Part shown: piece after piece, positions 1 to 50,238 of the stretch
How positions within the stretch are numbered: position 1 is the stretch's first letter
Layout: each line of letters opens with the position of its first letter
Assembly (NCBI GenBank): GCA_902196205.1
Contig: CABIKM010000004.1
Coordinates: 1-50,238, forward strand
Source: Candidatus Methylomirabilis lanthanidiphila
GTDB taxonomy: Bacteria > Methylomirabilota > Methylomirabilia > Methylomirabilales > Methylomirabilaceae
Direction of reading: 5' to 3'
Length of the DNA: 50,238 bases
The notes under the pieces: model-generated
What the model was told of the DNA's origin: nothing
The model's database searches: none
Seen by the model: only the letters and a program-made list of their open reading frames with translations
Program-made: the position numbers and the translations under genes

Positions 1-90
1 CTGGAATCGGTTCAGGTCGCATAGTATTTTCTCCTCCCCGCCCTCTACTCTAATTTACAGGGGGGTAGGTGTCTCACTCATATTGACACA
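1..90 (-). mobile_element. Probable end of an insertion sequence running off the left edge
   Basis: On the minus strand a strong ribosome binding site (GGAGGAG, complement of 31-37) sits eight bases before an ATG at 22, and the reading frame begins M-R-P-E-P-I-P and leaves the window. On the other side, 70-88 reads TGTCTCACTCATATTGACA, which has the TG...CA form of many transposon ends and a GTGTC/GACAC palindrome. The hsdM homology resumes at about 93. I infer an insertion sequence whose right end lies near 88-92 and whose transposase starts at 22. I do not recognise the family, and the visible reading frame is only seven codons. Confidence 0.45.
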
Positions 91-101
91 GAGGGGATGT
101 C

Positions 102-521
102 GTGGACGAGAAGGGCAAAATCTCGAAGAAGGCGGTGGCGGCTCGCCTAAAGGAGATCGGTCACGACGCCGAAGATGCGGAGGAGCGTAATGCGCTTGAA
201 AACTATGCCGCCCTGCTCGACAAGCAAGCTAGTGCCAAAAGCCGGTTGAGGACTGCGCAGGACGCGCTCGAGGCTAAGGTCGCCGCGAAATACGGTAAGC
301 TCACCGAGACCGAGATCAAGACCCTCGTCGTAGAAGACAAATGGCTGGCGCAGCTTGCCGCCGATGTGCAGAGCGAGTTGGACCGCGTCTCCCAGGCGCT
401 CACCGACCGTATCCGCCAGCTCGCCGACCGCTATGCCACCCCGCTGCCGCAGCTCACCGAAGACGTGAGGATCCTCGCCGCCCGCGTGGACGAGCACCTG
501 AAGAAGATGGGGGCGGTATGA
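102..521 (+). pseudogene. hsdM: hsdM remnant: C-terminal end of a type I restriction N6-adenine methyltransferase
   Basis: The 139 residues match only the C-terminal helical tail of HsdM, the methyltransferase subunit of type I restriction-modification systems. Recognisable family features are the DEKGKISK start, the KTLVVEDKW stretch and the final RYATPLPQLTEDV...EHLKKMG. The SAM-binding and NPPF catalytic motifs are absent because the rest of the gene is missing. The frame is open back to about 87, where it meets a stop at 84, just inside the probable insertion sequence. The GTG at 102 is therefore a chance start. The stop overlaps the hsdS start (ATGA), so translation coupling with hsdS would have existed in the intact operon. 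Confidence 0.85.
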
Positions 522-1834
522 AACTGAGTCCGGGGTACAAGCAGACCGAGGTGGGGGTGATTCCGGAGGACTGGGACGCAGGCTGCCTTGGTGATAAATC
601 CACAAAGGTCGGAAGCGGCATGACCCCAACGGGGGGCGAGAAAGTTTACAAGCAAGAGGGGCGACCCTTTCTCAGAAGTCAAAATGTCGGTTGGGGCACA
701 CTTCTCATGGAGGATATTGCCTTCATTGACGAAGCTACCCACGCCACATTCACGGCCACGGAGGTCACGCTTGACGACGTTCTTCTGAACATCACTGGCG
801 CATCAATCGGCCGTAGTGCTGTTGCCGATGCTCGCGTCGAACGAGGCAACGTGAATCAGCATGTTTGCATCATTCGTACCGACCAGGACCTGCTATATCC
901 GCGATTTCTAAACTACTTCCTGCTCTCAAAAGCTGGGCAGCGACAGATTGACAGCTTTCAGGCTGGCGGTAACCGGCAGGGATTGAACTTTGGACAGATT
1001 CGGTCATTTCGTCTCCCAATTCCACCCCTCCCCGAACAACGCGCCATCGCGGCTGCGCTGGGGGATGTGGATGCGCTGCTGGGCGCGCTGGCCCACCTCA
1101 TCGCCAAGAAGCGCGACCTCAAGCAGGCCGCCATGCAGCAGCTTCTCACCGGCCAGACGCGCCTGCCGGGCTTCGGTAAAGGGGTCACTTCCCAGAGAAC
1201 AAGCGTTGGTCGACTTCCGAAGGACTGGACTCTAACGCCCCTGAAGTCAATCAGCACTATGAATGGACGAATAGGCTGGCAGGGTTTGAAGCAGGAGGAG
1301 TTTACTTCTGTTGAGAGCGACCCGTTCCTGATTACGGGGATGAACTTTGAAGATGGCGAGATTAGGTGGGGCGAGGTTTATCACATTCCCGAGAAACGGT
1401 ATGAGGAAGCGAAGCCCATCCAACTACGCGGTGGTGACATTCTCATGACCAAGGATGGCACCATCGGGAAGCTCTTGTTTGTTGAGTCTATTCCCTTCCC
1501 GGGCAAAGCGTCGCTCAATAGCCACTTGCTGGTGTTTCCGCCTCTGAAGGACTCTTATGTTCCCACATTTCTCTTCTACCACTTGAGTTCTAAGAGATTT
1601 GCGGACTACGTTGATCTGAACAAGTCGGGCACGACTTTCTTTGGAATCACTCAGGAAGCTGTCGGGAAGTATCAAGCGTGCCTGCCGTCGATTGATGAGC
1701 AAACCGCCATCGCCGCCGTGCTCTCCGACATGGACGCGGAGATCGCAGCGCTGGAGCAGCGGGCGGCCAAGACTCGCGCCCTCAAGCAGGGGATGATGCA
1801 GGAGCTGCTCACTGGGAGGACCAGACTTGTATGA
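518..1834 (+). CDS. hsdS: Type I restriction-modification specificity subunit HsdS
   Basis: HsdS recognises the bipartite DNA target for the type I methyltransferase/restriction complex. The 438-residue protein has the usual two target recognition domains, roughly residues 1-165 and 225-385. Each is followed by a conserved helical spacer: PLPEQRAIAAALGDVDALL near 168-215 and IDEQTAIAAVLSDMDAEI near 390-438. Both spacers end in a QxLLTGxTRL motif (QQLLTGQTRL and QELLTGRTRL). The N-terminus GYKQTEVGVIPEDW is typical of TRD1. The start at 518 overlaps the hsdM stop (ATGA). The open frame continues upstream to 341, but that part is a shadow of hsdM. The protein looks intact although its methyltransferase partner is truncated. 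Confidence 0.93.
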   Translation: MKLSPGYKQTEVGVIPEDWDAGCLGDKSTKVGSGMTPTGGEKVYKQEGRPFLRSQNVGWGTLLMEDIAFIDEATHATFTATEVTLDDVLLNITGASIGRSAVADARVERGNVNQHVCIIRTDQDLLYPRFLNYFLLSKAGQRQIDSFQAGGNRQGLNFGQIRSFRLPIPPLPEQRAIAAALGDVDALLGALAHLIAKKRDLKQAAMQQLLTGQTRLPGFGKGVTSQRTSVGRLPKDWTLTPLKSISTMNGRIGWQGLKQEEFTSVESDPFLITGMNFEDGEIRWGEVYHIPEKRYEEAKPIQLRGGDILMTKDGTIGKLLFVESIPFPGKASLNSHLLVFPPLKDSYVPTFLFYHLSSKRFADYVDLNKSGTTFFGITQEAVGKYQACLPSIDEQTAIAAVLSDMDAEIAALEQRAAKTRALKQGMMQELLTGRTRLV

Positions 1835-3774
1835 AGATTTCAACGATCCTCGACCACATTGACAGCGGCCACATAGCGTTGCCGGAGTTTCAGCGCGGCT
1901 ATGTCTGGAATAGCGACCAAGTTCGGAAGCTGTTCACTTTGCTATTCCTTCGCCGTCCGGTGGGCGGCCTGCTCGTTTGGGCCACCGAATCCCGAACAGC
2001 CGCGCATCGAGGTGATGGGCCGCTCGCCGGCGGCGTGGTGAAGCTCCTGCTCGACGGTCAGCAACGTATGACCTCACTCTACGGCGTGGTGCGTGGCAGG
2101 CCGCCCATGTTCTTCGACGGAAACGCAAAGGCGTTCACCGGGTTGCGGTTCCATCTCGATACGCAAGCCTTCGAGTTTTATCAGCCGGTCAAGATGCAGG
2201 ATGACCCACTCTGGATTGATGTCACGGAGTTGATGAAGAAAGGAGCCGCCGGGCTGGGTGAGTTCGTGACCCGCCTGACTGCGCAGCCTGCTCTGGCAAC
2301 GAAAGTGGGCGAGTATGTCGGGCGTCTCAGCCGCCTGCTCGGCGTCGCTGATGTGGACCTTTACGTCGAGGAAGTTACCGGTGCGGACAAGACGCTGGAT
2401 GTGGTCGTGGACATCTTCAACCAAGTGAACGGCGGAGGCACCAAGCTCTCGAAGGGCGACCTGGCGTTGGCCAAGATTTGCGTCGACTGGCCACAGGCAC
2501 GCGACACGATGAAGGCCAAGCTCAAGGAGTGGGCCAGGGCGGATTACCACTTCAACCTCGACTGGCTGCTGCGCTCGGTGAACACCGTCCTCACCGGCGA
2601 GGCCAAATTCCAGTTCTTGCATGAGAAAACCGCGGAGGAGATTCGGGATGGTCTGGAACGGGCTACCAGGCACATTGATACAAGCCTGAACCTCATCAGC
2701 GGTCGGCTCGGACTCGACCACGACCAGGTATTCTTTGGTCGCTTTGGTGTGCCCGTGATGGTGCGTTACCTCGACTACCGTAGCGGGCCGATGGGTGAGA
2801 AGGAGCGGGACAAGCTGCTTTTCTGGTTCGTGCAGGCGGGGATGTGGGGCCGGTTCTCAGGCTCAACCGAATCGTTCATCGATCAGGACCTTGCCGCTTT
2901 GGAAGGGGAGGATGGCGGGCTCGACAAGCTCCTGGAACAGTTGCGGCTGTGGCACGGTGGCCTTCGGGTCGAGCCGGGCCATTTTACCGGCTGGAGTCTC
3001 GGTGCACGGTTCTATCCCGTACTCTACCTGCTAACGCGCATGGGGTCCGCCCGGGACTGGGGCACCGGTCTACCACTGAAGGCTTCCCTGCTTGGCAGAA
3101 TGAGCCGGTTGGAGGTGCATCACATCTTCCCGAAGGCGCAGCTCTATCAACGCAAGTTCAAGCGCCCAGAGGTGAACGCGCTCGCGAATTTCTGCTTCCT
3201 CACCAAAGACACCAACCTCGATATCAATGATCGCCTACCGGAGGAGTACTTCCCGGAGATAGCGCGAGCCCACCCCCATGCGCTCGCTTCGCAGTGGATT
3301 CCCGCTGATCCGAACCTGTGGAAGATCGAGAACTTCCGCGAGTTTCTTGAAGCCCGGAAGGTACTGCTGGCGGCAGAGGTCAACCGGCGGATGAAGGACC
3401 TTCTTCACGGGAGTGACGAATGGCTGGCTGGGGCGGCACCCCAAGCTCCTGCGGCCGTCGTGGTCGGAGGCGGCATCACGAGCGAAGCCGAGGAGGAACA
3501 GCTTGAAGCCCTCAATCACTGGATGGAAGAGAACCGCTTGCCGCGTGGCGTGCTGGCTTACGACCTCGCCGACCCCGCAACCGGCGAGCAGAAAGCCGTC
3601 TTCGACCTCGCTTGGCCCAGCGGCATTCAGGAGGAACTGAGCCAGCCGGTCGCGGTGTTGTTGAACGAAGGCAACGAAACCCTGGCCATCGCGAGCCAAG
3701 CCGGATTTCGGTTCTTTACGTCGGTCGACGATTTTCAGCGTTACGTCAGGGATGACATTCTTGTGGAGACATAA
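1831..3774 (+). CDS. DUF262 / HNH nuclease of the GmrSD type inside the type I restriction operon
   Basis: This 647-residue protein has an N-terminal DUF262 (GmrS/ParB-like NTPase) domain with LPEFQRGYVW near residue 17 and the signature LLLDGQQRMTSLYG at 73-86. A DUF1524-like His-Me nuclease core follows, with VHHIFPKAQ near 429 and NFCFLTKDTNLDIN near 453. A C-terminal extension of about 100 residues (about 545-647) is unfamiliar to me. GmrSD proteins are type IV enzymes that cleave modified phage DNA. Here the gene starts inside the hsdS stop (ATGA) and ends two bases before hsdR, so it belongs to the same transcript. A role as an extra restriction activity or toxin-like effector of the system is inference. 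Confidence 0.85.
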   Translation: MKISTILDHIDSGHIALPEFQRGYVWNSDQVRKLFTLLFLRRPVGGLLVWATESRTAAHRGDGPLAGGVVKLLLDGQQRMTSLYGVVRGRPPMFFDGNAKAFTGLRFHLDTQAFEFYQPVKMQDDPLWIDVTELMKKGAAGLGEFVTRLTAQPALATKVGEYVGRLSRLLGVADVDLYVEEVTGADKTLDVVVDIFNQVNGGGTKLSKGDLALAKICVDWPQARDTMKAKLKEWARADYHFNLDWLLRSVNTVLTGEAKFQFLHEKTAEEIRDGLERATRHIDTSLNLISGRLGLDHDQVFFGRFGVPVMVRYLDYRSGPMGEKERDKLLFWFVQAGMWGRFSGSTESFIDQDLAALEGEDGGLDKLLEQLRLWHGGLRVEPGHFTGWSLGARFYPVLYLLTRMGSARDWGTGLPLKASLLGRMSRLEVHHIFPKAQLYQRKFKRPEVNALANFCFLTKDTNLDINDRLPEEYFPEIARAHPHALASQWIPADPNLWKIENFREFLEARKVLLAAEVNRRMKDLLHGSDEWLAGAAPQAPAAVVVGGGITSEAEEEQLEALNHWMEENRLPRGVLAYDLADPATGEQKAVFDLAWPSGIQEELSQPVAVLLNEGNETLAIASQAGFRFFTSVDDFQRYVRDDILVET

Positions 3775-3776
3775 CC

Positions 3777-6700
3777 ATGAGCACCGTCGGCCAGATCGAG
3801 AAGAAGACTCAGGCACGCGTGGTGAGGCTGTTCCGAGAGCAGCTCGGCTACGACTATCTCGGCGACTGGACCGAGCGCGAGGGCAACCGCAACATCGAAG
3901 AGGAGCTGCTGCGAGCCTTCCTGCGAGACAAGCAGGGCTACGACGAGGCGCTCATCACGCGGGCACTTCACGTCTTCGGCAAGGCGGCGGGCGACTCCAG
4001 CAAGAGTCTCTACGACCGTAACCGCGCCGTGTACGACATGCTGCGCTACCCCGTGAAGGTAAAGCCCGGTGCGGGCGACAATACTGAGGACATTTGGCTC
4101 GTCGACTGGAAGCACTCGGAGCGGAACCACTTCGCCATCGCAGAGGAAGTGACCGTCCCGGGCAGCAATGCCAAGGCCCACACCAAGCGCCCGGACGTAG
4201 TGCTCTACGTCAACGGCATTGCGCTCGGTGTGCTGGAGCTGAAACGCTCGACGATTTCCGTAGCCGAGGGCATCCGCCAGAACCTCGACAACCAGAAGAA
4301 GGTCTTCATCGAGCACTTCTTCTCGACGGTGCAGTGGGTGATGGCTGGCAACGACACCGAGGGCCTGCGCTACGGCACCATCCAGACGCCGGAGAAGTAC
4401 TACCTCACCTGGAAGGAGGATGGACCCGAAGGCAACCCGCTGGATCGCGCGCTTCTCCAGCTCTGCGCCAAGACCCGCTTTCTGGAGCTGATTCATGACT
4501 TCATCGTCTTCGACGCCGGGATCAAGAAGCTCTGTCGGGCTCACCAGTACTTCGGCGTGCGGGCCGCGCACAGCCATGTAATGCGTCGCGAGGGCGGGAT
4601 CATCTGGCACACGCAGGGTAGCGGAAAGAGTCTCGTCATGGTGTGGCTGACCAAATGGATTCGCGAGCATGTCACCGATGCCCGCGTGCTCATCATCACG
4701 GACCGTACCGAGCTTGACGAGCAGATCGAGGGGGTCTTCAAGGGCGTCAACGAAGACATCTACCGCACCAAGAGCGGCGCGGACCTAATCGCCACCCTGA
4801 ACGCGACGTCGCCCTGGCTGGTGTGCTCGCTCGTCCACAAATTCAGTGGGAAGGGGGAAGGCGAGGAGGTCGGCGACATCCCCGGCTACATCGCAGAATT
4901 GAAGAAGGCGCTGCCGCCCGGTTTCGCCGCCAAGGGCAACCTCTTCGTCTTCGTCGACGAGTGTCACCGCACCCAATCCGGTGAGCTGCACAAGGCGATG
5001 ACGGCCATCCTGCCGAGAGCCGTGTTCATCGGCTTCACCGGCACGCCGCTGCTGAAGGCCGACAAGCAGAAGAGCATTGAGGTTTTCGGCGGTTACATCC
5101 ACACCTACAGGTTCGACGAGGCGGTGAAGGACAAGGTGGTGCTCGACTTGCGCTATGAGGCGCGGGACATCGATCAGCGTATCACCTCGCAGGACAAGAT
5201 CGACCAGTGGTTCGAGGCCAAGACTCGAGGTCTGACCGACTTGGCCAAAGCGCAGCTCAAGCAGCGGTGGGGCACGATGCAGAAGGTGCTCTCCAGCCAG
5301 TCGCGACTGGAGCAGATCGGCGCCGACATCTTGATGGACATGGAGACTCGCGACCGGCTGAAGAGCGGCCGGGGCAATGCCATACTGGTCTCCGGGAGCA
5401 TCTACCAAGCGTGTAGGTTCTACGAGTTATTGGACAAGACCGACTTCAGGGGCAAGTGCGCGATCGTCACCTCTTACAGACCGTCACCCGCTGACATCAA
5501 GGGCGAGGAGAGCGGCGAGGGTCTGACGGAGCGGCTGCGACAATACGACATTTACAAGCAGATGCTGGCCGACTGGTTCAACGAGCCGGCGGAGACCGCG
5601 GTAAGCAGGGTTGAAGAGTTCGAGAAGGCTGTAAAGAAGAAGTTCATCAAAGAGCCGGGTCAGATGAAGCTGCTCATCGTGGTCGATAAGCTGCTGACGG
5701 GCTTCGATGCGCCGCCTGCAACTCACCTGTACATTGATAAGCAGATGCGCGATCACGGTCTCTTCCAGGCCATCTGCCGCGTGAACCGGCTGGACGGTGG
5801 CGACAAGGAGTACGGATACATCATCGACTACAAGGACCTGTTCCAGAGCCTCGAGGGAGCGGTGCACGACTACACCTCAGGGGCACTGGACGGCTACGAC
5901 AAGGAGGATGTGGCGGGACTGCTCGAGGACCGGCTGGGCAAGGCACGGGAGCGACTGGAGGAGGTTCGGGAGGCAGTGAAGGCCCTCTGTGAGCCGGTGG
6001 AAGTGCCAAAGGACTCGGCGGCCTACCTGCGCTACTTCTGCGCCAAGGATTCCGGCCACGCCGAACAGCTCAAGGCCAACGAACCGAACCGACTGGCGCT
6101 CTACAAACATGTTGCGGCGTTCGTTCGAGCGTTTGCCAACCTCGCCAACGAGTTGGCAGACGCCGGATACTCTCCCACTGATATCGATGTCCTGAAGGCA
6201 GAGGTCGACCACTACGAGAAAGTCCGCACCGAGGTCAAGCTGGCCAGCGGCGACTACATCGATCTCAAGATGTACGAGCCGGCCATGCGGCACCTGATCG
6301 ACGCCTACATCCGGGCCGAAGAGAGCGAGAAGGTGTCCGCCTTCGATGACATGTCGCTCGTCCAGCTTATCGTTGAACGAGGGGCGGCTGCGGTCGATAC
6401 TCTGCCGGATGGAATCAGGAAGAACGAGGAGGCCGTGGCCGAGGCCATCGAGAACAACGTCCGCAAGCTGATCATCGACGAACAGCCGATCAATCCGAAG
6501 TACTATGAAAAGATGTCGGAGTTGCTGGACGCCTTGATCGAACAACGCCGCAAGGAGGCGATGGACTACCAGAAGTATCTGCGCAAGATCGTAGAATTGA
6601 CAAGACAGGTGACCAACCCCGAAGCGAGTGGCGCGTATCCGGTAACGACGAATACCCCTGGCAAGCGGGCGTTGTATGATAACTTCGACAAGGACGAGGC

Positions 6701-6962
6701 GCTGGCGCTGGCGGTCCATGCCGCGGTACGCGCCAACCGGCAGGACGACTGGCGGAGTAACCCGTTCAAGGTCAAGAAGGTGAGGAATGCGATCCGGGAC
6801 GCGCTGGCGTCGGACGGGGCGCGAGTGATAGGCGGCCGTGACGCTGCGAAGCCCACCGTTGTGCAGGCACCGCCGGATGTCTATGTTACGAAGTCGTCGG
6901 AGTCCCCCGAAGAGCGGGTCGAGAGAATCCTCGCTTTGGTGAAGAATCAGGATGAGTACTGA
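3777..6962 (+). CDS. hsdR: Type I restriction enzyme endonuclease subunit HsdR
   Basis: HsdR is the translocating nuclease of the type I complex. The 1061-residue protein carries an N-terminal PD-(D/E)XK nuclease domain, with KRPDVVLYVNG near 138-148 and the catalytic ELK near 154-156. A superfamily 2 helicase motor follows, with Walker A TQGSGKS near 276-282, DECH near 394-397 and TGTPL near 421. The helical C-terminal domain is complete. It begins two bases after the DUF262 gene, and its last codons overlap the start of the metallopeptidase gene by 11 bases. It cannot restrict without HsdM, and only a fragment of hsdM remains next to it, so activity depends on a methyltransferase encoded elsewhere. 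Confidence 0.95.
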   Translation: MSTVGQIEKKTQARVVRLFREQLGYDYLGDWTEREGNRNIEEELLRAFLRDKQGYDEALITRALHVFGKAAGDSSKSLYDRNRAVYDMLRYPVKVKPGAGDNTEDIWLVDWKHSERNHFAIAEEVTVPGSNAKAHTKRPDVVLYVNGIALGVLELKRSTISVAEGIRQNLDNQKKVFIEHFFSTVQWVMAGNDTEGLRYGTIQTPEKYYLTWKEDGPEGNPLDRALLQLCAKTRFLELIHDFIVFDAGIKKLCRAHQYFGVRAAHSHVMRREGGIIWHTQGSGKSLVMVWLTKWIREHVTDARVLIITDRTELDEQIEGVFKGVNEDIYRTKSGADLIATLNATSPWLVCSLVHKFSGKGEGEEVGDIPGYIAELKKALPPGFAAKGNLFVFVDECHRTQSGELHKAMTAILPRAVFIGFTGTPLLKADKQKSIEVFGGYIHTYRFDEAVKDKVVLDLRYEARDIDQRITSQDKIDQWFEAKTRGLTDLAKAQLKQRWGTMQKVLSSQSRLEQIGADILMDMETRDRLKSGRGNAILVSGSIYQACRFYELLDKTDFRGKCAIVTSYRPSPADIKGEESGEGLTERLRQYDIYKQMLADWFNEPAETAVSRVEEFEKAVKKKFIKEPGQMKLLIVVDKLLTGFDAPPATHLYIDKQMRDHGLFQAICRVNRLDGGDKEYGYIIDYKDLFQSLEGAVHDYTSGALDGYDKEDVAGLLEDRLGKARERLEEVREAVKALCEPVEVPKDSAAYLRYFCAKDSGHAEQLKANEPNRLALYKHVAAFVRAFANLANELADAGYSPTDIDVLKAEVDHYEKVRTEVKLASGDYIDLKMYEPAMRHLIDAYIRAEESEKVSAFDDMSLVQLIVERGAAAVDTLPDGIRKNEEAVAEAIENNVRKLIIDEQPINPKYYEKMSELLDALIEQRRKEAMDYQKYLRKIVELTRQVTNPEASGAYPVTTNTPGKRALYDNFDKDEALALAVHAAVRANRQDDWRSNPFKVKKVRNAIRDALASDGARVIGGRDAAKPTVVQAPPDVYVTKSSESPEERVERILALVKNQDEY

Positions 6963-7680
6963 GGGGGTCGAAATCCGGGTGAGCGGCCTGGCGGTTCAGA
7001 TCGTCCGCAAGGACATCAAGAACCTGCACCTCGGCGTGTATCCGCCCAACGGTCGGGTGCGCGTGGCCGCACCCTTATGCGTCGATGATGACGCGGTGCG
7101 CTTGGCGTTGATCGGCAAGCTGGGATGGATCAAGAAGCAGCAGGCGAAGTTTGCGGCGCAGCCCCGACAGACCGAGCGTGAGATGGTGAGCGGAGAGAGC
7201 CACTACTTTCTTGGGCGGCGTTATCGGCTGCGGGTGGTGATGCGTGATGGTCCGAGCCGTGTCGTGCTAGCGAACCGTTCCACCCTCGAACTGCAGGGGC
7301 GCAGTGAGTACGAAGCGAAAGAACGTGGGCAGGTACTGCGGCGCTGGTATCGTAAGCGTCTGCGCGAACTCGTGCCGCCCCTCTTGGCCAAATGGGAGGC
7401 GATCGTAGGCGTTCGCGCGGTCTCCGTGGGCATCAAGCAGATGAAGACCAAGTGGGGCGCTTGCAGCGTAGACGCACGGCGCATCTGGTTGAACCTCGAG
7501 CTCGCCAAGAAGCCCGTACAGTGCCTCGAGTACCTCATCGTCCATGAACTGACACACCTCGTTGAACCGCATCACAACAACCGATTCGTGTCGTTGATGG
7601 ACCGACAAATGCCGCAGTGGCGGTCCCATCGGAAGGCGCTGAACGAGGTGCCGCTCGGTCATGCAGATTGGAGCTATTGA
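6952..7680 (+). CDS. YgjP/SprT-like zinc metallopeptidase (DUF45, COG1451)
   Basis: This 242-residue protein belongs to the YgjP family of small metal-dependent hydrolases. It shows the conserved KTKWGAC, the zinc motif HELTH near residues 197-201 and downstream histidines in EPHHNNRF. It begins inside the end of hsdR (11-base overlap) and is therefore the last gene of the restriction operon. Members of this family are often found next to type I hsdR genes, which suggests an accessory role in the system, but the substrate is not known. The first 90 residues show no signal peptide, so it is probably cytoplasmic. Confidence 0.88.
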   Translation: MSTEGVEIRVSGLAVQIVRKDIKNLHLGVYPPNGRVRVAAPLCVDDDAVRLALIGKLGWIKKQQAKFAAQPRQTEREMVSGESHYFLGRRYRLRVVMRDGPSRVVLANRSTLELQGRSEYEAKERGQVLRRWYRKRLRELVPPLLAKWEAIVGVRAVSVGIKQMKTKWGACSVDARRIWLNLELAKKPVQCLEYLIVHELTHLVEPHHNNRFVSLMDRQMPQWRSHRKALNEVPLGHADWSY

Positions 7681-7979
7681 TGTTGTGGCTGCACCGAGAG
7701 TGTGCTGGCGAGTCAACCAGGGGTGTGACCGGTCGGACAGATCGAACAGCTCCCCGTGGTTGCTGCACTTCGGCAACCCACTGAACGTTAGGCGCCATTG
7801 TAACGTTGGAGGAGAAAAAGAGAGCCAAATATGCCGAGTGGACGTGGTCATTGCGGCATTCAGCGAAATGAGGACACGCTGCGGTGTTATGCAGTCGTGT
7901 GTCGTTCGGAAGCAGACGCGCCGGAAAATGGTAGCGCATACCATCGTGGGCCTTGACCCCAACGCGACCTCACGGCTGT
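7681..7979. other. Intergenic stretch without a convincing gene
   Basis: This stretch separates the restriction operon from the flavoprotein gene. It contains a GGAGGAG at 7809-7815 followed by a 41-codon open frame starting with ATG at 7831 (MPSGRGHCGIQRNEDTLRCY...) that I do not recognise. It may be a fragment of a lost gene. An AACGTTAGGC string near 7785 resembles the end of an integron attachment site, but the matching inverse core is missing. No promoter or terminator could be supported. Confidence 0.4.
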
Positions 7980-8101
7980 GACGCGGCCATCGTCGCGCCG
8001 GCGCCGCGGGGCTGGCGACCGCGATCTTTACGCGCCGGCTGAATCCGGCGCGATCGGTCCGGCTGCTCGACGGCGCGAAGAAGCCGGGCGCAAAGATTCT
8101 C

Positions 8102-9238
8102 ATGAGCGGCGGCTCGCGCTGCAACGTCACGAACGCGTCGGTGGCGGACGCCGATTTCTGGGGCGGCAAACGATCGATCATCCGCCGCGTGCTGCGCGCG
8201 TTCCCCGTCCCCGATACGATCGCATTCTTCGAGCAGATCGGCGTGCGGTTGCACGAGGAAGCCGGCGGCAAGCTCTTTCCGGACTCCAATCGCGCGCGCG
8301 ACGTGCTCGACGCGCTGCTTCGCGAAGTAGACGCGAGCGGCGCGGAACTGCGCGCCGGCCGGCGCGTCCTCGACGTCATCCGCACGGGTACGGGCTTCCG
8401 CATCGCCACGTCGCACGGCGAGTTCGAAGCCGATACCGTCGTCCTCGCCACCGGCGGTCAGTCGATGCCAAAAACCGGAAGCGACGGCGCGGGCTTCGAG
8501 ATCGCGCGCCGGCTTGGACACACGCTCACGCCCCCCACGCCGGGCCTGACGCCGCTGCTCCTGTCGAAAGACGACCTGCACGGCGAGCTGTCTGGCGTCT
8601 CGCACGATGTGGAGCTTACGCTCTGGGTGGATGGCGGCGTCGCGTGCCGAATTCGGGGCGCCATGCTCTGGACGCATTTCGGCATCAGCGGCCCCGCGGC
8701 GCTCGACATGTCGCGCCAGTGGCTCCGCGCCACGCTCGACGCGCGCGCCGTGCGGCTCACGGCGAACCTCTGCCCCGGATCGGAGTTCGATGCTCTCTAC
8801 CGGCGGTGGACGACCCTCGCCGCGACGCGGCCGAAATCCACGGTCCGAAGCGCCCTGGCTACGCTCGTGCCTGCGTCGGCGGCGGCGGCGCTGTTACGGC
8901 GGCTGCACATCGACGCCATGCTCACGCTGGCGCATTTCCCTCGCGACGAGCGGCGGCGGCTCGTGCTGGCGCTCACCGCCTGGCCCCTCCCGGTCGTGGG
9001 CAGCCGCGGCTACGACTACGCCGAGGTCACGGCGGGCGGCGTGCCGCTCACCGAGATCAATGCCGCCACGATGGAATCGCGCGTCTGCCCCGGGCTGTAT
9101 CTCGCGGGCGAGATTCTCGATGTGGACGGCCGCCTCGGCGGATTCAACTTTCAGTGGGCCTGGTCGAGCGCGTACGTGGCCGCGACGGCGCTCGCGCGGC
9201 GCCCTGCAGAAGGAGTCCTGGTCTTCGCACGTCCGTGA
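8102..9238 (+). CDS. HI0933-like flavoprotein (YhiN / aminoacetone-oxidase-type), 5' end frameshifted, probable pseudogene
   Basis: The 378 residues match HI0933-like FAD-dependent oxidoreductases from just after the dinucleotide-binding fold: ILMSGGSRCNVTN at the start, VLATGGQSMPKTGSDG in the middle, and LYLAGEILDVDGRLGGFNFQWAW near the end. In an intact gene about 45 residues with the GxGxxG FAD loop precede this. They can be read at 7980-7993 as DAAIV and, in the other frame, from about 7994 as AGAAGLATAIFTRRLNP. Joining them needs one extra G near 7993 (GTCGCGCCGGC against an expected GTCGGCGCCGGC). The ATG at 8102 is thus an internal methionine. Codon use is far richer in GCG/CGC/GGC than in the neighbours, suggesting transfer. 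The exact oxidoreductase activity of the family is uncertain. Confidence 0.8.
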   Translation: MSGGSRCNVTNASVADADFWGGKRSIIRRVLRAFPVPDTIAFFEQIGVRLHEEAGGKLFPDSNRARDVLDALLREVDASGAELRAGRRVLDVIRTGTGFRIATSHGEFEADTVVLATGGQSMPKTGSDGAGFEIARRLGHTLTPPTPGLTPLLLSKDDLHGELSGVSHDVELTLWVDGGVACRIRGAMLWTHFGISGPAALDMSRQWLRATLDARAVRLTANLCPGSEFDALYRRWTTLAATRPKSTVRSALATLVPASAAAALLRRLHIDAMLTLAHFPRDERRRLVLALTAWPLPVVGSRGYDYAEVTAGGVPLTEINAATMESRVCPGLYLAGEILDVDGRLGGFNFQWAWSSAYVAATALARRPAEGVLVFARP

Positions 9239-9243
9239 CAGGC

Positions 9244-9272
9244 GAGATTGGCTCGCTGCGCTCGCAATGACG
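9244..9272. repeat. Dispersed palindromic repeat, half copy
   Basis: The sequence holds GAGATTG followed by CGCTGCGCTCGCAATGAC, one arm of the palindromic element present in full at 48878-48969 and 49900-49990. It lies just after the stop of the flavoprotein gene, at the boundary between the accessory region and leuS. Confidence 0.75.
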
Positions 9273-9375
9273 CATCCCAATCCCTATTTCCGGACCGCGC
9301 ATCGCCCTTGCGGAATCTGAGCGCCTATGATACGTTTCCAGCCGATCCAGGAACCGACCGTTTCAGGGGCAGCTA

Positions 9376-11970
9376 ATGGCGCGCGGATACGACTTTAAGG
9401 CAATCGAAGTGAAGTGGCAGCGGGCGTGGGAAGAGAGTGGCGCCTTCGCGGTCACGGAAGAGGCGGGGAGGCGTAAGTTCTATCTTCTCGAGATGTATCC
9501 CTATCCATCCGGCAGGATCCATATGGGCCACGTGCGCAACTATGCCATTGGCGACGTGCTGGCCCGGTTTCTTCGGATGCGAGGATACAACGTGCTGCAT
9601 CCAATGGGTTGGGACTCCTTCGGCCTTCCGGCAGAGAACGCTGCCATCGAGCACCGCACCCACCCGGCCAAGTGGACCAACGACAATATCGCCTATATGC
9701 GTACCCAGCTCAAACGGATGGGGTTCTCCTACGATTGGCAGCGGGAGATCGCGTGCAGCAGTCCGGACTACTATCGGTGGGGACAGTGGCTCTTCCTGAG
9801 GCTGTATGAGAAGGGGCTGGCCTATAAGAAATCCTCGACCGTCAACTGGTGTGAGGTCTGTCAGACCGTCCTGGCCAATGAGCAGGTAGAAGGAGGGCTC
9901 TGCTGGCGGGACGGCACACCTGTTGTGCAGAAGGAGCTGCCTGGCTGGTTCTTCAGGATCACGGCCTACGCTGAGGAGCTCTTGAACGGCTTGGATAGCC
10001 TCACCGGATGGCCTGAGCCGGTCAAGATGATGCAGCGTAACTGGATCGGCAAGAGCGTCGGGGCGGAGGTACGTTTCCCGCTGGTCGATCGTCAGGAGGC
10101 GCTGACCATCTTTACTACGCGGCAGGATACGCTCTTCGGCGCGACCTTTATGGTCCTGGCCCCGGAACACCCGCGCGCCCTCGCCCTCGCGCAAGGTACC
10201 CCGCAGGAGCCGTCGGTGAGCGCCTTCATCGAGCGGGTCACGCGCGAGGATCGGCTGCGGCGTACGGCCACTGACGCCGTCAAGGAGGGGGTGTTCACAG
10301 GCGCTTATGCCATGAATCCTCTCACGCACGAACGGATCCCTGTCTGGATCGGCAACTTCGTCCTTCCGGAGTACGGGACCGGCGCGATTATGGCGGTACC
10401 GAGCAACGACCAGCGCGACTTCGAGTTTGCGCAGAAGTACAGTCTACCGGTCCGGCTGGCCGTCAAGCCGGTCGATTCGGTGCTGGATGAGCGTAACTTG
10501 GAACAAGCCTATGAGGGTGAAGGTGTTCTGGTCAACTCCGGCCCATTCACCAGTATGGACAGCCGACAGGCGCGTGAAGCGATTGCGGACTTTCTTGAGC
10601 GGGAGGGGATCGGAAAACGGACAGTGAACTACCGGCTTCGCGACTGGGGGATCTCGCGACAACGCTATTGGGGCAACCCGATCCCGATTATCTATTGTGA
10701 TGGGTGCGGGACGGTTCCGGTTCCGGACCGGGATCTGCCGGTGATCCTGCCTCAGGACGTACAGATCACGATGAAGGGCGGCTCCCCGCTTCAGAAGGTC
10801 GCCGGTTTTATCGACGTGTCGTGTCCGCGATGCGGCGGGCGCGCCAGACGGGAGACCGATACCATGGACACCTTTGTCGATTCGTCCTGGTATTTTCTGC
10901 GGTTCACGAGCCCGAACGACGAGGATGGACCGGTGACCCGCGCTCGCGTGAACTACTGGATGCCGGTCGATCAGTATATCGGGGGAATCGAGCACGCCGT
11001 CCTTCACCTGCTGTACGCTCGCTTTTTCACCAAGGCCATCCGTGACCTCGGCTTGATTGCCGTCGATGAGCCGTTTCAGCGACTATTGACTCAGGGCATG
11101 GTCTGTAAAGAGACGCACCGGTGCGCGGAGCACGGCTTTCGGTTGCCTGAGGAGGTGGATAGCTCATACTGCTGCCGTACATGCGGGCATCCGGTCCAAG
11201 TCGGGCGGACCGAGAAGATGTCGAAATCGAAAAAGAACGTCGTCGATCCCGAAGATCTGCTGGCACAGTATGGGGCCGATACGGCCCGACTGTTCTGTCT
11301 GTTTGCCGCTCCGCCTGAGAGAGATCTGGAGTGGTCCGCGCAGGGCGTAGAGGGATCGTTCCGGTTTGTGTGCCGGATCGTCCGTCTCGTTGAGGATCAG
11401 GAGGCGCTGCTCAAGGAGCCGGTTGTATCGATCCCGTTTCAGCAGCTCAATGCGGGCCGCGCCTTGTGCCGAAAGGTCCACCAGACGGTCAAACGGGTCA
11501 CAGAGGACATCGAGGACGACTTTCATTTTAACACCGCCATCAGCGCCCTCATGGAGCTGGCGAACGAACTCGGTCGCTTTCAGATGCCAGGTCCGGCGGA
11601 GGACGCTGAGGAGCGGCGCTTCATCTATAGCTACGCAGTGGAGACCCTTCTGCTGCTGCTATCGCCCTTTGCGCCGCACCTGTGTGAGGAGTTGTGGGAA
11701 CGACTCGGTCGTGGCGGCAGCATTTTTCAGGCGACTTGGCCGGCCTATGACCCGGCCGTCATCACGGCAGAGGAGATTGTCGTGGTCGTTCAAATCGACG
11801 GAAAGGTCCGCAGTCGACTGTTGATTCCTGTCGAAGTTGACGACACCTCTATACGTGAAGCCGCGCTTGCGGACGAGCGGATTAAGGGGTGGCTTGAGGG
11901 GCGATCGATCCGGAAGGTAGTGATCGTACCGAAGAAACTGGTGAATATCGTCACCGGGGGAGCGCAATGA
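9376..11970 (+). CDS. leuS: Leucine-tRNA ligase
   Basis: LeuRS charges tRNA-Leu in the cytoplasm. The 864-residue protein is of normal bacterial length. It has the class I signature HMGH at residues 49-52 within YPYPSGRIHMGH and KMSKS at 614-618. Between them lie the CP1 editing domain (TTRQDTLFGATFMVLAPEHP) and a zinc-knuckle-like C-x2-C insert (YCDGCGTVPV, CPRCGG). The DSSWYFLRF and GGIEHAVLHLLYARF blocks are typical. AGGGG at 9365-9369 precedes the start. The stop overlaps lptE (ATGA), and holA follows, the same leuS-lptE-holA order seen in many Gram-negative bacteria. Confidence 0.98.
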   Translation: MARGYDFKAIEVKWQRAWEESGAFAVTEEAGRRKFYLLEMYPYPSGRIHMGHVRNYAIGDVLARFLRMRGYNVLHPMGWDSFGLPAENAAIEHRTHPAKWTNDNIAYMRTQLKRMGFSYDWQREIACSSPDYYRWGQWLFLRLYEKGLAYKKSSTVNWCEVCQTVLANEQVEGGLCWRDGTPVVQKELPGWFFRITAYAEELLNGLDSLTGWPEPVKMMQRNWIGKSVGAEVRFPLVDRQEALTIFTTRQDTLFGATFMVLAPEHPRALALAQGTPQEPSVSAFIERVTREDRLRRTATDAVKEGVFTGAYAMNPLTHERIPVWIGNFVLPEYGTGAIMAVPSNDQRDFEFAQKYSLPVRLAVKPVDSVLDERNLEQAYEGEGVLVNSGPFTSMDSRQAREAIADFLEREGIGKRTVNYRLRDWGISRQRYWGNPIPIIYCDGCGTVPVPDRDLPVILPQDVQITMKGGSPLQKVAGFIDVSCPRCGGRARRETDTMDTFVDSSWYFLRFTSPNDEDGPVTRARVNYWMPVDQYIGGIEHAVLHLLYARFFTKAIRDLGLIAVDEPFQRLLTQGMVCKETHRCAEHGFRLPEEVDSSYCCRTCGHPVQVGRTEKMSKSKKNVVDPEDLLAQYGADTARLFCLFAAPPERDLEWSAQGVEGSFRFVCRIVRLVEDQEALLKEPVVSIPFQQLNAGRALCRKVHQTVKRVTEDIEDDFHFNTAISALMELANELGRFQMPGPAEDAEERRFIYSYAVETLLLLLSPFAPHLCEELWERLGRGGSIFQATWPAYDPAVITAEEIVVVVQIDGKVRSRLLIPVEVDDTSIREAALADERIKGWLEGRSIRKVVIVPKKLVNIVTGGAQ

Positions 11971-12473
11971 AGGCGATCGCGTGTATCGTGATACTTCTGG
12001 CTTTGGCAGGATGCGGGTATCGGCCGGTAGGTTCCGGGGATGTGACCGCCCTGGAACCCGCTATTCAGACGATCAGCATCGGGATCATCAAGAATCGGAC
12101 GTTTCGGCCCGCCATTCAGCCGGCCCTCAGAGATGCGTTGATTCGGAAGCTCGCAACCAATAGCCGGATCAGGGTCGTTGAAGAAGGCGCCGACGCCGTG
12201 TTGGAAGGGGCAATTGAAGGATTCGGCGAGGAGCCGCTGGCCTTTGGTTCCGCAGATACCGCCACGCGCCTGCGAATGAGTATCTCTTTTTCCTTCAGTG
12301 TGAAAAAACGGCTGCAGGATAAGGTAGTGCTCCGGGACGGCGTCATGGGGGTAGCCTATTACTTTACCGGCACAGGCCTCGCTGAGACCAGGACGGCTGA
12401 GGACGAGGCTGCGCTTCGGGCAGTAGCGGACCTGGTGGACCAGGTAGTCAGTCGGCTGTTGGATGGAGTCTGA
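11967..12473 (+). CDS. lptE: LPS-assembly lipoprotein LptE
   Basis: LptE is the outer-membrane lipoprotein that plugs the LptD barrel and helps insert lipopolysaccharide. The 168-residue product has a short lipoprotein signal peptide ending in the lipobox LALAGC, which makes Cys16 the lipidated residue, followed by GYRPVG, the usual CGYxxxG start of LptE. The middle (ISIGIIKNRTFRPAIQPAL, then a TRLRMSISFSF strand) fits the family fold. Sequence conservation in this family is low, but the position between leuS and holA, with overlaps at both ends, is diagnostic. It also shows that the host has an outer membrane with LPS. Confidence 0.88.
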   Translation: MKAIACIVILLALAGCGYRPVGSGDVTALEPAIQTISIGIIKNRTFRPAIQPALRDALIRKLATNSRIRVVEEGADAVLEGAIEGFGEEPLAFGSADTATRLRMSISFSFSVKKRLQDKVVLRDGVMGVAYYFTGTGLAETRTAEDEAALRAVADLVDQVVSRLLDGV

Positions 12474-13480
12474 TGGGACGCTGGGTCAAAAAAAGCCACT
12501 CGGTTGCGGACCAGGTTCGCCGCGGGGAGGTCGCGTCCGTCTATTGTTTGTACGGCGAGGAAGAGTACCGGCGGGAACAGGAGCTGAACCAGCTCCTTGA
12601 CGCGTTGCTGATGGAAGGCGTGAGAGAACTGAATCTTGACCAGATTCGTCCTGGTGAGACGGGGACGGGATCGATCCTTGGGAGCGCTCGAACGCTACCG
12701 TTTCTGGCGTCGCGTCGAGTCGTCCTGGTCCGAGGCATCGAGGAGCTGTCGCGAGAGCAGCAAGAGGAGTTGCTTGCCTATCTGAACGATCCCTGTCCCA
12801 CGAGCTGCCTTGTACTGACCGCGAGGCGGCTTGACCTGAGAACCCGATTGGCAGCCGCATTGCAGAAGAAAGGAGTGCTCCTTCGCTTTGATCGCCTTGA
12901 GACAGATTCACTGAAGGAGTCGCTTACAGCGGCCGCCCGGGAGCGGGGTGTCCGGCTGCGGTCCGAAGCGGTCAGTCTGCTTATCGCCTTGGTCGGGGAC
13001 GATTTCCGCCAGTTGATCTACAACGTGGAGAAATTGGCACTCTTCGTTGGGGAACGCGAAGAGATCGGCGCGAAGGATGTCGAAGCCTTGGTTGGCGAGA
13101 CCAGAGTGCGATCGATCTTCCAACTGACCGATGCCGTGTCAAGCAAGAGCCTGGATGTGGCCCTCCGTTGTCTGACCAGTCTATTGGAGAGTGGGGAAGA
13201 GCCCCTGGCGGTTATCGGGATGCTTGGCCGCCAGATCCGCCTGCTGGTTCGCGCGAAGGCGCTTCGAGAGCAGTCAATTCCAGTCAGCAGGATGACTCAT
13301 GAATTGAATCTGCCGCCACGCGTCACCGCTGCCTTGGCGGAGCAGAGCGCATCGCGTTCCTGGCGGGAACTCTCGGGTGCCCTTCAATCCCTCTCGGAAA
13401 CCGACCTTGCCATCAAGACGGGAAGGGCGGCAGCGCCTGTGCTCTTAACGGGATTAGTCTGGGACCTCTGTCGGGCGTGA
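12473..13480 (+). CDS. holA: DNA polymerase III delta subunit
   Basis: HolA opens the beta sliding clamp as part of the clamp loader. The 335-residue protein has the family start (YCLYGEEEYRREQELNQL), the ARTLPFLASRRVVLVRG block near 65-80, a domain II with VGDDFRQLIYNVEKLALF, and a helical C-terminal domain (EEPLAVIGMLGRQIRLLVRAKAL). Length and order agree with bacterial delta subunits. It overlaps the lptE stop by one base and ends four bases before the convergent rpsT, so both genes probably rely on shared termination there. Confidence 0.92.
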   Translation: MGRWVKKSHSVADQVRRGEVASVYCLYGEEEYRREQELNQLLDALLMEGVRELNLDQIRPGETGTGSILGSARTLPFLASRRVVLVRGIEELSREQQEELLAYLNDPCPTSCLVLTARRLDLRTRLAAALQKKGVLLRFDRLETDSLKESLTAAARERGVRLRSEAVSLLIALVGDDFRQLIYNVEKLALFVGEREEIGAKDVEALVGETRVRSIFQLTDAVSSKSLDVALRCLTSLLESGEEPLAVIGMLGRQIRLLVRAKALREQSIPVSRMTHELNLPPRVTAALAEQSASRSWRELSGALQSLSETDLAIKTGRAAAPVLLTGLVWDLCRA

Positions 13481-13483
13481 GTC

Positions 13484-13756
13484 CTACGACGGCTGCGGGA
13501 TGGCGTGGAGCTGGCGAGCCAGTCGCGACTTATAGCGGGCCGCGGCGTTCTTGTGGATAAAGCCCTTGCTGGCGGCTTTGTCAATAGACGGAACGGCCTG
13601 CGCAAATGCCTTCTCGGCAGCATTCCTGTCACCTTCCTCAATCCCCGCTCGTACCTTCTTGATGACGGTTTTCAGGCTGCTCTTTGCCGCGCGGTTACGC
13701 AACCGTCGCTTCTGGCTTTGCCTCATGGCCTTCAGTGCTGACTTGATGATCGGCAT
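13484..13756 (-). CDS. rpsT: 30S ribosomal protein S20
   Basis: This 90-residue basic protein has the characteristic S20 pattern: lysine and arginine rich start (IIKSALKAMRQSQKRRLRNR), then KSSLKTVIKKV and the C-terminal GFIHKNAAARYKSRLARQL. S20 binds 16S rRNA early in 30S assembly. A GGGGAGA lies about eight bases before the ATG. It is encoded divergently from murJ and converges on holA; rpsT next to murJ and holA is a frequent arrangement. Confidence 0.97.
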   Translation of the reverse strand: MPIIKSALKAMRQSQKRRLRNRAAKSSLKTVIKKVRAGIEEGDRNAAEKAFAQAVPSIDKAASKGFIHKNAAARYKSRLARQLHAIPQPS

Positions 13757-13861
13757 CGTTGCATCTCCCCTTTACGGCGTGTCGTCTCTACGGGTTACAC
13801 GAAACTATTTATCGCAACGCTCATTAAAATGGAGTGGGGCTCAGTTGTCAAGGATTTTGTG

Positions 13862-15457
13862 ATGGAGCAGGAACATCGCGGACGGATCGCGCGGGCGGCC
13901 GGCGTCGTGAGCGGGGCGACGCTGTTAAGCCGGATTCTTGGCTTTGTTCGCGATCTGATCATCGCCAGGGCGTTCGGCGCCGGAACTGCCACCGATGCCT
14001 TCTTTGCGGCTTTTCGCCTCCCGAACATGTTGCGCGAATTGCTGGGGGAGGGGGCCCTCTCGGCGGCGTTTATCCCGGTCTTCACCGAATCGTTCAGAAC
14101 GCGCGGACGAGAGAGCGCCTGGCGATTGGCCTGGACCGTCTTAACCATGCTGATGCTGTTGCTCCTGGCGGTCTCCAGCGTCGGCATCGTGTTCGCGCCC
14201 TGGTTGATCAGACTCATCGCCCCCGGCTTCCACGCCATTCCGTCAAAACTTGATCTGGCCGTCTATCTCACCAGGATGATGTTCCCCTATATCCTGTTCA
14301 TCGGGGTGGCGGCGCTTTTCATGGCGATTCTGAATTCGCAGGGTCACTTTGCCACCCCGGCGCTGTCGCCCAGCGTGCTCAACATCGCCATGATCGCCTG
14401 CGCCTTGTATCTGACGCCCTATGTCGACCCGCCGATCGCGGCGCTGGCCATCGGTGTCCTCATCGGCGGCGTGGGGCAGCTTGTGATGCAAATTCCGGCG
14501 ATCTGGAGACGGAGCAGGGGCGTGCAATGGGGCATCGACGTCGCCGATCCTGCCGTGGGGAGGATCACACGTCTTATGACGCCGGGGATCGCGGGGCTGG
14601 CCATCACGCAGGTCAATGTCTTTATCGGGACCCTGCTCGCCTCGCTGATGGGGGAGGGCGGAATCTCGATCCTGTACTACGCATTTCGACTGATCCAGCT
14701 TCCGATCGGTCTGTTCGGTGTGGCGATCGCTACGGCGGCCTTCCCCACGATGGCCAAGCAGGCGGCCAACCGTTCCCTCGGAGAGGTGGCGGCTACGGTG
14801 GCCTACGCGATCCGCCTGGTCCTTTTCGTCACCCTGCCGTCGATGGTCGGTCTTATCGTGTTCAGAGTGCAGATCATCCAGCTACTTTTTGAGCGGGGCG
14901 CATTTGACCGAACCGTGACCCTCGCGACCGCCGAGGTTGTCCTGTTCTACGCCTTCGGTCTCGGAGCCTATGTGTCGAACCGTATTCTCGTGCCGGCATT
15001 CTACTCGCTTCAGGATACGGCCACGCCGGTCAAGATCGGTATGGTGGCCGTTGTCGTCAACATTGTCTCATCACTTCTCCTGATGCGCCCACTAGGGCTT
15101 GGGGGGCTGGCGCTGGCGACGGCCCTTTCCTCCTTCGTGAACCTGGGCCTCCTGCTGATCGCTTTGCAAAAGCGCCTGGGGCGACTCAACGGGTTACGTG
15201 TCCGCTCACTCGCGCAGATCGCCGGGCCTGCCGCCCTCATGGCTCTGATCGCCTTATCGCTTGTCCACTTCTTCGACCCGCTGACGATTGAACCGGCGCT
15301 CCGTCGGGCCGCAGTGCTGGCATTCGAGCTTGCAACCAGTCTTGTCGCATTCCTCGTAGCCGCTGCCTGCCTGGGTTCCGAGGAAATAAAGGGCCTGCTC
15401 CGATGGCTGATCAGCCGAAGGCGAACGATCGAAGGGGCGCCCTCCGGGGAAGATTAG
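13862..15457 (+). CDS. murJ: Lipid II flippase MurJ (MviN)
   Basis: MurJ moves lipid II across the inner membrane for peptidoglycan synthesis. The 531-residue protein has about 14 hydrophobic segments and the hallmark N-terminus SGATLLSRILGFVRDLIIAR with GAGTATDAFFAAFRLPNMLR. These contain the arginines and aspartate of the central cavity. LLGEGALSAAFIPVF and LLFERGAFD are further family blocks. I prefer ATG 13862, which has AAGGA at 13849-13853, over the in-frame ATG at 13829, which gives an unusual acidic-hydrophobic leader. The gene is divergent from rpsT. Confidence 0.95.
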   Translation: MEQEHRGRIARAAGVVSGATLLSRILGFVRDLIIARAFGAGTATDAFFAAFRLPNMLRELLGEGALSAAFIPVFTESFRTRGRESAWRLAWTVLTMLMLLLLAVSSVGIVFAPWLIRLIAPGFHAIPSKLDLAVYLTRMMFPYILFIGVAALFMAILNSQGHFATPALSPSVLNIAMIACALYLTPYVDPPIAALAIGVLIGGVGQLVMQIPAIWRRSRGVQWGIDVADPAVGRITRLMTPGIAGLAITQVNVFIGTLLASLMGEGGISILYYAFRLIQLPIGLFGVAIATAAFPTMAKQAANRSLGEVAATVAYAIRLVLFVTLPSMVGLIVFRVQIIQLLFERGAFDRTVTLATAEVVLFYAFGLGAYVSNRILVPAFYSLQDTATPVKIGMVAVVVNIVSSLLLMRPLGLGGLALATALSSFVNLGLLLIALQKRLGRLNGLRVRSLAQIAGPAALMALIALSLVHFFDPLTIEPALRRAAVLAFELATSLVAFLVAAACLGSEEIKGLLRWLISRRRTIEGAPSGED

Positions 15458-15459
15458 CA

Positions 15460-15488
15460 TTGACGGTGACACGGGGATGTGCTAAAAG
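15460..15488 (+). promoter_or_regulatory. Candidate sigma70 promoter for ilvB-ilvN-ilvC
   Basis: TTGACG at 15460-15465 and TAAAAG at 15483-15488 are separated by exactly 17 bases, and the pair lies 60 bases before the ilvB start. I see no T-box, leader peptide or terminator hairpin between this and ilvB, so attenuation is not indicated. Confidence 0.55.
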
Positions 15489-15547
15489 AATTACTAACTT
15501 AAAGAGTGATCGGGCCATAAAGGAGTAGGGGGTAAGGAGAGGTGAGT

Positions 15548-17290
15548 ATGAAATTGACAGGATCGGAGATATTGCTGAGGAGCCTGGTTGAAGAGGGCGT
15601 GGATACGGTCTTTGGTATTCCAGGCGGTGTGATCCTGCATACTTACGACGTAATGACCGACGCGCAATTGGCCCCGAAGATTCGGCATATCCTCTGTCGC
15701 CACGAACAGGGCGCGACACACGCCGCAGAAGGGTACTATAAGGCCAGCGGCAAGGTAGGGACGGTGATGGTCACCTCCGGGCCAGGAGCCTGCAATACCG
15801 TCACAGGCGTGACTGATGCGTTGTTGGATTCTATGGCCATTGTCGTCTTTACCGGTCAGGTGCCGACAACGGCCATGGGCTGCGACGCCTTTCAGGAGGC
15901 GGATGTCGTCGGTACGACCCGCACCTGCACCAAGCACAACTTCCTCGCTACCAGGACTGAGGATATCCCCAGAATCGTGAAGGAGGCGTATTACATCGCC
16001 CGTTCCGGTCGGCCTGGGCCGGTGCTGGTTGACCTTCCAAAGAACGTGATCATGGGTCGCGCCGAGTATCGCGGCCATCCGCAAGAACTGAATATCCGCG
16101 GGTACAAGCCGACAACGCAAGGCCATACCGGCCAGATCAAGCGGGCGGTCGAATTGATGAGAACAGCCAAGCGCCCGCTTATATACGGGGGCGGCGGGAT
16201 CATTCACGCTGAGGCGTTCGACGAGCTTCGCGAGCTGGTCTCGATGACCCAGATCCCGGTTGTACTGACATTGATGGGGTTGGGTGCGTTCGATACATCC
16301 GATCCGCGCTCGCTTGGTATGGTGGGCATGCACGGATCATACTGGTCCAATATGGCAATGATTCATTGCGATCTGATGATCGCTATCGGGTCCCGGTTTA
16401 GTGATCGGGTGACCGGAAAGCTGTCCGAATTCGGCAAACAGTGCAAGATTATTCATATCGACATCGACCCGACTTCGATTAGAAAAACAGTGCATGTGGA
16501 TGTCCCGATTGTGGGCGATGTCAAGCAGGTGCTGGGTGAGCTCAATAAAGCCGTTGGCCAGGTGGAACGACGCTGGGTCGGCGACTTTGAGGAGTGGTAC
16601 GCGCAGATCGCGGAATGGAAGGCCAAGCACCCGCTGCGATACGGTCCGATGCAGGACGCGATCAAGCCGCAGTATGCGATCGATATGGTCTTTGAGGTCA
16701 GTGAGCACATGAACCCGATCGTCGCAACCGGCGTCGGCCAGCACCAGATGTGGACGGCGCAGCGCTATCGAGGCCACAAGCCGCGCCGATGGCTGACATC
16801 AGGCGGCCTCGGGACGATGGGCTACGGATTTCCCGCGGCGATGGGCGCCCAGGCGGCTTTTCCCGACGACCTGGTGATCTGCATCGACGGCGACGGCAGC
16901 TTCCAGATGACTAATCAGGACCTGATTACTTGCGTGGAGAACAATCTGCCGGTCAAGGTGGTGATCATCAATAACGGCTATCTCGGGATGGTCCGGCAGT
17001 GGCAGGAACTGTTTTATAGCCGGCGGTATTCTCAGGTTGACCTGACGAGACAACCGGATTTTGTGAAACTCGCAGAGGCCTATGGCGCGGTCGGTCTGCG
17101 CGCTCGGCGGCCTGAGGAAGTCAAGCCGATCCTGGAGCAGGCGTTCGCCACGCCGGGACCGGTCATCGTTGACATGGTGACGGAGCGAGAGGAAAATTGC
17201 TTCCCCATGATTCCACCAGGTGGAGCAATCAAGGAAATTATCGACTACGGTGATCCGATTCCGGAGAAGCTGTTTCAGGGGCTACGATGA
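15548..17290 (+). CDS. ilvB: Acetolactate synthase large subunit
   Basis: This ThDP-dependent enzyme makes acetolactate or acetohydroxybutyrate, the first common step of valine, leucine and isoleucine synthesis. The 580-residue protein shows the FGIPGG motif, the catalytic glutamate near residue 53 (RHEQGATHAAEGY), the SGPGACNTVTG loop and the ThDP/Mg motif GDGSFQMTNQDL. ATG 15548 is chosen because AAGGAG at 15534-15539 lies eight bases upstream; the GTG at 15542 is too close to it. Its stop overlaps ilvN. Confidence 0.97.
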   Translation: MKLTGSEILLRSLVEEGVDTVFGIPGGVILHTYDVMTDAQLAPKIRHILCRHEQGATHAAEGYYKASGKVGTVMVTSGPGACNTVTGVTDALLDSMAIVVFTGQVPTTAMGCDAFQEADVVGTTRTCTKHNFLATRTEDIPRIVKEAYYIARSGRPGPVLVDLPKNVIMGRAEYRGHPQELNIRGYKPTTQGHTGQIKRAVELMRTAKRPLIYGGGGIIHAEAFDELRELVSMTQIPVVLTLMGLGAFDTSDPRSLGMVGMHGSYWSNMAMIHCDLMIAIGSRFSDRVTGKLSEFGKQCKIIHIDIDPTSIRKTVHVDVPIVGDVKQVLGELNKAVGQVERRWVGDFEEWYAQIAEWKAKHPLRYGPMQDAIKPQYAIDMVFEVSEHMNPIVATGVGQHQMWTAQRYRGHKPRRWLTSGGLGTMGYGFPAAMGAQAAFPDDLVICIDGDGSFQMTNQDLITCVENNLPVKVVIINNGYLGMVRQWQELFYSRRYSQVDLTRQPDFVKLAEAYGAVGLRARRPEEVKPILEQAFATPGPVIVDMVTEREENCFPMIPPGGAIKEIIDYGDPIPEKLFQGLR

Positions 17291-17874
17291 CAGAGCGGGT
17301 CAAGGCGATACTCAAAGAGGCGAAGGCGCGTCATATTATCACCCTGCTTGTAGAGAATCACGCGGGCGTCCTTGCGCGCGTCGCCGCGCTGATCGCAGCC
17401 AAAGGTTACAACATCGACAGCCTGACCGTCGGCGAGACGATGGATCCGTCTATCTCCAGGATGACCCTCGTTGTGAGGGGGGACGACTCGGTGGTGGAAC
17501 AGGCGGTAAAACAACTCAACAGGCTCATCGATGTGATCCGTGTCACCGACCTGACCGGTGAAGAGTTTGTCGAGCGGGAGCTTGTGCTCGTGAAGGTGAA
17601 GGCCAAGCCGGAGGCAAAGGCTGAGATCCTCCGGATTGCAGATATCTTTCGGGCCAAGGTCGTGGATGTCGCCCCCCTGTCGTATATGCTGGAGCTGACC
17701 GGCGCCGAAGACAAGTTAAATGCCTTTATTGAACTGCTCAAGCCGTACGGCATTCAGGAGTTTGCGAGGACCGGTATGACGGTCATGACCAGGGGCAGCA
17801 AGGTGTTGAGCAAGCAGGCCGAAGAGATCTTAAAAGGATCGGAGACGAAGAAGGTAGTCGGGCTCGTCGAGTGA
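17287..17874 (+). CDS. ilvN: Acetolactate synthase small (regulatory) subunit
   Basis: This 195-residue protein activates the IlvB catalytic subunit and confers feedback inhibition by valine. The N-terminal ACT domain is clear ([20 protein letters not shown], then [20 protein letters not shown]), and the C-terminal domain has [19 protein letters not shown] and [20 protein letters not shown]. The length suits the longer IlvN/IlvH type. It starts within the ilvB stop (ATGA) and is followed after 22 bases by ilvC, so all three are one operon. Confidence 0.96.
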
Positions 17875-17896
17875 GGATGAGAGACAGGGGGGACAG

Positions 17897-18901
17897 ATGG
17901 CCAAGCTGTATTACGACCAGGATGCTGATCTGAATCTGCTGGCAGACAAGACCATTGCCATCATGGGGTATGGGAGCCAAGGCCATGCCCATGCGCTAAA
18001 CTTCAAAGAAAGCGGCCTCAATGTGATCGTCGGCCTCTATCCGGGGAGCAAATCATGGGATAAGGTCAAGTCTGCCGGGCTGAAGGTCGCCACCTGCGAA
18101 GAGGCCGCCTACAGCGCAGACGTGATCATGATGCTGCTGCCTGACCAAACACATAGGCAGGTCTACCAGGAATCGATCGAGAAGGCGCTAACGCCCGGTA
18201 AGACCTTGATGTTCGCCCATGGCTTCAACATCCACTTTCATCAAATCGTACCCCCGCCGACCGTAGACGTGTCGATGATCGCGCCCAAGGCACCGGGCCA
18301 TCTGGTGCGCCAGGTCTTTACAGAGGGGGGCGGCGTTCCGGCGCTGGTGGCGGTTCACCAGGACGTATCTGGAAAGGCGAGGGCGATGGCCTTGGCCTAT
18401 GCGAAAGGGATCGGATGTACGAGGGCGGGCGTGCTCGAGACAACCTTTCGTGAGGAGACAGAGACCGACCTGTTTGGTGAGCAGGCCGTGTTGTGTGGAG
18501 GGGCCTCTGCCCTGGTGAAGGCCGGATTTGAGACCCTGGTCAAGGCCGGCTATCAGCCTGAGTTGGCCTACTTTGAATGCATGCACGAGCTGAAGCTGAT
18601 TGTCGACCTCTTCTATCGGGGCGGGTTAGCGTACATGCGCTATTCGATCAGTGATACGGCAGAATATGGCGACTACAGCCGCGGTCCCCGTATCGTCAAT
18701 GATCAAGTCAAGGCCGAGATGCGGAAGATCCTCGATGAGATTCAGACCGGCGCATTCGCTCGAGAATGGATCCTCGAAAATCAGGCCGGCAAGCCGAGCT
18801 TCCTGGCTATGCGCCAGGCCGAGTCGGAGCATCCGATAGAAACGGTGGGTAAGGAGCTCCGGTCGATGATGACCTGGATCAAAAAGCCGGCGACGGACTA
18901 G
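17897..18901 (+). CDS. ilvC: Ketol-acid reductoisomerase (class I)
   Basis: IlvC rearranges and reduces acetolactate to dihydroxyisovalerate, the second step of branched-chain amino acid synthesis. The 334-residue length is that of the short class I enzyme. The Rossmann motif [10 protein letters not shown] begins at residue 24, and the following loop ends in GSKS, the serine pattern usually linked with NADPH use. The metal ligands lie in the C-terminal domain ([15 protein letters not shown] and later ESEHPIE). GGGG precedes the ATG at 17897. Confidence 0.97.
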
Positions 18902-18987
18902 CTGAAGGCTCGCGTGTCGGCCCTCAGCGGGATCGACAAAACGGCTGAAGGCTGACATCTAACCGTTGCGTGCTGATACACACGATA

Positions 18988-19032
18988 GGCCCTCGCGCAT
19001 GACCGAACGGAAGCGAGGGCCTTCGCATTTTA
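18988..19032 (+). terminator. Rho-independent terminator after ilvC
   Basis: GGCCCTCGC at 18988-18996 pairs perfectly with GCGAGGGCC at 19013-19021 around a 16-base loop, followed by TTCGCATTTTA. It closes the ilvBNC operon before metF. The T tract is imperfect. Confidence 0.7.
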
Positions 19033-19144
19033 CAGGCCACGGCACGCATCAGTCTGCTCGCATGAAGTTGGTTATCGCGACGCGCCTTCAGACATGCCGG
19101 CTTGGGAACCGGCAGCTATATATGGGGGGGGACCACCGACACCG

Positions 19145-20017
19145 ATGAAGATCGCTGACCTCTACGGCACAGATCGATTTGGACTCTCCTTCGAGATATT
19201 TCCCCCCAAGACCGAGGCCGGGGAGGTTCCGTTGCTGTCCGCCCTCACGGCCCTGAAGGTGTACCGCCCCTCCTTCGTGTCATGCACCTATGGCGCCGCA
19301 GGTACGACTCGGGAACAAACCCTGGAGCTGACCGTCAAGATCCGCACGGCATGTGGCGTGACGACAGCCGCTCATAGGACGTGCGTGGGATCAACGGTAG
19401 AGGAGATTCGACAGTGGTTAAAGCAGGCGAGCGACCTGGGCATTGAGAATATTGTCGCCTTGCGCGGCGATCCGCCTAAAGGGCAGGCGGAGTTCACCAA
19501 GCCCGAGGGCGGGCTGGCGTACGCCAATGAACTGGTCGCGCTGATCCGACAGGAATTCCCCCACTTCAGCATAGCCGTTGCCGGCTATCCCGAAACCCAT
19601 CAGGAGGCGCCGAGTCCTGCCGTCGATCTGGCGAATCTGAAGCGGAAGGTCGATGCGGGCGCCGACGCCGTCATCACCCAGCTCTTTTACGACAATCGCG
19701 ATTTCTTTGATTTTCGCCGTCGTTATACAGAGGCGGGGATGACCACACCGCTGATTCCAGGTATCCTGCCGGTGGTCAACCTGGGCCAGGTTCAGCGCAT
19801 TACATCGATGTGTGGAGCCAGGATTCCGATCTCGTTTCTGGCCGAGCTGGAGGCGTATCGGGAAGACCCCCATGGGCAGGTAGACGTGGGCGTGCGTTAT
19901 GCTGTCCGACAATGCCGCGAACTGCTTGATGCAGGTGTCCCCGGTTTACACTTTTATCTCCTCAATAAAGCTGAAGCGACGTCGCGAATTCTGCAGGCGT
20001 TGGATCTGCCCAGATGA
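19145..20017 (+). CDS. metF: 5,10-Methylenetetrahydrofolate reductase
   Basis: MetF is the flavoprotein that reduces methylene-THF to methyl-THF for methionine synthesis. The 290-residue TIM-barrel protein has the family blocks SFEIFPPKTEAGE near the start, FVSCTYGAAGTTRE with the SxTYGAxG signature, NIVALRGDPPKG, and DAVITQLFYDN. I chose ATG 19145, whose product begins at the conserved region. An in-frame ATG at 19094 would add a low-complexity 17-residue leader. A run of eight Gs at 19125-19132 is the only purine-rich stretch before the start. Confidence 0.95.
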   Translation: MKIADLYGTDRFGLSFEIFPPKTEAGEVPLLSALTALKVYRPSFVSCTYGAAGTTREQTLELTVKIRTACGVTTAAHRTCVGSTVEEIRQWLKQASDLGIENIVALRGDPPKGQAEFTKPEGGLAYANELVALIRQEFPHFSIAVAGYPETHQEAPSPAVDLANLKRKVDAGADAVITQLFYDNRDFFDFRRRYTEAGMTTPLIPGILPVVNLGQVQRITSMCGARIPISFLAELEAYREDPHGQVDVGVRYAVRQCRELLDAGVPGLHFYLLNKAEATSRILQALDLPR

Positions 20018-20141
20018 CCGCTATAAGGCAGGGTTTGGGGTATAGGGTAGAGGGTGTGGGGGGGTGGGGCGGCTTCGTACCGTGAGCCGATCCTGATGTA
20101 CGATTACCTGGAGACCGGTTGAAGAAGGAGGTTGTAATTTC

Positions 20142-21095
20142 TTGAGTCCTGGGCCGATCATCGTGCTGGTGGGTCCGACTGCATCGGGGAAGTCGTCGTT
20201 GGCGCTTACCCTGGCGGAACGCGTAGGGGGCGAAATCGTTGCCGCCGACTCGATGCAGGTGTACCGAGGTCTGGATATCGGGACAGCGAAGCCGACCGCT
20301 GACGACCGGTACCGTATCCCCCACCATCTTCTGGACGTGGTCGCGCCTGACCAGCCCTTTACGGCGGTCGATTATGTAAGGTTGGCGTCTGCTGCCATCG
20401 TCGACATTCGGACTCGCGGGCGTCTCCCGATTGTGGTAGGAGGAACCGGCCTCTATGTCCGCGCACTCTTCTACGGCCTGTTTGACGGCCCCGGCGAGAT
20501 TACCGCACTGAGAGAGACACTGAACCAGGAGGCGGCGCGAGCAGGTTCCGCAACCCTATACCGGCGGCTCGAGGCTATTGATCCTGAGGCGGCTGCGGCG
20601 ATCCATCCCAACGATCTCTTTCGAATCGTGCGGGCGCTTGAGGTTGCCGCGGTGAGTGGCCGTCCCATCTCTTCCCTCAGGGTAGAGGGACGCCGCAACT
20701 ATAAGCCGGTCCCAGGGCCTGTGTTGACATTCGGCCTGAAGCGGAATCGGCAGGAACTCTACCAACGGATTGAGGCGAGAGTAGAGGCGATGATGGCGCA
20801 AGGATTGTTGCGCGAGGTCCAGACTCTGCTCGATCAGGGTTATAGCGGGACACTCAAGCCGTTCCGAGCTATCGGCTACCGTCATATGATCGAATACCTG
20901 AAGGGGCAGCGCAGTCTTGACGACTCGATCGCCTCGCTCAAGCGTGATACACGGCGGTACGCTAAACGCCAACTTACCTGGTTCCGTCACCAGGACGAGG
21001 TAGAGTGGCAATCCGTGGAAGGTTCGGTCGTCAGCGAGCGTATGCTCCGTTTACTCGCCGAAAGAATCGAGGCGGCATGGTCAAGCACGGTGTAG
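20142..21095 (+). CDS. miaA: tRNA dimethylallyltransferase
   Basis: MiaA adds a dimethylallyl group to A37 of tRNAs that read codons starting with U. The 317-residue protein has the P-loop GPTASGKSS at 11-19, DSMQVYRGLDIGTAKPT, and the substrate loop VVGGTGLYVRALFYG. The start is TTG at 20142: AAGGAGG at 20125-20131 lies ten bases upstream, and the nearest in-frame TTG further up runs straight into TAA. Its partner miaB, which methylthiolates the same base, lies at 36893-38206. The gene abuts aroA. Confidence 0.95.
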   Translation: MSPGPIIVLVGPTASGKSSLALTLAERVGGEIVAADSMQVYRGLDIGTAKPTADDRYRIPHHLLDVVAPDQPFTAVDYVRLASAAIVDIRTRGRLPIVVGGTGLYVRALFYGLFDGPGEITALRETLNQEAARAGSATLYRRLEAIDPEAAAAIHPNDLFRIVRALEVAAVSGRPISSLRVEGRRNYKPVPGPVLTFGLKRNRQELYQRIEARVEAMMAQGLLREVQTLLDQGYSGTLKPFRAIGYRHMIEYLKGQRSLDDSIASLKRDTRRYAKRQLTWFRHQDEVEWQSVEGSVVSERMLRLLAERIEAAWSSTV

Positions 21096-21100
21096 GGCTG

Positions 21101-22405
21101 ATGCGGGTTGATCCAGTCGGTCCGCTGAAGGGAGAACTCACCCTTCCAGGCGATAAGTCGATCACGCATCGCGCGATCATCCTCGCGTCGCTGGCTGATG
21201 GGATTACCGAGATCAGCGGAGCACTGCGCAGTCATGACTGTCGCGACACCGCGAAGGCGTTCAGAGCCATGGGGGTCGCGATTGACGAGTTGAATGATGA
21301 ACGGCTACAGATTCGGGGGGGCGGACTGCACGGCTTAAAGGAACCCACGGACGTTCTGGATCTCGGAAATTCCGGTACGACGATGAGGCTTCTGGCTGGG
21401 GTGCTGGCGGCGCAGCCGTTCTTTTCCGTACTGACAGGCGATCAGTATCTACGCGCGCGACCGATGGCCAGGGTTGTGCTGCCGCTGAAGTCGATGGGGG
21501 CCACAATTCTCGGTCGTGACGCCGGTAATCTGCCTCCCTTGGCCATTAAGGGAACGCGCCTGAAAGCGATCGACTATGTGAGCCCGGTTGCCAGCGCCCA
21601 GATTAAATCCGCGATCCTCTTGGCGGGTCTCTTGACTGAAGGGGAGACGACTGTCACTGAACCATCCCTCTCACGCGATCACACAGAGCGGATGTTTGAC
21701 GCGGTGGGCATCCCGATCCACCGTCATGGGTTGCATCTCCGAGTCGATGGCGTCAAGACAATCCCGGCGTTTGAGATCGTTATTCCTGGCGATTTCTCAG
21801 CGGCTGCGTTCTTTCTTGTCGCGGCCCTGGTGATTCCGGGTTCGGATCTGACATTGCGGGAGGTGGGCATCAATCCGACACGCACCGGTCTGCTGGAGGC
21901 ACTGCAGTCAATGGGTGCGGTGATTGAGGTGAGCCGACGTCGTATCGTCTCGGGTGAGCCGGTTGCCGATTTGCATGTCAGGAGTCAGACGCTACACGGG
22001 ACAGAGGTGGCCGGGGCTCTGATCCCTCGGATGGTTGATGAGATTCCGGTGTTTGCCGTGGCGGCGGCACTCGCAACCGGCACTACAATTATACGGGATG
22101 CGGCCGAGCTTCGGGTCAAGGAGGTGGATCGGCTTACTGCAATTGCCAAGGAACTTCATCGGTTTGGCGTTGAGATTGAGCATTGCCCTGATGGGTTGAT
22201 CATTCACGGACGCTCGGCGCTTTCCGGCTGTCATTGTGACAGTTGGGGGGATCACCGGATGGCGATGACATTGGCGGTGGCCGGCCTGACTGCCGAAGGA
22301 AGCACCACCATTTCCGATCCATCCTGTGTCAGCAGCTCATTCCCGGATTTCTGGACACGGTTAAACGCCGTTATGCCTGGAGCGGCCGTTCCGTTAGAGG
22401 GCTGA
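21101..22405 (+). CDS. aroA: 3-Phosphoshikimate 1-carboxyvinyltransferase (EPSP synthase)
   Basis: AroA is the sixth enzyme of the shikimate pathway. The 434-residue protein has LPGDKSITHRA with the phosphate-binding lysine and serine, DLGNSGTTMRLLAG, ASAQIKSAILLAG, SRDHTERM and DSWGDHRMAM. I chose ATG 21101, six bases after the miaA stop. The in-frame ATG at 21077 would overlap miaA and has GAGG in front, so it remains possible. The neighbours miaA and cmk suggest one transcript; cmk starts seven bases downstream. Confidence 0.96.
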   Translation: MRVDPVGPLKGELTLPGDKSITHRAIILASLADGITEISGALRSHDCRDTAKAFRAMGVAIDELNDERLQIRGGGLHGLKEPTDVLDLGNSGTTMRLLAGVLAAQPFFSVLTGDQYLRARPMARVVLPLKSMGATILGRDAGNLPPLAIKGTRLKAIDYVSPVASAQIKSAILLAGLLTEGETTVTEPSLSRDHTERMFDAVGIPIHRHGLHLRVDGVKTIPAFEIVIPGDFSAAAFFLVAALVIPGSDLTLREVGINPTRTGLLEALQSMGAVIEVSRRRIVSGEPVADLHVRSQTLHGTEVAGALIPRMVDEIPVFAVAAALATGTTIIRDAAELRVKEVDRLTAIAKELHRFGVEIEHCPDGLIIHGRSALSGCHCDSWGDHRMAMTLAVAGLTAEGSTTISDPSCVSSSFPDFWTRLNAVMPGAAVPLEG

Positions 22406-22412
22406 AGCAACG

Positions 22413-23141
22413 ATGCAGGATACAATGGATAGCGATCAAGCGAGGGGAACGAAGGAGTCTCTCATCGTCGCGATCGACGGACCCGTGGGGGCGGGCAAGA
22501 GTACGGCTGCCCGCCTGCTTTCCAGACGGCTGGGATATCGGTATATCGACAGTGGGGCCATGTATCGCGCGCTGTCGTGGAAGGCGCTGCGGGTAGGTCT
22601 TGACCTGAATGATGAACAAGCCCTTCGACGACTGGCCGACAACACGTCTATCGTCCTCCAATCTGTCGATGACCGAGAACTGATCTTCGTGGATGGCCAG
22701 GATGTCAGTCGACAGATCAGAGAGCGCGAGGTAGAACAGGCGACATCGAGAATCTCAACCCACCCGAGCGTTCGTTGCGTGATGGTGGCGCATCAGCGGC
22801 AGATGGCGGCGCAGGGGGGGGTCGTCATGGACGGACGTGATATCGGTACGGTCGTCTTTCCCGATGCCCACGTGAAATTCTTTCTTACGGCTCGACTAGA
22901 GGTCCGGGCGACCCGTCGATATCTTGAGACGCAGGCGGCAGGAGCGAGCCGCAAGATAGATCAACTTGCCGAAGACATTCAGTTGCGAGATACAAGAGAC
23001 ATGAGCCGACGCGCCTCACCATTGCGAAAAGCCGAGGAGGCCGTTACGATCGATACCAGCGATCTAGCCGTTTCTCAGGTAGTGGATGTGATGGAGACGG
23101 AGGTGAGACGGAAGATAGCGGCTCTAGCAGGCGATATGTGA
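22413..23141 (+). CDS. cmk: Cytidylate kinase
   Basis: Cmk phosphorylates CMP and dCMP. The 242-residue protein has the P-loop IDGPVGAGKSTAARLL near 24-39, YIDSGAMYRALSWKAL, the MDGRDIGTVVFP block and the DTRDMSRRASPLR substrate-binding arginines. The first about 18 residues before the conserved core are extra, so an internal start such as ATG 22425 is possible. The aroA-cmk-plsC-rpsA order supports the call. Confidence 0.95.
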   Translation: MQDTMDSDQARGTKESLIVAIDGPVGAGKSTAARLLSRRLGYRYIDSGAMYRALSWKALRVGLDLNDEQALRRLADNTSIVLQSVDDRELIFVDGQDVSRQIREREVEQATSRISTHPSVRCVMVAHQRQMAAQGGVVMDGRDIGTVVFPDAHVKFFLTARLEVRATRRYLETQAAGASRKIDQLAEDIQLRDTRDMSRRASPLRKAEEAVTIDTSDLAVSQVVDVMETEVRRKIAALAGDM

Positions 23142-23261
23142 GCACCCTGAATTTTTACTTGCGTTTCTGGGAGGTAGTTCGATATTATAAACGTTGCGTT
23201 TTTAGAGGGCCGTGTTCTCAAAAAGGCGATTACTCGCTACGTCTTCAATACGGCTCGCTTT

Positions 23262-23933
23262 TTGTGCCTCGGCATCGCAAAGGTCGCGTTTCGTCTTCAC
23301 ATCGAGGGGCAGGAGTTTATTCCTCGTACCGGACCGGTGATCCTGGCGGCGAACCACGTCAGCTATATCGATCCGGTGATCATCGCGATCGCGGTTCGGC
23401 GGCCGGTCCGTTTCATGGCCAAGAAGGAGCTGTTCCGTGTTCCGTTATTGGGTTGGCTGATTCGGCAGTTCGGCACTTTTCCTGTCAATCGGGATGGAAC
23501 CAACCTGCAGGCCTTCAAGCGGGCGACCTCTTTGCTGGAAGCGGGAGAGATCGTCGCAATCTTTCCTGAAGGGACGCGCGGAGACGGCATTCGCTTGCGG
23601 CCCGCTAAACCAGGGATCGGATTGATGGCGGCCCGGACCGGCGCACCGGTCATTCCAGTGTTTCACAAGGGAACGGAGAAGGTATTTCCCCGAGGCGCCT
23701 GGCTTCCCAGACCGTATCGAATTGCGATAAAATTCGGGATGCCATACCGGTTTACCGGAGAACAGGCGAGCACAAGACAGGATCAGGTCGCCATATTCGG
23801 TCGAACAATCATGGAGAAAATTGCCGCGCTTAATGCCTCGTCAGATTACGGTGTTCAATTGAAAGATGATCTGACTTACGCAACAGGAGAGGCTATGCTG
23901 ATAAAGAAACGAGGTATCAATGAGCCCACATAA
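23262..23933 (+). CDS. plsC: 1-Acyl-sn-glycerol-3-phosphate acyltransferase (PlsC family)
   Basis: PlsC acylates lysophosphatidate in the inner membrane. The frame shows the acyltransferase box NHVSYIDP (H-x4-D), the FMAKKELFRVPLLGW block, the phosphate-binding FPEGTRG and GAPVIPVFHKG. The first usable common start is TTG 23262 (223 residues). The same frame is open upstream to 23178 and reads YVFNTARF just before it, as in the N-terminal membrane helix of the family. A GGGAGG at 23169-23174 sits nine bases before an ATT codon at 23184. The real start may therefore be the rare ATT 23184 (249 residues). There is no ATG or GTG in that part. Confidence 0.88.
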   Translation: MCLGIAKVAFRLHIEGQEFIPRTGPVILAANHVSYIDPVIIAIAVRRPVRFMAKKELFRVPLLGWLIRQFGTFPVNRDGTNLQAFKRATSLLEAGEIVAIFPEGTRGDGIRLRPAKPGIGLMAARTGAPVIPVFHKGTEKVFPRGAWLPRPYRIAIKFGMPYRFTGEQASTRQDQVAIFGRTIMEKIAALNASSDYGVQLKDDLTYATGEAMLIKKRGINEPT

Positions 23934-23972
23934 AGAGGGTGGGTATTTTATCAAAAGGAGGAATTAAAGGGT

Positions 23973-25712
23973 ATGATGTCTGAGACGGACAAGTTGGAAG
24001 AGGCTGTTGACACACCGACGGAGGCGCCCGATCTCGAGCTTTCCGCTCACGAGGAATCCCAGGATCTGGTTGAACTCTATGCGCAGAGCCTGCGGGAAAT
24101 CACCGAGGGGGAGATCGTCAGGGGAACTGTGCTGGAGATCAGGAACGAAATGGTCCTGATCGATATCGGCTACAAGTCTGAGGGAGCCATACCAATCAAG
24201 GAGTTCCTGACGCCCTCCGGAGAAATCACGGTTAAGGTCGGCGATGCAGTCGATGTGTACCTGGAGCAGAAAGAAGATAGCGACGGCCTCATTGTCCTCT
24301 CGAGAGAGAAGGCGGAAAAGACCAAGATCTGGGAAGAAATCCGGCGAGCCTATGAGAACGGCGAGGTCATCACGGGCATGATCCTCGGACGCACCAAAGG
24401 TGGTCTGACCGTAGATATTGGCGTGCGAGCCTTTCTGCCAGGTTCCCAGGTTGATCTACGGCCGGTCCGCGATCTTGATAAGTTGATCGGGAAGAGCTTC
24501 CCGATGAAGGTGATAAAGCTGAACCAGCGTCGAGGCAACATTGTGCTCTCCCGGCGGGAATTACTTGAGGATGAGCGCAAGACGCTTAAAGAAAGGACCT
24601 TGCAATCGTTGGAAGAGGGGAAGGTTATACGGGGCAAGGTCAAGAATATTACGGAGTACGGCGCATTCATCGACCTCGGCGGGCTGGACGGGCTGCTGCA
24701 TATCACCGATATGTCGTGGGGCCGCGTCGGTCATCCCTCTGAGCTTTTTACTGTAGGGGAGGAAATCGAGGTCGTTGTTCTGAAGTTTGACCGAGCTGCA
24801 GAACGGGTATCCTTGGGCCATAAGCAGCGCTTGAAGGACCCGTGGGAGAATGTCGAGCAGCAGTTTCCTGTGGGCTCCCGTGTGAGCGGCAAGGTGATAA
24901 GTCTCACTGACTATGGCGCATTTGTTGAGCTTGCCGAGGGAATTGAGGGATTGGTTCATATCTCGGAGATGTCCTGGACGCAGCGAGTAAAACATCCATC
25001 GAAGGTCGTTTCGATCGGGGACACGATAGAGGTTGTGGTCCTGGATGTCGATAAGGCGAATAAGCGGATTTCGCTGGGACTGCGCCAGATTGAACCCAAC
25101 CCGTGGTTGTCGATCGAGGAAAGCTACCCGGTCGGGACGCGTGTGGAAGGCACCGTGAGGAACCTTACCGACTTTGGCGCGTTCGTCGAGCTGAACGATG
25201 GGATCGATGGGTTGATCCACGTATCCGATATGTCCTGGACAAAGCGGGTCCGCCATCCATCCGAGATCCTGAAGCGTGGGGATAAAGTGGAGGCGGTGGT
25301 TCTACACACCGATAAGGCCAATCGGCGAATCTCTCTCGGTCTCAAGCAGAGCCAACCTGACCCATGGCAATCTACGGTGCTTGATAAGTACCGCGTCGGG
25401 ATGGACGTCAAGGCCAAGGTGGTTCGTCTTACCGATTTCGGGGCCTTCGTAGAATTGGAGGACGGAGTAGAAGGGCTGCTCCACATTTCTGAGCTGAGCC
25501 ATGAACGGGTTGCGAAGCCTGAAGATGTCGTCTCCATCGACCAGGAGCTCTGGCTCAAGATCATTAAGCTTGACGCCAACGAGCGGAAGCTCGGGCTGAG
25601 TCTTCGCGCCTATCTGGACGATCAGGGCGCATCGAGCGAGTCAACTGACCAGAAGAGCTCCGCCGATCGGCCTTCGGATGATCGTCAGGAAGAGGGCAGC
25701 GAAGTCCAGTAG
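23973..25712 (+). CDS. rpsA: 30S ribosomal protein S1
   Basis: S1 binds mRNA and helps it to the ribosome. The 579-residue protein contains six S1 repeats. The first two are the degenerate ribosome-binding pair (GEIVRGTVLEIRNEMVLID, GEVITGMILGRTKGGLTVD). Four canonical repeats follow, with YGAFIDLGG, YGAFVELAEGIEGLVH, FGAFVELNDGIDGLIH and FGAFVELEDGVEGLLH. An acidic start and a serine/aspartate-rich tail flank them. AAGGAGG at 23955-23961 precedes the ATG at 23973. The cmk-plsC-rpsA-sppA-ihfB neighbourhood is classical. Confidence 0.97.
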   Translation: MMSETDKLEEAVDTPTEAPDLELSAHEESQDLVELYAQSLREITEGEIVRGTVLEIRNEMVLIDIGYKSEGAIPIKEFLTPSGEITVKVGDAVDVYLEQKEDSDGLIVLSREKAEKTKIWEEIRRAYENGEVITGMILGRTKGGLTVDIGVRAFLPGSQVDLRPVRDLDKLIGKSFPMKVIKLNQRRGNIVLSRRELLEDERKTLKERTLQSLEEGKVIRGKVKNITEYGAFIDLGGLDGLLHITDMSWGRVGHPSELFTVGEEIEVVVLKFDRAAERVSLGHKQRLKDPWENVEQQFPVGSRVSGKVISLTDYGAFVELAEGIEGLVHISEMSWTQRVKHPSKVVSIGDTIEVVVLDVDKANKRISLGLRQIEPNPWLSIEESYPVGTRVEGTVRNLTDFGAFVELNDGIDGLIHVSDMSWTKRVRHPSEILKRGDKVEAVVLHTDKANRRISLGLKQSQPDPWQSTVLDKYRVGMDVKAKVVRLTDFGAFVELEDGVEGLLHISELSHERVAKPEDVVSIDQELWLKIIKLDANERKLGLSLRAYLDDQGASSESTDQKSSADRPSDDRQEEGSEVQ

Positions 25713-25726
25713 AGGTGAGCGGGGTC

Positions 25727-26599
25727 ATGAGGCGAACGTGGCTGATCGTCAGCTTGGCGGTATTCGCGAGCCTGCTGTTTCTGTTCAGCTTGGCCTTTTC
25801 GTTCGGCAGATGGGAGCGATTGGGCGGAAGCAAGGTTGCGCTGATCACAGTTGAAGGCGTGATCCTGGATTCCAAGGAGGTCATCGCGCAGCTTGAAAAA
25901 TACAGAACCAATCCGACGGTTAAAGCGATAGTTCTGAGAATCAATAGTCCTGGGGGAGGAGTGGCTCCCTCTCAAGAGATCTATGAAGAGATTCTTAAGA
26001 CCCGTCAGACCAATAAGAAACCCATAGTCACCTCCATGGGGAGCGTGGCAGCCTCAGGCGGCTACTACATCGCGGCTGCTACGGATCTCATCATAGCGAA
26101 TCCAGGCACTATTACCGGCAGCATCGGGGTACTGCTTCAAGTCCCTAATATCTCCGGCCTGATGCAGAAGATCGGTGTTAAGTCGGTAGTCGTGAAGAGT
26201 GGCCGGCACAAGGATCTCGCATCCCCAACGCGTGACATGACGGAGTCAGAGCGTCAGATCCTACAGGGTATGCTCGACGACGTTCACGGCCAGTTCATTG
26301 ATGTTGTAGCTAAAGACAGGCAACTCGATCGCGAAAAGGTCGAGGCCATAGCGGACGGGCGAATTTTTAGCGGGCGAGAGGCGCAGTCGATCGGCTTGGT
26401 GGATCAACTTGGTAACCTTCAGGACGCCATTGAGCGGGCAGGCACGTTAGCAGGGATACGTGGTAAACCGACGGTCATTGAGGAGCGAAAGCGGGGCCTG
26501 TTTCTCATGGACTTGCTGCGTGGCAGCCTGAGTCTGGTCAATATGGAATTACCGATCTACCCGTCATCAACACTCTCGGTAAACTATCTTCTGTGGTAA
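25727..26599 (+). CDS. sppA: Signal peptide peptidase SppA (S49 family, short form)
   Basis: SppA degrades cleaved signal peptides at the inner membrane. The 290-residue product has an N-terminal membrane anchor (LIVSLAVFASLLFLFSLAF), the RINSPGGGV block, the nucleophile motif SMGSVAASGGYYIA, GTITGSIGV, and the catalytic lysine region KSGRHKDLASP. It is the short single-domain form. ATG 25727 is preferred; GTG 25715 in the same frame is an alternative. It follows rpsA closely and precedes ihfB. Confidence 0.92.
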   Translation: MRRTWLIVSLAVFASLLFLFSLAFSFGRWERLGGSKVALITVEGVILDSKEVIAQLEKYRTNPTVKAIVLRINSPGGGVAPSQEIYEEILKTRQTNKKPIVTSMGSVAASGGYYIAAATDLIIANPGTITGSIGVLLQVPNISGLMQKIGVKSVVVKSGRHKDLASPTRDMTESERQILQGMLDDVHGQFIDVVAKDRQLDREKVEAIADGRIFSGREAQSIGLVDQLGNLQDAIERAGTLAGIRGKPTVIEERKRGLFLMDLLRGSLSLVNMELPIYPSSTLSVNYLLW

Positions 26600-26657
26600 T
26601 AGACGCAACCCTACATACCGGGCTGACGAAGATCCCACATACGGAGGAGTTGCCAGC

Positions 26658-26939
26658 ATGACAAAGGCCGACCTGGTAGAATTGGTAGCCGCCCAAGTGT
26701 GTCTGACCAAGAAAGATACTGAAGTCGTTATTGATACTATCCTCGACAGCATTGCGAACGCCCTCGCGTCACCGGACGACGGCAAGGTGGAACTTCGGGG
26801 CTTTGGAAGCTTCCGTACCAGGCAACGCCGCGCCCGACAGGGAAGAAATCCACAGAGTGGTCAAGCCGTTCAGGTTCCCTCGAAGCGGATCCCCTTCTTT
26901 AAACCCGGGAAGGAACTGAGACAGCTCATCGATAGCTAG
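26658..26939 (+). CDS. ihfB: Integration host factor / HU-type DNA-binding protein (IHF-beta-like)
   Basis: This 93-residue protein has the HU/IHF fold: TKADLVELVAAQ helices, the GFGSFRTRQRRARQGRNPQS strand-arm region with the conserved NP at the arm tip, and VPSKRIPFFKPGKEL. IHF bends DNA as a heterodimer. The position downstream of rpsA fits ihfB, and a second paralogue (ihfA-like) lies at 32023. GGAGGAG at 26643-26649 precedes the ATG. The distinction between HU and IHF-beta rests on neighbourhood and is not certain. Confidence 0.88.
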   Translation: MTKADLVELVAAQVCLTKKDTEVVIDTILDSIANALASPDDGKVELRGFGSFRTRQRRARQGRNPQSGQAVQVPSKRIPFFKPGKELRQLIDS

Positions 26940-27061
26940 ATATCATAAAGCCCTTGCGGAACCAATGGCGGGGTGTTAGATTCAATGGGGACAACACAGG
27001 ATATCCATGCAACGCCATACCGGGCAGATAGAGGTCCCTTGCGTGTGGGAATAAACGCGTA

Positions 27062-27553
27062 GTGGAAACGTTATGGGCACCCTGGAGAATGGCTTTCGTG
27101 GAACAGGTTACACCTGTGGGTTACTGCCTGTTTTGCGAAACCGGCGGCAGCGGGCAGGATGAAAAGTCTCTCATTCTTTATCGAGGTAGATTCGTATTCA
27201 TCCAGATGAATCTGTACCCATATAATCCCGGACATATCATGATCGCGCCATATCGACACGTTGCAGGCTTGTGGGAGTTGTCTCCCGACGAGCAACATGA
27301 GCTCATTCAAGAGGCTGCCAGGAGTACGTTGCTTCTCCGGGAGACGATGAATGCTGATGGGTTCAACTTGGGCATAAATCAAGGTAAGGCCGCGGGAGCG
27401 GGCGTTGAGTACCATCTTCACTTCCATATTGTTCCGCGCTGGAACGGAGATACCAATTTTATGCCCGTCGTTGCAGACACGAAGGTCATCCCCGAAGACC
27501 TGACTGGCACCTATCGCAAACTCGCTCCCGTCTTCTCGAAGACCTCACGCTAA
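27062..27553 (+). CDS. HIT family nucleotide hydrolase/phosphorylase
   Basis: This 163-residue HIT protein starts with [14 protein letters not shown], typical of the AP4A-phosphorylase/hydrolase-like branch. It has CLFC near the start, [18 protein letters not shown] and the histidine triad [12 protein letters not shown]. The family cleaves dinucleoside polyphosphates or related nucleotides; the exact substrate cannot be read here. The start is GTG 27062, as the family start residues follow directly. The preceding 120 bases to ihfB hold no gene. Confidence 0.9.
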
Positions 27554-27563
27554 GGAGAGGCTG

Positions 27564-28049
27564 ATGCTCATCAAGATGACAGTACGCGGCATTGCGCTGG
27601 ATCCGATTACCAATATGCCGATTGTGATCTTGAAGGATCCGGATGAGCGTCGGGCGCTGCCGATCTGGGTCGGCATCTTTGAGGCCAACGCAATCGCATT
27701 GGAGCTGGAAAAGGTTTCCACGCCGCGGCCGATGACCCACGACCTCCTCAAAAATATCTTAGACGGCCTCGGCATCACCGTACAGCAGATTACAGTCAAC
27801 GATCTCAAAGAGAATACGTTCTATGCCACCATCGATCTGAACCACAACGGGAGCGTCGTCAAGATCGACTCTCGACCCAGCGATGCCATCGCATTGGCGC
27901 TCCGCACGAACGCGCCGATTTTCGTCGCCGAAAACGTCGTCGCACAGGCAAAAAATATCGAGGTCTCAGAGGAGAAGGAAGAGACGGACAAATGGAAAGA
28001 GTGGCTCGAGAATCTTAAGCCGGAAGATTTCGGCAAATACAAAATGTAA
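27564..28049 (+). CDS. Bifunctional nuclease domain protein (BFN, DUF151)
   Basis: This 161-residue protein matches the DUF151/BFN family: [50 protein letters not shown] and [12 protein letters not shown]. An acidic, tryptophan-containing tail follows ([16 protein letters not shown]). Plant members were reported to have RNase and DNase activity; the role in bacteria is unclear. The ATG at 27564 lies ten bases after the HIT gene stop and is preceded by AAGGAGAGG, so the two are co-transcribed. Confidence 0.9.
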
Positions 28050-28354
28050 GGTACATACCGCAGGTTGTTGGTGCCCCCCCGCGAGAATAACTCTCCACAC
28101 CGTAAGAATCCCAGTTCAGCCCTGTTTTCCTACAAGCCAGAAGAACGCGACCCTCGCACGAGCATTCTTCAAGCGAGATCTTATAGTTAACATAATCTCT
28201 CTTATACGACGTTGTATCTACTGATTGCAGATAAGCGCGATCCATCATTGTGCGCCACGCGACCAGAGTGCCGGATTGCTTCGCTGCGCTCGCTATGAGA
28301 CGCCGGAAGGACGAAGGATCTTCGGGTCCAGGTAAACGGACGGGAGGTGGGTTC
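28050..28354. other. Intergenic region between convergent genes
   Basis: No gene can be supported. A 77-codon minus-strand frame (28015-28248, cysteine-rich start MMDRAYLQSV) has no recognisable homology and overlaps the end of the BFN gene. The right part holds one half copy of the dispersed repeat. Confidence 0.4.
28274..28298. repeat. Dispersed palindromic repeat, half copy
   Basis: GATTGCTTCGCTGCGCTCGC followed by TATGA is the reverse complement of the left arm of the element at 49900-49990, with one base changed. Confidence 0.7.
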
Positions 28355-29062
28355 TTATCGTGAGGTTGGGCCGGACTTGTATAATTCGGCCTGCGACCGC
28401 TGTGCCCAGCCGGTATTCGGATAGGTTGCGACGATCTTTTCGTGCAATGCCCTGGCTTCTGTCACCCGATTCATCCCATGATACGCGGCGGCCAGGTGCA
28501 GTTGTGCTTCAGGCAGTAAAGGCTCTTGATGAAATTGTTCAACCAGCCGGGTGTAGATCTCGACAGCCTTCTCATAATTGCGCTCCGCCAGATACGTATC
28601 TCCAAGTCCGAGTCCGGCTGAAAAGGCGATCTGACCTTTCGGATTTTTTTCGAGGTAGGCCGTGTACGCCTTTCGCGCCTCATCGTAGCTGCCCAGTGTA
28701 TAGTAATGCATACCGAGACGAAGTGTAGCCTCTGCCGCGGCGGCGCTCTTAGCGTATCGATGGGTGACTTCCTGCAGGAGACGAATCCCCTCCTCCTGTT
28801 TGGCCGCCTCCAAGCCGCCTTCAAGCTGACTGACTGCCTTACGCAGGAGGGTCGCAGAATCCGTTTCCTTCCCACCGCTCCATGCGAGATACCCGGCGAT
28901 CAGGACAGAGACGGCCAATAGTCCGATAGCCGCGGCAACAGCCCACTTCCACCTATCGGTAACGAAAGTAACGAACCCCATCGCACGGTCCGTTACGGAA
29001 CGGCGTGGATCGCGCGCCAATCTGGATTGTTTGTACGAAGCCGCATCATGACGTGTGTACAC
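28355..29062 (-). CDS. TPR-repeat membrane-anchored protein (YfgM/BamD-like)
   Basis: This 235-residue protein has a basic N-terminus, one membrane helix (KWAVAAAIGLLAVSVLIAGYLAW, about 39-61) and then tetratricopeptide repeats to the end (AEATLRLGMHYYTLGSYDEA, GDTYLAERNYEKAVEIY, LHLAAAYHGMNRVTEARAL). It resembles YfgM or BamD-type periplasmic TPR proteins that act as assembly or chaperone partners. The exact partner cannot be named. GTG 29062 is the longest start; ATG at 28981 (MGFVTFVTD) would also retain the membrane helix. Confidence 0.75.
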   Translation of the reverse strand: MYTRHDAASYKQSRLARDPRRSVTDRAMGFVTFVTDRWKWAVAAAIGLLAVSVLIAGYLAWSGGKETDSATLLRKAVSQLEGGLEAAKQEEGIRLLQEVTHRYAKSAAAAEATLRLGMHYYTLGSYDEARKAYTAYLEKNPKGQIAFSAGLGLGDTYLAERNYEKAVEIYTRLVEQFHQEPLLPEAQLHLAAAYHGMNRVTEARALHEKIVATYPNTGWAQRSQAELYKSGPTSR

Positions 29063-29084
29063 TCCCTATGAAACTATGGGGCGC

Positions 29085-29161
29085 TGGTGCGCCCGACAGG
29101 ACTTGAACCTGCGACACAGGGTTTAGGAAACCCTTGCTCTATCCATCTGAGCTACGGGCGC
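29085..29161 (-). tRNA. tRNA-Arg (anticodon CCT)
   Basis: The minus strand folds as a complete cloverleaf: acceptor GCGCCCG/CGGGCGC, D arm GCTC...GAGC, anticodon stem AGGGT/ACCCT with loop TTCCTAA giving anticodon CCT, and T arm GCAGG-TTCAAGT-CCTGT. The CCA end is encoded. It reads AGG codons. Confidence 0.95.
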
Positions 29162-29204
29162 CCGGTTGTCCGGCTACCACCTATTGCGCGCAAGACCCTA
29201 GAAA

Positions 29205-29726
29205 TCAAAACTGGATTAATGAGAAGACTTCTCGGTCTCCGAATCGTTCTCTTCCTCGTAAGGCCAGCAACTCCACCAGAAAGGCTACACCAACGACATG
29301 ACCACCGAGACGCGTGATCAGATCGATGGCTGCGCTCATCGTCCCACCGGTGGCGAGCAAATCATCCGCCATCAAAATCCTCTGACTCGGCAGTATGGCA
29401 TCCTGATGTATCTCGAGCGTATCGGCGCCATACTCTAATGCATAGGTTGTACGGTGGGTCTTATACGGCAGCTTTCCGGGCTTTCGGATCAACGTCGTAC
29501 CCGCCTGAAGTCTATACGCCAATGCGGCAGCGACAATAAAGCCCCTCGCCTCTACTCCGACCACCAGGTCGATGTGGCGATCTTGAAAACGCTCCGCAAT
29601 CTGGTCGATCGCCGCACGAAAGGCCTTGCCATCCGCCAGTAACGGCGTAATGTCTTTGAATACGATTCCTTTTTTAGGAAAATCCGGGATATCTCGAATT
29701 TTCTGTTTCAGCAATTCAGGGGACAT
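29205..29726 (-). CDS. apt: Adenine phosphoribosyltransferase
   Basis: Apt salvages adenine to AMP using PRPP. The 173-residue protein has the start [37 protein letters not shown], the flexible loop region [19 protein letters not shown] and the PRPP motif [12 protein letters not shown]. The length is normal. It lies between tRNA-Arg and tRNA-Pro on the same strand. A second purine salvage gene, hpt, is at 36342. Confidence 0.96.
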
Positions 29727-29870
29727 CAGCGCTATTCCTCTATGAGGCTTCTATATTGCGCGGCTAAGAAATACGCCTGCGTGGCCTGCCGTTCTATCGA
29801 GCGACGATCGGCCTCTCGCATCACCGACTGCAGATACCAAACAAGAGGTTCAAGCATGAACGCAGTAAGG

Positions 29871-29947
29871 TGGTCGGGGCGATTGGATTTGAACCAACGA
29901 CCCCTTGCTCCCGAAGCAAGTGCGCTGCCAGACTGCGCTACGCCCCG
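29871..29947 (-). tRNA. tRNA-Pro (anticodon CGG)
   Basis: The minus strand gives acceptor CGGGGCG/CGCCCCG, anticodon stem CTTGC/GCAAG with loop TTCGGGA (anticodon CGG), T arm with GGTTCAAATCC and an encoded CCA. It lies four bases beyond the pcm stop, on the same strand. Confidence 0.95.
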
Positions 29948-29950
29948 ACA

Positions 29951-30592
29951 TTACTCGTCCCACCCCTGCCGGCCGATCAACTTTACGAACGTGCAAGATC
30001 TCAGATCAGTCCAGTGTATGGATGGGCCTCTCTTCGTACCTTTTTTGAGAATCTGATTCGACGGCTGACCGACAGGCAGCACCAAGCGGCCATTGTCAAC
30101 GAGTTGCTCGGTCAGAGACATCGGTATATTGGGAGCGCCAGCGCCGACGATAATGGCATCAAAAGGCGCCCTGTCCTTCCAACCAACAGATCCGTCCCCA
30201 ACCCGAATCCACACCTGATAGTATCCGAGCGACTCAAGTCGTTGTCGCGCGCGACTCGCGAGCGCTTTGTGCCGCTCGATCGAATACACCTTCGCGCCCA
30301 GTTCCGCCAGAATCGCTGTCTGATATCCCGAACCGGTCCCGATCTCCAACACCCGCTGATGCGCGCCCAGATCGAGCAGCTCTGTCATCAGCGCAACCAT
30401 AAAGGGTTGCGATATCGTTTGTTTCTCGCCGATCGGCAAGGAATAATCGCCGTAGGCGCGCCCCCAGAATGCCTCCTCCACAAAGAGGTGCCTCTGGACC
30501 TTTGCCATTGCCTGCAGAACCCTGGGGTGGGTAATCCCGCGTCTCACCAGCTGCTCGGCTATCATTCGCTGCCGGGCAACCGTATAATCCAT
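29951..30592 (-). CDS. pcm: Protein-L-isoaspartate O-methyltransferase
   Basis: Pcm methylates L-isoaspartyl residues to start repair of aged proteins. The 213-residue SAM methyltransferase has the start [14 protein letters not shown], the substrate block [18 protein letters not shown], the SAM motif [15 protein letters not shown] and [14 protein letters not shown]. It follows surE by 43 bases; surE-pcm is a classic pair in stationary-phase survival loci. Confidence 0.95.
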
Positions 30593-30635
30593 TATCGAGT
30601 CACAAACCTGTTTCGCGCGTAGGTTGACGGCGACG

Positions 30636-31424
30636 TCACGCCGTCGCGCGGCGTCGCCACGCTGTAGATGATACGCGCTCCCAAGGGAATGCCCAGCTTC
30701 GAAGCTCTTCGACAGCGCTCCAGTTGGTCAGATCCAGGTGAAGCGGCGTAATCGAAATTGATCCTGCCGTCACCGCAGCATGGTCGCTCTCTTCCAACGG
30801 CTCCCATGTTGGTTCCTTCCCACCGATCCAGTAATACGCTTTACCGCGAGGATCGACCTTTCGCACGATAATATCACCGTAGCGCCGCCTTCCCTGTTGC
30901 GTGATGGCTACCCCTTTTATCGCTGAAGGGGAACAATTGGGGACGTTCACGTTCAGCATCGTATTGGACGGCAGCCCGTTCTTTGCGATCTGCTTCGCTA
31001 CCATCACCGCGGCCAGCCTCGCAGCGTTAAAGTTGATCCGACGACGCGCGACGACGGACAGGGCGAACGCCGGGAATCCCAGTAGTGTGGCTTCAAACGC
31101 GGCCGACACGGTCCCGGAGTAGGTCACATCATCACCCATATTTCCGCCGACATTAATCCCTGAGGCGACCAAATCGAACTTGCGGTCGATCATGCCCATT
31201 AACGCCAGCGCAACGCAATCGGTCGGCGTGCCGTCAACCGTGAACCAAGTCGGCGCAACCTTCGTGATGCGCAGCGGCCTGTTCAGTGTAAGCGAGTGTC
31301 CGGAGGCGCTGCGTTCACGATCAGGTGCGACGACCCACACCTTACCGAGCTCGGACAGGGCATCCGCAAGCACCCGAAGCCCCGGCGCATGAATACCGTC
31401 ATCATTGGAGATCAGTATATTCAT
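30636..31424 (-). CDS. surE: 5'/3'-nucleotidase SurE
   Basis: SurE is a metal-dependent nucleotidase acting on nucleoside monophosphates. The 262-residue protein begins MNILISNDDGIHAPGL, with the metal ligands in the N-D-D motif. It continues with VVAPDRERSASGHSLTLN, DGTPTDCVALAL, and SGINVGGNMGDDVTYSGTV. The start at 31424 is chosen because the family begins exactly there; upstream in the frame is tRNA-Pro sequence. Pcm follows in the same direction. Confidence 0.96.
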   Translation of the reverse strand: MNILISNDDGIHAPGLRVLADALSELGKVWVVAPDRERSASGHSLTLNRPLRITKVAPTWFTVDGTPTDCVALALMGMIDRKFDLVASGINVGGNMGDDVTYSGTVSAAFEATLLGFPAFALSVVARRRINFNAARLAAVMVAKQIAKNGLPSNTMLNVNVPNCSPSAIKGVAITQQGRRRYGDIIVRKVDPRGKAYYWIGGKEPTWEPLEESDHAAVTAGSISITPLHLDLTNWSAVEELRSWAFPWERVSSTAWRRRATA

Positions 31425-31487
31425 TCTAAACAGAAAAAAAGCAGATACGCGCTCTGCCCTTCGGCGGCCTCGTCGTAGAAGCTGTGT

Positions 31488-31564
31488 TGGTCGGGGCGAT
31501 TGGATTTGAACCAACGACCCCTGGCCCCCCATGCCAGTGCGCTACCAGGCTGCGCCACGCCCCG
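31488..31564 (-). tRNA. tRNA-Pro (anticodon GGG)
   Basis: The minus strand folds with acceptor CGGGGCG/CGCCCCG, D arm GCGC...GCGC, anticodon stem CTGGC/GCCAG with loop ATGGGGG (anticodon GGG), the same T arm as the other tRNA-Pro, and an encoded CCA. Confidence 0.95.
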
Positions 31565-31583
31565 AGGATGCCGGGTCTTCACG

Positions 31584-31994
31584 TCAGGGGGAATGTCTAC
31601 GCAACAATGAAGAGATATGCTTCAATTCTTCCTTCACGAGCCGGACAGAATCCGAGACGGTCGACGGATACGGTTCCTGCTCTGCCGCCAGTTGTCGTTT
31701 GGCACCCGCTATAGTGAACCGCTTCTGGTAGAGCAACTCCTTGATGCGCAGTACAGCTACCACATCGTTACGCCGATACAGGCGCTGACCGCTCGCGCTT
31801 TTGGTGGGCCGCAGTGTCGCAAACTGCGTCTCCCAGTAGCGGAGGATGTAAGGCAGAACGCCGGTGAGCTCAGCCACCTCTCCGATCTTAAAATACAACT
31901 TATCGGGGATCTCGGGACCGCCGTCAAGACCCGGGAGAAGCCTTTGTAACGATCGAGGTTTCGTTCTCGCCAACCTCGTCCGTGCACTCGGCAC
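31584..31994 (-). CDS. MerR family transcriptional regulator
   Basis: This 136-residue protein has a MerR winged-helix DNA-binding domain ([25 protein letters not shown], then [20 protein letters not shown]) and a short C-terminal helix. It lacks the cysteine-rich metal-binding tail of metal sensors. A regulator of this type is commonly found directly after ihfA, as here (28-base gap). The GTG start at 31994 has AGAGGGG about five bases upstream. The target genes cannot be read from the sequence. Confidence 0.88.
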
Positions 31995-32022
31995 GCTCGC
32001 CCCTCTTCTACCGATTTACAAA

Positions 32023-32304
32023 TTACCCGCCGAGATCATTGATGGCCTGATGTAACGCTTTACCAGGCTTGAACTTCAGTACCTTACGAGCCGTGATTGT
32101 GATCGGGTCACCGGTCTGAGGATTGCGTCCTTTTCTGGCTCGCTTGGCTCTGACCTGAAAAGAGCCAAAGCCCACAAGCTGGATCTTCTCCCCTTTCTTT
32201 AGCGCATTCTTCACAATCTCGAGGGTTGCCTCCACTGCTTCCATCGCCTGTTTCTTGGCGAGGCCCTTTTCAGCCACGATCGAAGCTATGTCAGCCTTGG
32301 TCAT
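32023..32304 (-). CDS. ihfA: Integration host factor alpha-like / HU-type DNA-binding protein
   Basis: This 93-residue HU/IHF protein has TKADIASIVAEKGLAKKQAM, the GFGSFQVRAKRARKGRNPQT arm region and ARKVLKFKPGKALHQAI. Followed by a MerR-type gene, it matches the usual ihfA-merR pair; pheT, the usual gene before ihfA, is not here. The partner IHF-beta-like gene is at 26658. It may also act as plain HU. Confidence 0.87.
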   Translation of the reverse strand: MTKADIASIVAEKGLAKKQAMEAVEATLEIVKNALKKGEKIQLVGFGSFQVRAKRARKGRNPQTGDPITITARKVLKFKPGKALHQAINDLGG

Positions 32305-32466
32305 CGTTTTCCTTCCCTCTCGTGAGTAAGACCCATTCTCTGTCCGAATTCTGCTGTCCCCGCACGACCTGTCGCTTCAGATCAGCGCACCTGTTTACCC
32401 ATGCCAGCGATAACCAATATGATAGAGAGGGGAGGCAAGGTTGTCAAATCCTTTTTCCGACGCGTG

Positions 32467-33888
32467 TTACGATGCGACATTGTTCCCATCCTGAGAGTCA
32501 TCGGGGAGAAGACGAAGCGAGTCGGCGGCGGACTGAGGCGCAGAGGCACGATAGGCGTAGCTCAGGGTTCGTCCCATCACCGCCGCGTAGACCAGGCCTC
32601 CCAGCGCGAGTATCAGGGCGCCAGGTTGAGCGATCGCCGCTTGGGCAGTGATCAGGCCGGCGGCCAGCGTCAGGACGCCGATATTCAACGAGACGAACAC
32701 AAACGGCCGCCAGCGTAACAGGGAAAACCCGGTGATCGGCAGCGTCGACCAGCCTCTGCGCTCACGCACCCCGACGACGATACCAGGAAAGAGCTTAAAG
32801 GACATCCCGACGATGAGGTTCGTCACCCACCCGAGCAACCCCAGCACCCCGTACGCTCCCGCAATCCTGTTGCCGAGGGCGCTGTCCGGATCAATCCACA
32901 GTAACGAGAATCCGAGCCCAACGGCGAGCAGCAAAGAGACCATGCCGGCCATCGCGTGTCGCATTGTCCAGTCGATCGGTGTCCGCCGGTTGCGCACAAG
33001 CGTAGAGAGCACCCCGACATAGATCAACAGGGCCAACATGATCACCACGCTCCAGACGGAGACTCCTGGAATCCAACCCAGGAGCGACATGGCCAAGCCG
33101 GCGACACCGACGGCGAGGCCATAGAGTTGCCAGACCGCCAGACGCGGCAGCGTCAGCTCCGACAGGAGAAACGCCGGCGCCATTCGGTAGGAGATTGAAC
33201 AGATGGTCAGGCTCACCCATCCGAGCGCCGCCAGATGCGCATGACTGGCCAGATTGGTGATGACATTGCCGGGAAGAAACCCGCGAGACTTGTCAAACGC
33301 AAGGAGAAAACCGAGCGTAGCCGCGAGCAATAGAAATACGATCGACATGCACATGCCGGTTTCCGGCGCGCTCCGGTGCCAGGCGGGACCAAGGCAGTAC
33401 AGCATATTCATCGCGAAGAACACCACGCTGAGCACAATGACGGCCGCCGCCATCCAGGTGGGCGGCCACACTCCAATCAGCATGTGCGTCATGAGACCTG
33501 TCGCGCTGAAGATGTAGAGCCCGAACTGCCAGCGCGCCAGTCTCGGGAAGCGCAAGGGTCGTTTGGTCATAGCCGGCACCAGCCGATACATCACCCCCAT
33601 GATCGCAGAGCTGATCCATCCAAGCGTAAAGGTGTGGGTCGTCGCCAGGATCCGCGGATGATAGAAAAACTCCATCAGATCACCTATCACCCACGGAACC
33701 GCGGCAACACCAAGGCCGAAGAGGGCGACGGCAGAGATAAAGAAATGGATCGGCAGCCGTGCCGTTCGGATCAGTTCGCGGGACGAAGCGCTCTGCGCGG
33801 TCGGTTCGGCCTCAGGCTCCTGCGTCACGCGCCCGCTTGTCTCCGGATCAAGATCGATTCGCAACCGTTCAGATCGGTGCAGGCTCAT
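32467..33888 (-). CDS. Multi-span membrane protein of the heme-copper oxidase subunit I (CcoN) / NnrS-like type
   Basis: This 473-residue protein has about 12 hydrophobic segments. Two blocks have the same shape, TTHTFTLGW...YRLVPA near 70-95 and SHAHLAALGW...YRMAPA near 215-240. This histidine-LGW pattern is seen in short cbb3-oxidase subunit I-like and NnrS-like heme proteins. The full set of CuB histidines of a true oxidase is not obvious, so I do not call it an oxidase. It starts 20 bases after the stop of the VKOR/NnrS fusion gene (ATG 33888, GGGA upstream), and both are likely made together. A role in nitric oxide, oxygen or quinone handling is inference. Confidence 0.6.
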   Translation of the reverse strand: MSLHRSERLRIDLDPETSGRVTQEPEAEPTAQSASSRELIRTARLPIHFFISAVALFGLGVAAVPWVIGDLMEFFYHPRILATTHTFTLGWISSAIMGVMYRLVPAMTKRPLRFPRLARWQFGLYIFSATGLMTHMLIGVWPPTWMAAAVIVLSVVFFAMNMLYCLGPAWHRSAPETGMCMSIVFLLLAATLGFLLAFDKSRGFLPGNVITNLASHAHLAALGWVSLTICSISYRMAPAFLLSELTLPRLAVWQLYGLAVGVAGLAMSLLGWIPGVSVWSVVIMLALLIYVGVLSTLVRNRRTPIDWTMRHAMAGMVSLLLAVGLGFSLLWIDPDSALGNRIAGAYGVLGLLGWVTNLIVGMSFKLFPGIVVGVRERRGWSTLPITGFSLLRWRPFVFVSLNIGVLTLAAGLITAQAAIAQPGALILALGGLVYAAVMGRTLSYAYRASAPQSAADSLRLLPDDSQDGNNVAS

Positions 33889-33908
33889 GTGGTATCCCGC
33901 GTGTGATC

Positions 33909-35567
33909 TCAACCGGCTTTCCCCGCACTATCCATCACCAAGACGGTCCGTTTCCCCACTACACCGGATACGGCCATGTTCCCCAGAAAAAGCAGTACGG
34001 CGACCACATTCAGCAGGCCGCCTCCCAGCCTTCCCGGCCACCACGCCGTGACATCCCCCGCCACTCGCAGCACAAGCGACAGGTGCAGTAAGATAAGATG
34101 GCTGTAGAACGCCGGACGAAACGGCAACGCGATTTCCAGCACAGATGGAAAGATGATCGGGGCGTGCCCGATAATCATCGAGAACACAAAACCGACAAAT
34201 ATGGCGTGCAGCGTCGCATCATAGCCATCCGGTCCGCTATGCTGGTGGATCGCATGTATGCTCGCATCGTGGTGCAATCCGAACGCCACCCCTCCAAAAC
34301 CTAACGTCAGCAGTCCCGCCACCGCCAGCCACACATAACCTGAGAGGAGGCTGAGCGCCACGAATCGGTGCAATCCGGTTTTCTGCACCGAGTATCGGGC
34401 CATATCGTGGCGCAGCAGCCACACGCTCAGCGACACCAGGCCCACTCCGCTTACGCGCGCCCCAATGTCGAATGTCAGCCCGACCGGAATAAGTCCAGCC
34501 GCAAAAAGCGCCGCCGCAGCCAGAAACGATAGCCGATGTCGCTGCGCGAGCGGGAGAAAGCGGCTCAGTTCCAATCGTTCTCCCGCAATCGTCAGGATCA
34601 GGAACGCGGCCCACCAGCTTACCACACCGGTGATCGACCACCCGCTCAGCCAAAGGCTATTGCCGACCAGCCACGCAAGCGCCCCGAGCCCCATCGTGAC
34701 CGTAAATAGGGCGGGTTGTTCGCGAATGAGATAGGCGAACGTGATCACCAACATCAGGCTGCCAAGGGTCATCAGCGCGGGGCCCACGATACCGGGGATT
34801 CCGACTATCAGGATAACCGCGCCTATCCCGGTGGCCAGCGGCCCGAAAGCCGGCCACCACTTCCTGATCGCGACGGCTCGCTCCAGCGCGATGAGCGTTC
34901 CCAGGAATCCCGACACCATCAGGGGACCGTGTACGGCGGGCAAAGTCGCAGGAACGGCCGACCAGTCCCATCCCAGGCGGTAGAGTCCGCCCAAGAGCGC
35001 CGCGAGCAGCGCGAACATGCCTGACGCCATCAGCGGAAATCTGAACGCGCGTCGCAACGCCCCAGGCGGGCTTTGTGATGCTCGCTCGGAAATTGTCTGT
35101 TCCGGCTGTTTCGCCGCTCGCGTCGTCAGAATCGCACCAAGGCTCAGGATAAAGAGCGACGTCATCGTCAGGGCCGAAAGAACACACCACACACAGATCG
35201 ACTCGATGACCGCAACCTGCAGATAGATCAGCCACGCCGATACCGCGGCGCCGATTCCACCGACCGCAGCGATGATCTCCAGCGGACGTCGACTGTCGAG
35301 GATGACCGCTGCAACCGAGAGGACAAGCAACACCAGATACGCGCCGACACCGAACACCGCAATGGGGATTCCCCAGACCTTAGAGTATTCCCCCTGGTTG
35401 ACGACGTCGCATCCTCCGGTAGGACAGAAGCCAGACGTCTCCGCGAGATGCCCCCAGAGCAAGTAGCCCGAGTCGGCCAGACCGAGCACGGCGAGTACAG
35501 GGAGCGCCATCAGCCACCGCCACGTGCGGCGGCCGGCGGCGGCCTCAGTAAACCTCAATGGGAACAT
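33909..35567 (-). CDS. VKOR domain fused to an NnrS-like membrane domain
   Basis: The 552-residue protein starts with a vitamin K epoxide reductase domain (about 15-150). It has the loop cysteine pair C48 and C53 in CPTGGCD, the YSKVWGIPIAVFG block with its serine, and the CVWC redox motif at 125-128. After a linker at about 150-165 come some ten further membrane spans with LPAVHGPLMVSGFLGTLIALE near 205 and a histidine-rich stretch HHDASIHAIHQHS from 432, followed by LHAIFVGFVFSMIIGHAPI. That half resembles NnrS-type heme-copper membrane proteins. VKOR normally passes electrons from periplasmic dithiols to quinone. The fusion suggests thiol/quinone redox coupled to a heme site. ATG 35567 overlaps the radical SAM gene by 23 bases; ATG 35585 is an alternative. 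Confidence 0.75.
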   Translation of the reverse strand: MFPLRFTEAAAGRRTWRWLMALPVLAVLGLADSGYLLWGHLAETSGFCPTGGCDVVNQGEYSKVWGIPIAVFGVGAYLVLLVLSVAAVILDSRRPLEIIAAVGGIGAAVSAWLIYLQVAVIESICVWCVLSALTMTSLFILSLGAILTTRAAKQPEQTISERASQSPPGALRRAFRFPLMASGMFALLAALLGGLYRLGWDWSAVPATLPAVHGPLMVSGFLGTLIALERAVAIRKWWPAFGPLATGIGAVILIVGIPGIVGPALMTLGSLMLVITFAYLIREQPALFTVTMGLGALAWLVGNSLWLSGWSITGVVSWWAAFLILTIAGERLELSRFLPLAQRHRLSFLAAAALFAAGLIPVGLTFDIGARVSGVGLVSLSVWLLRHDMARYSVQKTGLHRFVALSLLSGYVWLAVAGLLTLGFGGVAFGLHHDASIHAIHQHSGPDGYDATLHAIFVGFVFSMIIGHAPIIFPSVLEIALPFRPAFYSHLILLHLSLVLRVAGDVTAWWPGRLGGGLLNVVAVLLFLGNMAVSGVVGKRTVLVMDSAGKAG

Positions 35568-36345
35568 GGGTGCGCTTTTGCGCATACTCCGCAATCGACT
35601 CGAGCACCTCCCTGGCAACCGGCTTCACACCGGAGTCGGCCGGTACGCGGTCGAGCGTATAGATGTGGACGCCGCGCGGATGGATTTCGGCAACTCGATC
35701 GGACCACTCCTGGATTGCGAGCGGCGCCGTATTGGCCGCTCTGCCCCACACAAACATCGTTTGCAATATCACCCCGTCAAGGTTCGCCAGCCCCTGAAGC
35801 ATTGTCATGAAGTCCCACCCTGGAGCCGGCAGATTGATCTGACGCGCGAGGCTCTCCGTTCCGGCATCCAACTTCATCAGTTTGAGATCGACCCCCCGCA
35901 GGGCGGCGCGCACCTCCGCGCGATGGACGGTCGAGCTGTTCGAAAGGATGGCCAGTTTGGCGTTCGGCGCGTAGATGTCCCGCAGATCGGAGACGGTCTT
36001 GACGATCGCCTGCAACTCCGGATGGAGCGTCGGCTCGCCGTTGCCGGAGAAGGTAATAACGTCGATTGCGACGCGCTCGCGGGACAGTTCTTGCAGCCGC
36101 GCCTCTAAGGCCTCCGCTACCTGCTTACCAGAGGGCAGATCCGCAAGCGAGTCGATGCCCGGCCGGATCGGCTGCGTCGTCCACCCGCACTGGCAGTAGC
36201 GGCAGTTGAACGAACAGTATTTGACGCCCGTACCGAGCAGATTGACGCCGAGCGACCGGCCGAGCCGTCGGGAAGACAGCGGCCCGTAGATCAGATCCTC
36301 TTTGACCAGGCGGCGTCGGCGAGTATCCAGCGTAATCGAGTTCAG
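35545..36345 (-). CDS. Radical SAM protein (COG0731-like), without a common start codon
   Basis: Reading from 36345, the product has 266 residues: DLIYGPLSSRRLGRSLGVN, the radical SAM cluster motif CSFNCRYC (C44, C48, C51), SGNGEPTLHPEL and ILSNSSTVH. The SRRLG start and C-x3-C-x2-C-Q layout match radical SAM proteins of unknown substrate. The frame is closed by TAA at 36354-36352, and no ATG, GTG or TTG occurs before the cysteine motif. Only CTG codons (36345 first, overlapping the hpt stop) could start it. A TTG at 36015 would lose the whole catalytic motif. It is probably translated by coupling to hpt from CTG, unless a sequence error hides the start. Confidence 0.78.
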   Translation of the reverse strand: MNSITLDTRRRRLVKEDLIYGPLSSRRLGRSLGVNLLGTGVKYCSFNCRYCQCGWTTQPIRPGIDSLADLPSGKQVAEALEARLQELSRERVAIDVITFSGNGEPTLHPELQAIVKTVSDLRDIYAPNAKLAILSNSSTVHRAEVRAALRGVDLKLMKLDAGTESLARQINLPAPGWDFMTMLQGLANLDGVILQTMFVWGRAANTAPLAIQEWSDRVAEIHPRGVHIYTLDRVPADSGVKPVAREVLESIAEYAQKRTHVPIEVY

Positions 36346-36899
36346 GTTGTCACGTCCTTACCGGCGGGGTCCGCCGCATGAAGTGCGGCGACATACGGAA
36401 GTCCTCGTCCCTGCCCATACGCATCCAGACCGTAGCCGATCATCCAGGCGTCGGGCACCTCAAAGCCGACGTAGTCGGCGCTGATCGCCACCTGTCGTCG
36501 ACCCGGCTTATCCAGGAGCACGCAGCTACGCAGCCAGCGTGGGTTTCGGGCGGCCAGGTGCGCGCGGACCATACTGAGCGTATGTCCCGAATCCAGGATG
36601 TCATCGACCAGCAGCACCACCCGTCCGTGCAGATCCAATGCACTGTCCTTGTGGATCTGCACCAGACCGCTGGAGGCCACCAGCGGCCCGTAGTGCGAGA
36701 CCGCCATCAGGTCGACCTCCGGCTCTATCTCCAGACGCGCCAGCGCCCGCACCAAGTCGGCGAGGAAGATGAAGGAGCCGGTCAACAGGCCGATCAACAC
36801 CGGCGTCGGCTCCGGGAGATCCCGGGCGATCATGCGCGCCAATTCCTGAACCCGTGCCGCAATCGTCGGCTCGTCAAAGAGCATCCGATGAGCTAGCAT
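36342..36899 (-). CDS. hpt: Hypoxanthine phosphoribosyltransferase
   Basis: Hpt salvages hypoxanthine and guanine with PRPP. The 185-residue protein has VLIGLLTGSFIFLADLVRAL, the PRPP motif LLVDDILDSGHTLSMV, and the C-terminal SADYVGFEVPDAWMIGYGLD typical of the family. The ATG at 36899 overlaps the miaB stop by seven bases. Its own stop overlaps the presumed start of the radical SAM gene. Confidence 0.95.
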   Translation of the reverse strand: MLAHRMLFDEPTIAARVQELARMIARDLPEPTPVLIGLLTGSFIFLADLVRALARLEIEPEVDLMAVSHYGPLVASSGLVQIHKDSALDLHGRVVLLVDDILDSGHTLSMVRAHLAARNPRWLRSCVLLDKPGRRQVAISADYVGFEVPDAWMIGYGLDAYGQGRGLPYVAALHAADPAGKDVTT

Positions 36900-38206
36900 A
36901 CGATCTCCCCTTGCAGATACAGGGGGGTGGCTTCTGTAATCGCGACCTGTACCATGCTGCCGTCCACCACCTCGTCGCCTCTAAAATGGACGATCTTATT
37001 CTGGCGTGTCCGACCGGTGTGGCGAACAGTGTCTACCTTGGCATCCTCGCGATTCACAAGCACCTCAACAGTTCGGCCGATATAGGCGCGGTTACGCTCA
37101 AGCGACGACTGATTGAGCAGCCTTAGCGCGTGCTCTAACCAACGGCCTTTCACCTCCTCAGAGAGCTGGTCCGGCATCCCCTCGGCCTCGGTGTGGGGTC
37201 TCGGCGAATATTTGAAGATAAACGCGCCGTCGAAACCGACCTCCTGCATCAGGTCGAGAGTTGCCTGGAAGTCCTCCTCTGTCTCACCGGGGAATCCGAC
37301 AATAATATCCGTGGTGATGGCAATGTCGGGCGCCTTGGCGCGCAGAAGCGCGACCTTTTCCAGGTACTCCTCTCTATTATAGCCGCGCTTCATTTGATGC
37401 AGAATTCGATCGGAGCCAGATTGCACAGGCAGATGGATCTGTTCACACAGACTCGGCAGCTCTGCGATGGCCGCTGCCAGCTCGTCGGTCACATCGCTGG
37501 GATGAGGGCTTGTAAATCGAACCCGCATATAATCGCCCACAAGCTGATCGATGTGACGAAGGAGTTCCACAAAGCTGATCGGAGGCGTAAGCTTCCTGCC
37601 ATAGGAGTTAACGGTCTGTCCCAGTAGCGTAACCTCGCGATACCCCTGGCGCTTCAGTTCGCGTATCTCCTCAATAATCGCCTGAGGGGGTCGGCTGCGC
37701 TCGCGGCCCCGCGTGAATGGAACCACGCAAAAGGTACAGAAGCGATCACATCCCTCCATGATGCTGACCCAGGCCCTGATGCCGCTTCGACGCTGAACGG
37801 GCGCGTCAACCGGGTAGGAGTAGCCGGCTGCTCTCGCCGTCGCCACTCCTCTCGCCGCCCCGGCCTGAAGCAACGTTGGAATAGCGGTGAGCTGGCCGGG
37901 ACCGACCACAAAGTCCAGGTATGGAAATCGGTTCAGCAGTGCCTGCCCTTCCTGCTGAGCGACGCACCCACAGATGCCGATCTTCAATCCGGCCCGTTGC
38001 CGTTTCAATGCCTGGAAAGACCCGAGACGGCTGTAGACCTTATGCTCGGCCTTCTCGCGGATCGCACAGGTATTAAGAACAATGAGGTCGGCCTCTTCCT
38101 CCTGCTCGGTGAGGGTGAATCCTTCGCGGAGCAGCAACCCGGTAATCCGCTCTGAATCAAGGTCGTTGGCCTGACAGCCATAGGTGATCAGTTTCAGCTT
38201 GGGCAT
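36893..38206 (-). CDS. miaB: tRNA-2-methylthio-N6-dimethylallyladenosine synthase
   Basis: MiaB is a radical SAM methylthiotransferase that modifies ms2i6A37, acting after MiaA (gene at 20142). The 437-residue protein has the N-terminal cluster domain (TYGCQAND, NTCAIREKAE, ICGCVAQQEG), the radical SAM motif GCDRFCTFCVVPFTRG, and a C-terminal TRAM domain (RTVEVLVNRED...TRQNKIVHF). The common QMN of the first motif is QAN here. ATG 38206 has AAGGGTGG just upstream; GTG 38212 is an alternative. It lies between aspC and hpt. Confidence 0.95.
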   Translation of the reverse strand: MPKLKLITYGCQANDLDSERITGLLLREGFTLTEQEEEADLIVLNTCAIREKAEHKVYSRLGSFQALKRQRAGLKIGICGCVAQQEGQALLNRFPYLDFVVGPGQLTAIPTLLQAGAARGVATARAAGYSYPVDAPVQRRSGIRAWVSIMEGCDRFCTFCVVPFTRGRERSRPPQAIIEEIRELKRQGYREVTLLGQTVNSYGRKLTPPISFVELLRHIDQLVGDYMRVRFTSPHPSDVTDELAAAIAELPSLCEQIHLPVQSGSDRILHQMKRGYNREEYLEKVALLRAKAPDIAITTDIIVGFPGETEEDFQATLDLMQEVGFDGAFIFKYSPRPHTEAEGMPDQLSEEVKGRWLEHALRLLNQSSLERNRAYIGRTVEVLVNREDAKVDTVRHTGRTRQNKIVHFRGDEVVDGSMVQVAITEATPLYLQGEIVC

Positions 38207-38214
38207 TGCCACCC

Positions 38215-39417
38215 TTAACCGCGCAGCGCGCCAAGCGCATGCTCGATCCGGTCCGCTCCAGTCCTGATGCTTTCCATCGACGTGGCATACGAAAGGCGAA
38301 GATGCGCGTCGCTTCCGAATTCGCTCCCCGGGACCGATACGACGTGGGCGGTCTGCAACAGGTAGGCCGCCATCTCGGCGGAGTTTCGAACCGGATGCCC
38401 ATCGCCAACCGAGCCGTAAAAACTGGAGACGTTTGGAAACAGATAGAATGCCCCTTCAGGGTTTGTACATCGGATGCCGGGAATGGCGTTCAGTCGACCC
38501 AGGAGATATCTCCGACGCTGTTCGAATTCAATCACCATGGCGCGCAGATCGTCATGTGGACCAAGTAATGCGGCAACGGCGGCCTTTTGCGCAATCGAGG
38601 TCGGATTAGACGTCACCTGTCCCTGGATGGTGTTCATCGCCTTAATGATCTCCGCCGGTCCTGCCGCGTACCCGATTCGCCAACCGGTCATGGCATACGC
38701 CTTGGAAACGGTATTGACGACCATAGTTCGCCGCCTCACCTCTTCGTCGAGCGACGCGATGCTCGTATGGATATGCCCGTCATAGGTTAAAGACTCGTAT
38801 GCCTCGTCCGAAATTACCAGCAGGTCCCGCTCCACCGCCAGCGCCGCGATGGCCCGCAACTGGTCCGGCTGGATCATGGCGCCGGTCGGGTTGCAGGGAC
38901 TATTCAGGAGGATCGCCTTCGTCTTCGGCGTAATGGCCGACTCCAGCGCCGCCCTGGTCAGATGGAATCCATCCTCTTCGCGCGTCTGCACAATCACCGG
39001 CCGCGCATCCACGAGGCGGATCTGTTCCGTATAGGTGACCCAGTAAGGGGCCGGAACGATGACCTCATCGCCGGATTCAAACAGCGCCTCCGCGATATTG
39101 AACAACGAATGTTTCGACCCGCACGAGACGATGACCTCTGCAGGGCTGTACGAGAGGCCATTGTCGCGTTTGAGCTTAGTGATGATCGCCTGCTTCAACT
39201 CGTCGATGCCGCCCGCGGCCGTATATCGTGTAAATCCCTCTCGTATAGCCGTAATGCCCGCATCCTTGATGTGAACCGGCGTCTCAAAATCCGGCTCCCC
39301 GAGTCCGAAGTCTACAACATCGATGCCCTGCGCCTTCATCTGCTTGGCGATTGCAGCCATGGCCAGCGTGGCAGAGGGACTGGCATTCCTTGCGCGATTT
39401 GACAGATTTATCGCCAT
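38215..39417 (-). CDS. aspC: Aspartate aminotransferase (class I, PLP)
   Basis: This 400-residue enzyme transfers amino groups between aspartate and 2-oxoglutarate and is of the Ig subgroup (AspB/AspC). It has LGEPDFETPVHI, GSKHSLFNIAEAL, LNSPCNPTGAM, ISDEAYE, and the PLP lysine in NTVSKAYAMTGWRIGY. The C-terminal substrate arginine lies in LRLSYATS. The start is five bases after coaD. Some family members accept prephenate, so the substrate is not fixed. Confidence 0.94.
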   Translation of the reverse strand: MAINLSNRARNASPSATLAMAAIAKQMKAQGIDVVDFGLGEPDFETPVHIKDAGITAIREGFTRYTAAGGIDELKQAIITKLKRDNGLSYSPAEVIVSCGSKHSLFNIAEALFESGDEVIVPAPYWVTYTEQIRLVDARPVIVQTREEDGFHLTRAALESAITPKTKAILLNSPCNPTGAMIQPDQLRAIAALAVERDLLVISDEAYESLTYDGHIHTSIASLDEEVRRRTMVVNTVSKAYAMTGWRIGYAAGPAEIIKAMNTIQGQVTSNPTSIAQKAAVAALLGPHDDLRAMVIEFEQRRRYLLGRLNAIPGIRCTNPEGAFYLFPNVSSFYGSVGDGHPVRNSAEMAAYLLQTAHVVSVPGSEFGSDAHLRLSYATSMESIRTGADRIEHALGALRG

Positions 39418-39422
39418 CGTGG

Positions 39423-39926
39423 TTATCTCCGTTCTCCTTTCGGATGTGTGCTCATCCGTTCCTTCAGCATTTGTTCGACCATTGGCGTGACGAACTGGGA
39501 TACGTCGCCGCCAAGCAGCGCAATCTCCTTCACCAGCCGAGAGCTCAGATAGGAATATCGCTCATGAGGCATCAGAAAGACGGTTTCGATCTCGTCGTTC
39601 AGCTTTCGATTCATCAGCGCCATCTGAAATTCGTATTCGAAGTCGGACAGTGCGCGCAGACCGCGAATGACCACGTGCGCACCGCGTCGACGCATATAGT
39701 CCACCAGCAGACCGTCAAAGGAGTCGATAGAGACGCCCCGCATACCTCGGACGGCGTTCCGAATGATTCGCTGTCGCTCTGCAAGGCTGAACAGTGGGGC
39801 CTTCTCAGGATTCGTGCTCACCGCGATAACAAGCCCGGGAAAAAGGCGGTGGGCCCGCCTGGCGATATCGATATGGCCGAAGGTGAAGGGATCGAACGTC
39901 CCGGCGTAGACAGCCAGCGTCGTCAC
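39423..39926 (-). CDS. coaD: Phosphopantetheine adenylyltransferase
   Basis: CoaD catalyses the penultimate step of coenzyme A synthesis. The 167-residue protein has the nucleotidyltransferase motif YAGTFDPFTFGHIDI (T/HxGH type), VSTNPEKAPLFSLAERQ, VIRGLRALSDFEYEFQMA, and the YSYLSSRLVKEIA block. Its ATG overlaps the rsmD stop (ATGA); rsmD-coaD is a conserved pair. Confidence 0.97.
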   Translation of the reverse strand: MTTLAVYAGTFDPFTFGHIDIARRAHRLFPGLVIAVSTNPEKAPLFSLAERQRIIRNAVRGMRGVSIDSFDGLLVDYMRRRGAHVVIRGLRALSDFEYEFQMALMNRKLNDEIETVFLMPHERYSYLSSRLVKEIALLGGDVSQFVTPMVEQMLKERMSTHPKGERR

Positions 39927-40480
39927 ATTGCCTCCCGTCGATATAGTTGAAGAGCTGTATCGCCATGCCGGACCTCGCGAACAAGCGTCAGTCCTGAGGG
40001 GACGCGGATCGGGACGACCTTTGTCGATCGCTCCAGGATCGCCGTGCCGGTTGGCGCAAGCAGATCCGTCGCCGCGATGATGCTGATGGCGGTCCCTGCG
40101 TCGGCATGCAGGTACGGAGGATCCAGAAAGATCAGATCGAACTGTTGTGATCCGCAGGCCGCCCGGCGCAGGTATCGGAGAACCTCCATTGGAACGACCT
40201 CAGCCCGATCACGGAACCCGGACATGTCCAGATTTCGGTACAGCATCGCGAGGGCCGACCGACTGTGCTCAACGAAAACGGCCGCGGCCGCCCCACGACT
40301 CAAGGCCTCTATCCCCACTGCGCCGGTCCCAGCGTACAGGTCGAGAAAGCTCCTGCCTTCGATCTGATGCGTCAGCAGATTAAAGAGAACCTCGCGCAGA
40401 TAGTCCGATGTCGGTCTCGTTTTGCTTCCGCGAGGAGCCAGAAGCCGTCGCCCTCTGGCGAGGCCACCGATTATTCTCAT
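39923..40480 (-). CDS. rsmD: 16S rRNA (guanine(966)-N(2))-methyltransferase
   Basis: RsmD methylates G966 of 16S rRNA. From ATG 40480 the product has 185 residues and begins MRIIGGLARGRRLLAPRG, then TRPTSDYLREVLFNLL, SAM motif FLDLYAGTGAVGIEALSRG and catalytic DLIFLDPPY. The longer open frame to 40564 would cover the promoter of rpmB and is rejected. It is the first gene of the minus-strand run that ends at 32467. Confidence 0.95.
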   Translation of the reverse strand: MRIIGGLARGRRLLAPRGSKTRPTSDYLREVLFNLLTHQIEGRSFLDLYAGTGAVGIEALSRGAAAAVFVEHSRSALAMLYRNLDMSGFRDRAEVVPMEVLRYLRRAACGSQQFDLIFLDPPYLHADAGTAISIIAATDLLAPTGTAILERSTKVVPIRVPSGLTLVREVRHGDTALQLYRREAM

Positions 40481-40512
40481 GCGTCGTCTCGAGCAGATGT
40501 CTACTTCTGCGC

Positions 40513-40541
40513 TTGATTTTACTGAGTGCTCTGCGTATAAT
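40513..40541 (+). promoter_or_regulatory. Sigma70-type promoter for rpmB
   Basis: TTGATT at 40513-40518 and a perfect TATAAT at 40536-40541 are 17 bases apart, 60 bases before the rpmB start. Confidence 0.75.
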
Positions 40542-40600
40542 GATTTTTCGTGACGCGCAATCATTCAATGGCCATCAACTATCGTATCGGAGGTATTGCA

Positions 40601-40804
40601 ATGCCGATCACGCATTCCAGCCAGTGTGAGATATGCGGACGAGGTCCGCGCGTAAGCCGTCAGGTCAGCCATGCGCACAACGTCAGCAAACGCCGCCAGC
40701 AGATCAATGTTTCGCGGCATCATGTTGTGATGAATGGCGCTCGCCGCTTCATCGCGCTCTGTACCCGCTGTCTGCGATCCGGGCTCGTCCAGAAGGCCGG
40801 CTGA
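40601..40804 (+). CDS. rpmB: 50S ribosomal protein L28
   Basis: The 67-residue basic protein has the L28 pattern: CEICGRGPRVSRQVSHAHN, then NVSRHHVVMNGARRF and CTRCLRSGLVQK. The two C-x2-C pairs would make the zinc-binding form of L28. GGAGG at 40589-40593 lies seven bases before the ATG, so the longer frame starting at 40550 is not needed. Confidence 0.95.
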   Translation: MPITHSSQCEICGRGPRVSRQVSHAHNVSKRRQQINVSRHHVVMNGARRFIALCTRCLRSGLVQKAG

Positions 40805-40858
40805 ACACGTCCAGCTTCCAGCTCATAGCTGTTAGCTGAAAGCTGTTCTTGTTCAGCC
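40799..40858. terminator. Bidirectional stem-loop between rpmB and relA
   Basis: GGCTGAACA at 40799-40807 is the exact inverted match of TGTTCAGCC at 40850-40858. Inside it CAGCTTCCAGCT pairs with AGCTGAAAGCTG with one mismatch. The outer arms include both stop codons. It probably ends transcription from both sides, although T tracts are short. Confidence 0.6.
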
Positions 40859-42991
40859 GCGAATACGCTCGACTCCCATCACTCCGTCGATCTGGCGGAT
40901 GGCCCCCATCGCCGACTGGAGCTGCTTCAGATCGGACACCTCAAGCGTAAAGGTGTTCAACCCCTTCCGGTCCTCTGTCACGCGTATATCGGCCTGAGCA
41001 ATATTAATCTTGGTTGCAGAGATAGCCGAGCTGATCGCTGCCAGGATGCCGGGCCGATCCCTCCCGATCATCACACGGATTTTGACCTGGTGGGAGGTCT
41101 TCGGCGCCGAATCCCAGGAGATCTTGATCTTTCGATCAGGGTCGTACAGAAGTTGGTCGACATTCGAACAATCCGCAGCGTGAACCGAGACACCGCGTCC
41201 ACGGGTAATGAATCCGACAATCTCATCGCCGGGCAGCGGGCTGCAACACTGCGCAAACCGAATCAGAAAATCGTGCGCCCCCACAAGAGCGACGTCCTCA
41301 TCCGGATGCTGGCGGACCTTTCGTTCCGGCTTCACCTCTCCGTCATGCGGCAGCTCTTCGGCAGGCAAGAGCTTACTGATTGCCTGGCGCGGGGAGAGCT
41401 TGCCGAAACCGACGGTCGCAAAAAAGTCGTCCGGAGTCGCATAGCCGCAGCCGGTGAGCAATTTCGTGACCGCCTCCGGCTTCAGGATCTGGGAGGGACT
41501 CTTACCCAGTCGCCGGAGCTCCTTCTCTAACAGGTCCTTCCCGAGGCTGACACTTCGGACCTTCTCTTCATTTTTGATCCACTGCTTGATCCGGCCTCTC
41601 GCTCGCGAGGTCTTGACCAGTTTCAGCCAGTCTCGGCTTGGATGGTGCTTGGAATCGGTCAGGATCTCAATGATGTCGCCATGTTGTAGTTCATATCGGA
41701 GCGGAACCAGACGGCCATTCGCCCTGGCTCCTGTACATCTAAGGCCGATATCGGTATGGACACCGAAGGCGAAGTCGATGGGACACGCCCCCTTGGGAAA
41801 GTTCTTCACATCCCCATTCGGCGTAAATACGTAGACCTCTTCAGGAAACAGATCGACCTTGACTGTTTCCAGGAACTCCCGGCTGTCTTTCAGATCGCGT
41901 TGCCATTCCAGGAGCTGACGGATCCAGGCAAACCCTTTGTCGGCCTGGTCAAGGGCCGCCTTCCCCTCCTTATAGACCCAATGGGCCGCAATCCCCTCCT
42001 CGGCCGTTTTATGCATCTCGTGAGTTCGAATCTGGATCTCGACCGGTTCACCGACCGGACCGATGACCGTCGTGTGCAACGATTGATACATATTCGACTT
42101 CGGCATCGCGATGAAGTCTTTGAATCGACCGGGGATCGGCTTCCACAGTGAGTGGATGACGCCCAGCGATCCGTAGCAGTCCTTGACCGATTCAGTGATG
42201 ACCCGCACCGCCGTCAGGTCATAAATCTCATCGAATTCCTTGTGTTGATCGCGCATCTTCTTATAAATACTGTAGAAGTGCTTTGGACGACCGATGATCC
42301 GGGCCCGGATACCGACCTCAGCTAACTTCTGCTGAAGGATTCCAATCGCCTCGTTAATATCCTTCTCGCGCTCCCGCCGTTTTTTTGCGATCCGTGCGGC
42401 CAGATCCTGATACACCTCGCGTTCGAGGTGGCGGAGCGCCAGGTCTTCAAATTCCGCCTTCATCCAGTAGATACCAAGTCGATGGGCGATGGGCGCGTAG
42501 ATGTCGAGGGTCTCTCGGGCAATCAGTCGACGTTTCTCCTCCCGAAGCGGTTCGAGGGTTCGCATGTTGTGAAGCCGATCAGCCAGCTTGATCAGGATGA
42601 CCCGAATATCCTTCGACATCGCCAGCACCATTTTTCGAAGGCTTTCGGCCTGATGCTCCAGGCGGCTGCCGAATGGAAGCTTGCTGATCTTTGTCAGGCC
42701 GTCGACAAGATCGCCGATCTCATTACCGAAGGCCTGTTTGACCTCATCCAGGGAGGCGTGAGTATCCTCGACCACATCGTGCAGGAGCGCGGCGGCAATG
42801 CTCGCCACATCCATCTTGAGGTTCAGCACGATCTCAGCCACGGCTATCGGGTGCGACAGATACGGCTCACCGGAGACCCGCTCCTGGCCCCTGTGTACCC
42901 TGGCGGCGAAGTCGTAGGCACGCTGCAGAAGGGCCACATCCGCGTCAGGTGAGGCGGCCCGCACGCGCTCGATAATCGGCTCGATTCCCAT
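40853..42991 (-). CDS. Bifunctional (p)ppGpp synthetase/hydrolase (Rel/SpoT family)
   Basis: The 712-residue protein controls the stringent response alarmone. In order it has an HD hydrolase domain with intact HDVVED, a synthetase domain with RFKDFIAMPKSNMYQSLHTT and the catalytic EIQIRT, a TGS domain (VYVFTPNGDVKNFPKGA), a zinc-finger/helical part (RFAQCCSPLPGDEIVGF) and a C-terminal ACT domain. The RxKD form of the synthetase loop together with the intact HD motif points to a dual-function enzyme. ATG 42991 starts right at the conserved region; upstream codons to 43084 overlap a candidate promoter. Confidence 0.96.
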   Translation of the reverse strand: MGIEPIIERVRAASPDADVALLQRAYDFAARVHRGQERVSGEPYLSHPIAVAEIVLNLKMDVASIAAALLHDVVEDTHASLDEVKQAFGNEIGDLVDGLTKISKLPFGSRLEHQAESLRKMVLAMSKDIRVILIKLADRLHNMRTLEPLREEKRRLIARETLDIYAPIAHRLGIYWMKAEFEDLALRHLEREVYQDLAARIAKKRREREKDINEAIGILQQKLAEVGIRARIIGRPKHFYSIYKKMRDQHKEFDEIYDLTAVRVITESVKDCYGSLGVIHSLWKPIPGRFKDFIAMPKSNMYQSLHTTVIGPVGEPVEIQIRTHEMHKTAEEGIAAHWVYKEGKAALDQADKGFAWIRQLLEWQRDLKDSREFLETVKVDLFPEEVYVFTPNGDVKNFPKGACPIDFAFGVHTDIGLRCTGARANGRLVPLRYELQHGDIIEILTDSKHHPSRDWLKLVKTSRARGRIKQWIKNEEKVRSVSLGKDLLEKELRRLGKSPSQILKPEAVTKLLTGCGYATPDDFFATVGFGKLSPRQAISKLLPAEELPHDGEVKPERKVRQHPDEDVALVGAHDFLIRFAQCCSPLPGDEIVGFITRGRGVSVHAADCSNVDQLLYDPDRKIKISWDSAPKTSHQVKIRVMIGRDRPGILAAISSAISATKINIAQADIRVTEDRKGLNTFTLEVSDLKQLQSAMGAIRQIDGVMGVERIRG

Positions 42992-43055
42992 AGTTGTCGC
43001 GCCTAACGTTATTGCACCAATATGTCTATGTCTCATAGTTGTCGATAACACTTTA

Positions 43056-43084
43056 TTTTTAGCATACTTTGGTACAGTTTCCAA
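43056..43084 (-). promoter_or_regulatory. Candidate promoter for the Rel/SpoT gene
   Basis: On the minus strand TTGGAA (complement of 43079-43084) and TAAAAA (complement of 43056-43061) are 17 bases apart, about 65 bases before the start. Both hexamers match the consensus at four of six positions. Confidence 0.4.
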
Positions 43085-43139
43085 AGGCTTTCGGGAGGGT
43101 TCTCTTTGACGGTATGCCCGACTTGCAGATCGTAGCCGG

Positions 43140-43805
43140 CTAGAGTCCCAGCAGACTCAGGATCTCCTCTTGCCGGACGGGGCCGTGTCTCACAATGACG
43201 GGTGGACTTATGGTCACGTCCACGACAGTAGACGGACTCCCGGCGGCCACAGGTCCGCCATCCAGCACGACGTCCACCTGACCTCCCAGTTGGCGCAGTA
43301 CCTCATCAGCGTCCAAGGGATCTTTGCCTCCGGAACGGTTTGCGCTGGTTCCGGTCACAGGACCGCCGAACTGCCGGATCAGGGTCAGCGCAATCGCCGC
43401 ATCGGGGACCCTGAGGCCGATCCGATCGGTCCCGGCGGTCAGCAGCGAGCAGATCGTGCCGGGCGCCGGCACGACGAGGGTAAGCGGTCCCGGCCACCAG
43501 CGCTCAGCCAGCCGGACGGCCGCCTCAGGCAGTTCACCGACACACCGGATCGCCATCGTAAGATCGGCGACCAACAGTAGGATCGGATTCGTCGGCTTGC
43601 GGCCTTTCGCGATAAACACACGCTCAATCGCCGACGGGTTTGAGGCATCGGCGCCGAGGGCGTATAGAGTATCGGTGGGAAACGCCACCAGACCGCCCTG
43701 ACGAAGCACCGAGACCGCGTGCGCAAACGCAGATGCTGAGGGAGCCTCTGGCGCGACGCAACGCCTCACAGCTTGGCCGTCCGGTCGGTCACCTGTTCGC
43801 ATCAT
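43140..43805 (-). CDS. tsaC: L-threonylcarbamoyladenylate synthase (Sua5/YciO/TsaC)
   Basis: This enzyme makes threonylcarbamoyl-AMP for the t6A modification of tRNA. The 221-residue protein has the YrdC fold blocks GGLVAFPTDTLYALGADA, KGRKPTNPILLLV, WWPGPLTLVVPA, RVPDAAIAL and GTSANRSGGKDPLDADEV. It lacks the extra Sua5 C-terminal domain. ATG 43805 is chosen over TTG 43811; a second ATG at 43802 is adjacent. It follows livF by about 48 bases on the same strand. Confidence 0.9.
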   Translation of the reverse strand: MMRTGDRPDGQAVRRCVAPEAPSASAFAHAVSVLRQGGLVAFPTDTLYALGADASNPSAIERVFIAKGRKPTNPILLLVADLTMAIRCVGELPEAAVRLAERWWPGPLTLVVPAPGTICSLLTAGTDRIGLRVPDAAIALTLIRQFGGPVTGTSANRSGGKDPLDADEVLRQLGGQVDVVLDGGPVAAGSPSTVVDVTISPPVIVRHGPVRQEEILSLLGL

Positions 43806-43853
43806 CGTCAAGATGGCAGCAAACCTTGAACATTGAACATTGCACGTTGAACG

Positions 43854-44558
43854 TTATTCCCCAAGGTAGGCGCTTCGAATATCACCGTTGGCCAGAAGGT
43901 TTTCCGCGTCATCGCTCAGCACGATCCGACCGACCTCCATCACGTACCCTTTCGCCGCAATCCCCAGCGCCATATGCGCGTTTTGCTCGACCAGCAGAAT
44001 CGTTGTGGATTGGGCATTAATCTCCCGAATCACCTCAAAGATGGTCTCCACCAATTTGGGGGCCAGTCCCAATGAGGGTTCATCCAATAGCAGAAGCCGC
44101 GGGCGCCCCATCAGGGCGCGGCCGATGGCCAGCATCTGCTGTTCCCCTCCGGAAAGCGTCCCGCCCGGTTGGGATCGCCGATCTTTGAGAAGCGGGAACA
44201 GTTCGAAGACCCGATCCAGGTCGTGATGGATCTCGGCGGCGCCAGCGCGGGTATAGGCGCCCATCTCCAAATTTTCCAGGACGGTCAGCGTGGAAAAGAT
44301 CCGCCGCCCCTCCGGGACCTGCGAGATGCCGCGCTTGACGATGGCATGGGTTGGAAGGTACGTCAATTCCTCGCCTTCGAAGCTGATCCGTCCGCTGGTC
44401 GGTCTCAGGATTCCGGAAATCGCCATCAACGTCGACGATTTCCCGGCGCCGTTGGCACCGATCAAGGTGACGATCTGACCCTGCTGCACCTCAAGGCTGA
44501 TACCCTTGAGGGCATGGATGGCGCCGTAATGGAGATGCACCTCGTGCAGGTTAAGCAT
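43854..44558 (-). CDS. livF: Branched-chain amino acid ABC transporter ATP-binding protein LivF
   Basis: LivF is the second ATPase of the Liv importer. The 234-residue protein has Walker A GANGAGKSS, the signature LSGGEQQMLAIGRAL, Walker B LLLLDEPSLGL and the H-loop region LLVEQNAH. The YVMEVGRIVLS ending is typical of LivF. Its start overlaps the end of the livM/G gene by eight bases. Confidence 0.93.
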   Translation of the reverse strand: MLNLHEVHLHYGAIHALKGISLEVQQGQIVTLIGANGAGKSSTLMAISGILRPTSGRISFEGEELTYLPTHAIVKRGISQVPEGRRIFSTLTVLENLEMGAYTRAGAAEIHHDLDRVFELFPLLKDRRSQPGGTLSGGEQQMLAIGRALMGRPRLLLLDEPSLGLAPKLVETIFEVIREINAQSTTILLVEQNAHMALGIAAKGYVMEVGRIVLSDDAENLLANGDIRSAYLGE

Positions 44559-46617
44559 GCAGCGACTCTTTTCCCAGATAAGCGCCGATCACCCTGGAAT
44601 CCGCCTTGATTGCTGCCGGTGTGCCTTCGGCGATCGTGATCCCGTGATCGAGAACCACGATCCGTTCCGAGATGCCCATCACCAGTTTCATATGGTGCTC
44701 AATGAGGAGAACGGTGATGCCGCGGGCGCGAATCGCATAGATCAGGTCCATGAGGGCGTTGGTCTCCTGGGGATTCATTCCGGCCGCCGGCTCATCCAGA
44801 AGCAAGAGGGTCGGATCGCTCGCCATCGCCCTCGCGATCTCAAGCCGCCGCTGGTCGCCATAGGGAAGCTGGCTCGCCCACAGATCACCCTTATCCTCGA
44901 GACCCACGAACTGAAGCAGTTCATACGCCTTTGCCGCCGACCTCTCTTCTTCGGCAATCACGTTTTTCGGTCTGATCACCGCGCCGATCACCCCGGCCCG
45001 CATCCGGCAGTGGCCCCCTACCATCACGTTCTCGATCACCGTCATATCGTGAAACAGCCGGATGTTTTGAAAGGTGCGGCTTATCCCCTTAGCAGCCACG
45101 TGGTGCGGCCTCAGACCGACCAGGTTCTGTCCGCGGTAACGGACCTCTCCGGACGTTGGTGCAAAGAGACCTGTGACGGCATTAAAAAAGGTCGTTTTTC
45201 CGGCCCCGTTGGGTCCGATCAGACTGACAATCTCCCCCGCCTTCACACTGAGGTCGACCATGTCCAGCGCGCGGAGTCCGCCGAAATCCACCGACAGCTT
45301 TCGGGTTTCGAGCAGCATCATGTCCGCGTCGTTCGAGCGCGGTGAGACCGAATCGATCCGCTCTGAGCCCGTCGATCGGGCTATAGACCCGCTTACCGCT
45401 GAGGCGCGCAATACCTCTCTGCGCCACAAGGGGACCGCGCGGCGGCGCGCGGTGAGCAGCCCCTTCGGCCGCATGACCATCATCCCGACCATGGCCGCTC
45501 CAAAGACCAACATACGGTACAGCGCGAATTGCCGCATCATCTCAGGCAGGATCAGCAGCATCGCCGCCCCAAGGATCACTCCCGGCACGCTGCCCATCCC
45601 GCCGAGCACGACCATGCAGAGGACAAGCACCGATTCGAAGAACGTGAAGCTCTCCGGCGAGATGAACGTCATCTTGCTTGCAAAGAAGACGCCCGCGAGT
45701 CCCGCCCACGTTGCGCCAAGCCCGAACGCGAGAAGCTTGGTCTTGACCAGGTCGATGCCCATCGCCTCGGCGGCTACCTCGTCATCGCGCATGGCGGTCC
45801 AGGCTCGGCCGAGACGCGACTGATTCAGTCGACCGACGGCGAAGATGGTCAGCAGAACGACCGCCAGGATCAGGTAGTAGTAGTGAATCGGGTGGGAAAA
45901 GGCAAACCCGAACAGGCTCGGACGCGCGATGCCGATGATCCCGTTGGGCCCGCCCGTCACGCCGTCCCAGTTGTTCAGCACAATCCGGATCATCTCGCCG
46001 AATCCCAGCGTGACAATCGCCAGATAGTCTCCCCGCAGACGCAGGGCCGGGAAACCGAGCAGGACGCCGAGGACAGCCGCCAGAACCGCCCCGAGCGGCA
46101 GGACCTGCCAGAACGACAAGTCGAGCCGGGTTGCGAGCAGGCCGTACGCATAGGCCCCTACCGCATAAAACGCGATGAAGCCGAGATTCAGCAGCCCCGC
46201 CAGGCCCACCACAATGTTGAGCCCGAGCGCCAGCGTCGCATAGATCCCCACCTGGGTCAGCACATCTATATAATACCGGTTCAGACCAAGGGGAATCACC
46301 ACCGCAGCGGCGAGCGCCGGTACGTATAGCAAGCGGCGATCGATCCGCCGGCTCAGACCACGAACTGTGGCCCCGCCGGCCTCCATCAGGCGTTCCGTCC
46401 AGACCGGAGACAGCCGCCGCGATTGAGTTATGAACCACTGCGCCAAGCCGAGCAGCACCACAACGCCGACGACCATGAGTGGACGTTCCAGACCGAAATA
46501 CGGCGCGTCCAGCTCCATCATGAGCGGCAGCGACAGCAGTCCCAGCCACAGACCGGTCAGGACGATTCTCGCCAGCGGGCGGCGATATAATGGAAGGGAA
46601 TGCGATAAGGCTCGCAT
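44551..46617 (-). CDS. Fused Liv permease (LivM) and ATP-binding protein (LivG)
   Basis: One uninterrupted 688-residue frame combines two subunits that are usually separate. Residues 1 to about 395 form the LivM permease with about ten spans and [37 protein letters not shown] and a [11 protein letters not shown] loop. After a basic, serine-rich linker the LivG ATPase starts near 433, with [17 protein letters not shown], a signature-like [19 protein letters not shown] and [13 protein letters not shown]. No ribosome binding site precedes the internal ATG pair at 45321/45318, so a real fusion is likelier than two proteins. ATG 46617 is chosen; GTG 46653 would overlap livH by 26 bases. Confidence 0.88.
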
Positions 46618-46627
46618 GGTTTCTGCG

Positions 46628-47530
46628 CTAGGCGCGTTTTGAGGTATTCGCACCCAACAGCCCGTTAGGACGAAAGATCAGTACAAGGATCAGGATGGCA
46701 AATGCAAACACATCTTTGTACTCACTGGAGATATAGCCCGCCCCCAGACTCTCAATAAGGCCCAACAGGATTCCTCCCAGCATCGCGCCTGGAATGCTGC
46801 CGATCCCCCCGAGCACGGCGGCGGTAAATGCCTTGATGCCGGCGATGTAGCCGATAGAAAAATTGATCAGGCCGTAGTACATCCCAACCATCACGCCGGC
46901 TATTGCCGCGAGCGCCGATCCGATAAGGAAGGTCACGCTGATCACCCGGTTCACATCGATGCCGACCAGCTCGGCCATCTGCTTATCCTGGGCGGTGGCC
47001 CGCATCGCCTTCCCGATCTTTGTCCGGCGCACCAGCAGGTGAAGTCCGATCATCATCAGGACCGAGGTGGCCATAATGAACATCTGGATCGCACTGATCC
47101 TGCCACCCGGCAGGTCGATCCCGCCCTGGATGAACAGCTCAGGGAATCCTTTGTCCCTGGGCCCCTGAGCCAGCATGACGAAATTCTGCAGGAAGATCGA
47201 GACCCCCAAGGCGCTGATGAGGGGCGACAGACGCGGGGCTGTACGCAAGGGTCTGTAGGCCAGCCGCTCAATCGTCATGCCGGTGGCGCCGCAAAAGACG
47301 ATCGCCGCCATCATCATGCACACGAGGGTGACGCCGGAATCCGGGGATGTCAGTTGCAGCGTGGTCAGCAGGCTGAAGGTGATGATGCCGATGTAGGCAC
47401 CCAGCATATAGATTTCGCCGTGGGCAAAGTTGATCAGCTCGATGATCCCATAGACCATCGTATAACCGAGTGCGATCAGCGCATAGACGCTGCCAAGTGT
47501 CAGCCCGTTGACCAACTGTTGAAGCAGCAT
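46628..47530 (-). CDS. livH: Branched-chain amino acid ABC transporter permease LivH
   Basis: LivH is the first membrane subunit of the Liv importer. The 300-residue protein starts LLQQLVNGLTLGSVYALIAL and has GYTMVYGIIELINFAHGEIY, RTKIGKAMRATAQDKQMAEL and the coupling-loop AFTAAVLGGIGSIPGAMLGG. GAGGAG lies very close to the ATG. It is separated from livJ by 71 bases containing a strong stem-loop. Confidence 0.94.
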   Translation of the reverse strand: MLLQQLVNGLTLGSVYALIALGYTMVYGIIELINFAHGEIYMLGAYIGIITFSLLTTLQLTSPDSGVTLVCMMMAAIVFCGATGMTIERLAYRPLRTAPRLSPLISALGVSIFLQNFVMLAQGPRDKGFPELFIQGGIDLPGGRISAIQMFIMATSVLMMIGLHLLVRRTKIGKAMRATAQDKQMAELVGIDVNRVISVTFLIGSALAAIAGVMVGMYYGLINFSIGYIAGIKAFTAAVLGGIGSIPGAMLGGILLGLIESLGAGYISSEYKDVFAFAILILVLIFRPNGLLGANTSKRA

Positions 47531-47544
47531 ATCTCCTCAACGCA

Positions 47545-47578
47545 AAGGGAGGGAAGAGATGGCTCCCTTCCCTCCCTT
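47545..47578 (-). promoter_or_regulatory. Intercistronic stem-loop between livJ and livH
   Basis: AAGGGAGGGAAG at 47545-47556 and CTTCCCTCCCTT at 47567-47578 are a perfect 12-base inverted repeat with a ten-base loop. Lying just after the livJ stop, it may stabilise the livJ part of the message or partly stop transcription, so that more binding protein than permease is made. The function is inferred. Confidence 0.65.
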
Positions 47579-47601
47579 ACGCCACACCGACACTTCTGTG
47601 C

Positions 47602-48714
47602 CTACTGAAGTTCCACAAACTTCCCGTTCTTCACCTCCCAGACGACGTAGGGCGACACCAGCACGTCGCCCTTTTTGTCGAACTGGATCGGTCCGAGAGC
47701 GGTTTTCCATTTCGTCGCCCTGATATGCTCCGCGATCTTGACGCTATCGACAGAGTGAGTTGCGGCAATCGCCTCAAAGAGGAGCACCGCAGCCACATAG
47801 CTATACACAGTGTAGGCCCCCACGGCGGTCCCAAACTTTTGTTTGTGCCGTTGAATGACCTCCTGGGCTTCCTTGATCTTCGTCTGATCCGGGGTAAAGG
47901 TAATAAAGGCGCCCTCGGCAGCCTTGCCGGCAATCTCAATGAACTCTTTGGCCCAGACGCCGTCGCCGCTGATAAAGACCGTCTTCATCCCCAGCTCGCG
48001 CATCTGCTTCGTGAGCATGACGGCCTCCGGATAAATACCGCCGTAAAACAGGGCTTCCGGTTGGCGCTGCCTGACCGCCGTGAGAACCGGTCGATAGTCT
48101 TTTTCACCCTGTGTGACGCTTCCGTAATAGACCGGCTTAATCCCGGCCTTCTCCAGCGCCTTCACCGTCTCATCGGCCAGCCCCTGTCCGTATGTGGTCT
48201 TGTCGTGCAGGACCGCGACCTTCGTCTTCTTCAGTTTCTTTGCAATGAAGTTGGCCGCCACACCGCCCTGCTGGTCATCCCGGCCGCACACCCGGAAGAC
48301 GTTCCACAGACCGCGCTCGGTGAATTGCGGATTGGTCGACGCGGGTGTAAGCTGCACGACGTTGCCGTCGCGATAGATGTTCGAGGCTGGAATCGAGCAA
48401 CTGCTGTTGAAGTGCCCGATCACCCCGGCGACCCCTTCATTGACAAACTTGTTGGCGACCGCGACCGCCTGTTTCGGATCGTGTTGGTCGTCACCCCAGA
48501 CGATCTCGATCTTCTGCCCGAGCAGCCCTCCCTTAGCGTTCCACTCCTCAACGGCGATGATGGCGCCGTTCTTCAGCTCCTGCCCCAAGGCGCCCTGATC
48601 GCCGGTCAGCGGCCCGGCTACCCCAACTTTGATCGTCCCGGCCGCATCAGCATTTGCGGTAATAAGCAGGATCAGCGCCAGAGCCTTCCAGAACCACACC
48701 CACTGCCGTCCCAT
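47602..48714 (-). CDS. livJ: Branched-chain amino acid type periplasmic binding protein (LivJ/LivK family)
   Basis: The 370-residue protein has a signal peptide (WFWKALALILLITANADAAG) and then the periplasmic binding protein type 1 fold: IKVGVAGPLTGDQGALGQEL, NAKGGLLGQKIEIVWGDDQ, VIGHFNSSCSIPAS and VVQLTPASTNPQFTE. It delivers amino acids, or possibly amides or urea, to the Liv permease. ATG 48714 is chosen because GAGGAGG lies about six bases upstream and the signal peptide begins there. It is the first gene of the operon. Confidence 0.93.
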   Translation of the reverse strand: MGRQWVWFWKALALILLITANADAAGTIKVGVAGPLTGDQGALGQELKNGAIIAVEEWNAKGGLLGQKIEIVWGDDQHDPKQAVAVANKFVNEGVAGVIGHFNSSCSIPASNIYRDGNVVQLTPASTNPQFTERGLWNVFRVCGRDDQQGGVAANFIAKKLKKTKVAVLHDKTTYGQGLADETVKALEKAGIKPVYYGSVTQGEKDYRPVLTAVRQRQPEALFYGGIYPEAVMLTKQMRELGMKTVFISGDGVWAKEFIEIAGKAAEGAFITFTPDQTKIKEAQEVIQRHKQKFGTAVGAYTVYSYVAAVLLFEAIAATHSVDSVKIAEHIRATKWKTALGPIQFDKKGDVLVSPYVVWEVKNGKFVELQ

Positions 48715-48877
48715 CCGCCCCTCCTCGATCGAAGTCGTGGACACCTTCCGCGCGACAGATCCGAATTCCGGCAAACAGTCTACCAATAAGCACTTACCGG
48801 CGCAACCGTATTGCTCGCTCTAATAACCGCGCACCCCTTCCCTCTTACCCGTTATTGGTTAGAAAGTCCCCCGTCTG

Positions 48878-48969
48878 CGTCATTGCGAGGCGAAGCCGAA
48901 GCAATCTCACAATATTTCAGAACAACGACGGTGAGATTGCCGCGCTCCCGTTGGTCGCTCGCAATGACG
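48878..48969. repeat. Palindromic dispersed element, full copy
   Basis: CGTCATTGCGAG at 48878-48889 pairs perfectly with CTCGCAATGACG at 48958-48969, and GCAATCTCAC at 48901-48910 pairs with GTGAGATTGC at 48931-48940. The whole would fold into a long cruciform or hairpin. It looks like a non-coding REP- or MITE-like element. Confidence 0.85.
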
Positions 48970-49039
48970 AGCCGGCGAGTGACTTGGCATCGCAACAAAC
49001 TTTCATCCCCATAGGCGCACGGCCGGCGCATGGGCTATC

Positions 49040-49059
49040 GCGAGCGACCGACGGGAGCG
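49040..49059. repeat. Palindromic dispersed element, partial copy
   Basis: GCGAGCGACCGACGGGAGCG is the inverse, with one mismatch, of the right arm at 48943-48962. Confidence 0.6.
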
Positions 49060-49182
49060 GATGGCGACAGGCGGGGCGAAGACCAGACGGGACGGAACGC
49101 TCAGGCCGGTTTCTCGATCCGTGCCAGTGCCCAGCAGAGATACCGCCGGTACAGGTCAAGGGCCGGGATCTCGCGCCTCGAC

Positions 49183-49572
49183 TCAACCACGAAGCACCTC
49201 CAGGTTCTCGCGACGGAATTTGCTCGTGTCTGCGTACAGAAAAAAGGCGCGATCCTGTTCCCGATCAAACAGCCCGTCCGGCGCCTCGAACAGGCAGACT
49301 CCCGCGCGAAAGACCTCGAACCGTATCAGCGGCGAGGCAGACGTCGTCAGCACGAGCAGATCCACGGCACGAGGCGCCAGTACCGATTCGAGGGCCGCCA
49401 GCCACCGCCCCTCTTCCAGCAGATCAGGCACCGTGCCCGGCATCACCGCCAGATCCAGATCCCGTCCGCCACTCCCCGTCGCGGCCGAGCCGAACAGCAC
49501 CACCAAACGCCAGCCGAACCGCCGCGCCAACCCGGTGATCGCATCGCGCTGCTCGCTTAGCAGAGGATCCAT
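49183..49572 (-). CDS. MNT-type nucleotidyltransferase
   Basis: This 129-residue protein has the minimal nucleotidyltransferase motif VVLFGSAATGSGGRDLDLAV near 24-43: GS, then D-x-D with the metal-binding aspartates, and a third acidic residue in APRAVDLLVL. Such proteins normally pair with a HEPN protein and act as antitoxins or AMP-transferring partners. No HEPN gene is visible on either side; downstream there is only a 29-codon frame overlapping its stop. It sits between palindromic repeats and the CRISPR region, a typical setting for orphan toxin-antitoxin remnants. Whether it is still active is not known. Confidence 0.8.
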   Translation of the reverse strand: MDPLLSEQRDAITGLARRFGWRLVVLFGSAATGSGGRDLDLAVMPGTVPDLLEEGRWLAALESVLAPRAVDLLVLTTSASPLIRFEVFRAGVCLFEAPDGLFDREQDRAFFLYADTSKFRRENLEVLRG

Positions 49573-49753
49573 CGATCAGACCTTCCTCTCTTGCATTGAA
49601 CGCCGTTCCCAGTCTCCACTCCCCGTCACGCATCTTACCACATCGGAAATGCAAGATTCACAAATTGAAGATTCAAGAGGCAAGACGCCAGAGAGACAAC
49701 GGGGACCTCATGGTCTTTGTCTTCCATTTTCCATTTTCAATCTTGAACCCCCC
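49573..49753. other. Intergenic stretch before the degenerate CRISPR repeats
   Basis: No gene is supported. The sequence is AT-richer than its surroundings and contains an imperfect inverted pair (ATTGAAGATTCAAG near 49664 and TTCAATCTTGAA near 49735). Confidence 0.4.
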
Positions 49754-50238
49754 GGTCCAATCCCTTCTTCGTCAGGGCATTTCTCCAGACACCTCGTGAT
49801 CGTGGGTCGTGCTCGTGAAAGTTCCGGTCACGGTCACGTGTCACGAACACGGCTGTTCGGTGCCAATCCCTTCTTCGTCAGGGCGGCCTCCCCCCCTGCG
49901 TCATTGCGAGCGCAGCGAAGCAATCTCACCGTCTTTCAGCCCGGCCACGACGGTCAGATTACCGCGCTCCCTTCGGTCGCTCGCAATGACCATGCGGGGG
50001 CGTTGGTAACGTTCCTCCTTCATCACCGCCGCGCCTGGAGGGATCAGTGATGCAGTGAAGAAACACCAGCTCTTTTCTTCCCCTCACTCTCTCACTTCCC
50101 TGCCCTAGTCCCTCCGGCCCCCGGCCGCCGTTTCAATCCCTTCTTCGTCAGGGCACTTCTTCGAACGTTGTTTTTGACGGTATGGAGGGGGTTGGCAAGA
50201 CCACGTTTCAATCCCTTCTTCATCAGGGCATTTCTTCG
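49754..50238 (-). CRISPR. Trailer end of a CRISPR array running off the right edge, with degenerate and disrupted repeats
   Basis: Two good repeats begin at 50130 and 50205 with GTTTCAATCCCTTCTTC. The first ends GAAC at 50166 (37 bases); the second is cut by the window edge. The spacer between them is 38 bases (50167-50204). Older copies lie at 49754-49790 (changed ends) and 49860-49884 (3' part lost, followed by the palindromic element). Read on the minus strand the repeat ends in ATTGAAAC, the usual 5' handle of type I and III crRNAs. The array is therefore probably transcribed leftwards, and this is its old, decaying end. No cas genes are in the window. Confidence 0.75.
49900..49990. repeat. 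Palindromic dispersed element inside the decayed CRISPR array
   Basis: GTCATTGCGAGCG at 49900-49912 pairs perfectly with CGCTCGCAATGAC at 49978-49990. An inner AAGCAATCT / AGATTACC pair is imperfect. It directly follows the truncated repeat at 49860-49884. Confidence 0.85.

Follow-up and report, generated by a model that had tools for sequence, protein, structure and literature searches.

Bacteria of the genus Methylomirabilis eat methane and both make and use nitric oxide (NO). The disulfide-forming enzyme VKOR is known mainly alone or fused to thioredoxin, and the PDB chains matched in this study carry such names. HCOH proteins (Pei, Li, Kinch and Grishin, 2014) are reportedly NnrS-like oxidase relatives of 12-helix or 4-helix form with few histidines and an NO-type context, and a VKOR fusion is not known to be among them. 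In published accounts, VKOR enzymes carry a CXnC motif between their first two helices and a CXXC motif where helix 4 begins (PMC11208910), six histidines are conserved in the catalytic subunit of a heme-copper oxidase or NO reductase (PMC3413370), and NnrS belongs to NO-responsive regulons (PMC1274295). In the open-licence PMC literature no match was found for VKOR with Methylomirabilis or for HCOH terms and, among the matches listed, none treated both VKOR and NnrS.

In the window analysed here, a whole stretch of 50,238 nucleotides from Candidatus Methylomirabilis lanthanidiphila, VKOR is fused to a protein modelled with the fold of respiratory oxidases, and the cell, which makes and uses NO, has no second enzyme of the VKOR type. 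Genes were called with a simple caller, and the locus is laid out as follows:

36342..40564, minus strand: operon-like upstream run of rsmD, coaD, aspC, miaB and hpt, with spacings of -7 to +5 nt
35545..36345, minus strand: radical SAM gene, 266 aa, CTG start (PF04055; invariant CxxxCxxC)
33909..35585, minus strand: VKOR/oxidase-fold fusion gene, 558 aa, ATG at 35585 to 33909, one uninterrupted frame in 12/15 congeners
32467..33888, minus strand: CcoN/NnrS-like gene (CCONL), 473 aa, ATG at 33888 to 32467, 12 helices, assigned by fold and profile match
32419..32447, minus strand: promoter-like site, TTGACA-17-TATCAT (11/12), before an HU-like gene (32023-32304)

The initial annotation had placed three consecutive genes, overlapping or 20 nt apart, directly after rsmD-coaD-aspC-miaB-hpt, and this order was confirmed: the upstream genes carry the expected Pfam domains, the fusion and radical SAM genes share 41 nt, and the CCONL gene begins 20 nt past the fusion gene. 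The CTG start of the radical SAM gene lies in a 4-nt overlap with the end of hpt (CTGA); it is the likeliest start, since no ATG, GTG or TTG lies ahead of the CxxxCxxC motif. Judging from the DNA, the operon probably ends at the promoter-like site, one of 7 such sites found in the region versus 2.6 expected. Pfam searches of the operon genes found no NO-type gene or regulator beside the trio, the neighbours being housekeeping genes, and neither a copper gene nor oxidase partner subunits.

The VKOR half of the fusion contains both cysteine pairs (numbering follows the structure model of the fusion, which starts at residue 4):

35139..35513, minus strand: VKOR domain (PF07884, 84.1 bits versus a cut-off of 27.5)
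35409..35426, minus strand: CxxxxC pair, C51 and C56, placed between helices 1 and 2 on the periplasmic side (invariant in 12/12)
35184..35195, minus strand: CxxC pair, C128 and C131, placed at the start of the fourth helix (invariant in 12/12)

These four residues reproduce the CXnC plus CXXC pattern in all 12 fused proteins, with helix positions that rest on the VKOR part of the structure model, which is of low confidence; a charge count for the side of the CxxxxC pair gave 7 inside and 1 outside. Like the VKOR-thioredoxin fusions represented by 4nv6 (E 4e-8), the protein has a four-cysteine VKOR domain within a fusion, but here VKOR is joined to an oxidase-fold domain and there is no thioredoxin domain. 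It is the sole VKOR in each of the 12 fusion-carrying genomes. DsbB was found in none of the 15 Methylomirabilis genomes, and DsbA, encoded away from the fusion, in 13 of them. Since three congeners have no VKOR, disulfide formation is either possible without it or uses something unseen.

The remainder of the fusion forms the domain that we call NNRSL:

33912..35081, minus strand: NNRSL domain, 12 helices (model pLDDT mostly >90; Z 27.6 to CcoN 8smr_E over 353 residues)
34929..34931, minus strand: invariant His, H216, in NNRSL helix 2 (77/77)
34206..34208, minus strand: invariant His, H457, in NNRSL helix 10 (77/77)
34164..34166, minus strand: invariant His, H471, in NNRSL helix 10 (77/77)
34239..34274, minus strand: loop HHxxxxHxxHxH, residues 435-446, found only in fused proteins (12/12 fused; 0/3 unfused congeners)

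No Pfam-A or NCBIfam model covers the NNRSL family, PF05940 (NnrS) matched 0/20 of its members in Pfam, and the comparison with the NnrS profile is confined to the last 90 residues (35%). The protein had been annotated as a VKOR/NnrS fusion; the single frame and the VKOR half hold up, but the membrane part does not match NnrS in Pfam, and a plain NnrS is supported by neither Pfam nor NCBIfam. As judged from the modelled fold and the weak C-terminal profile match, the relation to NnrS is a remote one. The family is widespread, with at least 565 loci, and 12-helix forms occur in it alongside split proteins of ~140 aa, a likeness to the HCOH proteins as reported. Alignments A1-A4 used some of the loci collected in this study (20, 20, 8 and 12 rows). 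Where a tblastn stretch contained an internal stop (L059, L063, L086, L097 and L098), it was omitted from alignments or taken with narrower coordinates; the family set excludes the short L128, and alignment A5 further omits L151, L173 and L181. By charge count the His-rich loop is on the outer, periplasmic side, as are the VKOR cysteine pairs. Among other readable loops, 83/84 have 0-1 His and one has 3, with five loops unreadable in this count (L085, L123, L133, L166 and L171); the five NnrS proteins compared have a counterpart of neither the loop nor the VKOR fusion.

The second membrane protein, CCONL, carries a repeated motif:

33574..33648, minus strand: block 1, His84, LTHTFTLGW-type motif (His in 20/20)
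33175..33252, minus strand: block 2, His215 and His217, HAHLAALGW-type motif (His215 in 20/20, His217 in 17/20, 85%)
32785..32856, minus strand: block 3, Tyr345 replacing His, AYGVLGLLGW (Tyr invariant in 20)

It had been described as a 12-span protein with two matching His-LGW blocks. Twelve helices are indeed modelled (Z 35.9 to CcoN 8smr_E over 390 residues), but the blocks number three, the third with Tyr for His. Profile comparison aligns CCONL with true NnrS from end to end (97%, E 1e-10). This match and the NO-type neighbourhood of NNRSL relatives liken the pair to NnrS, from which it differs in that CCONL falls below the cut-off of PF05940 (21.1 versus 28 bits), NNRSL has no Pfam match, and one member carries the VKOR fusion and the His loop. 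The match of CCONL to six oxidase-family proteins of the same genome is local and shifted (54%, E 1e-4), and the alignment of its HAH with the oxidase HxH gives a hint of heme ligands. Although both proteins share the modelled 12-helix fold of the CcoN and NorB catalytic subunits, fully conserved histidines number only two in CCONL and three in NNRSL, and the operon lacks oxidase partner subunits. We therefore rejected an active terminal oxidase or NO reductase, since the six-His set is missing despite the fold.

NNRSL-type and CCONL genes adjoin each other in 15/15 Methylomirabilis genomes. Among other loci, taken from the top-ranking 80 of at least 565, 13/75 have a related oxidase-fold protein no more than 2.5 kb away, versus 1/61 with one at 5-9 kb. 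By these two observations the membrane proteins form a genuine pair. In nine genomes from another family of the class that have both relatives, NNRSL and CCONL share a contig in 0/9; with contigs this short, the result counts neither for nor against the pairing. The order hpt-radical SAM-fusion-CcoN-like is kept in 12/12 fusion-carrying loci, that is, in 12/15 genomes of the genus, so the trio proposed by the initial annotation is co-conserved. The other three congeners (G022, G027 and G028, two of which are 80-81% complete) have the membrane pair but lack both VKOR and the radical SAM gene. The annotation had also taken tight coupling to suggest that all three genes work together, which is supported as far as the pairing of the membrane proteins goes but not for the radical SAM gene, absent from three congeners that have the pair. 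The radical SAM gene, the VKOR fusion and the His-rich loop occur in exactly the same 12/15 genomes. Since every fused protein has a loop absent from its relatives, all three features lie on one branch; their co-occurrence is thus a single event on the tree and weak evidence of joint function.

The case for an NO role rests on gene neighbourhoods. Among NNRSL-family relatives outside the genus, taken from the best 80 of at least 565 loci, 35/75 have a gene for Fe-S assembly, DUF2249, hemerythrin, DUF1858 or protoglobin no more than 2.5 kb away, versus 2/61 with one at 5-9 kb; neighbours were clustered by BLAST single linkage with one member of each cluster checked in Pfam, and the loci are not independent, which makes the Fisher values rough. 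Against an NO role, NarG is near in only 1/80 of the best loci (of at least 565), and Crp/Fnr genes are no commoner near (5/80) than far (4/65) in the same set. The genome itself encodes two putative NO dismutases with published substitutions. We consider that the fusion and the second oxidase-fold protein probably help the cell to cope with NO. The last two genes would encode an NnrS-type membrane pair with the heme-copper-oxidase fold and without its catalytic metal set; each member probably binds one heme, and the pair probably shields the cell from the NO that it makes and consumes. In one Methylomirabilis clade the first member has been fused to the sole VKOR, the predicted quinone-linked maker of disulfides via DsbA. 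The fusion may thereby tie periplasmic thiol oxidation to an NO-tolerance protein, through co-location and a shared quinone or by guarding NO-sensitive thiols. The full reading, in which the VKOR fusion physically links an NnrS-type pair for NO tolerance to the making of disulfides, stands in our estimate at an even chance. If the link is functional, oxidative protein folding is tied to NO chemistry. The oxidase-fold family outlined here, often found beside Fe-S-repair and NO-response genes, could be studied in culturable bacteria.

The radical SAM identity was borne out by PF04055 (42.4 bits versus a cut-off of 29.5) and by a CxxxCxxC motif invariant in 8/8 aligned sequences. The gene may do a housekeeping job, for example RNA modification like miaB, its link to the fusion being positional only. 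Its place after miaB-hpt and the CTGA overlap are consistent with this, as is a SRRLG...LGV...CxxxCxxC pattern that may resemble the family including wyosine-synthase relatives; however, the protein passes no NCBIfam cut-off, has weak matches to PDB chains (E 0.006-0.01), and is missing from three congeners. We regard this assignment as possible and hold it tentatively. The only close relative outside the genus (G019, 52%) has a further radical SAM gene and an Rrf2 regulator as neighbours, with neither a VKOR nor any such membrane pair nearby. Most likely the gene acts independently or assists the VKOR part, and the pair does not need it.

A different account leaves NO chemistry out: VKOR would carry out ordinary oxidative folding, with the oxidase-fold domain anchoring or stabilising it or sharing its quinone. 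The sole VKOR, the lack of DsbB, the presence of DsbA and the housekeeping operon suit this account, which is nonetheless unlikely, as it leaves unexplained the three invariant histidines of NNRSL, its own partner protein and the NO-type neighbours elsewhere. We think quite unlikely a role in metal handling, in which copper or a different metal would be bound or loaded by the His-rich loop together with the oxidase-fold domain and VKOR would set the thiol state needed. The restriction of the loop to fused proteins and its location on the side of the VKOR cysteines point that way, as does a CopD-like gene, identified by Pfam, near the family in 6/80 loci and far in 0/65 (best of at least 565), but the operon has no copper gene and NO-type neighbours are commoner than CopD-like ones. 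Also highly unlikely, in our judgement, is a new type of self-contained periplasmic thiol oxidase, in which electrons from thiols, those of DsbA or others, would enter at VKOR and the oxidase-fold domain, together with CCONL and a loop-held metal, would pass them directly or via a captive quinone to NO or to dismutation O2; were it true, disulfide formation would be driven by the cell's own NO/O2 chemistry and not by the open quinone pool.

The suggestion of the initial annotation that the radical SAM enzyme matures a cofactor of the membrane pair, by making or inserting it, is very improbable and was dropped as the front-runner because the pair also occurs where the gene is missing: gene overlap in 12/12 fusion loci and the shared distribution over 12/15 genomes speak for it, but these trace to one origin on the tree, 3/15 congeners have the pair alone, 77/80 of the best NNRSL-family loci (of at least 565) have no radical SAM relative nearby, the remaining three being Methylomirabilis fusions, the G019 relative keeps other company, and the protein has only four cysteines, all within or beside CxxxCxxC, unlike SPASM/twitch maturases with their further auxiliary Fe-S cluster cysteines. 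Elsewhere in this genome, a CCONL paralog has genes of the DUF2249-hemerythrin, Mrp-type Fe-S carrier and Crp/Fnr kinds around it, which favours the NO role.

The gene order reported in the initial annotation is real: at the end of a minus-strand series of housekeeping genes, three genes follow hpt with overlaps or a 20-nt gap. The features, in order of transcription, are:

upstream of 36345, minus strand: rsmD-coaD-aspC-miaB-hpt-like genes, assigned by Pfam
36345-35545, minus strand: radical SAM protein frame
35585-33909, minus strand: fusion of a VKOR half and an oxidase-fold membrane domain (NNRSL), overlapping the radical SAM frame by 41 nt
33888-32467, minus strand: CcoN/NnrS-like protein (CCONL), starting 20 nt after the fusion

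No ATG, GTG or TTG start precedes the Fe-S motif of the radical SAM frame; translation most likely begins at a CTG that shares the CTGA at window positions 36342-36345 with the hpt stop. Near the same place, relatives have CTG (in locus L056), TTG, GTG or ATG. The overlap between the fusion and the radical SAM frame is identical in 12/12 loci, with ATG there in 10, and the gap between fusion and CCONL exceeds 100 nt in two relatives. The operon probably ends after CCONL, since 162 nt and a promoter-like site matching 11/12 bases precede the HU-like gene.

NNRSL matched no model in Pfam or NCBIfam, and it has at least 565 relatives in the species-genome collection; the best 80 of these, used as our locus set, come from Chloroflexota, Nitrospira, Deltaproteobacteria, Acidobacteria and others. 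Its structural model has 12 helices (pLDDT mostly >90) and gives Z 27.6 against CcoN (353 residues). For the CCONL model (pLDDT 80.1) the Z values are 35.9 against CcoN (390 residues) and 34.0 against a NorB, and a profile match links CCONL to true NnrS (97%). Unlike heme-copper oxidases, neither protein keeps the six-His set: the conserved histidines are His84 and His215 in CCONL (20/20), and His216, His457 and His471 in NNRSL (77/77; numbering of the fusion model, which starts at residue 4). CCONL had been described as carrying two matching His-LGW blocks; the repeat is there, but it occurs three times, the third copy having Tyr for His. Several Chloroflexota loci encode a protein of ~140 aa with weak COX1 similarity after NNRSL, often two in tandem. 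In L135, L148, L157, L175, L187 and L189 two tandem proteins lie directly 3′ of NNRSL with one His-(L/V)GW block each, as if CCONL had been split up into single oxidase-type repeat units encoded by separate genes. Pei and colleagues (2014) reportedly described such a unit structure.

Conservation was assessed in 95 genomes of the phylum, 15 of them from the genus Methylomirabilis; the genome under study comprises 3.05 Mb in 90 contigs, and that of congener G024 forms one contig of 2,752,854 bases. Across the phylum, relatives of CCONL, the fusion and the radical SAM protein were found in 39, 42 and 22 genomes, respectively. CCONL and NNRSL adjoin in all 15 genus genomes and are a genuine pair. 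The same 12 congeners carry the VKOR half and, next to it, the radical SAM gene; G022, G027 and G028 (80, 81 and 94% complete) have neither, and their membrane genes still overlap or adjoin. Of the best 80 of at least 565 NNRSL loci, 77 contain no VKOR or radical SAM relative, the other three being Methylomirabilis fusions. The proposed three-gene redox module is not upheld, the radical SAM gene being dispensable to the membrane pair in related species and elsewhere. The unfused pair is followed by hpt in G022 (L053; one frame intervenes) and in G027 (L058), whereas in the fused clade hpt precedes the radical SAM gene; its linkage to the pair survived a rearrangement.

The radical SAM protein has one CxxxCxxC motif with one further Cys beside it and no auxiliary-cluster Cys; it received no NCBIfam assignment and only weak PDB matches. 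Its nearest relative outside the genus, in G019 (52%), is preceded by another radical SAM gene and followed by an Rrf2 regulator. The VKOR relative in G019 is encoded on a different contig, close to genes for a sodium:solute symporter and a QueG-like protein. The radical SAM protein is just as likely to act with the housekeeping genes of the operon as with VKOR.

All four VKOR cysteines are kept in 12/12 rows (nine fusions and three stand-alone VKOR proteins), and charge counts place the Cys pairs outside the membrane. The VKOR part of the fusion model is of low confidence, so the fold assignment rests on Pfam and a match to 4nv6. Because none of the 12 genomes has a PF07884 match other than the VKOR half and DsbB (PF02600) is absent from 15/15, this half is the sole recognisable quinone-linked disulfide maker where present. 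DsbA-family proteins occur in 13/15 genus genomes. PF07884 has no match in G022, G027 or G028, and these have DsbA-type proteins without VKOR or DsbB (two of the genomes being 80-81% complete).

All 12 fused proteins carry, immediately N-terminal to the invariant YD..LH in helix 10, a loop of the form HHxxxxHxxHxH or close to it, with 5-6 His. The same loop has 0-1 His in the three unfused congeners and in 83 of 84 other readable loops, the remaining one having three. It lies on the same membrane side as the VKOR Cys pairs, and its composition suggests a candidate metal site. In the NNRSL tree, which included 4 of the 12 fused proteins, these group together with 100/100 support at the end of a long branch, and unfused G027 and G022+G028 branch off earlier. 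Given this branching, the fusion, its radical SAM neighbour and the His loop look derived, with one origin; their loss in three species is a conceivable alternative to a single gain. What is new is a sole VKOR and a His-rich loop joined to an oxidase-fold protein, in one clade.

Neighbourhoods (≤2.5 kb versus 5-9 kb) were counted in the best 80 of at least 565 NNRSL loci minus five Methylomirabilis loci. Genes for Fe-S assembly (PF01883), DUF2249, hemerythrin, DUF1858 or protoglobin were found near NNRSL in 35/75 and far in 2/61; an oxidase-fold partner gene and a cupin gene each gave 13/75 versus 1/61. A CCONL paralog in the same genome (L098, C22:107000-121000) clusters with a DUF2249-hemerythrin protein, a DUF2249 protein, a Crp/Fnr regulator, an Mrp-type carrier with an Fe-S assembly domain and an Fe-S assembly-like gene. 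Passages of PMC1274295 place NnrS in NO-responsive regulons, and part of PMC11218638 describes an increase of DUF2249 proteins under denitrification in a haloarchaeon. An NO-related role for the membrane pair would be guilt by association, its main ground being these neighbour genes, the paralog and the NnrS and DUF2249 literature. Against it, Crp/Fnr genes showed no near/far difference when counted over all 80 loci (5/80 versus 4/65), and NarG was near in only 1/80 loci.

Of the 15 congeners, nine have a CCONL paralog (31-34% identity). Two congeners have true NnrS (L195:1123-2913 in G031; L197 in G025). By Pfam, that of L195 is fused to two terminal domains, ScdA_N and DUF1858, one on each side, which links NnrS directly to iron-centre-repair domains. 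On contig C41 of the genome under study, adjacent qNOR-like genes (L108 and L110) have the His-to-Asn and Glu-to-Gln changes that sections of PMC3413370 describe for putative NO dismutases. By these residues both would be putative NO dismutases; a canonical qNOR-like gene lies elsewhere in the genome.

Window positions 341-6962 hold what we take to be a type I restriction-modification-like locus, in which a DUF262-like gene presumably separates the specificity subunit from the restriction subunit.

Follow-up and report, generated by a model that had tools for sequence, protein, structure and literature searches.

Candidatus Methylomirabilis lanthanidiphila encodes a VKOR domain and a predicted 12-helix membrane domain on a single polypeptide of 552 amino acids, an architecture that is new and conserved. 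With somewhat better than even confidence, the protein is best described as a quinone-linked disulfide oxidase of the DsbB type that continues into an NnrS-like, nitric oxide (NO)-associated and probably b-heme domain. The gene lies in the window, the 50,238-nucleotide stretch of contig CABIKM010000004.1 that was analysed, and is arranged as follows:

33909..35567, minus strand: VKOR - NnrS-like fusion gene, 552 amino acids, from ATG at 35567 to TGA at 33909 with no internal stops, starting before the upstream radical SAM gene ends
35130..35513, minus strand: VKOR domain, residues 19-146, four predicted helices (Pfam PF07884, PDB 4nv6, helix prediction, cysteines)
35426-35424 and 35411-35409, minus strand: codons of C48 and C53
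35195-35193 and 35186-35184, minus strand: codons of C125 and C128
35061..35129, minus strand: linker of low conservation (33% identity; dN/dS 0.54), residues 147-169
33933..35060, minus strand: C-terminal 12-helix NnrS-like / NO-reductase-fold-like domain (C-domain), residues 170-545
34931-34929 and 34208-34206, minus strand: codons of H213 and H454, invariant, as is H468, in the C-domain
34224..34274, minus strand: histidine-rich insert HHDASIHAIHQHSGPDG, residues 432-448, from the alignment of fused and stand-alone forms
32467..33888, minus strand: downstream partner gene P0002, 473 amino acids, weak NnrS and COX1 matches
35545..36339, minus strand: upstream radical SAM gene (PF04055, E=1e-10), start approximate, overlapping the fusion start

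The fusion's own locus carries tRNA modification, HPRT and HU genes and no NO cluster. MiaB (recognized by eye) and the radical SAM protein, both Fe-S enzymes, are encoded in the gene run upstream, which might, speculatively, fit a theme of Fe-S protection. Elsewhere in the window are a LivM-LivG type protein of 700 amino acids, in which a branched-chain amino acid permease is fused to its ATPase (44551-46653, minus strand), and, by eye, a type I restriction specificity subunit-like ORF and a large HsdR-like helicase ORF with another large ORF between them (341-6962, plus strand).

Conservation and origin of the fusion

A survey of genomes for the same architecture, as the earlier note on this DNA had suggested, finds the in-frame fusion in 12 of the 15 Candidatus Methylomirabilis genomes (phylum NC10), which also hold its nearest relatives; one of the 12 (G006) is complete, in a single 2.75-Mb contig. 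The remaining three (G002, G007 and G012) encode the C-domain alone, with no VKOR. That note had also allowed for a sequencing error joining two separate genes, and the window's genome is a 90-contig assembly, but the identical joint recurs in 12 genomes, the single-contig one among them, and an assembly error, now of negligible probability, is rejected. The in-frame fusion in these genomes, together with the median dN/dS of the VKOR half (0.28) and the C-domain (0.155), as compared to 0.54 for the linker, therefore excludes sequencing error and places both halves under purifying selection.

The fused C-domains form one clade in the tree (100/100 support), and the fusion arose once. This single origin, along with a fast-evolving linker that is longer in two species and a C-domain that works alone in other lineages, is compatible with a chance join of VKOR to a neighbouring membrane protein, in which the halves would function independently and only their stoichiometry or placement would be fixed. 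This explanation falls a little short of an even chance, since none of the 12 fusions, at a mean identity of 71-79%, has come apart, no VKOR/DsbB other than the fusion is detectable, and the histidine-rich, predicted periplasmic insert arose in the C-domain of the fused clade only. A pattern-limited scan of 84,980 species saw the fusion only in Methylomirabilota, by which its confinement to NC10 is weakly tested, and a literature search returned no paper combining VKOR with Methylomirabilis.

The VKOR half and disulfide formation

In a comparison of the protein with Pfam, the VKOR model (PF07884) matched residues 23-142 (E=1.3e-23; 84.1 bits versus a gathering cut-off of 27.5 bits) and the C-terminal half matched nothing. 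The PDB VKOR-thioredoxin structure 4nv6 aligns with residues 19-141 (E=4e-8). The proposal of an N-terminal VKOR bearing the cysteine pairs C48/C53 and C125-C128 is thereby upheld; these four residues, the loop pair and the CxxC, are the only cysteines of the fusion protein and are invariant among the 10 fused members aligned. A Ser/Thr, Ser62 in bacterial VKOR, is conserved behind the loop cysteines; at the equivalent residue 59 the fusion and most members have Gly, and two of the 10 have Ser, which counts somewhat against the assignment. Judged by the Pfam and PDB matches and the cysteine pairs, the N-terminal half very likely functions in quinone-linked disulfide formation, and it would do the job of DsbB by passing electrons from periplasmic DsbA-type thioredoxins via C48/C53 and C125/C128 to quinone.

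The fusion is the sole VKOR in each of its 12 genomes in a search of the genus (n=15). DsbB was detected in none of the 15 by a search that was positive in six control genomes, and the three genomes lacking the fusion have neither VKOR nor DsbB detectable by these searches. Proteins with a DsbA domain are found in 13 of the 15, and the re-oxidation of DsbA by DsbB or VKOR is established biology (PMC11208910). With a sole VKOR, no DsbB and DsbA present, these genomes thus appear to have no detectable re-oxidant of the DsbB/VKOR type other than the fusion, and disulfide formation in Candidatus Methylomirabilis gains a single candidate enzyme, tied to NO metabolism by architecture and co-occurrence. 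A possible thiol partner in the window's genome has a SurA-like N-terminus followed by a DsbA domain that bears CPFC (G000:C8:5070-5510; L081:1474-2616, minus strand), and open frames of similar length occur across the genus.

Relatives, fold and histidines of the C-terminal domain

Residues 170-545 are predicted to fold into 12 long helices. The C-half has no Pfam match at E<=1, and so misses the NnrS (PF05940) gathering cut-off of 28 bits, nor has it an NCBIfam match of its own, and a PDB sequence search with the profiles of the C-half and P0002 returned no match. The best of the stand-alone homologues, that of Jiella, aligns collinearly along the length of the NnrS Pfam model, at only 13.4 bits (E=0.05). 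Comparison of the C-domain profile with that of NnrS gives a modest score of 27.9-35.6 depending on column choice, where 60 shuffles with the first column choice gave a mean of 17.9 (sd 3.2, maximum 27.8); the same type of comparison with NorB yields no significant match (P=0.48). AlphaFold, run on seven and six sequences, provides an AF2 model of the C-domain of low confidence (pLDDT 49), and with this model Foldseek ranks NO reductases as the first three of 350,542 chains (probabilities 1.00, 0.98 and 0.99; E 0.08-0.11).

Other NC10 bacteria also have homologues of the C-domain (16 outside the genus, of which three are weak or partial). An Anaerolineales has one too, and so do proteobacterial plasmids, where the annotated copies are named "hypothetical protein". 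On all six annotated plasmids read, the gene sits with NO genes: its neighbours are qNOR, DUF2249, hemerythrin and Rrf2 on C. necator pHG1; NnrS, Rrf2 and hemerythrin in both Paraburkholderia and Caballeronia; NosR, NnrS and flavohemoprotein in Jiella; NnrS in Variovorax; and qNOR, NnrS and Rrf2 in Eleftheria. A metal-sulfur (Fe-S) assembly factor, PF01883 in C. necator, lies at most two genes upstream in five of the six. In NC10 and Chloroflexi, the gene is found near cytochrome oxidase genes or adjoining cupin and COX1-like genes, some of these recognized by eye. The fusion exposes an unnamed membrane protein family of NC10 and of proteobacterial plasmids in NO clusters, left as "hypothetical" by databases. 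A literature search found no paper on the DUF2249/DUF59/NnrS set, and the sole paper with both Methylomirabilis and NnrS concerns another methanotroph.

The downstream partner P0002 stays beside the C-domain gene in the genus whether VKOR is fused or not, and its Rhizobium homologue also lies within a nor-nirK-NnrS cluster. NO reductase and cbb3 oxidase make up the first five fold matches of its low-confidence model, and an off-diagonal BLAST match within the P0002 family hints at an internal repeat. The window's genome encodes a second NnrS-type fusion, of 598 amino acids, comprised of ScdA_N (DUF542, of the Fe-S repair type), an NnrS/COX1-like membrane domain and DUF1858 (G000:C14:53809-54189 region; L056:1171-2964, plus strand), with a close relative in G009 (L091). 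Adjoining it on the same contig is another membrane protein, COX1-like but divergent, with about 580 amino acids (L057:1171-2913, plus strand).

Given the NO-cluster context, the NnrS profile comparison, the fold ranking and the matches of partner P0002, the C-domain is therefore called NnrS-like, with a heme-copper-oxidase fold in which we place good confidence. Of the "NnrS-like" half in the earlier note, a distant relationship stands, supported by the collinear stand-alone match, the neighbourhoods and the fold ranking, whereas membership in the NnrS family, in the absence of a Pfam match, does not, and the C-domain is not filed there.

Three histidines of the C-domain, H213, H454 and H468, never vary across 21 homologues, and H495 hardly does. 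In the profile comparison, H213 (HGPLMVSGF) falls on the WHxHEMxxGF helix of NnrS and H454 (LHAIFVGF) on the HALTVG of its TM10, and a forced NnrS-NorB alignment, itself not significant (P=0.5), matches both positions to the TM2 and TM10 ligands of the low-spin heme b. Structure prediction, also put forward in the earlier note, gave the 12 helices and the first-ranked NO reductases, and heme geometry is not readable from a model of such low pLDDT. Heme-copper oxidases bear a six-histidine signature (PMC3413370), to which only TM2 H213 and TM10 H454 of the C-domain correspond, and helices 6 and 7 hold no conserved histidines in the homologue alignment. The "heme-copper type" assignment consequently survives in its two invariant low-spin-heme positions and fails at the catalytic heme-copper/FeB site. 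From these residues, the C-domain likely carries a b-type heme, probably one, between H213 and H454 and near the periplasmic face, and the C-half may be regarded as a degenerate heme-copper-oxidase/NO-reductase-fold protein of the NnrS kind in the inner membrane.

The two heme-ligand-like histidines and a physiology rich in NO and O2 (PMC3413370) are what would recommend a self-contained thiol:NO/O2 oxidoreductase, in which the C-domain would oxidise the hydroquinone formed by VKOR and pass the electrons on to a terminal acceptor, O2 or NO. Only the two low-spin-heme positions of the signature are present, though, and with the catalytic-site histidines of helices 6 and 7 absent, reduction of O2 or NO by the C-domain seems unlikely; the idea of a catalytic oxidase is demoted to a very improbable one. 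For the earlier suggestion of a heme or copper site that handles NO or O2, this leaves turnover of either gas unlikely.

Between helices 9 and 10, the fused forms alone feature the histidine-rich insert, HHxxxxHxxH, which is absent from all aligned stand-alone forms. By positive-inside reasoning it is predicted to be periplasmic, as are the VKOR cysteines.

Nitric oxide, possible coupling of the halves and known systems

NO is a central intermediate in these methane-eating bacteria, which generate oxygen for themselves out of nitric oxide. All 12 fusion genomes carry NO dismutase (nod) and qNOR, compared to none of the other three. This exact match amounts to one phylogenetic contrast, given the single clade of the fused genomes, and completeness is only about 80% for two of the genomes without the fusion; pmoA occurs in 10 of the 12 and is missing from all three others. 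In the window's genome, two genes are of the nod type and bear the SHN substitution, and a further one is qNOR-like and canonical. The two putative NO dismutase genes are in tandem (G000:C41:7211-12879), and about 9 kb from them the same contig bears a pmoA-type gene. The joining of the only detectable disulfide-forming enzyme to a membrane protein found elsewhere amid NO defence genes suggests, but does not prove, a link of protein folding with NO handling in these intra-aerobic methanotrophs.

NnrS gives NO tolerance by protecting the iron pool (PMC9246220). An NO role for the C-domain is likely, and it would be one of tolerance, through NO binding or sensing and iron or Fe-S protection, rather than catalysis. 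The fusion would then hold the cell's only detectable disulfide-forming enzyme beside an NO-handling domain.

A different role, as a maturation factor, is also to be weighed: the C-domain family and its downstream partner would help to build or insert the metal centres that NO reductase, NO dismutase or cytochrome oxidase require, with VKOR providing the thiol chemistry for copper or heme insertion. C-domain genes do adjoin norB, COX genes or a gene for Fe-S assembly, the fusion and NO dismutase share the same genomes, and the histidine-rich insert could bind metal at the periplasmic side. Yet three Methylomirabilis genomes keep a stand-alone C-domain without NO dismutase or qNOR, and the C-domain has no cysteines, and such a role is judged unlikely.

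Returning to the NnrS-like, NO-associated reading, functional coupling of the halves, between thiol oxidation, quinone and NO, may exist, an inference to which the exact co-occurrence with NO dismutase adds interest. Disulfide formation might be gated by NO or heme, such that the VKOR/quinone relay is controlled by, or trades electrons with, NO or O2 at the C-domain's b-heme. We regard gating as conceivable but rather doubtful; if true, it would tune oxidative protein folding to NO dismutation in intra-aerobic methanotrophs. Any real coupling would tie the pathway of periplasmic oxidative folding physically to NO handling, and we know of no other such link.

The fusion can be set beside four known systems. 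The NnrS family (PF05940) shares with the C-domain a collinear 12-helix organisation, H-x-x-x-M-x-x-G-F in TM2, H-x-x-x-x-G in TM10 and residence in the same NO/denitrification gene clusters, whereas the C-domain has diverged beyond the reach of the Pfam model, does not have the complete WHxHEM motif and bears an invariant GERLEL in place of GGRxxPxFT. NO reductase and heme-copper oxidase subunit I have in common with it the predicted fold ranking and the low-spin-heme histidine positions, but the C-domain is without their catalytic-site histidines and significant sequence similarity. WP_011154151.1 of C. necator pHG1, a hypothetical protein beside DUF59/DUF2249, is a direct homologue of the C-domain (36-45% identity for this class), although proteins of its type have neither VKOR nor the histidine-rich insert. 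A VKOR phylogeny survey mentions Trx-like and N-terminal extensions, and a text search for the words "fusion" and "NC10" finds neither in it (PMC4555120). Bacterial VKOR, as typified by VKOR-thioredoxin (4nv6), shares the catalytic core, both cysteine pairs, the N-terminal position and the expected quinone-linked generation of disulfides, while in the fusion the thioredoxin domain is replaced by a 12-helix membrane domain.
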